A stretch of 38,200 bases of DNA, taken from the NCBI GenBank assembly GCA_947587605.1, contig CANPYB010000003.1, forward strand, positions 1 to 38,200, given 5' to 3'. How positions within the stretch are numbered: the first letter of the stretch is position 1; every line of letters begins with the position of its first letter. The DNA is from Candidatus Gastranaerophilales bacterium (lineage in GTDB: Bacteria; Cyanobacteriota; Vampirovibrionia; Gastranaerophilales; Gastranaerophilaceae). The position numbers were made by a program, and so were the translations under genes. Below are positions 1 to 38,200 of the stretch, in pieces. The notes below the pieces were generated by a model that was given only the letters and a program-made list of their open reading frames with translations, was not told the DNA's origin and ran no database searches.

Positions 1-1071
1 GTAACTCTGCAGAATAACGATATTGAATATTTCTTTACTGAATCTCACGTTATAGAGGGCGGTAATTCGGTCGGAGAAAGGAGAGTTGTTGGTATATACG
101 GTAATATAGAATATATCCCGCTTCCAAAAAGAGAAGCAACAGGCTATGACACATATTCCGCATACTGGCTTCCCGACGCACAAGTTGCAGTTATGGGCAG
201 AAATGACAGAGCAGGTTTCCAGGTTTGGTCTGCTGCAGACGGATACCCGGGTGACGGCTGCTATCGTGAATTCCATAAAAAAGATGATAAATCAGGTATG
301 AATTATTGGAGAATTACATCATCAAAAACGGATTTGGGAAATAAAATGTTATACGACCCCGTATTAGCAATGAACCAAGTTAATTCAAATTCCGACCACT
401 ATACAACTTTGTTATATCATTTATTAAATGACCATAAAAAAGCTACGGGAAAAGAAGGCTTGATAATGGTTTCATTTGATACCGAATTATACGGACACTG
501 GTGGTTTGAGGGTGTAGAATTTATAAAACAGGTAATCAGAAAAATTAATAATTACATCCCGGAAATTGAAAGATGTACGGCAGGTGAATATCTTGAAAAA
601 CATCCGCCGATTGATACAATACAAATTCCCGAAAGTTCATGGGGACAAGGCGGTCATTTCTATGTATGGATGAACCATTTAACAGAGTGGATGTGGCCGA
701 TTATTCACGGCTGTGAAAAACGTATTATTGAAATTGTTTCAAAATATGAAAAAATCCCCGAAGATAAACTTTTACACAGGGCATTAAACCAGCTGGCAAG
801 GGAGAATTTACTTCTTCAAAGTTCTGATTGGCCTTTCTTAATCACAACTTGGCAGGCAAAAGATTATGCAACAGAAAGATTTATGGAGCACGTTGCAAGA
901 TTTGAAAAAATTGCAGATATGATTGAAAGCGGAAATATCAATGATGAAGAATTAAAGAAAATAGAATCAATAGATAACTGCTTCCCTGTTATTGATTACA
1001 GAGTATATCTGCCGATTGAAGAGGGTGTTATTCCTCAGCAGGAAGCAAAACTGGCTCCGTTGTATCAATAA
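1..1071 (+). CDS. GH57-family 1,4-alpha-glucan branching enzyme (DUF1957-type), 5' end outside window
   Basis: Frame 1 is open from base 1 (VTLQNNDIEYFFTESHVIEGG...) to TAA at 1071, so the listed ORF at 193 is an internal ATG. Motifs VWSAADGYPGDGCYREFHKKDDKSGMNYWRIT and MVSFDTELYGHWWFEG are characteristic of GH57 branching enzymes. Confidence 0.85.
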   Translation, partial: VTLQNNDIEYFFTESHVIEGGNSVGERRVVGIYGNIEYIPLPKREATGYDTYSAYWLPDAQVAVMGRNDRAGFQVWSAADGYPGDGCYREFHKKDDKSGMNYWRITSSKTDLGNKMLYDPVLAMNQVNSNSDHYTTLLYHLLNDHKKATGKEGLIMVSFDTELYGHWWFEGVEFIKQVIRKINNYIPEIERCTAGEYLEKHPPIDTIQIPESSWGQGGHFYVWMNHLTEWMWPIIHGCEKRIIEIVSKYEKIPEDKLLHRALNQLARENLLLQSSDWPFLITTWQAKDYATERFMEHVARFEKIADMIESGNINDEELKKIESIDNCFPVIDYRVYLPIEEGVIPQQEAKLAPLYQ

Positions 1072-1089
1072 AAACCAAAATAAACTAAT

Positions 1090-1118
1090 AAAAAAGCGCT
1101 TATAATAAGCGCTTTTTT
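1090..1118. terminator. Bidirectional intrinsic terminator between convergent genes
   Basis: Perfect 13-bp stem AAAAAAGCGCTTA / TAAGCGCTTTTTT with TAA loop; U-tract on either strand; lies between + GH57 and - vWA genes. Confidence 0.85.
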
Positions 1119-1860
1119 ATTTATTAATTATCATGCCTTGAACTTCTTTTTTAAGATTTAATGAGTCTTGCAAGCTGTTTTTTAACTCGGCTGCGGTATT
1201 CGCAGTATAAAATTTGCCCGATGTAACCAGTGCAACACATTTTAGCTGATTATTAGCGTCATCATCGCCTACTGCAAGAGCAATAACGTCAATTTGTATA
1301 TCATCTCTGTATTTCATAAGCTCAATAACAAAATCACAAGGACTTTCGTCGCAATTTTCGCCGCCGTCACTGATTAAAACAATTCTTTTTTTGCCGCTTG
1401 TATCACCAAAATCAAAGAAAGCTGCCTGTTTGAGCGAATAAGTAATCGGAGTCCAGCCGACAGCATTTATTGATGTCAGCTTTGAATAAATATTTGCCGC
1501 ATTATTTTGCAAAATCGGTGCAATAAGTTGAGAGGCACTGCAGCTCTGCTTAGGGGTAAAACCTGTTCTGTGCCCGTATACTCGAAGCCCGACATTTGCG
1601 TTTTCCGGAATCATTTGCAATATTTCTTTCATTGTAGAAAGTGCAGCATCAAGTTTTGTTGTATGTCCGAGCCGTTCATTCATACTGTTTGAAAAATCGA
1701 CTATAAAAAGAATTTTATCTTTGTCAGAAACCGAAGTATTTTTTGAATAATCATAAGTTGACGGTGTTGTATAGTTATAGTTATTAATTGTTGTTTCACA
1801 ATAACAGCAGCTACACGCCAGCATTAGAGTTGTTAATAATAATATAATATTTTTTTTCAT
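1117..1860 (-). CDS. Exported von Willebrand factor A (vWA) domain protein, possible lipoprotein
   Basis: MIDAS-like DFSNSMNE (DxSxS) and DGGENCDESPCDF; N-terminal signal MKKNIILLLTTLMLACSCCYC. ATG at 1860 gives a proper signal peptide; the listed start at 1893 is probably too far upstream. Confidence 0.8.
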   Translation of the reverse strand: MKKNIILLLTTLMLACSCCYCETTINNYNYTTPSTYDYSKNTSVSDKDKILFIVDFSNSMNERLGHTTKLDAALSTMKEILQMIPENANVGLRVYGHRTGFTPKQSCSASQLIAPILQNNAANIYSKLTSINAVGWTPITYSLKQAAFFDFGDTSGKKRIVLISDGGENCDESPCDFVIELMKYRDDIQIDVIALAVGDDDANNQLKCVALVTSGKFYTANTAAELKNSLQDSLNLKKEVQGMIINK

Positions 1861-1939
1861 ATTTACCCGTAAACTTTTACTAAATCTTAGCAAAAAATAA
1901 AAGAACTGTCATTACCCTTTTTGTATTATACAAAAAGTT

Positions 1940-2695
1940 TTACTCGGCGAATTCAAGAAGATAAGACTTGTATAAAATTGTGTTTTCCGTTTTGGGGGCG
2001 ATAATTTGAGGATTTTCTAATTTTATCGGTGTTGGTTCCGGGTGCGGATTATTAAATATGTAATTTACTGACGGATTAATATCATCAGGTTTTTTTACAT
2101 TAATAAATCTGCCGTGTGTAGAGTCTGTTAAACATTGCAGCAACGCGGCATCGATACTGTCAACACCGATAGCAACAATATCTATAATTAAGTCATTCCT
2201 TTTCAGCATTTGTTTTTTTATAAAACTGCAAGGGTCTCCGTTGCAATTTTCGTACCCGTCTGTAACAAGTATTATGCGTTTTATGTCTGTTGAAGCATGA
2301 AAATCATTTTGTAGTGCAGTTTGTAAAACATATTGAATTGGCGACATACCGCTTGGAACGATATTGGGAAGATTAGCTCTTATATTTGCTCTGTTGTGAG
2401 GGTTTATATCGTTTAAGCGTTCTGTTGCATGGCATAATGTATCTGTCGTAACAATTCTGTTTAATCTCATTTTCTCCGGATTTATACCGATTGTTCTTAA
2501 ACCTATAAACTCATTATCGTCAAGATTTTCAAGAATTTTATTAACAGCCTGCTTTGCATACTTAAACTTCATTCCGTACTTTAAAGGTTCATACATGCTT
2601 GCTGATTGGTCAAGTATAATTAGTGTTTCTTTGGAAGCAACTGCTGACAGTGTACATAAAAATAAACAAATTAATATCAAAAATAATTTTTTCAT
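1940..2695 (-). CDS. Exported vWA domain protein, paralogue of the adjacent gene
   Basis: Signal peptide MKKLFLILICLFLCTLSAVAS; DQSASMYE MIDAS motif; TDGYENCNGDPCSF matches the DGGENCDESPCDF block of the neighbour. Confidence 0.8.
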   Translation of the reverse strand: MKKLFLILICLFLCTLSAVASKETLIILDQSASMYEPLKYGMKFKYAKQAVNKILENLDDNEFIGLRTIGINPEKMRLNRIVTTDTLCHATERLNDINPHNRANIRANLPNIVPSGMSPIQYVLQTALQNDFHASTDIKRIILVTDGYENCNGDPCSFIKKQMLKRNDLIIDIVAIGVDSIDAALLQCLTDSTHGRFINVKKPDDINPSVNYIFNNPHPEPTPIKLENPQIIAPKTENTILYKSYLLEFAE

Positions 2696-2727
2696 ACTTC
2701 TATTAGTTTAGCAGAAAATCAAGGTAA

Positions 2728-2760
2728 AATAAAAGAGGAATTATTCATTCCTCTTTTATT
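2728..2760 (-). terminator. Intrinsic terminator downstream of the 54-aa ORF
   Basis: Perfect 14-bp inverted repeat AATAAAAGAGGAAT - TATTC - ATTCCTCTTTTATT; immediately 3' of the - strand small ORF. Confidence 0.75.
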
Positions 2761-2778
2761 AAAACTGATTTATCTATA

Positions 2779-2943
2779 TTAACAACCTATGCCTAACATC
2801 TTTTTATACCAACTGAATGTTTCAATATCACAACCGTTAAAAGTTGTTTTTAATGCTTGTTTCTTTAAATATTTTTCAAATTCTTCGGTAAATTTTGATG
2901 TGATTGAATTAGTGTTTTGCTTTAAGTCTGCAGCGGTTGACAT
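2779..2943 (-). CDS. Small protein of unknown function, 54 aa (MSTAADLKQNTNSITSKFTEEFEKYLKKQALKTTFNGCDIETFSWYKKMLGIGC)
   Basis: Not in the ORF track. Read by hand on - strand: AAGGAGG with 6-nt spacing before ATG at 2943, TAA at 2779-2781, own downstream terminator. The opposite-strand ORF listed at 2789-3085 looks spurious. Confidence 0.75.
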   Translation of the reverse strand: MSTAADLKQNTNSITSKFTEEFEKYLKKQALKTTFNGCDIETFSWYKKMLGIGC

Positions 2944-3093
2944 AGGGAGCCTCCTTTTTATATCTAGTAAACTATATGAAATGCGGATTGCGAATTATAT
3001 TATTATTGTAGCATTTTTTTTTGGTATTTTCACTCTGTACATTAGAGCAGTTTCAGAAAGGTTATATTTTATCTTATTTTTTTGATGTAAAAA

Positions 3094-3122
3094 ATAGTTA
3101 ATTAAATTGTTTTTTTAACTAT
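3094..3122 (-). terminator. Putative terminator of the GntR-like gene
   Basis: 8-bp inverted repeat ATAGTTAA/TTAACTAT; on - strand the second arm runs into TTTTTT. Confidence 0.5.
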
Positions 3123-3128
3123 AGGGTA

Positions 3129-4265
3129 TTATTTGTATTTGGGATTAATTGATATCCATTGATATGATTGCTTTTCGTCGCTATCAGGTATATCTATTAA
3201 AAATGTACCGCCAAACCTGCCGCGTCCGAATGTAACATAGCCTTGTTTTTCCAGATTACTAAGTGATTTTCTGATTGTATTTGTACTAACATCAAACATT
3301 TCAGCCAATTTTTGCATTGGCGGAAGTTTATCTCCTGCTTTACAGTTTGATTTAATATGAGATATAAGTTTTTCTTCCGTTCTTTGGTACGAATAAGAAA
3401 CAGCGTCGGTTGCCTTTGCAAATATTGAATTTTCTTTTAAAGGTTCATAAAGATTATTTTCAGTTTTTCTTGAAAGTATTGTTCCGTATCTTCCGCGTCT
3501 TGTTATTAAAATACCTTGAAGTGTTAATGCTTTAATACAATCATGTATTGTTTTAACACTGACATTAAACTCTTTAGCAAGCGCATCATGTGCGGGAATC
3601 TTTTCACCAATTTCAAAATTTTTCATAAAATAAGATTTAAGTTTATCTGTAATTTTACTGACAAGAGTATCTGTTTCAATTTTATCCGAATAATCTTTTT
3701 CATAGTCGTTTAAAAAGGGAACTGATTTTAATATCCAATTAGAATCACTTCCTCGTTTTTGCATTGATTCAATGATACCGTCTTTTAAAAGAAATTCATA
3801 AGCAAGTCTTGCGGTATTTTGAGAAATTCCTATTTCTTCTGACATTTTTCTGGCTGACGGTATTTTTTTACCGGGTTTAAGATTATTGTTAATTATATAC
3901 TTTTTTATTGCGGTAATAGCCTTTTCACGTTTAGATGTTGATTTGAAGAATTCCGAAGGGTTTGTCACATTGGAAATCATAGTTCCGAGTCTTTGTTTTG
4001 ATTTTAGGTATCCCTCATCCTCAATATACCTGATAGCATTTTGAACCGTACCTATACTTACGCCAAGATGATTAGATATTTCAGCTTTACTTGGCAGTAT
4101 ATCATTTTCTTTAACCGCTTTATTTCTTACTGCCGACAATATCCAGTTAATAATCCATTTTTTTATTAATGAGTCTTTTGAGTCAAAGGACGACTCAAAA
4201 TCAGGAATTTCAACGGGCAGTTCTTTTATATCAATCTTTCTCTGACTTTTTAATTCAACAGTCAT
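3129..4265 (-). CDS. Transcriptional regulator with four tandem GntR-like winged-helix domains
   Basis: Four repeats of the GntR pattern 'LPs...la..lgVS..Tv..ai..Le..Gyl....r.Gt': DILPSKAEISNHLGVSIGTVQNAIRYIEDEGYL; KIPSARKMSEEIGISQNTARLAYEFLLKDGII; KIPAHDALAKEFNVSVKTIHDCIKALTLQGIL; KLPPMQKLAEMFDVSTNTIRKSLSNLEKQGYV. RBS-like AGGA before ATG at 4265. Confidence 0.85.
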   Translation of the reverse strand: MTVELKSQRKIDIKELPVEIPDFESSFDSKDSLIKKWIINWILSAVRNKAVKENDILPSKAEISNHLGVSIGTVQNAIRYIEDEGYLKSKQRLGTMISNVTNPSEFFKSTSKREKAITAIKKYIINNNLKPGKKIPSARKMSEEIGISQNTARLAYEFLLKDGIIESMQKRGSDSNWILKSVPFLNDYEKDYSDKIETDTLVSKITDKLKSYFMKNFEIGEKIPAHDALAKEFNVSVKTIHDCIKALTLQGILITRRGRYGTILSRKTENNLYEPLKENSIFAKATDAVSYSYQRTEEKLISHIKSNCKAGDKLPPMQKLAEMFDVSTNTIRKSLSNLEKQGYVTFGRGRFGGTFLIDIPDSDEKQSYQWISINPKYK

Positions 4266-4364
4266 AAATCCTCCGATTTTTTTATTTATTATAAGTCAGA
4301 TTAAGATTTTTTTTGTTATTTTTATTTTAATTTTTAATATTTTGTAACTTTAAATATAAAATTA

Positions 4365-5024
4365 CTAAACAAGACCTTCTTTAATTGCTTTAACTGCAGC
4401 TTGAGTTCTGTCATCTACGAGCATTTTTTGAATAATATTGCATACGTGAGCTTTTGCCGTATGCTCGCTTATACAAAGTTCTTGTGCTATATCGTTATTT
4501 GATTTTCCGTCAACAAGAAGTTTCAGAACTTCGTATTCACGCTGAGTAAGATTTGCATGTGTATTTCTAAACATAGCTCTTGAAGTTTGTTTTTGAGGAA
4601 TAATTTTGTCTGACTTTTCACGAAGCAGAGGAACAACTTTAGGGTCGAGCCACATTGCGCCGTCATTAACGCTTTTAACAATATTTAAAAGCATTTCGGT
4701 GTTAATATCCTTTATAACATAGGCGAATACCCCCATTGACAAAACCTTTATTATTTCATCCTCATTATTATGTGAGGATAATACAATTAATTTTGACTCA
4801 CAGTTGTTATCATTAAGCTCTTTAATAACCTTAATCCCGCTCATATCGGGTAATCCGAGGTCAAGCAATATGACATCAGGCTTATATAATACGGCTTTAG
4901 AGACGGCATCCTTGCCGTTTTCAGCTTCTGCTATAACTTCAAAGCCTTCTGTATCATCAAACAGTGTCTTTATTCCCACTCTAATCAGCTTGTGGTCTTC
5001 AACAAGCATTAATTTTATCGGCAT
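4365..5024 (-). CDS. NarL/LuxR-family response regulator (REC + HTH)
   Basis: MPIKLMLVEDHKLIRVGIKTLF, DVILLDLGLPDMSG, LTQREYEVLKLLVDGKSNNDIAQELCISEHTAKAHVCNIIQKM. The listed start at 5042 is TTG; ATG at 5024 is preceded by GGAGGA. Confidence 0.9.
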   Translation of the reverse strand: MPIKLMLVEDHKLIRVGIKTLFDDTEGFEVIAEAENGKDAVSKAVLYKPDVILLDLGLPDMSGIKVIKELNDNNCESKLIVLSSHNNEDEIIKVLSMGVFAYVIKDINTEMLLNIVKSVNDGAMWLDPKVVPLLREKSDKIIPQKQTSRAMFRNTHANLTQREYEVLKLLVDGKSNNDIAQELCISEHTAKAHVCNIIQKMLVDDRTQAAVKAIKEGLV

Positions 5025-5161
5025 AATAACATTTTCCTCCAATACTATATTAGTTTTATGATTTATGTTATTAATCCCTCTTTAATAATTTAATGTGTAC
5101 AATTAAAATTTAAAAAAAAATTTTTTAAAAAATTTTAATTTTTCTTTATGTCATTTTTTAA

Positions 5162-5198
5162 TATCGAATAGAGATATAGCGATAAAATTATTTCGATA
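5162..5198. promoter_or_regulatory. Dyad upstream of the MnmD-like gene, possible operator
   Basis: TATCGAA ... TTCGATA inverted repeat, arms 5162-5168 and 5192-5198, in the AT-rich promoter region between divergent genes. Confidence 0.3.
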
Positions 5199-5257
5199 GA
5201 ACTATATTATAATTACATATCTATAAGAAATAAACAAATTTGAGTTATAATAATTTC

Positions 5258-6286
5258 ATGATAGGGATAGAGTTTTACAGAACAGATGATAAATCCGTAG
5301 GATTATATGATAATAATGCAGGTGATATATACCATTCAAAAAGCGGGGCATTAAAAGAAGCATTTGAAAAGTTCATTAATCCGTCGTTATTAAACAAAAA
5401 ATCAAAAAATAAAGATGAGATAAATATTCTCGATATATGCAGCGGGGTAGGATACAACTTAAAAGCGGCATTATTGTCAACAGATAAAAAATGTAAAACA
5501 ACAATTGATTGTTTAGACACTAACATAGGGTTAATAAAATTATAGCCATTCATACAAGACGGAATAGACGATATTGATTTAAAAATATATTTACTTTCAG
5601 AAGTAATAAAAGAAGTCAATTTTGATAATAGTTTTCTTAATGAAATTTTTTGTATTGATACCTCATTTTTATGCGACGATATGAGGCGTTTTATTGAGTT
5701 TTTATTAACCGAGGGGTACTTAACTAAGGGTTGGGTTTTAAATCGTTCGTTTTTACATAATATATATTATAATTATATTTCTAATAACATGAATTATACT
5801 AAAAATTGCAATAAATACAATAATATAAATATACGATATTTTATGGGCGACGCAAGACATACTCTTAAATCTGTTAATCTCGTATATGATATAGTTTTTC
5901 TTGACGCTTTTTCTCCTCAAAAAGACCCCGTTCTTTGGACAATAGATTTTTTATCCTTAATTAAATCTAAATTGAATGATAAATCTGTTATTGTATCTTA
6001 TTCAAAGTCTACTCCTTTTAGAAGTGCATTAATTGAATTAGGTTTTTGTGTCGGGAAAACAATTATTGATAATAAAGACATGGGTACTGTTGCTTCATTT
6101 GATAATTCCCTAATTTTAAATCCTCTTAGTGATTATGATTATAAATTACTTTTAACAAGAACAGCTATCCCTTACAAAGATACAAGTTTATCATTGTCTG
6201 CTGAACAAATAATAATTAACAGAAATAATGATATGCTTTCTTCTGACAGAATATCCATGACTCAATTTCTAAAGAAATATTATTAA
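5258..6286 (+). pseudogene. MnmC/MnmD-type SAM-dependent methyltransferase (Methyltransf_30/DUF752) interrupted by one in-frame TAG
   Basis: ORFs 5240-5545 and 5681-6286 are in the same frame, and the frame is open from 5546 onward. N half: SVGLYDNNAGDIYHSKSGALKEAFEKFI, ILDICSGVGYNLKAAL. C half: YFMGDARHTLKSVNLVYDIVFLDAFSPQKDPVLWTIDFLSLI. Only TAG at 5543-5545 interrupts. Confidence 0.75.
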
Positions 6287-6383
6287 TACATATCTCATAG
6301 AAATATAATAATAACATTTTTACAAAAATAAATAAATTTTTTTTATAAAAAAATTATTTTAAAATAAATAAAAAGGGAAAAAC

Positions 6384-7649
6384 ATGAAATATAATTTAAT
6401 TGTTGCCGGCGGAGGTACATCAGGTATTGCTGCCGCGTATATTGCTTCTAAACTCGGAATAAAAACACTGCTTGTTGAAAAATCCGACGTGCTGGGCGGT
6501 GCTATTACGCAAGGGCTTGTCGTTCCAGTTATGAAAGTTAACTCTGAAAATATAAATACCGAATTTTACTCGGATTTACTGCTTTTCGCAGAAAAATATA
6601 ACGCTCAGCATACTTTTATAGATGATAACACAGGTTGGTTTAACCCGGAATTATTGAAAATAGTATTTGATGACATGCTCAAATCTGTTAAGTGCGATGT
6701 ATTATTCTCATCTGCTGTTAATGAATGTTCTTTATCTTTTACTGACAGTATATTTCAACTTAAGATTAATCATAAATTGTTATCGTTATATACCGAAGCG
6801 GATTATATTATCGACGCAACTTCAAACGGAGAAATTTTTAAAATTTTAAATTGTGAATTTCAAAACACAGAAGAAAATTCTCAAGCAGCTTCATTGAGAT
6901 TTATGCTCTCAGGTATAAACATGAAAGTATTTGCTGATTGGCTTTCGGAATATGATAAAAATAGAGATATTACACCTATAGAAGATATTGACGGTAGACA
7001 AGTGTATCTTTCAACAGCTTGCACCTGGGATAAAGAATGGGCATTGACCCCTATTTTTAAGGCTGCAGTTGCGGACGGTGTTCTTGATGAGTCAGATTGC
7101 GCTTATTTTCAAGTCTTTTCAGTCCCGTCAATGCCTAATACCCTTGCAATTAATGCTCCACGCATTATTCTTGACGATGATGAGTCAATTTTAGATCCTT
7201 TTGTGTATTCAAGAGCGCTTAAACAAGGCAGAGAAAGAATATACAGACTCGCTAATTTTATGAAAATTTATTTTAAAGGATTTGAAAATTCATATATTTC
7301 ACATATTTCAGACACTCTCGGAATTAGAGAATCATATAGAATCAAAGGCAAGTATACTTTTACCGAAGAAGATATTATTAATCCTAAAAAGTTTGATAAT
7401 GTTGCTTTTGCTTCCGACTATCCTATTGATATTCATTCTAATAACAAAGACCGCAGTATTTTAAAGCATGTTAAAAACACTTATTATGTACCTATTGAAT
7501 GCTTAATTTCCGAAAATATTGAAAATTTATATGGTGTAGGCAGGATTATAAGCGCAGATTTTCAAGCACAGGCTGCATTAAGAACTCAGATGAACTGCTT
7601 TTCAATGGGCGAGGCAGCAGCTAAGGATATTGCTTCTAAATGTCGTTAA
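6384..7649 (+). CDS. FAD-dependent oxidoreductase (FAD_oxidored-like)
   Basis: N-terminal dinucleotide-binding motif LIVAGGGTSGIAAAYIASKLGIKTLLVEKSDVLGGAITQG; C-terminal LYGVGRIISADFQAQAALRTQMNCFSMGEAAA. Confidence 0.8.
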   Translation: MKYNLIVAGGGTSGIAAAYIASKLGIKTLLVEKSDVLGGAITQGLVVPVMKVNSENINTEFYSDLLLFAEKYNAQHTFIDDNTGWFNPELLKIVFDDMLKSVKCDVLFSSAVNECSLSFTDSIFQLKINHKLLSLYTEADYIIDATSNGEIFKILNCEFQNTEENSQAASLRFMLSGINMKVFADWLSEYDKNRDITPIEDIDGRQVYLSTACTWDKEWALTPIFKAAVADGVLDESDCAYFQVFSVPSMPNTLAINAPRIILDDDESILDPFVYSRALKQGRERIYRLANFMKIYFKGFENSYISHISDTLGIRESYRIKGKYTFTEEDIINPKKFDNVAFASDYPIDIHSNNKDRSILKHVKNTYYVPIECLISENIENLYGVGRIISADFQAQAALRTQMNCFSMGEAAAKDIASKCR

Positions 7650-9183
7650 GAACATAGTTTCTGTCTTTGAGTTTTTGAAAATCATCAGCAGTTATATTAT
7701 CAATATCAAAATCAATTCCGCCGTCTTGTCGATATTTTTCAAATGCCTCTGACTGTGTTTCTAAATATATTATTTCATTTTTGTCATAGTCTTTTTTATA
7801 TATTGACTTAATATAAATATTAGGCGAGAGCATAAAATCATTTGCGGTTTTATCAAGTATCGGAGTTTTGTTTTGATACGCATAATAAGCTGCCAAACGT
7901 TCATTCACATATCTTAATTTATATTTTTTGTAATTCGGTTCTGCATAAAATATTCTCTTATATTCTTCATTATTAAGATTTTTAAAAAAATCAGCATTGA
8001 ATATCAGTTTTTTTTCAATACATCCATACACAAGTAAAATAGGAGTTAATATTAAAATCAATGAAATTAATACTGTGTTTATTATTTTTTCATTTTTTAA
8101 ACTTGAAATAATCAATAGAATTATTGCTATAAATAAAACTTTCATTTGTGTGAGTGTATCAAAATGAATAATATATAAATATTTATGAACTTCATGACGC
8201 CCGGCAAAAAACAATAACAGATAAAATGTTATCCCGCTTATAAATAATGAAAATATAAATTTGAAATAATACTTTTTTGCTTTAAATTTGTACATACATA
8301 TTAAAAGTATTATTATTACTAAAATATAGTAAATTAAATCATGTAATACTATAACTTTAAGATTTTGCAAATATTCATTAACTAAAGCACAGAACTGTTC
8401 CAAGTTATTTATTCCTTGTAAAAATGCTCCCTTTGCTTTTTCTTGATATGCTGTTTGAGGATTAACAAAATAAAGAATATTTCCTATTAACATACACAGA
8501 AAAGTTGAATAATATTGTTTTATTTTTTTATTTGTTTTTTCCAAGAAAATAAATAATATAAATGTTAGCGTCGATATAATTAATGTAAATTCAGTTGAAA
8601 ATCCAAGAATAAAAGCGAAAAAATTAATTTTAAATTTTTTTCTAACATTTGGCTTGTCTTCATTTCCATATTCACAAATAAAGTTTTTCCAAAATATAAA
8701 AAATATTATAAACGGAAATGTAAATCCGTAGAATGAGCAATACATAATACTTTCGTATGTATTTACAAAGTGTATGTAATATGCCTCATACAAAAATAAT
8801 GCAAGTACGGGAAATATAATATTTATTTTTCTAAACCAAAAAGCACAATAAGCAAGGTAAAAAATGAACACAGCCGTAAATACACCTTTAATTACAGCAC
8901 CACCTGTGCTTATCCAAACAACAGGGTGTATGTCTAAAAGTTTTGGTATAATATATCCCGTCAATTTTACTAAAAAATTAGATAAATATCTGCCGTGGTC
9001 GACTGATATAATAAAGTTATTTATAAAAGTACTAAATTTATCGTTACAGTTTGTATTATTTATAAAAATCCAGTAAGAATCATCCCAATTTACAGTAAAA
9101 AAATGGGAAGAAATATATGTAAAAAAAACAATAATAATAAATACTAAAGAACTTAATAAGATATTTATTGTATTTTTGCACAT
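7636..9183 (-). CDS. Polytopic membrane protein, GT-C-like/DUF6056-like
   Basis: Many hydrophobic segments; acidic WDDSYW after the first TM helix and a large C-terminal soluble tail. Confidence 0.5.
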   Translation of the reverse strand: MCKNTINILLSSLVFIIIVFFTYISSHFFTVNWDDSYWIFINNTNCNDKFSTFINNFIISVDHGRYLSNFLVKLTGYIIPKLLDIHPVVWISTGGAVIKGVFTAVFIFYLAYCAFWFRKINIIFPVLALFLYEAYYIHFVNTYESIMYCSFYGFTFPFIIFFIFWKNFICEYGNEDKPNVRKKFKINFFAFILGFSTEFTLIISTLTFILFIFLEKTNKKIKQYYSTFLCMLIGNILYFVNPQTAYQEKAKGAFLQGINNLEQFCALVNEYLQNLKVIVLHDLIYYILVIIILLICMYKFKAKKYYFKFIFSLFISGITFYLLLFFAGRHEVHKYLYIIHFDTLTQMKVLFIAIILLIISSLKNEKIINTVLISLILILTPILLVYGCIEKKLIFNADFFKNLNNEEYKRIFYAEPNYKKYKLRYVNERLAAYYAYQNKTPILDKTANDFMLSPNIYIKSIYKKDYDKNEIIYLETQSEAFEKYRQDGGIDFDIDNITADDFQKLKDRNYVLNDI

Positions 9184-9185
9184 AC

Positions 9186-9746
9186 TTAATCAAGATAAAA
9201 AGCAGTTACAACTTTATGAGAGTCTTCAGCATGCTGGATAGCTTTATGCAGAGTATTTGATGTATGTGATAAGAAGCAAATTAACTGCTGGCATTCATCA
9301 ATAATTTCTCTGTTGCATATTCTGCTTGCGTCAGCTAAGGTCATCATAGAGCGATCGGGATGTTCTAATATATTAGGAACACCGATTAGTTGGTCTTGTA
9401 CATCAGAAGGCTGCTGTCCGATTGTTTGAGGTAAAATAACCCTTAATTTATCCGGATTAGCTTTCATTGCACCTCTTATTGTTGCAGCATTTGTTCCTGA
9501 CGAACCTCCGCTTGTTATTACCGTATTTCCTTGTATTACAAGTGCATAGGATAATATTTCAATGATTTGCTGATGTGTTATAGGTAAATTTCTGCTTCCG
9601 ATTATTGCAACTTTCTTTGCTGATTGCTGTATTGTTGCAAGTTCCATTGCCAATGCGTCTAATGTATTGGAATCAGAATTTTCTACTTTATCCATATCAT
9701 CAAGCGGTACCATAATTTGTTGTTCGTTTTTATTTTCTTCTGACAT
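9186..9746 (-). CDS. LOG/DprA-like Rossmann-fold protein
   Basis: KVAIIGSRNLPITHQQIIEILSYALVIQGNTVITSGGSSGTNAATIRGAM and TLADASRICNREIIDECQQLICFLSH resemble the SLOG/DprA superfamily. Confidence 0.6.
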   Translation of the reverse strand: MSEENKNEQQIMVPLDDMDKVENSDSNTLDALAMELATIQQSAKKVAIIGSRNLPITHQQIIEILSYALVIQGNTVITSGGSSGTNAATIRGAMKANPDKLRVILPQTIGQQPSDVQDQLIGVPNILEHPDRSMMTLADASRICNREIIDECQQLICFLSHTSNTLHKAIQHAEDSHKVVTAFYLD

Positions 9747-9823
9747 ATATTTCCTTATTTATTTATAATATTTTCAATTTATAATATAATAATAATAACA
9801 CATTTTTGAAAAAATAAAAGTAC

Positions 9824-12283
9824 ATGTTAAATATTTTAGAGGGATTAAACAGGGAGCAGAAAGAAGCAGTATTGTGCGAAAACGGCACAATTCTTGTGCT
9901 TGCGGGAGCAGGCTGCGGGAAAACAAAGGTCTTAACAACAAGAATTGCTCATCTTATTAACAGCGGAGTTTCGCCTTATGAAATTCTTGCGGTTACGTTT
10001 ACTAATAAAGCTGCTAAAGAAATGGTGGAAAGACTTTCCCGCATGGTCGGCGAAGATAAAGCAAAAAAAATGTGGATTGGTACTTTTCACTCTATTTCAG
10101 GCAGGATTTTAAGAACCGATATTTCGGAATATATTGATGAAAACGGTAAATCTTATGATAATAAATTTGTTATTTATGATGATACGGATTCTAATTCTAT
10201 CTTAAAAACAGCTATTAAAAATTGCTCTTTAGATGAGAAAATATATCAGCCTAAGTTACTAAAGACTATTATTTCCAACGCTAAAAACAAAATGCTTGAC
10301 GCATATACATACGCTACTCGTGCAAGAGATTACAGAACAGAGCAGTATGCACGCATATTTATGGAATATCAAAAAATTCTTTTGTCAAATAATGCGCTCG
10401 ATTTTGATGATATGCTTGTTTTGGCGGTTAAATTGCTTGAAAAATCTGACAGCGTAAGGGAAAAATATTTTAAAAGGTTTAAGCATATTCTTGTTGATGA
10501 GTTCCAAGATACAAATCTTTGTCAATATAAACTTATTAATTCAATTTATACAAATAATCTTAGTGAAGATGATATTCCAAAAGAAAAAAGCCTATGTGTA
10601 GTTGGTGATGTTGACCAATCAATATACAGCTGGCGAGGAGCAGATTACAGAATTATTTTAAATCTGCAGCAGACATTTAAAAAGACTCATTTAATAAAAC
10701 TTGAGCAAAATTACCGTTCTGCCGAAACTATTTTAGAGGCTGCAAATTCAGTTATATGCAACAACAAGCAGAGAATAAGCAAAAATTTATATTCTAATCT
10801 TGGTAAAGGTCACAAATTGAACCTGTATAAGGCAAATGATGAAGCAGATGAAGCACTTAACCTTGTACGAGAAGTAAAAAGATTATCATTGACAGAATCA
10901 CTTGCGGATATGGCGGTTTTATACCGGACAAACTCGCAATCACGTGCAATTGAAGAAGCCTGCATGGCTAATTCAGTTCCTTATAAAGTAGTAGGCGGAC
11001 TTAAATTCTACGACAGAAAAGAAATAAAGGATATTGTTGCTTATTTAAAACTTATTTATAATCCCTCGGATTCTATGAGTCTCCGCCGAATTATTAATGT
11101 TCCAAAGCGTTCCATAGGAACGGCGACGGTTGATAAACTTTTACAAATTGCTGATGAAAATAATATAAAATTTATTGATGTTTTAAAATCCGTCGATGAA
11201 TTTGACGATTTTTCTTCTGCAGTTAAGGCAAAACTGACGGCATTTTATAATTTAATATCTGATTTTCAGTCTGCATTTTACAAAATGGATTTACCTGAAT
11301 TTATAGGTTACGTACTTGATAAATCGGGTTACATTCAAGATATCAAAGAAAACGAAGACGAAATTACGGCAGAGAGCAGAATTGATAACTTGCAGGAATT
11401 TTTAAGCGTTGCAAAAGAGTTTACACCGCAGGACGAGAGCGATATTTTAGGCGAGTTTTTATCGCAAGTTTCTTTGGTCAGCGATATTGATACTTATGTC
11501 GATGATACTCAAGCATTAACATTAATGACTCTGCACAGCGCAAAAGGGCTTGAGTTTGATACTGTATTTCTATCGGGGCTTGAAGAAGGAATATTCCCAC
11601 ACACAAGAGCTCTTGACTCTTTAACAGAAATGGAAGAAGAACGAAGATTAATGTATGTCGGTATTACAAGAGCTAAAAAAAATCTTTATTTAAGCTACGC
11701 AAACAGGCGCAAAATGTGGGGGCAGGATAAATATTTTCCCCCGAGCAGATTTATTGCCGAAATTCCGCCCGAATTATTAGAGTACAGCGAATCTGAATAT
11801 CAATCATATTCTCAATCCTCTTATACCTTTAAAAAAGCTGTTGACACAATTAAATCAAACAAATATCTTGAAGAAAATCCCGACGGCAGCATTAAATCCG
11901 TTACTTCTTTCGGAAAAAATTTCGTTGCCCCGAATAAAAAACAAATAACTCATAATACTTCCTTTGTTATCAGAAATAAAAAAAATGATGAAAAGCGGGA
12001 ACAGCGCAGACAGCAGGAAGAAAACAGCATAAAAAACCTGCTTGAAAATAATCCTATAAAAAAGAAACTCATGGAAAAACAAAAGAATGAGCAAATTGAA
12101 AATTCATTAAAACAGAATACATCAACTTTTAAAGCAGGTGACAGGGTTTTTCACTCAAAGTTCGGTGTCGGTAAAGTTATTGAGATTAAAACCGTAGGCT
12201 CATCAGATATGATTATTGCAGATTTCGGCAATCAAGGAAAAAAGGCGCTTGACGCGGCTTTTGCTCAATTAAAAAAGTTTTAG
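9824..12283 (+). CDS. pcrA: ATP-dependent DNA helicase UvrD/PcrA
   Basis: LNREQKEAV, LAGAGCGKTKVLTTR, VDEFQDTN, GDVDQSIYSWRGAD, LEQNYRS, LMTLHSAKGLEFDTVF, YVGITRAKKNLYL; C-terminal AGDRVFHSKFGVGKVIEI. Confidence 0.95.
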   Translation: MLNILEGLNREQKEAVLCENGTILVLAGAGCGKTKVLTTRIAHLINSGVSPYEILAVTFTNKAAKEMVERLSRMVGEDKAKKMWIGTFHSISGRILRTDISEYIDENGKSYDNKFVIYDDTDSNSILKTAIKNCSLDEKIYQPKLLKTIISNAKNKMLDAYTYATRARDYRTEQYARIFMEYQKILLSNNALDFDDMLVLAVKLLEKSDSVREKYFKRFKHILVDEFQDTNLCQYKLINSIYTNNLSEDDIPKEKSLCVVGDVDQSIYSWRGADYRIILNLQQTFKKTHLIKLEQNYRSAETILEAANSVICNNKQRISKNLYSNLGKGHKLNLYKANDEADEALNLVREVKRLSLTESLADMAVLYRTNSQSRAIEEACMANSVPYKVVGGLKFYDRKEIKDIVAYLKLIYNPSDSMSLRRIINVPKRSIGTATVDKLLQIADENNIKFIDVLKSVDEFDDFSSAVKAKLTAFYNLISDFQSAFYKMDLPEFIGYVLDKSGYIQDIKENEDEITAESRIDNLQEFLSVAKEFTPQDESDILGEFLSQVSLVSDIDTYVDDTQALTLMTLHSAKGLEFDTVFLSGLEEGIFPHTRALDSLTEMEEERRLMYVGITRAKKNLYLSYANRRKMWGQDKYFPPSRFIAEIPPELLEYSESEYQSYSQSSYTFKKAVDTIKSNKYLEENPDGSIKSVTSFGKNFVAPNKKQITHNTSFVIRNKKNDEKREQRRQQEENSIKNLLENNPIKKKLMEKQKNEQIENSLKQNTSTFKAGDRVFHSKFGVGKVIEIKTVGSSDMIIADFGNQGKKALDAAFAQLKKF

Positions 12284-12293
12284 GTATTGTACT

Positions 12294-13292
12294 ATGATTA
12301 AAGTATTGGATTGCACATTAAGAGACGGCGGTTATGTTAATAACTGGGATTTTGGCAATAACAACATTATTAAAATAATTTCATTACTTACTCAGGCTAA
12401 AGTTAATTTTATAGAATGCGGATTTTTAAAAAAAATTAATTATAATCCTAATGTTTCGCTTTTTTCCAATATTAATCAGCTTAACAGTATTATAAATAAT
12501 CAAAATTCCGAAACAAAGTACACATTAATGATTAATTACGGAGAATATCCGATTGATAACATTACAAACAATGTAAATAAAAAAATAATGCTTAGAGTTT
12601 CTTTTAAAAAAAAGCATTTGAATGAGGCGCTTATTTACGCAAAATCGCTTTCGGATAAAGGATATGAAATATTCTTAAATCCTATGAATACTGATTTATA
12701 TTCCGTTAATGATTTAAAGTTTTTAGTTAAAAAGACTGATAAAATAAACCCATTTGCACTTACTATTGTTGATACAATAGGCTGTATGGGTGAAAAGGAT
12801 GCTGTAAATATTTATAAGATTATTAACGCAGAATTAAATCCAAATATAAAAATATGTTTTCACTCACATAACAATCTGCAGTTGTCTTTTCCAAACGCAC
12901 TTGCTTTAATTAATTTATCTAATGAAAGAGATTTGATTGTTGATTCAACTCTTTTTGCAATGGGCAGAGGTGCAGGCAATGTTAGAACCGAACAAATTAT
13001 TAAATATTTAAACGATAATTATAATTCTGATTTTGATTATATTCCCGTTGTTAAACTTATTGACGATGTAATATATCCTATTTTCATAAAATCCCCCTGG
13101 GGATGTTCAACGCCGTATTACTTGGCTGCACTTCATCACTGCCACCCTAACTACGCTAAATTCATCTCGGATAAAGGCAATATTAGTACGGAAACTATTA
13201 TTAAAATATTTAATTCAATTCCTGCAGAAAACAAGTATGAATTTAATATTGATATTATTGCTGATTTATGCGGTAAATTTTGTTTATATTAA
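12294..13292 (+). CDS. DRE-TIM/HMGL-like aldolase catalytic domain protein
   Basis: MIKVLDCTLRDGGYVNNWDF, FHSHNNLQLSFPNALALINL, VDSTLFAMGRGAGNVRTE. Confidence 0.75.
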   Translation: MIKVLDCTLRDGGYVNNWDFGNNNIIKIISLLTQAKVNFIECGFLKKINYNPNVSLFSNINQLNSIINNQNSETKYTLMINYGEYPIDNITNNVNKKIMLRVSFKKKHLNEALIYAKSLSDKGYEIFLNPMNTDLYSVNDLKFLVKKTDKINPFALTIVDTIGCMGEKDAVNIYKIINAELNPNIKICFHSHNNLQLSFPNALALINLSNERDLIVDSTLFAMGRGAGNVRTEQIIKYLNDNYNSDFDYIPVVKLIDDVIYPIFIKSPWGCSTPYYLAALHHCHPNYAKFISDKGNISTETIIKIFNSIPAENKYEFNIDIIADLCGKFCLY

Positions 13293-13389
13293 GTTTTATT
13301 ACAAAATAAATACTTTGTATATAAAAATTATGCACATTTTCTCTTTGAATTGTTTTTATATATATAAGAACAGAAAAAAAGGGGAATAT

Positions 13390-13578
13390 ATGGCCAGAGT
13401 ATTAATTTCAATGCCGGAAGAGTTTTTAAGCAGAATTGATGAGGTTGCTGAGGGCGAAAACAGAACAAGAAGCGAACTTATCAGAGAAGCACTCAGAACT
13501 TACATCCACAAACAAAGAGTTAAAGAAAATGCACTTGCAATTAAAAATGCAAGCATTTTGGAATCATTGCTGGATTAG
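13390..13578 (+). CDS. Ribbon-helix-helix (CopG-like) DNA-binding protein, 62 aa
   Basis: MARVLISMPEEFLSRIDEVAEGENRTRSELIREALRTYI is a canonical RHH. ATG at 13390 preceded by AAAAAGGGGA; the listed start at 13237 is an upstream in-frame extension. Confidence 0.8.
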   Translation: MARVLISMPEEFLSRIDEVAEGENRTRSELIREALRTYIHKQRVKENALAIKNASILESLLD

Positions 13579-13612
13579 GTTGACTACAGACTTGGGAAAA
13601 GGGGAAAACTAT

Positions 13613-13638
13613 AAAAAGAAACCAATAGGTTTCTTTTT
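13613..13638. terminator. Bidirectional intrinsic terminator between convergent RHH gene and rlmD
   Basis: 11-bp stem AAAAAGAAACC / GGTTTCTTTTT with AATA loop. Confidence 0.8.
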
Positions 13639-14987
13639 TAGTGTTTTTCAAACATAACAACAGTTTCGATATGAGGTGTGTTTGGGAACATATCGACAGG
13701 CTGAATGTGTACAGGAGAAAAGCCGTATTGTTCAAATATATTCATATCTCTTGCCAGCGTTGAAACATTACAGCTGACATAGATAATATATTTTGATGTA
13801 AGTTCGCAAATCGCCTGCGCAGAGTCCATACTGCAGCCTTTTCGAGGCGGGTCTGTCAGCGAAATATCAAAACAAACTCCCTTCTTTAGCATATCTTTAA
13901 ATGCAATTGCAGCGTCAGAATTAATTATTTCTATATTATTTATGTTATTTAATTTTAAATTATCAAAAGCGTCCTTTGACGCACTTTTGACTTCTTCAAC
14001 GGAAACGATTTTAGAAGCAATAGGGCTTAACCATACTCCAAAACTTGAAACTCCGGAATACGCGTCTAAAATAACCGCATTTTTAACACGATTTTCTATC
14101 AGCTCATATACTTTATTAAAAATCACCTCTGCACAGTAAGGATTTACTTGGAAGAAACTTCCTGCGCTTATTTTATATTTTCTTCCTCCGAGTTCTTCAA
14201 TAATATAATCATTTCCTGCTAATGTGATTGTTTTTTCGCCTGTTATAACATTTGTTCGTTTTGTATTAAAATTTGCACAGACTCCTTTTACTTGTTGATA
14301 CTTATTTATGACGTTTTCGGCAAGTATATACAGCGATTTTTCCGCATTAACGGCATTTATGACAAAAGTAACCAGAATATTATTTTGACTTGATGACTGT
14401 CTGATTATTATATGCCGTAACAGCCCCCTGTGGTGTTTTTCATCATAACCCGTTATATTTAACTTTTGAGCTTCTTCTTTTATAAATACGGTTATATCGT
14501 TAATTAAATTTGACTGCATAGGACAGTATTTAATATTTATAAGTTCGTGTGAGTTCTTTTTATAATAGCCCGTTAAAATTCTTTTTGATTGTTTAGTTTG
14601 AGCAACCGGAAGTTGAACTTTACATCTGTATTCTTTTATTTTAGGCGAGGGAATTGTCTGTTCTACATCATAATCTTTTCCCGTAATATTTTTAATCGTT
14701 TCTTTAACAATATTTTGTTTTTCCTTTAGCTGGCACATATAATCAATATGCTGCCAGCCGCAGCTTCCGCATACATTATGTAGTGCACATAAAGGTTTTA
14801 TTCTGTATTCTGACGGCTCAATTATTTCATTTATTTTTGCAACCGAATAGTTTTTGGTCATCTTAATTGTTTCAGCTTCAACAACATCACCCCTGCAGCC
14901 GTTTTCAATAAATACTGTATATTCGCCGTTCCTTGCAAGAGCGTTTCCGCCGTATACCATTTTTTCTATTTTATATTTATTTTTCAT
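13638..14987 (-). CDS. rlmD: TrmA/RlmD-family RNA (uracil-C5)-methyltransferase
   Basis: TRAM-like N-terminus, cysteine cluster LCALHNVCGSCGWQH, LDAYSGVSSFGVWLS, LTDPPRKGCS, IYVSCNVSTLARD, PNTPHIETV. Confidence 0.85.
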   Translation of the reverse strand: MKNKYKIEKMVYGGNALARNGEYTVFIENGCRGDVVEAETIKMTKNYSVAKINEIIEPSEYRIKPLCALHNVCGSCGWQHIDYMCQLKEKQNIVKETIKNITGKDYDVEQTIPSPKIKEYRCKVQLPVAQTKQSKRILTGYYKKNSHELINIKYCPMQSNLINDITVFIKEEAQKLNITGYDEKHHRGLLRHIIIRQSSSQNNILVTFVINAVNAEKSLYILAENVINKYQQVKGVCANFNTKRTNVITGEKTITLAGNDYIIEELGGRKYKISAGSFFQVNPYCAEVIFNKVYELIENRVKNAVILDAYSGVSSFGVWLSPIASKIVSVEEVKSASKDAFDNLKLNNINNIEIINSDAAIAFKDMLKKGVCFDISLTDPPRKGCSMDSAQAICELTSKYIIYVSCNVSTLARDMNIFEQYGFSPVHIQPVDMFPNTPHIETVVMFEKH

Positions 14988-16983
14988 ATTTCATTAATTC
15001 AGACTTTACCCTTATTATAACATCTTCCCAATCATTGACTTTTGACTGTTTAAAAATTTTAATGCTGTCATACCAGGGGGTATTTACCGTATCATCAAAC
15101 CAGCGCCACTCCGAAATATAAGGCAGAAGCAAAAATGTTTTTACTCCCAGGGCACCTGCAAGATGTGCTATTGAAGAATCAATCGTTATTAAAAGGTCTG
15201 TCTGCTTAAGCAGTTTTGCGCTGTCATAAAAATCCTTGATATATTTTGATAAATTCGGAATATCCTCTTTTTTATTATTCTCTATTTGATATGAGTAAAA
15301 TGCGAATTTATCTGACTCAAACAGCGGTGTTAAATACTTGTAATCAATACTCCTGTTCTTTAATACGTTTTTGCTTCCCTGATAAAATACTCCGACATTG
15401 ATTTTGTCAGTTTTAAATACGTCATACTTATTATTACTGCTGAACTTAATGTATCCGCTTGAATAAGGAATATTGCTAAAATCCATATTTAGAGCATAGG
15501 CTATATTCATAACAGGCATGACAACATCGTATTCACTATATATTTTTTCTTTCGGTATAACCTCAATATTGGGATAATTTTCTTTTAAAACAGAAACAAG
15601 AGCTTTATCCGTCCTTAATATAACTTTTTTAGCAATATTCTGAAGAAACGGAATGTATCTTGCGAACATAATTGTATCACCGTACCCGCAATCAGAATAT
15701 AATAAAACTGTTTTGCCTTTTAAATTAACACCTTTTTCCCAGAATTTGTCTTTATATTCCCTATAAAAACTTGTATCTATGCTCCTTTTTATATATAACC
15801 GCATACCCTTATTGAAATTCTTTTCTTTCAAATATATCATTCCGAGGGAAATACAGCTTAAATAATTATCATCAGAATTTTTTATAACTTTATTAAAAAC
15901 TTTTTTAGCTTCTTCTGTTTTGTTTAAATATCTGAGCGCAACCGCTTTAGCGTGAAGAAGCTCCATAGAGTTCGGAAATTTTTTGAGTGAGCTTTCGCAT
16001 ATATCAAAAGATTTTTCATAATCACCTGTATCTATCATATTTAAGCTAAGCAAATATTGAGCTTGTACAGAATTAGGATTTTTTTTCAAAATATCATTTA
16101 ATATCTTTATACTTTTTTTGTTGTTTCCCGTTTTTCTCAATATATGAGCATAAGCAAGACAGACATTTTCACCGTCTTGAGAACTTTTATATGCACGTTC
16201 AATATAATACAAAGCCTTTATCTTATTAATTTCTCTATATAACAAGCCTATATTTAAAAGGGTGGGCGTATGATTTGGGTTGATATTTAATGCTTCTTTG
16301 TATAATTCAATTGCCTTTTTGTTCTTTGAAATTTTTGAATATAGCAAAGCTGAATTATATAAATACAAATAGTTGTTATTATTTAATTTTAATGCCTTTT
16401 GATACTCCTGTATTGCTTTGATATTTTCCCTTATAAGTGTATAAATTTCGGCTGACAAAGAATATAGCTGCTCATCTGTATTATTAATTTTCTCAGCGCT
16501 CAAAATTATATTTATTGCATTATTATACTCGCACAAATCTTTATAAATAACTGCAAGATTATAATATGCGGCGTAATTATTCGGATTTAGCTCAATTGCT
16601 TTTAGATAGGCATTTTTAGCTCCATTAATATCCCCCGTTTTTTTTAATGCAATCCCCAAAGAGTAATATAAGTCATCAGTTTGTTTGATTTCGAGCGCTT
16701 TATTGTAAAGCGTAACTGCATTATCTGATTCACCCTTATAGAAATAAGCCTTTGCAAGATTACCCGTGATATAAGAATCATCTCTAAGGACAAGTGCCCT
16801 TGAAAGGTTCTTAATAGCTGAATCATAGTCACCTTTAGCGATATAAAGCATTCCCGATAAATTTAAAACATTAACATCATCGGGATTAATTTGAAGAAGC
16901 AGAGAATATATTTTCTCCGCTTCATTAAATTTATTAATTTTATGCAGTGAAAACGCAGTATCTGTTAATTCTTTGTAGTTCAT
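14977..16983 (-). CDS. TPR protein with C-terminal GT9/GT41-like glycosyltransferase domain
   Basis: About a dozen TPR-like repeats (e.g. AYYNLAVIYKDLCEYNNAINIILSAEKIN) followed by KTVLLYSDCGYGDTIMFARYIPFL and DLLITIDSSIAHLAGALGVKTFLLLP. Overlaps the rlmD start. Confidence 0.75.
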   Translation of the reverse strand: MNYKELTDTAFSLHKINKFNEAEKIYSLLLQINPDDVNVLNLSGMLYIAKGDYDSAIKNLSRALVLRDDSYITGNLAKAYFYKGESDNAVTLYNKALEIKQTDDLYYSLGIALKKTGDINGAKNAYLKAIELNPNNYAAYYNLAVIYKDLCEYNNAINIILSAEKINNTDEQLYSLSAEIYTLIRENIKAIQEYQKALKLNNNNYLYLYNSALLYSKISKNKKAIELYKEALNINPNHTPTLLNIGLLYREINKIKALYYIERAYKSSQDGENVCLAYAHILRKTGNNKKSIKILNDILKKNPNSVQAQYLLSLNMIDTGDYEKSFDICESSLKKFPNSMELLHAKAVALRYLNKTEEAKKVFNKVIKNSDDNYLSCISLGMIYLKEKNFNKGMRLYIKRSIDTSFYREYKDKFWEKGVNLKGKTVLLYSDCGYGDTIMFARYIPFLQNIAKKVILRTDKALVSVLKENYPNIEVIPKEKIYSEYDVVMPVMNIAYALNMDFSNIPYSSGYIKFSSNNKYDVFKTDKINVGVFYQGSKNVLKNRSIDYKYLTPLFESDKFAFYSYQIENNKKEDIPNLSKYIKDFYDSAKLLKQTDLLITIDSSIAHLAGALGVKTFLLLPYISEWRWFDDTVNTPWYDSIKIFKQSKVNDWEDVIIRVKSELMKYEK

Positions 16984-17028
16984 AATTTAATATTTTAAAT
17001 CATGATTTTATCTGCTTGCAAGAATTTT

Positions 17029-19677
17029 TTATACAGAGGGCAATGAAGCTCTTTTTATGCCCGCAAGATCAAGATAATCATAACAAGGACCTTGTTTATT
17101 CGGCTGAGTCCAGCTGAAATCTTCCGCTAAAGCATCTTTTACCATAGCTTCATATCCGCTTTTATTATTAAAGTATACATTAAGTGCTTTTTTAATCGCC
17201 TCGTATAATGTTTGAGCGGACAATGGTTTTGATATATCAGTTAATATACCGTTTACTTTGCCGTTTCTGTTTACAGTATCAACAATACCTCCGACTGAAC
17301 TTGCAATAACGGGAGTTGCTAAAGCAAGAGCTTCACCTTGAGTCAAACCGCAAGGTTCAAATATACTCGGCATTAAAAAGAAATCAGAACCTGCCATCAT
17401 TGCGGACATTGGTGCAAAACCGTGCGCAAAAATAACTCTGTCTGAATCTTCCTGCTTCAATTTTTTAGATTTTAAGTCTTCTATGTATTTTCTTTGGGTG
17501 CCGTTCTCACCGTCTTGACCCGCAATATAAAATATCGGTTTGTTTTTGCCCGGAAATTCTTTTTCCCAATTGTCAAATAACATTTTTATTGCATCTGACA
17601 TTATTCCTATACCTTTTTGAGATACAAGTCTTCCGCCCGATGAAATAACGGGGGTATTTCTAAGCACATCATCACTAAGCTCGGGAACATTAGTTTTTCC
17701 GCAAGTTTCAACAAATTCCAGCCTTGATGTTAAGTTTCTTACTTTTTCTACCTGCTCGGATTTATTTTCAGTGTCATTCTTTTGTGACAGAGGTCTTATA
17801 AATTCGTTATAGAATTTCCCTTTATTTATTTCTCTCGACTCAAGAATGTCGGCCAATTCGGATGATTTGCCGTATAGCTTATAATTGAGTCCCGTTAACT
17901 TTTTAATATTTGCTGCCGTTGCCTCGATTGAAAGATTGTTAAAGTCATTTCCGTTTATAATTCCAACCATGGCTGAGGCTTTTGCCTTCTGTGTTAACGC
18001 CCATTGAAGTTCTCCCGATAAATCGGCATGCTCGGATGAAATAAGCTCATTTGCATAATTTTGCGATACCGGGCAGAAATAATTACTTAATATAACACCC
18101 ATATTTAAAAGATTAGTATGATTTGAAGATGAATCTTCATGATTTATAATAACGGCATTATCTAAATTCCTTAATCCTTTGTCCTCGGGATTAGTTTCTG
18201 TCGCCTGAGTTCTTGCATTAACCGATATATCATAAGCATAGCTGTCAAATAATGTATTTAATATATTTGATGTTACCTCGCTTCTTTGAGCATCATCATT
18301 GTTATTTCTTGTTGAACCCTGATACATTGCATTATGACCGATTGTAATAATACCTATGTTTTGCAATTTTTGAGCTGTTTTATCATCAAGCTGACCGTAT
18401 GCGTTTTCCATTGGGGCTTTATATCTTGCAAGTGCGGCAATAGGAGAAGCCTGCCAATCATTGAGTATTAAACCGTCCATAGCGGGAATTGATGCTAAAA
18501 CAGAACCGTCATCAGAGAGTTTTAATCCTTTAACAAGATTTTTATCTTCTTTTAATTTAGCAAGCTCATATACAGCTTTAGAGAAAAATGCAAATTTTTC
18601 GGGTTCTTCGCTTTGAGTCATACTCTGATATATTGTTCCGTTAAAGTATGTATCATTTTTTATAAATATCAGCTGTTTATTATTGCCGTATTTGTCTTGA
18701 GAGTTATGGACGAAAACTTCAACTTTTTCCGGAGTTATTTTACCGCCTCTGTATGCTTCAACAGTATATTCAGCAGCTTTTTGAAGTTCAAAAGTTTTAT
18801 TTTTATAAGTATAAGTGTATCTGCCGTTTTCTTCCTTAAATGAAGCTAAACCTGCAGATTGATACATCGGTATAAAAGTTGGAACCTGTACACCGAGTCT
18901 TGTCATATTATTTTGAATTTCTACGGGAACACTGCCGAGTCCGCCCTCTTTTACAGGTGCAAACTCAGATGTTACTGACCATAAAACAGGATGCTCTTTT
19001 TTAATTTCGGGAATTTTAACTTCTCCGTATAGATATTTTCCTGCCGTTGATTTTATTGCAGCAACAGCTTTTGCATATTTCCCCGCATTTTTATTCAGTC
19101 CGTCATTGTTAGTAAGTAATTGAATTCCGTTATAATTTTTAGTATATTTTCGAGAAAGACTGCTTGTATTTGAAAGTGTCTGTTGGGACCTGTCTAATGC
19201 TTGATTAGCTTTTGATTTTATATCACTTAGATTTGCAGCGGCTTCTCGGGTGATTTTTTCCTTATCCTCATCAGTTAATTTATCAAGACTGTATACTCCG
19301 CCTGCGATACCAAAAGCTGCGAGCAAAGCGCCCCATATTTTACCGTCAGCCTTTTGAGCACCGGCAAGCTGTGTTTTTATTTTTTCACCCGCTTCTTTAA
19401 GCATAGTAACATCTGAAGCAGTATCGGTAAGTTTTTGCCCGAGTTCGCTTATTTGTTTTTGAAGAGTTGTTACATTTTTATTTGATATTTTATAAGTAAC
19501 CAAAGCTGTTAAGGGAATTGCAGCCAGAGGAACAATAACAGGGGCAAGTTTAACTGCAGTATCAGCGATTTTTGTCTTCTTTTTTGATTGATTAAATTCT
19601 GTTTTATTTTTGTTTAACACTGCTGTTTTTGTACTTGAACCGCTTGCAGCTATCTTTGAAAAAATATCACCGCTCAT
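17029..19677 (-). CDS. GT5 glycogen/starch synthase with long N-terminal hydrophobic/coiled-coil extension
   Basis: WSVTSEFAPVKEGGLGSVPVEIQNNM, PVISSGGRLVSQKGIGIM, FFLMPSIFEPCGLTQGEALALATPVIASSVGGIVDTVN. About the first 230 aa precede the catalytic start and include APVIVPLAAIPLTALVTYKI and WGALLAAFGIAGGVYSL. Confidence 0.85.
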   Translation of the reverse strand: MSGDIFSKIAASGSSTKTAVLNKNKTEFNQSKKKTKIADTAVKLAPVIVPLAAIPLTALVTYKISNKNVTTLQKQISELGQKLTDTASDVTMLKEAGEKIKTQLAGAQKADGKIWGALLAAFGIAGGVYSLDKLTDEDKEKITREAAANLSDIKSKANQALDRSQQTLSNTSSLSRKYTKNYNGIQLLTNNDGLNKNAGKYAKAVAAIKSTAGKYLYGEVKIPEIKKEHPVLWSVTSEFAPVKEGGLGSVPVEIQNNMTRLGVQVPTFIPMYQSAGLASFKEENGRYTYTYKNKTFELQKAAEYTVEAYRGGKITPEKVEVFVHNSQDKYGNNKQLIFIKNDTYFNGTIYQSMTQSEEPEKFAFFSKAVYELAKLKEDKNLVKGLKLSDDGSVLASIPAMDGLILNDWQASPIAALARYKAPMENAYGQLDDKTAQKLQNIGIITIGHNAMYQGSTRNNNDDAQRSEVTSNILNTLFDSYAYDISVNARTQATETNPEDKGLRNLDNAVIINHEDSSSNHTNLLNMGVILSNYFCPVSQNYANELISSEHADLSGELQWALTQKAKASAMVGIINGNDFNNLSIEATAANIKKLTGLNYKLYGKSSELADILESREINKGKFYNEFIRPLSQKNDTENKSEQVEKVRNLTSRLEFVETCGKTNVPELSDDVLRNTPVISSGGRLVSQKGIGIMSDAIKMLFDNWEKEFPGKNKPIFYIAGQDGENGTQRKYIEDLKSKKLKQEDSDRVIFAHGFAPMSAMMAGSDFFLMPSIFEPCGLTQGEALALATPVIASSVGGIVDTVNRNGKVNGILTDISKPLSAQTLYEAIKKALNVYFNNKSGYEAMVKDALAEDFSWTQPNKQGPCYDYLDLAGIKRASLPSV

Positions 19678-19887
19678 AATATACCCCTTTTATAAACACA
19701 ATGTTTTAAAACCAATAACTGTTTTTATTCGCTATTTTTTTAGCAATTATTACAGTTTTGTTACAAATCAGACCATTATTGTTTAATAATAATACCTTAT
19801 AATTTAAAAAAAGTTAAGTTTGTTTTCTATTTGTTACTTTCATTATACAATGTTTAAATATAATTGTAGTTTACGGAATTTAACAGT

Positions 19888-21702
19888 ATGAAATTAAAAA
19901 ATACACAGGCAGCAACATCTTTTGATTATGGCTGGCTTTTAAAAAGAATTTTTCCATATATTAAACCTTTTTTAGGCAGAGTAATACTCGGATTTCTTGT
20001 TGCAATACCAGTCGGACTTTTAGACGGTGTTGTTTCTTTCGCGCTTAAACCTTATATGGATTATGTTATAGGAAAACAAAACCTTATTTTATTCGGGCAT
20101 GAAATTTCATATTCGATTTTAGCGTTTTCCATGCCGTTTTTAATTATATTTTTTGCAGGATTTCAAGGCTGTTTAAGATACTTAAATTTATATCTGACGG
20201 ATTGGACCAGTTTAAAAATTACAAACTCGGTAAAAATTGATTTATTTAAAAAACTTGTATATATGGATACTTCATTTTTTGATGAAAATTCGTCGGGAAT
20301 TATCATAAGCAGGTATTTATCTGACCCCGATACCGCTTCAAAAGGGATTGTAGACCAAATTAAAAATTTTATAATCAGCTTATTCGGTGCATTGTCTTTG
20401 GTTGCTGTTATGCTATACAGTTCTTGGGAATTGGCGCTTGTCGGCGTAATTGTTTTAGCTGTCGCATTTTTGCCTGTTTTCCTTATCAGAAAAAAAATTA
20501 AATCGGTTTCAAATAAAAATACAGTAATAAACGGTAATATTACTACAACTATGAATGAAACTTATTCGGGAAATAAAGTTATTACAGCATACAATATACA
20601 AGACAGACAAGAAAATAATTTTATTAATGAAATTATTGACAGTTTTAATGTTTCGATTTCGCTAACAAAACGGGTCGGCTGGATGTCGCCTTTAATGTAT
20701 TTAATAGCTTCATTCGGAATAGCTTTTGTTTTATTTTACGGAACAAAATTAATTTATGAGGGCAGTATGACGGCAGGTTCTTTTGCATCATTTGTTACTT
20801 CCCTGCTTCTTTTATATAAACCCGTAAAAACTCTCGGTAATACTTTAACTTTTATCCAAAATATATTTGTTGCAATGGGCAGGGTTTTTGAATTGTTTGA
20901 TTACATTCCTTTAATTAAAGATAAAGATGTAACGGTTAATGTTCCTAAATTAACTAAAGGTATTAAATTTGACGATATTTCATTTGAATACAATCCTAAT
21001 GAACCTGTTTTAAAACATATTACATTTGATGTTAAAGTTGGTGAAACGATTGCAATTGTCGGCAACTCGGGCGGAGGTAAGTCAACTTTAGTAAATCTTA
21101 TTCCGAGGTTTTACGACGTTAATGACGGTGCAATTTTGTTTGACGACATTGATATAAGAAATTTTAAACTTAAAGATTTACGAGATAATATATCCTTTGT
21201 TTTTCAAGATAACTTTTTATTCTCCGGTACAATAAAGGAAAATATAATGCTGGCTTCGCCGGATGCTACCGAAGATGAGCTTAATATAGCAATAACAGCG
21301 TCACACCTTGATGAAGTTATAGACGGTTTAGATGACGGAATAAATACAATGCTCGGAGAAAGAGGATTGACTCTATCCGGCGGTCAGCGCCAGCGAGTTG
21401 CTATCGCACGAGCTATGATTAGAAACACTCCGATTGTAATATTGGATGAAGCAACCTCGGCCCTTGATAATGAATCGGAGGCTGTTGTTCAAAAAGCATT
21501 AGATAACTTAATGAAAAATAAAACTGTTTTTGTTATTGCTCACAGACTTTCAACAATTAAAAATGCAGACAGAATTATCGTTATTAACAACGGATCTCTT
21601 GTTGAAGAAGGCACACATGATGAACTTATGGAAATTGAAAACGGTCATTATAAACATCTATATGAAATACAATTTAACTCTAACAGCGGGGTATTAGTTT
21701 AA
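19888..21702 (+). CDS. ABC transporter, permease-ATPase fusion (MsbA-like lipid exporter)
   Basis: Six-TM N-terminal half; Walker [15 protein letters not shown], signature [15 protein letters not shown], Walker [27 protein letters not shown]. Confidence 0.9.
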
Positions 21703-22640
21703 TGAAGCGTATATTAATTACGGGTGGTGCGGGGTTTATAGGTTCGCACCTCTGTGAAAGACTTATTAATGATGAAAATGATATTATATGTCTTGATAAT
21801 TTTTTTACGGGAAGCAAAGACAATATCAGACATCTTATTAATAACAACCGATTTGAATTAATAAGGCACGATATTATAAAAGAATATTTTGCTGAGGTTG
21901 ATATGATTTATAATCTCGCATGTCCCGCCTCGCCTGTTCATTATCAATATAATCCCATAAAAACTGTTAAAACGTCAGTTATGGGAATAATTAATATGCT
22001 CGGATTGGCAAAAAGATGTAAAGCAAGAATATTGCAGGCAAGCACAAGTGAGGTATACGGTGATCCTAAAATTCATCCGCAAAATGAACAATACAACGGT
22101 AATGTAAACCCTATAGGGATAAGAAGCTGTTATGATGAGGGAAAAAGGTGTGCTGAAACATTAATGATGGATTATCACAGACAAAATAATGTTGATATTA
22201 AAATTGCGCGAATATTTAATACTTATGGTCCTCGTATGGCTTTAAATGACGGCAGAGTTGTCTCTAATTTTATTTTGCAGGCACTTAAAAATGAACCTGT
22301 TACAATATATGGCGACGGCTCTCAAACAAGAGCGTTCTGCTATGTTGACGATATGGTTGATGCTTTAATTAAATTTATGAATACGGATAATTTTTCGGGA
22401 CCTGTTAATTTGGGTAATCCGCATGAAATCTCAATACTTGAATTTGCAAAATTAATTATTAAACTTACAAATTCCAATTCTGAAATTGTATTTGCCCCGC
22501 TTCCATCTGATGACCCTGTTCAAAGACTTCCCGATATTTCTCTTGCAAAAGAAAAATTATCCTGGGAACCTAAAATCGATATAGAAACGGGTTTAAAGAA
22601 AACAATTTGCTACTTTGATAATCTGCTCAAAACTTTATGA
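21702..22640 (+). CDS. NAD-dependent SDR epimerase/decarboxylase, UDP-glucuronate decarboxylase-like
   Basis: [89 protein letters not shown]. Start overlaps previous stop (TAATG). Confidence 0.85.
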
Positions 22641-23758
22641 AAAAATTTATTCTTTTATTGTTGTACTTATTTTTTTCTGCAAATATCGCATTTGCAATAG
22701 AAGAAGTTACACTTGAGCACGACGAAGATAATTTTTTTAACAAACTTTCCGACATATACTACGGCAAGGCTGAAAATTATGAGGAAGTTTCCCCTGTGCT
22801 AAAATTATTTTCACAAAACGGACTTGAGTTTGATAATTCATTTGTAAATTCCGTTCAACTGACATTTTTTGCTGAGGGAAATATGGTATTAAATGCAACA
22901 GATAAGGCAACTCAAAATTTTTTAGCAGATTTTCCTATATTAGAACCGATGATTACAACAAAATTTAACGAGAATAAAGATGAAATAATTCTTGATATAA
23001 ATTTTGCAAGGCATATTATGGGGTATAAAAACAGATTTACCGAAAAAATATCAAGGGCATATATTTCTCACAGTTTTAATGAAAACCAAAAGATTTTAAT
23101 AGGACAAGGTGCAAGAGTCCCGGTAAATTATGACGGTTCAATTTCTACAATGGCGCTTGACTTAATTATGCGTTCACAAATTGCAAGAAACTTGGGTAAC
23201 GTAAGATCAATGGGAATAAGAAATATTGCTTCATATAAATATTTAGATTATGACGTCGGAGTATATGATTCAACAAGATATCTTGCAGATTTAGGCAGCG
23301 GAAGTGAATTTACGGGATATCTTATGATGAAACCTTTTGCTGACTTTGATGAAAAAATAAGTAATTTAAAATTAGGCACAAGTTATAATGTCGGTGAAAA
23401 TCACAGAAGTTATCATCAATATTCATTTTTCAGCTCTTATGATTACAATAAATTTCATATAAAAGCTGAATATGCCAATGCACACAGATGTAACGGGATT
23501 AGATTTTTAAACAGTAATGCAGAGGGATTTTACACTACTGCCATATACGACATTACACCAAAACTTGCAATTGTCGGAAGATATGATTTTTTTAATCCAA
23601 ATACAAGTTTTCATAACTATGATATACAAGAATATACAGGCGGTATTACATATAAACCATTTAGAAATATGAAAATCATGCTTAACTATATAAGAACAAA
23701 TCAATCAAACTTGCCGGACAGCAATAAGTTTATATTTGCTACAAGATTTATTATTTAG
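22637..23758 (+). CDS. Predicted outer-membrane beta-barrel protein
   Basis: Signal peptide [20 protein letters not shown]; alternating polar/hydrophobic strands and C-terminal strand [10 protein letters not shown]. Overlaps preceding gene by ATGA. Confidence 0.6.
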
Positions 23759-23771
23759 TATAATAATCGGT

Positions 23772-24830
23772 ATGGACGCAGATTTGGTAAAAGATTTAAT
23801 AAAAAGTATTGTTGATAACCCGAATAATTCCGAAAATTATTTGAAGTTAGCGTCTATTTATATTCAAAATAATGAATATGACAGTGCAATAGGTGTTTAT
23901 GAAGCGTTAATTACGGTAGAACCTTCAAATTATGTAGCACTTACAAATCTCGGAAGTATGTATTATTGCAAATATGATTATTTACGTTCCGTTAATTACT
24001 ATTCCAGAGCTGCAGGTCTGGGTATTGAAGATGCTTCGGTTTATTTTAATTTAGGTAATGCATACGCGGAATTAGGTGAATTTAAGCATGCAATCTCAAA
24101 TTACATTAAAGCACTTAATATTGATAAATCTAATTATTTGGTATATTCCGCTATCGCTATGCTTTATCAAGACCGGGAAAACTACGAGGAAGCTCTTTTA
24201 TATTTTCAAAAAGCACTTAAACAGTGCAATTCTATTCCGGATAATTTTGCAAATATAGCACTGGTTCAAATGAAAATGTCTAAATTTACGGAAGCTGCCG
24301 ATAACTTTAAGAAAGCGCTTGAACTTTCAAATAATAACGAAAAATATATGCTATATTGTGCAAATGCCTATTCTGCAGCGGGAGAATACGACAAGGCAAA
24401 TTCTTATTTTAACGAAGTTATTTCAATAAATCCAAATTACTTGCAGTCATATCTTTGTTATGCACTTTCATTGTATGAACAGGGTAAAAGCACAGAGGCT
24501 GTTGAAACTTACAATAAAGTCATTGAACTTAATCCGAATTTTGTTAATGCCTATATTTTACTTGGTAATTTATATTTTTCCGAGAAAGAGTTTGAACTTG
24601 CGGCAGAAAATTATAAAAAAGTTATTGAGTATTCTCCGGCTAATGCCAACGCTTATATATTGCTCGGTAATACTTATGTAATGTTAAATGATTTACGCTC
24701 GGCAATTTCACTCTACAAGCAGGCTATTGATATTGATACGGACAATGATGAAATTAAACTTGCTTATATTGAAATAGTACAAGAATTTATTAAGAATAAG
24801 ACAACGGACGAGAATAATTATGCAGCATAA
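23772..24830 (+). CDS. Tetratricopeptide repeat protein
   Basis: Tandem TPRs, e.g. ASVYFNLGNAYAELGEFKHAISNYIKALNID and VNAYILLGNLYFSEKEFELAAENYKKVIEYSP. ATG at 23772 gives MDADLVKDLIKSIV; listed start at 23736 overlaps the barrel gene. Confidence 0.85.
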   Translation: MDADLVKDLIKSIVDNPNNSENYLKLASIYIQNNEYDSAIGVYEALITVEPSNYVALTNLGSMYYCKYDYLRSVNYYSRAAGLGIEDASVYFNLGNAYAELGEFKHAISNYIKALNIDKSNYLVYSAIAMLYQDRENYEEALLYFQKALKQCNSIPDNFANIALVQMKMSKFTEAADNFKKALELSNNNEKYMLYCANAYSAAGEYDKANSYFNEVISINPNYLQSYLCYALSLYEQGKSTEAVETYNKVIELNPNFVNAYILLGNLYFSEKEFELAAENYKKVIEYSPANANAYILLGNTYVMLNDLRSAISLYKQAIDIDTDNDEIKLAYIEIVQEFIKNKTTDENNYAA

Positions 24831-25260
24831 CAATAGTAATATTATTTTACCCATAGAAAAAATTATATCGGTTTTATCATATATAACAATGGGAATTGCA
24901 GGTTTAATCTGGATTATAATTGCATATATCTGCAAACGGCACATTAAATATTTTTTAATGTATAACATAACTCAATCAATGGTTATTGCAATATTATTAG
25001 CTATTTTTAATCTGATTATGGGAGTTATTATGCCGATACTTTCATTAATTCCGTTTTTAAACTTTATAAGTGCTATGCTTAATTATATTCTTTCCATAAA
25101 AATAATCAGATTATATTCATTAGGACTTTCCTTTTCATTCTTTGAGTTTTTAATATTTATCTTGCTTTTATATATAATTATCGGTGTTTGTCTGGGCAGA
25201 ATTTTCAATGTTCCTGTTTTGACAAAATTAATAAACAAGGTAATGAAAAGTTATAATTAG
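24820..25260 (+). CDS. Small polytopic membrane protein, Tic20-like
   Basis: About four TM helices; HIKYFLMYNITQSMVIAILLAIFNLIM is reminiscent of the 'FIRFNxMQAI' segment of cyanobacterial Tic20/Ycf60. Start overlaps stop of the TPR gene. Confidence 0.5.
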   Translation: MQHNNSNIILPIEKIISVLSYITMGIAGLIWIIIAYICKRHIKYFLMYNITQSMVIAILLAIFNLIMGVIMPILSLIPFLNFISAMLNYILSIKIIRLYSLGLSFSFFEFLIFILLLYIIIGVCLGRIFNVPVLTKLINKVMKSYN

Positions 25261-26723
25261 AAAGTACCTGCAATAGAGCTTTTTAATGACCTTATAACAT
25301 CGTTATCGGTTTGCATGTGTTTTTTCTGTTCATTATCCTGCCTATCACGTTTATAATCGCCGACACTTTTTATTTTTCTTAATAAGTTAAAATCAAGATT
25401 TTCATCAACTTTTCCCGAATAGCCTAATTCCGCAATGCTCGGAAATTCTTTAGAATGTCCTTTGCTGCTGTTTAATCTTTGGGCCAAATAAAGTGCATAA
25501 GTATATTCATTAAACGCCTTTTTAGTTTCATCCGTATAATATCTGTAAAAATGCTTTCTAAAATCACTATATACCCTGTTTATAGCGTTCTTTTTATCTT
25601 TTAATTTATAGCATAAATCTTCAACATCTTTTAATTGTTCTACATCTTTACCAAGAATTTGTATTTCACCCGTATATCCGTTAAATTTGCTGTTATATCC
25701 GCTGTATAAGGGATTTGATAAATCTACATTAACATGAACTCCCATGTATCCTGATTTTGAAGCAATATTAATAACTTCACAATTAGCTAATCTGCCGAGA
25801 CATTTTAATTGGGCATCGGAAGCATAAGCATAATCCTGTACACTTCTTCCTTCCGGAATTCTATCTTTATCGGGGACATAATGTTCTATAGAAGTAATTT
25901 TTAATTTACCGTCCGCAACTGCTCTTTTTAAAGCGGAAATTATTTTAGAAACATCTTCATTTCGATTTATTACTATTCTTCCGCCAACTATATCATTAGC
26001 ATATTTTTTTACACCCTCAAGTGAATTAGTAGGATAATTAATTGCTATATCATCATACTCTGCATCATCAATTAGCGAGTCAATTTCTTGTGTTATATCC
26101 GTTAAAATGCTTTCCTGCTCTGCTGCTTTTTCGCTTGATAAATTAATAAAATTGTTTTTCTTCAGAATATCAAAAATTGTTCTTACCAGACATACGGAAA
26201 TACTGATTCGAGGCACACCTTTTAAATCTGATACCAGTTTACTTAATTCATCTGCGCAAATAGAATTTATATCTTCTATTTTTAATTCGGGTTCAACATC
26301 AAAGTTCTTTAATATTTCTCCGATAGTTATATTTAATAATTCATCAAAATTTAGAGCCATCATTTTGGAATACTTGGAAACTACTTTTTCTTTTATACTG
26401 GCCGGAGTTTTTATTCTTGTTGATATAGTAAAACCTGATTTTGAATTTTTATTTGAATTACCGCTTTGTTTTGCAATTGGTTTTATATAATTGTCAAAAA
26501 CGAGCTGTAAATAATATCTTGCAGGTTCTGCATTTTCTGCAGCCTGCATACATATCTTTTCGCTCGGCGCATGTTTCATATCCGTACCGATTAATGCGGC
26601 AGAACCGCTAAATGTTACAGTGTCAGCTTTTAACGGCGCTAAGTTGTTATTTATGGTTCTTCTTGTAAAATAAGGATTAATTATATTTGAAAATTTATTT
26701 ATTCCGTTTAAATGTATTTGCAT
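25257..26723 (-). CDS. Divergent RelA/SpoT-like nucleotidyltransferase-domain protein
   Basis: ANDIVGGRIVINRNEDVSKIISAL ... ASKSGYMGVHVNVDL ... YTGEIQILGKDVEQLKDVEDLCYKLKDKK follows the RelA_SpoT block order (D..GgRi / s.Y.g.H / EiQi). ATG at 26723 follows GCAGGAG. Confidence 0.55.
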   Translation of the reverse strand: MQIHLNGINKFSNIINPYFTRRTINNNLAPLKADTVTFSGSAALIGTDMKHAPSEKICMQAAENAEPARYYLQLVFDNYIKPIAKQSGNSNKNSKSGFTISTRIKTPASIKEKVVSKYSKMMALNFDELLNITIGEILKNFDVEPELKIEDINSICADELSKLVSDLKGVPRISISVCLVRTIFDILKKNNFINLSSEKAAEQESILTDITQEIDSLIDDAEYDDIAINYPTNSLEGVKKYANDIVGGRIVINRNEDVSKIISALKRAVADGKLKITSIEHYVPDKDRIPEGRSVQDYAYASDAQLKCLGRLANCEVINIASKSGYMGVHVNVDLSNPLYSGYNSKFNGYTGEIQILGKDVEQLKDVEDLCYKLKDKKNAINRVYSDFRKHFYRYYTDETKKAFNEYTYALYLAQRLNSSKGHSKEFPSIAELGYSGKVDENLDFNLLRKIKSVGDYKRDRQDNEQKKHMQTDNDVIRSLKSSIAGTF

Positions 26724-26798
26724 AAAAGTAAACTCCTGCAATAATAAAACAAGAGAATTTATATTATTTCTTTTTTTCGATTAAAAGTTTACAGTTGT

Positions 26799-27878
26799 TT
26801 ACTTAACTACTTTTGTTAATCCGGAAGGTTTATCCACATTTCTGTTAAGCATAAGTGCGGTTTCATAAGCAAGAAGCTGTAAAACAACCAACACTGAAAA
26901 CAAGAGTTCTATATCATTGTATAAATTTAAGCATATTGCGCTTTCCGCTTTTTTTAAGTTTAAGTGAAATGCCGATAACACCAATGTATCCGAATTATAA
27001 TCTTTTTCTATTTTTTCAAGCACTTTTATTGTAAATTCAACATTTACATTGTTTACTACGGAAATAACGGCACACTTTTTATTTAATATTGCAATATGTC
27101 CGTGCAAAAATTCGCCTGTAGGATATGCGGTTGTATTAATATATGCAGTTTCTTTTATTTTTAATGCGCCCTCTTTAGCAAGCGGATAAAACATGCCCGA
27201 TGCCAATATTGCAGCGTTTTCGTATGATGTTAATTTTTTTGAAAATTCTTGGATTTTACATCTGAGTTCAAGCGCATTTTTTATAATCTGAGGTATTTTT
27301 TTTAATTCTTCTCTTAATTGAAGTGTTGGCATTTCTCTTTGCTGCATTATTTTACCTGCAACAAGAAAAAGGCAGAACAACTGTGCGCTTACTGCTTTTG
27401 TTGAGGCAATTGACTTTTCACTGCCGGCATTTAACAGTATCTTATATTTTGCGTTGTTATAAAGTGTTGAATTTTTTGTATTCGTAATTGCAAGTGTTTT
27501 ATCGGTTTTAACTCTGACATTTTCCAATGACTTATTAGTATCAGATGTCTCACCCGATTGTGATATAAAAATATACAATGTATCAGTATCGACATCTGCA
27601 TTTTCCAATTGCGAGAATTCGCTTGCGTAGTATGCCTGTGCATAGCAGTGAATATTATCTCTTAAATAATTTGCGGCTATTGATGCACTGTGATAAGATG
27701 AACCGCTTGCTATTAAAGCTGTCTTTTTTATATTATCCGGAATTTCTATATTTATTGTTCCGTCTTTATTTATATATTTTTTTATTAAATTACTTATGAC
27801 ATCTGGCTGTTCATATATTTCCGATTCCATAAATGTTTGTTTCTTAATTCCAAAAATCTTTTTTAGCAATTCAATCAT
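26799..27878 (-). CDS. SIS-domain sugar isomerase, GlmS isomerase-like without glutaminase domain
   Basis: TALIASGSSYHSASIAANYL, FISQSGETSDTNKSLE, SEKSIASTKAVSAQ, LAKEGALKIKETAYINTTAYPTGEFLHGHIAIL. Confidence 0.8.
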   Translation of the reverse strand: MIELLKKIFGIKKQTFMESEIYEQPDVISNLIKKYINKDGTINIEIPDNIKKTALIASGSSYHSASIAANYLRDNIHCYAQAYYASEFSQLENADVDTDTLYIFISQSGETSDTNKSLENVRVKTDKTLAITNTKNSTLYNNAKYKILLNAGSEKSIASTKAVSAQLFCLFLVAGKIMQQREMPTLQLREELKKIPQIIKNALELRCKIQEFSKKLTSYENAAILASGMFYPLAKEGALKIKETAYINTTAYPTGEFLHGHIAILNKKCAVISVVNNVNVEFTIKVLEKIEKDYNSDTLVLSAFHLNLKKAESAICLNLYNDIELLFSVLVVLQLLAYETALMLNRNVDKPSGLTKVVK

Positions 27879-27896
27879 TTTTTACTTCCGAATTAT

Positions 27897-29378
27897 CTAA
27901 TAAAACTTAGGTTTATAATCTCTTAAAACCGTTTTAGGACTCAACAATCCTATTTCAAACAATAAATTTGTTTGAGCTTTATTGTATTCTATCATATTTT
28001 TTATTAAATTAATATTTGCCTGCACTTTTAAATTTTGCGATGATATTACATCAATAAAAGTAGCCTCGCCAAGTTTCATATTTGTTAAAGATAAATCTAA
28101 ACTTACATCGGCAGCTTCCGTTTCAACCTTTGATGCTTCAACTTTTTTTAGTGCATTAATTGAATCATAATAAGAAGAAAGTATATTTTCCTTAACTTCT
28201 CTTTGAAGATTAGCAAGCTCTAATTTTTTTGCACGGACAAGTGCGGTATCTGATTTTAGCTGTGTAATTGTTCCCATTAATAAATTTTTTCCTACATGAG
28301 CTCTTAAGTCTAATGTTATACTGTTATGAGATGTCATTCCCGCTCTTTTAGTACCAACCAAACCGTTTTGATATGACAGAGTTAATTCCGGAATTATATC
28401 CGTATAATTTGAGCTTCGTTGTGCCTTATATGCTTCGACCTCCGCTCTTTTTGCACGTAAATCCTCCCTTGCTTCAAGTGCCTGCACATATAATTCATCT
28501 ATACTTCTGTCGGGATTAACAAGAACTCTTTGGTCGACAGTGATTTCAAACGGGTATATTGCGTCTAATATATCAACTCCTAATACATTTGCAAGTGCAG
28601 CCTGCCTCAATCTGAGAGAATTTAATGTTTCGGTATAATCCTGCTGAGCACGTGCAAATTCTGCCTGCGCTCTTTTTACGTCGTAAAGTGTTCCTATCCC
28701 AGCATCAAATCTTGCTTGAGTATATTTTAACTGTTCAAGTCTGTCATACAAATTGACCTTTTGCACCTCTATTTCAAGTTTTTTTTCAAGCGTGTCATAA
28801 TATGCAAGAACTGTATCACGCATTCTTTCTTCTTTTGTAAATTCTAAATTTGCCTTATATGCTTTAAATAAATTTCTTGATTGAGCAAGCAGGAAGAAAT
28901 ATTTACCCTGATTTATTGTTGACCACTGTAAAACCGCAAGGCTCTGTATAGGGACTTCGTGCGTAACTGTTGCTACTATACCGCCAACCAGATACTGACC
29001 TTCAAGGTTTGCTATGTTAAAGTTATAAAATATATCGGGTAAAAGTTGAAACTGTGCATTTTTATATAACCAATAGTATTGCTGTTTATATTCATCTTGA
29101 ATTTTTATATCATAATTATCTTCAAGCGCAATCTTTATACAGTTTTCAAGATCTGTATATATAAATGTCGATTCCAGTTCATCAGATATTTCTCTGTCAA
29201 TTATAAACTGTTTTTCTATATCAGAAATGGTTGCGTTACCTTTTATTACGCTTTTAAATGTCTGATAACTCTCATTTTCACAGCAGTTTGTTAATGAGTT
29301 AATATAGTCTGTCATTTCAGAGGCAAAACAGGTACTTTGGATAAAAAACAAAATTATAATTAAAATAATAATTCTCAT
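27897..29378 (-). CDS. TolC-family outer membrane efflux protein
   Basis: Signal peptide MRIIILIIILFFIQSTCFA; repeated coiled-coil blocks with RFDAGIGTLYDVKRAQAEFARAQQDYTETLNSLRLRQAALANVLG and LGEATFIDVISSQNLKVQANINLI. Confidence 0.85.
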   Translation of the reverse strand: MRIIILIIILFFIQSTCFASEMTDYINSLTNCCENESYQTFKSVIKGNATISDIEKQFIIDREISDELESTFIYTDLENCIKIALEDNYDIKIQDEYKQQYYWLYKNAQFQLLPDIFYNFNIANLEGQYLVGGIVATVTHEVPIQSLAVLQWSTINQGKYFFLLAQSRNLFKAYKANLEFTKEERMRDTVLAYYDTLEKKLEIEVQKVNLYDRLEQLKYTQARFDAGIGTLYDVKRAQAEFARAQQDYTETLNSLRLRQAALANVLGVDILDAIYPFEITVDQRVLVNPDRSIDELYVQALEAREDLRAKRAEVEAYKAQRSSNYTDIIPELTLSYQNGLVGTKRAGMTSHNSITLDLRAHVGKNLLMGTITQLKSDTALVRAKKLELANLQREVKENILSSYYDSINALKKVEASKVETEAADVSLDLSLTNMKLGEATFIDVISSQNLKVQANINLIKNMIEYNKAQTNLLFEIGLLSPKTVLRDYKPKFY

Positions 29379-29438
29379 AAAGGAATTATCCGAAAATAGT
29401 ATAAAAAAGAGGTTAGTCTTTTGTCTTATACTTTATGA

Positions 29439-30377
29439 CTATTTATTTTCAAGTCTTTTAGTACGTATTTGTACATCTTCTATTAACTTTCTGTTAATAG
29501 CAAGTAAATCAGCAAGAACGCCGAATATAAATGTTTGAAACCCCGTAATTAAAAGTATTGATGATATAATTAACGACTGAATATATCCGTTTCCGCTCCC
29601 GAAGAAATAATAAAACAGAAATCTGCCCATCAAAATCAGCCCCAGCAAGAAGATAAATCCGCCGATTATGGCAAAAAATCTGAAAGGTCTGTATATTATA
29701 AACATTCTCAATATCGTAAACGAATTTTTTTGAATATAGGTGAATATATTTTTTACAAGACGGGATTTTCTGTATGTATTATTAACTCTAATCGGAACAG
29801 AGAGCAAATGCAGTCCTTTAATTTTAGATTGGACAACTGTTTCAATTGTATAGGTATAATTATCAAAAACATTAATAGCAAGAGCCGCCTCTCTTGAAAA
29901 TGCTCTAAACCCGCTCGGAGCATCATCTATAGCTGAGGAACTCAGCAGCTTTACTATTTTTGAACCGAAATACTGTAAAAACTTTTTTAATTTTGAAAAT
30001 TGTTTTATCTCTTTTATCGGTCTTGCGCCAATAACAATATCTGCTCTTTTTTCAAGAATAGGTTTAACTAACTTTTCAATATCGTCTGCATTATACTGAT
30101 TATCAGCGTCAGTATTTACGATAATATCTGCACCCTCTGATATTGCTTTTTGAATACCCGCCATAAACGTTCGGGCTAAACCCCTGTGGTGTGTAGTTGT
30201 AACAATATGATTTACACCGTAGGATTTCGCTATTTCAATTGTTCTGTCCGTACTTCCGTCGTCTGACACCAAGACTTCAATTTCATCAATTCCGTCAATA
30301 TGCCGAGGCAATTGCGACAGCGTAACAGGCAGCGCTACTTCTTCATTATAGCAAGGTATTTGTATTATTAACTTCAT
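29439..30377 (-). CDS. GT2-family glycosyltransferase with two C-terminal TM helices
   Basis: IQIPCYNEEVALPVTLSQLP, VSDDGSTDRTIEIAKSYG, VNTDADNQYNADDIEKLV; hydrophobic C-terminus. Confidence 0.85.
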   Translation of the reverse strand: MKLIIQIPCYNEEVALPVTLSQLPRHIDGIDEIEVLVSDDGSTDRTIEIAKSYGVNHIVTTTHHRGLARTFMAGIQKAISEGADIIVNTDADNQYNADDIEKLVKPILEKRADIVIGARPIKEIKQFSKLKKFLQYFGSKIVKLLSSSAIDDAPSGFRAFSREAALAINVFDNYTYTIETVVQSKIKGLHLLSVPIRVNNTYRKSRLVKNIFTYIQKNSFTILRMFIIYRPFRFFAIIGGFIFLLGLILMGRFLFYYFFGSGNGYIQSLIISSILLITGFQTFIFGVLADLLAINRKLIEDVQIRTKRLENK

Positions 30378-30437
30378 ACTATCTTATCCGATATATGTTA
30401 GAATTAATATAATATTATCATGTAAATAAAAAAATTT

Positions 30438-32120
30438 ATGAAAAACAATACTGTTTTAAAACTATTTATTATTATAATGCTTGCATTAATTTTTCGGGTA
30501 TGGTTTTTGGATAAACCCGAGGGATTATGGTTTGATGAATATGTCAGTTGGAATATTGCTTCGCAAAAGAGCTTTAGTAATTTTATACATATGGTACTTC
30601 AAAATCCGCATACTCCGCTTTACTATTTATATCTTAAATTGTGGATGTTTATTTTTGCAGATACTGACCTTGCTCTTAGGTGGTCATCCGTAATTCCCTC
30701 TATATTAGGGGTTTTTGTTATGTATTTTTTGGGGAAAGAGTTTCACTCAAAGTCCCTTGGCTTATTTTGCGCATTATTCACTGCTATAAGTTCATTTTGT
30801 ATTTATTTTGCGCAGGAAGTAAGGTTATATTCTCTTATTTTTCTCTTTACATCTTTAATTGTACTATTTTTCATTAAATCAGCAAAAAATCCGTCAAAAA
30901 AAAACTTATGCTTATTTTTTCTTTTTAATGCACTCTTATGCGCACTGCATACGCTTGGAATTATATTTTCAGTCTGCATTATTACTTCGATGTTTGTGTA
31001 TTTTCGCGTCAATAACGGAAACATTACAGCTGATATAAAAAAAATTACATCAATATTTACGTATATTCTGCCATTCATTATTGTTTTATTGATTTTACTG
31101 CCTTTTTTATATTCAACTGCTTCATCAAAGACTCTTTCGCAATTTTGGGGCAGTTTCTCGCCTGTTAAAGTTTTATGTTTGTTTACGGATTATTTTTCAC
31201 CCGTTCAAACAAATATTGTAAATACTGCGCAGTCATTTTATTCTTATATACTGCACGACGGAAAATTTAATTTTTCTTTCATTATATTTGCAATTATTCC
31301 CGCAATTATTGGAGTATTTTTTACAATAAAATCATTCTTTTGTGAAAATAAAATAATCAAGTATCTTCTTTATACGGCAGTTGTGTTTTTAACCGTTATA
31401 ATAATTATTTCACTAACGGGAAGAATGGTATTAATTACTAAATATACTACAGAGATTTATCCTATTTTAATTTTAGCTTTTGCTTCAGGTATTTTTGATT
31501 TTAAGAATAAAAAAGCAGGTGTTATAATTGCTTTAATTTTCATTTTGATAAACATATTTTATCTAATCATTGCCGATAATTCTGCGCCAAAACTCCACCG
31601 CAGTGAGGGTCATAGGGCTGTAATAGAACTTTTAAGGCACTCAAGACTTAAAACATCTGATTTTGTTATTCTTACATATTACGGGCAGGACAAGTTTGAA
31701 AAATATCTTGATAATAAAACAAGATACAATTTTTACTCGATAAATAAATACAACTTTAATGATATTCTTTTCAATGATGATTATTATAATGTATTATCAT
31801 ACGGGAAAAGCAAATATAAGGATGTTTTTGCGCAGGAAGATAATCCGCAGATTAATAAATATGTTGATAACAACATAATATCAAAAATGAAAAAAGGTGA
31901 CAGAGTCGGAATTGTAATATTGGAGAATGTTTCATTTTTATCAAAAGATACAATAAAAGAAATACTTAGCGACAGTAAAAAATATGAAATGACACCATTA
32001 ATATTTCTGGTATTTTCGTCATTAAGAATAAATCTGCTTCAAGAGTGCAAAACGAAATTAAAACTTGATACATTAACGCATTCGGGCGATTGGACATTAT
32101 ATGTATACGAAAAAGTTTAA
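30438..32120 (+). CDS. GT-C fold glycosyltransferase (ArnT/PMT-like, GT39/GT83-type)
   Basis: FRVWFLDKPEGLWFDEYVSWNIA, NPHTPLYYLYLKLWMFIF, LRWSSVIPSILGVFVMYFLGKEF; many TM helices. Confidence 0.75.
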   Translation: MKNNTVLKLFIIIMLALIFRVWFLDKPEGLWFDEYVSWNIASQKSFSNFIHMVLQNPHTPLYYLYLKLWMFIFADTDLALRWSSVIPSILGVFVMYFLGKEFHSKSLGLFCALFTAISSFCIYFAQEVRLYSLIFLFTSLIVLFFIKSAKNPSKKNLCLFFLFNALLCALHTLGIIFSVCIITSMFVYFRVNNGNITADIKKITSIFTYILPFIIVLLILLPFLYSTASSKTLSQFWGSFSPVKVLCLFTDYFSPVQTNIVNTAQSFYSYILHDGKFNFSFIIFAIIPAIIGVFFTIKSFFCENKIIKYLLYTAVVFLTVIIIISLTGRMVLITKYTTEIYPILILAFASGIFDFKNKKAGVIIALIFILINIFYLIIADNSAPKLHRSEGHRAVIELLRHSRLKTSDFVILTYYGQDKFEKYLDNKTRYNFYSINKYNFNDILFNDDYYNVLSYGKSKYKDVFAQEDNPQINKYVDNNIISKMKKGDRVGIVILENVSFLSKDTIKEILSDSKKYEMTPLIFLVFSSLRINLLQECKTKLKLDTLTHSGDWTLYVYEKV

Positions 32121-34525
32121 TCGGGAGAGTTTAGAGCTTGAGCTGCGCTCAACTGAGATTTTAAATAATCTTTTAATGCTTTCGGATACTCTTTTGTGCT
32201 GTGAGAATTAACCCATTCATGAGCCTCATTGCGTGCTAATTCAAGTATTGGTAAATCTCTTGTTAAATCGGCAAGCCTTAACTCAACCAGACCGCTTTGC
32301 TTTACACCTAAAAATTCACCCGGACCTCTTATTTCCAAATCCTTTTCGGCAATAACAAATCCGTCATTAGTTTGAACAAGAACATTTAATCTGTGTAAAG
32401 TTTCTTCATTTCTTGTTGAGGAAACAAGCAGGCAGTATGACTGTACGTCACTTCTTCCGACTCTGCCTCTTAATTGGTGAAGTTGAGATAAACCAAAACG
32501 CTCCGCGTTTTCAATAACTATCACCGTTGCATTAGGAACATCAACCCCGACTTCAACAACCGTAGTTGCTACAAGAACATCATATACTTTATTTTTAAAG
32601 TCATTCATTACCTTATCTTTTTCATCGGTTTTCATTTTCCCGTGCAAAAGTCCTACTTTTAAATCCTTAAAATATCCGTTTTGCAGTTCCTCAGCTTCTT
32701 TAGTAGCTGCCTTAGCGGATAAAGTTTCCGATTCATCTATTAATGGGAAAACAATATATGCCTGATGTCCGTTATTTACTTCATCTTTAATTAAATTCAG
32801 CGCCTGCCTGTACTGTGATTGCTTTAATAAAGCAGTCTTAACAGGTTTTCTGCCTTTTGGAAGTTCATCTATTATTGTTAAATCCAAATCACCATGCACT
32901 GTTAAAGCAAGAGTTCTTGGTATCGGAGTTGCCGTCATTGTTAATGTTTGCGGAATTTTAGCCTTGTTTTTGAGCATATTGCGCTGTTTTACTCCAAACC
33001 TGTGCTGTTCATCAATGACTATTGCACCGAGATTATTAAACTCGACATTATCCTGTATAAGTGCATGAGTGCCGACTGCTATATTAATTTGTCCGTTTCT
33101 TAAATCTTTTTCAAGTTTATTTCTCTGTTTTTTTGTATTTGACGAGGTAAACAATGCAACATTTACCCCCATAGGCGCAAGCCATTTAATAAAATTATTA
33201 AAATGCTGTTGAGCAAGAATTTCCGTCGGTGCCATTATTGCCGCTTGAAATCCGTTTTCAATTGCTGCAAGAAGCATAATACAAGCGACCACTGTTTTTC
33301 CGCTTCCAACATCACCTTGAAGCAGTCTTTGCATAGGCTTATTTGAATTAACATCGTTTAATATTTCGTTAATTGCACGAATTTGAGCTCCCGTTAATTC
33401 AAACGGCAGACTTTTAATAAATTTTTTAACAAGTCCGTCCTCTTTTATTTCTAAAGAAACCGTGTTGTATGATTTCTCATTTTTTGCCCTTATAGAAAAC
33501 AGTTTTATTTGAAGTAAAAACAATTCCTCAAATACAAGAGTAAAACGAGCCTTTTCAAGTTCATCCTGTGAATTAGGGAAGTGTATTACTCTCAGCGCCT
33601 GTTCCTTATTATCCATATCATATTTTTCAATAATATCAGCAGGCAAAAGATTTTGAATATTTGAACAGTATTTATCAAGTGCGCTGTTAACCGCTTTTCT
33701 CAGCGCTTTTATATTCAAATTTTCAACCAACGGATAGACGGGTACTATTCTTCCGAGGTTTAAATTATCAGTTTCAAAGTTTTCATCGTTAACTATTTGA
33801 TACTGCGGTTTATCAATTGTTAATTTGTTAGTATAATTATCGCGCTTTACCGTGCCTGAAACAATTATTCCGCTTAATTTCGGAAATTGAGCCTTATATC
33901 TTTCCATTGAATATCTGTTTAATTTAGAATAAAAGAAATTAAGCTCCAGCGAGGCAGAGCTGTCTGTAATAGTTACTTTTATTATTGTAAGTCCGTTTTT
34001 AGTCGTAAATGTTTTTAATGCCGTTATTGTTCCGTATATAGTTACATTTTCACCAACTCTTAAATCTTTTATAAGTGAGTGTGAGGAGTAATCAATATAT
34101 TTCTTCGGGTAAAAACTTATTAAATCGAAAACAGAGTATATTCCGAGTTTATTTAATAAATATGCAAATTTAGGTCCTACACCTTTCAGCGAAGCTACAT
34201 CATCATTATAAATATCAATATTTTTTATCTCATCATTATCACTTTTTGTTTGATTTAATTCTTTTTTAAGCAGGCTGACAAATCTTATTACGCTTTTTTT
34301 TCTCTGCATCATTGTTTCCATGGGGTAATGCTCAAACGCTTCAATAACTGCAAGCCATTTAATATCCTTATGTGAATTTTTATATATTTGTTTAATCTGC
34401 TTTAGCATAAAGCCCGAAAAAGTATTTTCTCTGCCCTCAAGGTCGATATATCTATACTTTTCCTCAAGTTCAACAGCTTTTTTTATTAATTCAATATCAA
34501 TATCTTTTAAACTGCTACTCTTCAT
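32117..34525 (-). CDS. recG: ATP-dependent DNA helicase RecG
   Basis: LKGVGPKFAYLLNKLGIYSVFDLISFYPKKYID, LLQGDVGSGKTVVACIMLLAAIENGFQAAIMAPTEILAQQH, DEQHRFGVKQR, MTATPIPRTLALTVHGDLDLTIIDELPKGR, QLRGRVGRSD. Confidence 0.97.
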   Translation of the reverse strand: MKSSSLKDIDIELIKKAVELEEKYRYIDLEGRENTFSGFMLKQIKQIYKNSHKDIKWLAVIEAFEHYPMETMMQRKKSVIRFVSLLKKELNQTKSDNDEIKNIDIYNDDVASLKGVGPKFAYLLNKLGIYSVFDLISFYPKKYIDYSSHSLIKDLRVGENVTIYGTITALKTFTTKNGLTIIKVTITDSSASLELNFFYSKLNRYSMERYKAQFPKLSGIIVSGTVKRDNYTNKLTIDKPQYQIVNDENFETDNLNLGRIVPVYPLVENLNIKALRKAVNSALDKYCSNIQNLLPADIIEKYDMDNKEQALRVIHFPNSQDELEKARFTLVFEELFLLQIKLFSIRAKNEKSYNTVSLEIKEDGLVKKFIKSLPFELTGAQIRAINEILNDVNSNKPMQRLLQGDVGSGKTVVACIMLLAAIENGFQAAIMAPTEILAQQHFNNFIKWLAPMGVNVALFTSSNTKKQRNKLEKDLRNGQINIAVGTHALIQDNVEFNNLGAIVIDEQHRFGVKQRNMLKNKAKIPQTLTMTATPIPRTLALTVHGDLDLTIIDELPKGRKPVKTALLKQSQYRQALNLIKDEVNNGHQAYIVFPLIDESETLSAKAATKEAEELQNGYFKDLKVGLLHGKMKTDEKDKVMNDFKNKVYDVLVATTVVEVGVDVPNATVIVIENAERFGLSQLHQLRGRVGRSDVQSYCLLVSSTRNEETLHRLNVLVQTNDGFVIAEKDLEIRGPGEFLGVKQSGLVELRLADLTRDLPILELARNEAHEWVNSHSTKEYPKALKDYLKSQLSAAQALNSPD

Positions 34526-36491
34526 TTTTCAACTTTAAAACTTCATATATATCAATAGGTTTAGACTTACCTTTTATGTAAAAACTGCTCAATTTAACAG
34601 TATCAACATAATCTTTAACATATTCATAAGTGTATTGGCTTATAAGAAAAGATGTCTTAAGAACATGATTATACGCTTCAATTCTTGAAGCAATGTTTAC
34701 TTCATCGCCGATTACGGTATATTCAAGTCTTTCTTCAGTTCCCACATTGCCTGCAAACACTTCACCCGTATTTATTCCTATTCCTATATCAATTTTAGGT
34801 TTTCCCTCTTTTAAAAATTTTTCTTTTAATAAATTTACTCTTTGAGTAATTTCCATACCGCATTTAATCGCGTTAAGAGGATGATTTTCATCTTTTATGG
34901 GTTCACCAAATACAGCAAGAACTCCGTCACCTATGTATTTATTAATAATTCCTTTATACTTTGCTATAACAGGCTCTATCTGTGAAAAATATTCATTTAA
35001 TATAGATGTAACCTCCTGCGGAGCAAGATTTTCTGACATTTGTGTAAAATTACGAATATCAACAAATAACACGGTAACAACAGCTCTTATTCCGCCGAGC
35101 TTAAGTTTTTCAATATCAGCCAAAACCTTTTTCATAACATCTTTTGATACAAATTTACCCATTGCCCGTTTTATCAATTCGGTTGATTTATCTGTTGTAA
35201 TTATTGAATACAGCTGCTTTAAAAAAGCGGACATATATATTGTAACTATTGGTGTAACAGGGGGAATATATGTTTGACGAGAAAATTCAAAAAGGTAATA
35301 AACAAAATATATAAAAGATAATCCCGAAGCAAAAATCAAATTATACTTTAATCGTTTAAAACCGAAAATAACAAATAATGAAAACAGAGCCGTAATAAGC
35401 AGTGTCGCATCAAATTTTGCAGGCGATACAAATGAATTATCAAGCATATTATCAATTAGTACAGCTTGAATATCAATATCGGAATGTTTTTTCATTATAG
35501 GAGTTTCGCTTAACTGCTCCCAAACACTTCTGTCTGCATTCAGACCGATTATAACTATTTTATTTTTAAACTCATCAGCAGAAATAACAGGTTTTTTATT
35601 TGACTTTAGCGAATAATAAGACTCCAAAACATCAATTGCAGAGAATTTTTTATGAGAATAACCCTTACTGACGGGTAAGTACCAATTAACTTTTGTATAT
35701 TCACCTCTTACACTATTGCCAAGATAATCTCTTAATTTTTTATTTTGAACGGGAATTTTTAGCGACTTGCAATCATCACCGGCACTGCACAAAAAGTCAT
35801 CATACAAATTAAAATCTTTTACTCCCGTATATTTTGAATATGCACTTAATGCCAATGAAGGATATAATTTATTCTCCAGCTGTACAACAGGCATATAATT
35901 GCGCATAATGGTGTCATCATCTTCAATAAGCATGGAAGATGCCAGATTTTCCGAACTGTATAAATATCCTTTAGGTAAATTAATAACTGCTTTATATGAT
36001 GAATTGCGGTTGTTTTGGCGTTTATCGGAAATAGTCAAATTGTTTTTTTTGTCAAAAATGTTGACATATTCATCGGGTAAAACATCACCCGCCAAATTTG
36101 AATTTACCAAAATATAGCTGTTAATGAGATTATTATTTTGTTTTATTGAATTATAAAAAATGATATCCTTATCAGGGTTATATGTATCCGGAAACATAAC
36201 AAGATTATGAAAAACAATAACTTTTGCATGTGCGTAATTATTAAGGTAATAAAATAAATCGGCAAACAAGTCTCTTGTCCACGGCCACTTAATTTTAGAA
36301 GCCGATTTTTCATCAACGGCAATTAAAACAATTTTATCCGATGCTTTTTTTTGTTCAATCTTAGTAATAACTTTAGTAAAAAAATCATCCGCTTTATTAT
36401 CAAATATCTTAAGCGACAATAAATAAGCAAATGCCGTTAAAAAAAGCAATACTATAATCAAAGCTGTTTTTGAAATTAAATTCTTTTTCAT
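34515..36491 (-). CDS. CHASE2 sensor-domain class III adenylate cyclase
   Basis: N-terminal TM then CHASE2-like DKIVLIAVDEKSASKIKWPWTRDLFADLFYYL; C-terminal cyclase VTVLFVDIRNFTQMSENL, YKGIINKYIGDGVLAVFG, GIGINTGEVFAGNVGTEERLEYTVIGDEVNIASRIEA. Confidence 0.9.
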   Translation of the reverse strand: MKKNLISKTALIIVLLFLTAFAYLLSLKIFDNKADDFFTKVITKIEQKKASDKIVLIAVDEKSASKIKWPWTRDLFADLFYYLNNYAHAKVIVFHNLVMFPDTYNPDKDIIFYNSIKQNNNLINSYILVNSNLAGDVLPDEYVNIFDKKNNLTISDKRQNNRNSSYKAVINLPKGYLYSSENLASSMLIEDDDTIMRNYMPVVQLENKLYPSLALSAYSKYTGVKDFNLYDDFLCSAGDDCKSLKIPVQNKKLRDYLGNSVRGEYTKVNWYLPVSKGYSHKKFSAIDVLESYYSLKSNKKPVISADEFKNKIVIIGLNADRSVWEQLSETPIMKKHSDIDIQAVLIDNMLDNSFVSPAKFDATLLITALFSLFVIFGFKRLKYNLIFASGLSFIYFVYYLFEFSRQTYIPPVTPIVTIYMSAFLKQLYSIITTDKSTELIKRAMGKFVSKDVMKKVLADIEKLKLGGIRAVVTVLFVDIRNFTQMSENLAPQEVTSILNEYFSQIEPVIAKYKGIINKYIGDGVLAVFGEPIKDENHPLNAIKCGMEITQRVNLLKEKFLKEGKPKIDIGIGINTGEVFAGNVGTEERLEYTVIGDEVNIASRIEAYNHVLKTSFLISQYTYEYVKDYVDTVKLSSFYIKGKSKPIDIYEVLKLKNEE

Positions 36492-36587
36492 ATAAACAAT
36501 TTTACATGTTTATGTATAATTTGTAAAAAAATTAATGCTAAGTAACTGTTTATGATACGATAATTTTGAATAACGGGTTAAACCTTA

Positions 36588-38200
36588 ATGGTGAAAAATT
36601 CAAATATAATAATTATGCTCATAACATCAATAATTGCGGTACTAATAACATTACAATTATATGATTTTTTGTATGATAAATGCTTTTGGAGTAATTTGAA
36701 TGATTTATATACGGGAGTAACAATATACTCTGACCATAATAAATATCTTGATTTAAGCGTTATATTTATATATACGTCGTTATTTTTCTTACTACTGCCT
36801 CCGATATCAATTTTTTGTAAAAATTTTAAAATTAATGAACTAACTCAATGTGCGATAAATAAAATAAAAAATGTTAAACCCGTAAAATTTTCTTTTGAAA
36901 AAACACTATGCAAATATCAATATATCGGATTAACAGGATATTTATTCCTGTATCCATATGATGGAGAGATATATCCTGCTTTAATTTTTATAATGACAGC
37001 GCTGATAATAGCCGGGATTATTGATATAAGAAAACGCAATATAGCCGCGGGGGGGGGTATTTCTTCATTTTCACCCTGGGCATTAGCGTCAATTCTTTTT
37101 ATAATTTGCCATAATCCGTACAATCAGCCGATTTTACCTTTCGATGCTCACCATTTAGGTGAAAGATTTGCGACATATTATCTGCATGAAACCTTTAATA
37201 TGAATTACTACAAAGATATAATGCTTGTTCACGGAATAAAAGATATGCTTCCCTCTATCTGCGGTAAATATTTATTCGGTTCAATAAGTGTATATTCTTC
37301 AATGTTAGGTGATATCTTTTTAAAAAATATAAGTGTTATTTCTACCTGCATAATATGTTCTTATATTTTTTCGGAGTGCATTATCTTTGCAATTCCATCT
37401 GTAATTATTCCGGGAGATTATTTTACTAAAATATATTACTGTTTTTATTTAATATTTTTAAAAAACATTAACCAAAAAACTGCCCCAAAATTAATATTGT
37501 GGATTATCGCTTTTATTATTATTTCGTTTTTATTTATGATAAACTGGACGACAATTGGCTCTTTTTGGATTATTTCAACACTTCCTCTTGCGGGATTTAT
37601 GCTGTACAAATTATTAAAACAATCAAATAAACCGTTAAATATTTTTATTATTGCAGGAGCTTTATTAATACTATTAATCCCGAATAAAGACTTTATAATT
37701 GAGTATCTTAAACAAGCACAATACTATGTTGCAGGTAATTTATGTGCTTTCGGAAATAATTTCGGAAGTTATGATTATTCACTAAAACAAACGCTTTATT
37801 ATTTGCCAAGATTTATTATTTATATTTTACTTCCCATATTTATTATTGAGTTTGTTAATACCTTAAAAAACAAGAAAATTAATGAAGCATTCTTTTATTT
37901 ATTTATAATTATATTTTCAGTTACATCCGTAAATTACACGTTCGGACGCCTTGATTATGAATTTATCACCCGTATATCAATTATATCACTGTCATTTGCG
38001 GGAATAATGCTTCCTTATTACTTATATACAAAATTCCCCGATTACAGACAGAATATAATTAAGCCTGTTATACTCTTATATCTTTTAATATCATTATTAT
38101 TTACTTTTAATAATTTTATAAATAAACCCTTGATAATGACTTATAAAAAAGGGGATAAATTAGTATTTTTAGAAAAAAATACAATAAATGAAATAAAATT
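36588..38200 (+). CDS. Large polytopic membrane protein, possible GT-C glycosyltransferase, 3' end outside window
   Basis: Not in ORF track because no stop falls in the window. ATG at 36588 (MVKNSNIIIMLITSIIAVLITLQLYDFLYDK...) is open to the last base. Contains LPFDAHHLGERFATYYLHETFNMNYYKDIMLVHGIKDMLPS and many TM helices. Confidence 0.7.
   Translation, partial: MVKNSNIIIMLITSIIAVLITLQLYDFLYDKCFWSNLNDLYTGVTIYSDHNKYLDLSVIFIYTSLFFLLLPPISIFCKNFKINELTQCAINKIKNVKPVKFSFEKTLCKYQYIGLTGYLFLYPYDGEIYPALIFIMTALIIAGIIDIRKRNIAAGGGISSFSPWALASILFIICHNPYNQPILPFDAHHLGERFATYYLHETFNMNYYKDIMLVHGIKDMLPSICGKYLFGSISVYSSMLGDIFLKNISVISTCIICSYIFSECIIFAIPSVIIPGDYFTKIYYCFYLIFLKNINQKTAPKLILWIIAFIIISFLFMINWTTIGSFWIISTLPLAGFMLYKLLKQSNKPLNIFIIAGALLILLIPNKDFIIEYLKQAQYYVAGNLCAFGNNFGSYDYSLKQTLYYLPRFIIYILLPIFIIEFVNTLKNKKINEAFFYLFIIIFSVTSVNYTFGRLDYEFITRISIISLSFAGIMLPYYLYTKFPDYRQNIIKPVILLYLLISLLFTFNNFINKPLIMTYKKGDKLVFLEKNTINEIK
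37049..37057 (+). repeat. 9-bp poly-G homopolymer inside membrane protein CDS
   Basis: GCC GCG GGG GGG GGT: nine consecutive G in an otherwise AT-rich gene. Confidence 0.9.

Follow-up and report, generated by a model that had tools for sequence, protein, structure and literature searches.

GntR proteins make up one of the largest families of bacterial regulators, and their textbook plan is one DNA-binding unit joined to a sensor in a dimeric protein. Across the superfamily a dimer binds a palindromic NyGTNxACNy operator; members of the MocR/PdxR subfamily carry a PLP-dependent aminotransferase-like domain, and those of the PlmA/YtrA subfamily consist of a single winged helix-turn-helix (wHTH) with a short helical tail. 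The known members combine one wHTH with a C-terminal effector or oligomerisation domain (PMC4494728; PMC5882156). Dimerisation usually serves to reach two half-sites, and MocR-type regulators can use direct-repeat operators (PMC5320631; PMC4494728). Repetition of the GntR domain is not unique to the protein analyzed here, since tandem proteins with two PF00392 units per chain (WP_275538955.1 and WP_200402142.1) exist on Streptomyces plasmids:

L147, 1399-2160: Streptomyces plasmid tandem two-GntR protein, beside plasmid lexA
L148, 1432-2253: Streptomyces plasmid tandem two-GntR protein, beside plasmid lexA

These proteins resemble ours in their tandem arrangement but hold two units instead of four, belong to actinobacterial plasmids and show only local identity (28-29% over about a third of our protein).

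The window, meaning the whole analyzed stretch of 38,200 nucleotides from a Candidatus Gastranaerophilales bacterium, encodes the four-GntR protein in a single 378-aa ORF that runs from 4265 to 3129 on the minus strand. The strand had been left unstated in the sequence-only reading; on the plus strand, the frame that begins at 3129 is full of stops. The ATG is located at 4265 and is preceded by a GGAGG ribosome-binding site. The features of the gene are as follows:

3129-4265, minus strand: gene of the four-GntR-domain protein, 378 aa (P0001), supported by the ORF call, Pfam and full-length homologs
3972-4157, minus strand: winged helix 1, residues ~37-98, recognition helix SIGTVQNAIR and wing KQRLGT (PF00392 at 3975-4136, 33.0 bits; AlphaFold2 H30-47, H60-67, H71-84, E87-90, E94-97)
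3726-3932, minus strand: winged helix 2, residues ~112-180, recognition helix SQNTARLAYE and a divergent wing (PF00392 at 3750-3926, 39.7 bits; AlphaFold2)
3468-3665, minus strand: winged helix 3, residues ~201-266, recognition helix VSVKTIHD and wing RRGRYGT (PF00392 at 3489-3653, 32.3 bits; AlphaFold2)
3192-3395, minus strand: winged helix 4, residues ~291-358, recognition helix VSTNTIRK and wing GRGRFGGT (PF00392 at 3216-3389, 52.1 bits; AlphaFold2)
4270-4274, minus strand: ribosome-binding site GGAGG, from the sequence

A search of Pfam-A matched PF00392 (GntR) to four separate stretches of the protein with an overall E-value of 9.7e-43. All four copies (32-52 bits) score above the curated cut-off of 27 bits, and by this domain the chain belongs to the GntR superfamily. 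AlphaFold2 was run on two alignments, the first of 51 homologs from the order and the second of 77 from the class, and returned four winged-helix units of the order H-H-H-E-E (residues 30-97, 112-179, 201-264 and 285/292-356), whose block pLDDT values were mostly 80-92. The mean pLDDT was 77.9 and 81.4 and the pTM 0.44 and 0.52 for the two alignments; because of these pTM values, the individual wHTH units are credible and the placement of the four relative to each other is not confidently predicted. The count of four wHTH units in the sequence-only reading was therefore correct and far beyond chance, and the possibility that only one or two of them were real, which was tested by profile search and AlphaFold2, did not hold. 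Of the proposed GRxGT-type wings, those of copies 3 and 4 are clear and that of copy 1 takes the form KQxxGT, whereas a different wing, RGSDSNW, is seen in copy 2. The absence of an effector domain also stood, as only HTH-type families were credibly matched: neither Pfam-A nor further family models gave a credible match to a family of another type, and no domain matched the N-terminal ~29 residues, the linkers or the C-terminal ~20 residues. In the family scan of 77 homologs, HTH-type families dominated in all 77 and no effector-domain family was among the matches, nor was a dimerisation domain recognisable in the four-GntR protein. Equivalog models of the GntR subfamilies scored far under their cut-offs, and a PLP-dependent aminotransferase-like domain is absent (142 bits for the PdxR model against a cut-off of 320). 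The architecture is thus four winged helices of GntR type on one chain, without a sensor. Each unit shares the PF00392 fold with the GntR superfamily (FadR, HutC, MocR, YtrA, AraR, PlmA), but the classical subfamilies have one wHTH with a C-terminal effector domain or tail, and PlmA/YtrA proteins one wHTH with a short helical tail, where this protein has four wHTH and no such domain.

Comparison with solved structures brought up a different series of winged helices. SelB is a translation factor with a GTPase that binds SECIS RNA, and its C-terminal part likewise contains four winged helices in a row. The best whole-chain PDB match of our protein was the SelB C-terminal fragment 1lva (E=1.8e-6, TM 0.17-0.23), with 2uwm also matched, and the DasR-RNA aptamer structure 9i0v provides a GntR protein that binds RNA in vitro. 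The tandem units could accordingly bind RNA as in SelB, but this reading is highly improbable. Because the TM-score is very low and the rmsd high, only the series of modules matches SelB, and the sequence relation extends no further than the wHTH fold. The units are GntR by sequence, the nearest solved single domains are those of GntR proteins such as YydK, LutR, AraR and BusR, no PDB relative was found outside GntR, and the 378 residues contain no GTPase domain.

The conservation of the chain was analyzed in an alignment of 81 dereplicated sequences from the whole class. Over its first half, the recognition helix shows entropies of 0.67, 1.13, 0.67 and 0.68 bits in D1 to D4, compared with a chain mean of 1.85 bits, and the wings of D1, D3 and D4 reach 1.02, 1.07 and 0.98 bits against the same mean. 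The wing of D2 is unlike the others in its conservation (2.18 bits). Each of the four domains is basic (pI 9.2-10.1). The recognition helices and wings are the most conserved parts, the copy 2 wing excepted, and we infer from this pattern that selection has kept each of the four units for contact with DNA. The copies were described as strongly divergent, which agrees with their pairwise identity of 23-36% and can be specified as an early divergence with each copy separately conserved. In the domain tree, the copies from positions 1, 2 and 3 fall into separate clades by position and those from position 4 almost do so, which places the origin of the four-unit plan before the radiation. A sister pairing of D1 with D3 and of D2 with D4, hinted at by FastTree, was dropped as the AU test does not separate the three pairings (p 0.47-0.52). 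Outside every wHTH, a C-terminal tail of the form WxxINPxY (residues 368-378; window 3129-3164, minus strand) is conserved; its W370 is nearly invariant, and N374 is invariant in the first alignment.

Vampirovibrionia are a non-photosynthetic sister class of the cyanobacteria and include common gut residents. A homolog profile detected full-scale homologs (a tally of table rows with E below 1e-50) in about 290 of 382 genomes of the class. Single-copy, full-length homologs were found in about 275 of the 286 sampled Gastranaerophilales genomes (about 96%); the remaining Vampirovibrionia contributed 15 genomes with a full-scale homolog, from families f9, f14 and f15, and the profile gave weak matches or none in families f8 and f10-f13. 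Outside the class, a phylum-wide sample of Cyanobacteriota yielded no match at E 1e-20. In a scan of named genomes, whose patterns reach close relatives only, nearly all relatives were 'Candidatus Gastranaerophilales' MAGs. Four PF00392 matches within one ORF were present in 32/32 genomes from 25 genera, with some of the weaker matches in divergent genera falling under the cut-off. The homologs of genus g31 (L103, L104, L111, L112) are shortened to about 334-349 aa, and all four GntR units are still present in the two of its genomes that were scanned, G236 and G214. With a horizontally moving origin in mind, homologs of the four-domain form were sought in phages, viral contigs and plasmids, and none was found. 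The gene is an ancient single-copy gene of Vampirovibrionia. Cyanobacterial single-domain GntR regulators such as PlmA share the phylum and the GntR wHTH with it, but in the genomes checked, both of Vampirovibrionia families without the four-GntR protein and of other Cyanobacteriota, each GntR ORF holds one GntR unit. A literature search, which covered few subscription journals, found no published description of a four-GntR protein and gave no support to the idea that the architecture had already been widely described. The four-GntR plan is a variation within the GntR superfamily that is undescribed in the literature searched, its distribution having been surveyed within the Cyanobacteriota, and a conserved, four-headed and sensor-free member departs from the textbook GntR plan.

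In 30 of the 32 genomes (exceptions G082 and G227) the protein was the sole GntR protein over the cut-off. It is conceivable, though rather unlikely, that in Vampirovibrionia it serves as an ancient and mostly universal master or architectural regulator, a monomer with four covalently linked GntR heads that needs neither dimerisation nor a ligand and substitutes for all other GntR regulators in most genomes. The reading we favor, at a probability of roughly 0.5, is that four wHTH on one chain, with neither a ligand-binding nor a known dimerisation domain, constitute an orphan DNA-binding regulator of Vampirovibrionia that would bind a long composite operator and regulate its own gene. Because the units are covalently linked, one molecule could occupy several half-sites at once and would read such an operator without dimerisation. 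The protein offers a simple, testable case of how covalently linked winged helices read a composite operator, and one of the few concrete entry points to gene regulation in this class.

The region upstream of the gene contains the following candidate sites:

4334-4351, minus strand: candidate operator box 1, AAAGTTACAAAATATTAA, conserved across the genus, its exact pattern occurring once in the own genome
4311-4318, minus strand: candidate operator box 2, TAACAAAA, 29 bp from box 1 and at the -35 position, from the upstream alignment
4288-4293, minus strand: putative -10 element TATAAT, part of a conserved TTATAAT at a fixed distance from box 2

The upstream alignment of the genus and two nearer relatives reads AAAGTWACRAAWTATTAA, about 20 variable bases, TAACAAAA, 16 bases and TTATAAT; the wider pattern is AAAGTWACRAAWTATTAA followed 29-30 bp downstream by TARCAAAA, just before the -10 element. 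Boxes 1 and 2 have a TWAC-RAA core in common and lie 29 bp apart, and in other genera where both fit the same pattern the spacing is again 29-30 bp; the element, laid out as these two boxes, also contains GTWAC. No TTGACA-like sequence was found in the window at the -35 position taken by box 2, which would fit an activated or autoregulated promoter. The exact 18-mer of box 1 occurs once in the own genome, at the four-GntR gene, and at this gene in 15 of 19 congeneric genomes sampled; two extra matches, in G006 and G012, concern unrelated genes, one match being internal to its gene and the other lying at the gene's end. With up to two mismatches, the promoter core TTGATGTTTTTTTAYAAATAGTRTA was detected solely upstream of the four-GntR gene (10 genomes of nine other genera). 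TARCAAWW was present within 200 bp of the start in 57/82 lineages compared with 64/490 control starts, an enrichment given without a formal p-value as the 82 include related lineages. Upstream of the most divergent homologs, in the most divergent genera, a recognisable element is missing. A consensus RNA fold of three sequences over the promoter was weak and consisted largely of AT pairing. The element is essentially private to the four-GntR gene, and its near-uniqueness favors, as a minimum, autoregulation through recognition of a specific sequence. Most likely the protein would bind its own promoter at the AAAGTWACRAAWTATTAA box and the TARCAAAA box 29-30 bp downstream, before TATAAT, and would control it with either sign. 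The long composite operator that had been proposed gains indirect support from this conserved, gene-private element with two boxes 29-30 bp apart. The protein may also act as a monomer, loop DNA or serve as an architectural factor, as was suggested along with it.

The same private element would also suit a simple autoregulator, that is, an ordinary dimeric GntR-type repressor or activator of few genes in which the extra wHTH are redundant. GntR proteins generally bind as dimers (PMC5320631), and dimerisation may occur through short segments outside the wHTHs. We consider this reading quite improbable: a dimerisation domain is unrecognisable, and as all four units, recognition helices included, are conserved class-wide and present in 32/32 genomes, no unit looks redundant.

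A regulon was searched for with three patterns. The full 18-base box with up to two mismatches was not enriched (14 matches against 20 for the reversed-pattern control), nor was a promoter-type pattern AACAAAA-N16-18-TATAAT (6 against 5), and all matches to the 12-base core except that in the own promoter were inside ORFs, three of them in one repetitive adhesin-like gene. No regulon beyond the own gene emerged. Other targets probably exist, but they would have to use sites that escape a search with the full operator. Nucleoid-associated proteins are abundant and bind genome-wide with low specificity, and the four units could similarly bridge or bend DNA at many loose AT-rich sites, of which the promoter element would be one strong example. 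The single-copy, near-universal presence in the order, the basic domains, the absent effector domain, the lack of a clear regulon and a gene context unconserved beyond the genus and near relatives are all compatible with such an architectural protein. This explanation is nevertheless unlikely. A protein that reads specific sequences would be expected to conserve its recognition helices, and their residues do rank with the best conserved of the chain; the promoter element, moreover, is private to the gene and of high specificity.

In its genus, the four-GntR gene follows a NarL/LuxR-type response regulator gene and precedes vWA-domain genes. A vWA gene sometimes remains close in near relatives, and the neighbors differ in more distant genomes. 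That a single-copy regulator keeps its sequence while its neighbors change suggests a function independent of a local operon. The response regulator (window 4365-5042, minus strand) is directly upstream, and this synteny is genus-wide and does not extend beyond. Another protein could recognise the promoter element, for example this regulator, whose gene is the codirectional upstream neighbor within the genus, and the four-GntR protein would then act elsewhere. Such an arrangement is distinctly unlikely. TARCAAAA and the -10 element persist in other genera where the response regulator gene is not adjacent, which speaks against this regulator and for the preferred reading of autoregulation by the four-GntR protein; a third protein may still read the element. 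Downstream of the four-GntR gene, two secreted-looking vWA-domain proteins are encoded (window 1117-2695, minus strand); relatives have one to three copies, of which one is well conserved and the rest diverge fast. An MnmC-like methyltransferase region (PF05430; window 5240-6286, plus strand) is apparently split into two ORFs, possibly by a frameshift, and its orientation relative to the neighbors varies between relatives.

Follow-up and report, generated by a model that had tools for sequence, protein, structure and literature searches.

The window analysed here, a 38,200-nucleotide stretch of Gastranaerophilales DNA, ends in a gene for a predicted membrane protein whose coding sequence contains a run of nine consecutive G, and the question raised by this locus is whether the run is a fixed part of the protein or a switch that can turn the gene on and off. 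A sequence-only reading of the window had suggested that the gene may be phase variable. We considered the tract itself, its counterparts in related genomes, and comparable runs throughout the source genome (G000), a draft metagenome assembly of 1.72 Mb in 182 contigs that is 83% complete and has a GC content of ~31%.

The tract and its reading frames

The nine consecutive G were confirmed in coding sequence at exactly the coordinates listed in Table 1, at approximately codon 154 of the host open reading frame, where GCC GCG GGG GGG GGT is read in frame as Ala-Ala-Gly-Gly-Gly. Recomputation of the frames showed that tracts of 6, 9 or 12 G leave the frame open, and reproduced the two stop codons that had been derived by hand for tracts of 8 and 10 G. 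At these two lengths the protein is cut at codon 166 or 176 of 792, soon after the glycines, which bears out the earlier claim that a single-base slip in either direction truncates it early. As at a contingency locus, a change of one unit thus alters the reading frame and leads to an early stop. No other G/C run in the window is longer than 5 bases, and matches to G7 (3 observed, 0.23 expected) reached a count of at least 3 in 0 of 100 shuffles.

Table 1. Positions of the tract-associated features in the window and of sibling tracts that are open in one species and frameshifted in another.
Feature	Position	Strand	State or reading	Basis
Host gene of the G9 tract	36588..38200	+	Membrane protein (~11 helices predicted); cut off by the contig end, with 537 codons inside the window	ORF, helix prediction, contig overlap
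G9 homopolymer	37049..37057	+	Open frame at 9 G, lost at 8 or 10 G; proposed slippage switch	
TAG stop	37084..37086	+	Reached with 8 (or 11) G	Frame recomputation
TAA stop	37112..37114	+	Reached with 10 (or 7) G	Frame recomputation
Sibling tract	C2:5481		9 G, frameshifted (OFF) in G000; 10 G, open (ON) in G019	Orthologue comparison
Sibling tract	C46:1674		10 G, frameshifted (OFF) in G000; 9 G, open (ON) in G019	Orthologue comparison
Sibling tract	C2:11295		10 G, open (ON) in G000; 9 G, frameshifted (OFF) in G017	Orthologue comparison

The host gene and its protein

Contig C123 of the same genome shares the last 113 bp of the window with a single one-base difference and extends the gene to 792 amino acids, a length that follows the window's reading at the mismatch. 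At that position (38124-38126) the window has AAA and C123 has AA, which shifts the frame within the 113-bp overlap; the one-A difference may represent another allele carried by the population and may be the reason why the assembly breaks there.

The many-helix part of the protein, in which the helices are predictions, is followed by ~260 soluble residues at the C-terminus, and alignment of the family revealed an invariant acidic/His motif, D-x-H-H-x-G-E, and a conserved YYKDIMLVHG stretch. Searches with 12 homologues returned no Pfam match for the family, NCBIfam and PDB profile searches gave no match for the protein, and it was also unmatched in a profile comparison with the PMT_2 protein encoded in the window. 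Family profiles accordingly gave no support for assignment as a GT-C glycosyltransferase (PMT_2/GT39), and an AlphaFold model built from four sequences was discarded because of its pLDDT of 38. The protein is possibly a polytopic GT-C-like glycan enzyme, and its topology, together with the kinds of genes that share such tracts (see below), suggests a role in glycan polymer formation or glycosyl transfer. The earlier label of a surface-glycan-like gene is therefore plausible but is not backed by a family match in the Pfam, NCBIfam or PDB profiles.

The divergent neighbour of the tract gene (34515-36491, minus strand) encodes a protein with CHASE2 and adenylate/guanylate cyclase domains. PMT_2 and GT2 glycosyltransferase genes, both without a tract, lie near the host gene, and the remaining genes of the window are mainly of the housekeeping type (RecG, UvrD, TPR, ABC transporter, branching enzyme and others). 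Two close homologues of the host protein were found in the metagenome-assembled genomes (MAGs) 'Candidatus Gastranaerophilales bacterium' Lapin-005 bin31 and Lapin-017 bin48; if 'Lapin' is read as rabbit, the rabbit gut would be a habitat of this species or of a very close relative.

The same locus in related genomes

The tract is exactly 9 G long in the source genome and in two close species (G017 and G019), with flanks that are 76-96% identical. The comparison of tract length among homologues that had been proposed as a check thus gave a divided result, as there was no length change at this locus in three of three close species but one-base differences were present at five sibling loci. Homologues that encode the same three glycines with mixed codons, which had been named as counter-evidence, were not found: the close ones have a pure G9 and the distant ones lack the residues. 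These distant homologues within the genus (34-46% identity) are without Ala-Ala-Gly-Gly-Gly, an insertion located within a loop that separates predicted helices and varies in length.

An ordinary Ala-Ala-Gly-Gly-Gly insertion acting as a fixed glycine linker, with no switching, would agree with this loop position and with a gene that is in frame at the same length of 9 in three close species. However, because GGG accounts for only 12% of glycine codons in the source genome, a pure G9 kept in three species, with flank identity down to 76%, is unlikely without a cause. A linker would also leave unexpected the 46 long runs of the genome, with none of length 7, and the ~17 frameshifted siblings described below, as well as a distant homologue (in G008) with a tract at a frame break, and we consider this explanation unlikely. 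In G008, the homologue carries a separate G10 ~350 residues downstream, right at the junction of two frames, as well as an internal TGA; in G021, a G9 is found at a third site, where it is read in frame, and a separate frameshift follows it. Since the tracts of the window group, G008 and G021 are at differing sites, at least three independent origins are indicated within the host gene family.

A distinct class of long G/C runs in the source genome

The whole genome contains 46 G/C runs of at least 8 bases (lengths 8-10). In the 502 kb that were fetched for the run-length histogram, and which contain all 46, there were 102 runs of 5, 4 of 6, 0 of 7, 1 of 8, 35 of 9 and 10 of 10, i.e. a bimodal distribution with a gap at 7, whereas A and T runs only decayed with length and showed no excess class. 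Markov models of orders 2-4, built on the same 502 kb with the tracts removed, predicted 0.1-1.5 runs of at least 8 compared to the 46 observed. Homopolymers of ~8 or more bases are known to be hypermutable.

The base 5' of the tract was C in 34 of 46 cases and the base 3' was C in 2 of 46; the corresponding figures for G/C runs of 5-6 bases were 49 and 27 of 106. We did not retain a sequence motif directing tract birth as an explanation, the bias for C before and against C after the run being modest.

Genes carrying sibling tracts

Each tract was placed relative to genes by scoring coding potential on either side of it. Approximately 40 of the 46 lie inside genes; 22 are in frame and ~17 are frameshifted, the latter with the frame beyond the tract intact. 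The genes in the OFF state are otherwise intact, with open downstream frames, and this includes three ON/OFF pairs of orthologues.

Pfam matches among the tract genes included NeuB, LicD, PEP phosphomutase with cytidylyltransferase, two IspD-like cytidylyltransferases, several methyltransferases, and pairs of class V aminotransferases, PglD/hexapeptide acetyltransferases and polysaccharide pyruvyltransferases, in addition to a polysaccharide deacetylase, a GT-D glycosyltransferase, an MBOAT acyltransferase, and ATP-grasp, GDSL and asparagine synthase proteins. Two tract genes matched the Chlam_PMP repeat, and two giant, adhesin-like products, one 1930 residues long and the other at least 2154, had no family match. 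Judged from these assignments, the tract genes appear to serve mostly in building or decorating surface glycans, together with adhesin-like proteins, in contrast to the largely housekeeping content of the rest of the window.

Three of the individual loci are described here. One glycan cluster (G000:C18:11363-15261) carries five tracts in ~4 kb, two of them in a single pyruvyltransferase/FrhB fusion gene, followed by one each in an aminotransferase, a methyltransferase and a deacetylase gene. An ORF that spans 2154 codons or more and lacks any family match carries a G9 at its 5' end (G000:C7:17764-17772); its orthologue in G017 has the same G9 and one T fewer just downstream. The tract at G000:C92:6049 is outside clear coding sequence, has flanks that are 96% identical in G019 (G019:C10:40752 and 41719) and is possibly intergenic or part of an unrecognised element.

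Single-base length differences between close species

Five sibling loci (C2:5481, C2:11295, C28:9127, C46:1674 and C169:2422) differ by one G between close species, with the caveat that assembled homopolymers of 9-10 bp may be off by one base in length and some of the OFF calls are possibly artefacts. Three of these loci exchange an open for a frameshifted gene (Table 1), and the flanks at the toggling orthologous tracts are 86-96% identical. At C2:2989, a mixed sequence replaces the run in G019, which indicates that substitution creates or removes tracts.

Frameshifted genes whose downstream frames are intact would also agree with an action at the level of RNA, in which slippage of the polymerase or a frameshift by the ribosome at the G run yields a fixed mix of full and short products from unchanged DNA. 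A programmed mechanism of this kind needs no change in the DNA, yet orthologous tracts differ by one DNA base and swap frame, and, apart from a slight tendency to have C just ahead of the run, the flanks hold no conserved stimulator; we regard this alternative as very improbable.

Tracts were often close to assembly breaks in G017, where 9 of 34 were 60 bp or less from a contig end compared to 0.56 expected. One break in G017, between contigs C17 and C4, falls at the orthologue of the window tract, and another, between C72 and C169, within a second orthologous tract. Mixed tract lengths in the sample would cause such breaks, and we take them as a hint of this; alternatively, they may stem from G runs that sequence poorly or from surface loci that differ between strains. 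There was no pile-up of tracts at contig ends in G000, in which the nearest tract was 96 bp from an end.

These breaks, together with the 182-contig draft state of the source assembly, could be taken to mean that the tracts are sequencing or assembly artefacts, such as the poly-G of two-colour chemistry or miscalled homopolymers. However, the tracts are located inside contigs with coding frames on either side, are 8-12 bases long, and recur at the same positions in genomes from other samples. Moreover, G043, a better-assembled genome of the same genus (20 contigs), has 62 tracts, yet relatives such as G020 and G023 have 0. An artefact of this type is extremely improbable.

Distribution within the family and mismatch repair

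The three close species group together in a tree of MutS. Within the genus, the number of runs of at least 8 bases ranged from 0-2 in G001, G004, G006, G013, G020 and G023 to 64-121 in G021, G005, G051, G008, G007 and G049. Tracts of 8-11 bases in G043 were found in genes that are in part of a similar kind (for an FkbM methyltransferase, GT4, PMT_2, UbiA and several unmatched proteins), some of them in frame and some shifted. When the phylum was sampled evenly, members of the same family, with genomes near 2 Mb, had from 0 to 176 runs of at least 9 bases, the maximum being in G117.

The tract-rich state was clustered on the MutS tree, yet it required 6 changes, at least 3 of which were forced by supported branches, and a single origin was therefore rejected. 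Loss of mismatch repair, judged by MutS, found no support as the cause: MutS1 was present in 52 of the 52 genomes tested. Nor is a raw run excess unique to this family, since some photosynthetic cyanobacteria with larger genomes carry 50-90 runs of at least 9 bases (raw counts).

Proposed mechanism of switching

Overall, the best reading of the G9 tract is very probably that of a simple-sequence contingency switch, i.e. phase variation by slippage, and the suggestion that the gene may be phase variable gains support at the level of the genome from the excess of runs, their location in what are mostly surface-glycan genes, the mix of in-frame and frameshifted copies and the ON/OFF orthologues. 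During replication the tract would slip by one base. With 9 G (or 6 or 12), the full 792-residue membrane protein would be made (ON); with 8 or 10 G, translation would stop no more than ~10-20 codons after the glycines, leaving most of the protein unmade (OFF), until another slip restored the frame and returned the gene to ON. Acting together, ~40 such coding tracts would generate a population with many surface types. Both slippage as the mutational process and reversible switching within a population are what we infer from the pattern of tract lengths and frames. The surface coat of this organism is thus probably varied in a manner similar to that of Campylobacter.

Significance

The mechanism, poly-G slippage within a coding frame, is of the kind known from Campylobacter and Neisseria, whereas the lineage and the scale of the repertoire look unreported: a search of the open full-text literature for descriptions of phase variation in Gastranaerophilales or Melainabacteria gave none (subscription papers being outside its scope). 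It is reasonably likely that Gastranaerophilaceae, which are uncultured relatives of cyanobacteria that live in the gut and do not photosynthesise, hold one of the largest known poly-G phase-variable repertoires (46 tracts here and >100 in several relatives), kept despite the presence of MutS and repeatedly gained or lost within one genus, which would give a presumed commensal combinatorial variation in its surface glycans.

A 2025 review raised as a major open question that genomes rich in phase-variable loci seem to be restricted to pathogens (PMC11868660). If our reading is true, a presumed gut commensal of the cyanobacterial phylum with dozens to >100 tracts, in surface genes where these were examined, would be a culture-free counter-example to that restriction. 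Close species with 0-2 tracts beside species with 40-80 would further allow a test of what drives gain and loss, such as phage, immunity or diet. The same reading also carries a warning, namely that MAGs of Gastranaerophilaceae would contain many falsely 'broken' genes and assembly breaks.

Comparison with known systems

Campylobacter jejuni NCTC11168 has 29 poly-G/poly-C tracts of 7 or more bases (PMC4965091). The likeness to the system described here includes G/C homopolymers of ~8-11 bases in the reading frames of surface-structure genes, an AT-rich, gut-living organism, toggling by one base, and targets such as sugar biosynthesis and methyl and acetyl transferases. In contrast to C. jejuni, the tracts belong to an unrelated phylum (Cyanobacteriota, Gastranaerophilales), switching is read from sequence alone, and the tracts are more numerous (46 of at least 8 bases in a draft genome and up to 176 of at least 9 in the family member G117). 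Campylobacter is not known to possess MutSL, whereas all genomes tested here have MutS1.

The simple-sequence-repeat phasome of Neisseria meningitidis comprises 115 genes (PMC5084427), and the two systems are alike in having many surface genes under the (here putative) control of slippage in one host-bound species. Mononucleotide runs alone were surveyed here, and A/T runs showed no excess class; Neisseria repeats, by comparison, have several unit lengths. In Chlamydia pneumoniae, pmp genes are controlled by poly-G, and two of the tract genes found here similarly carry G tracts in genes for PMP-repeat surface proteins. Unlike the C. pneumoniae pmp genes, these are from another phylum and share a repeat match only, with no evidence of common descent, and most of the tract genes here are glycan genes.
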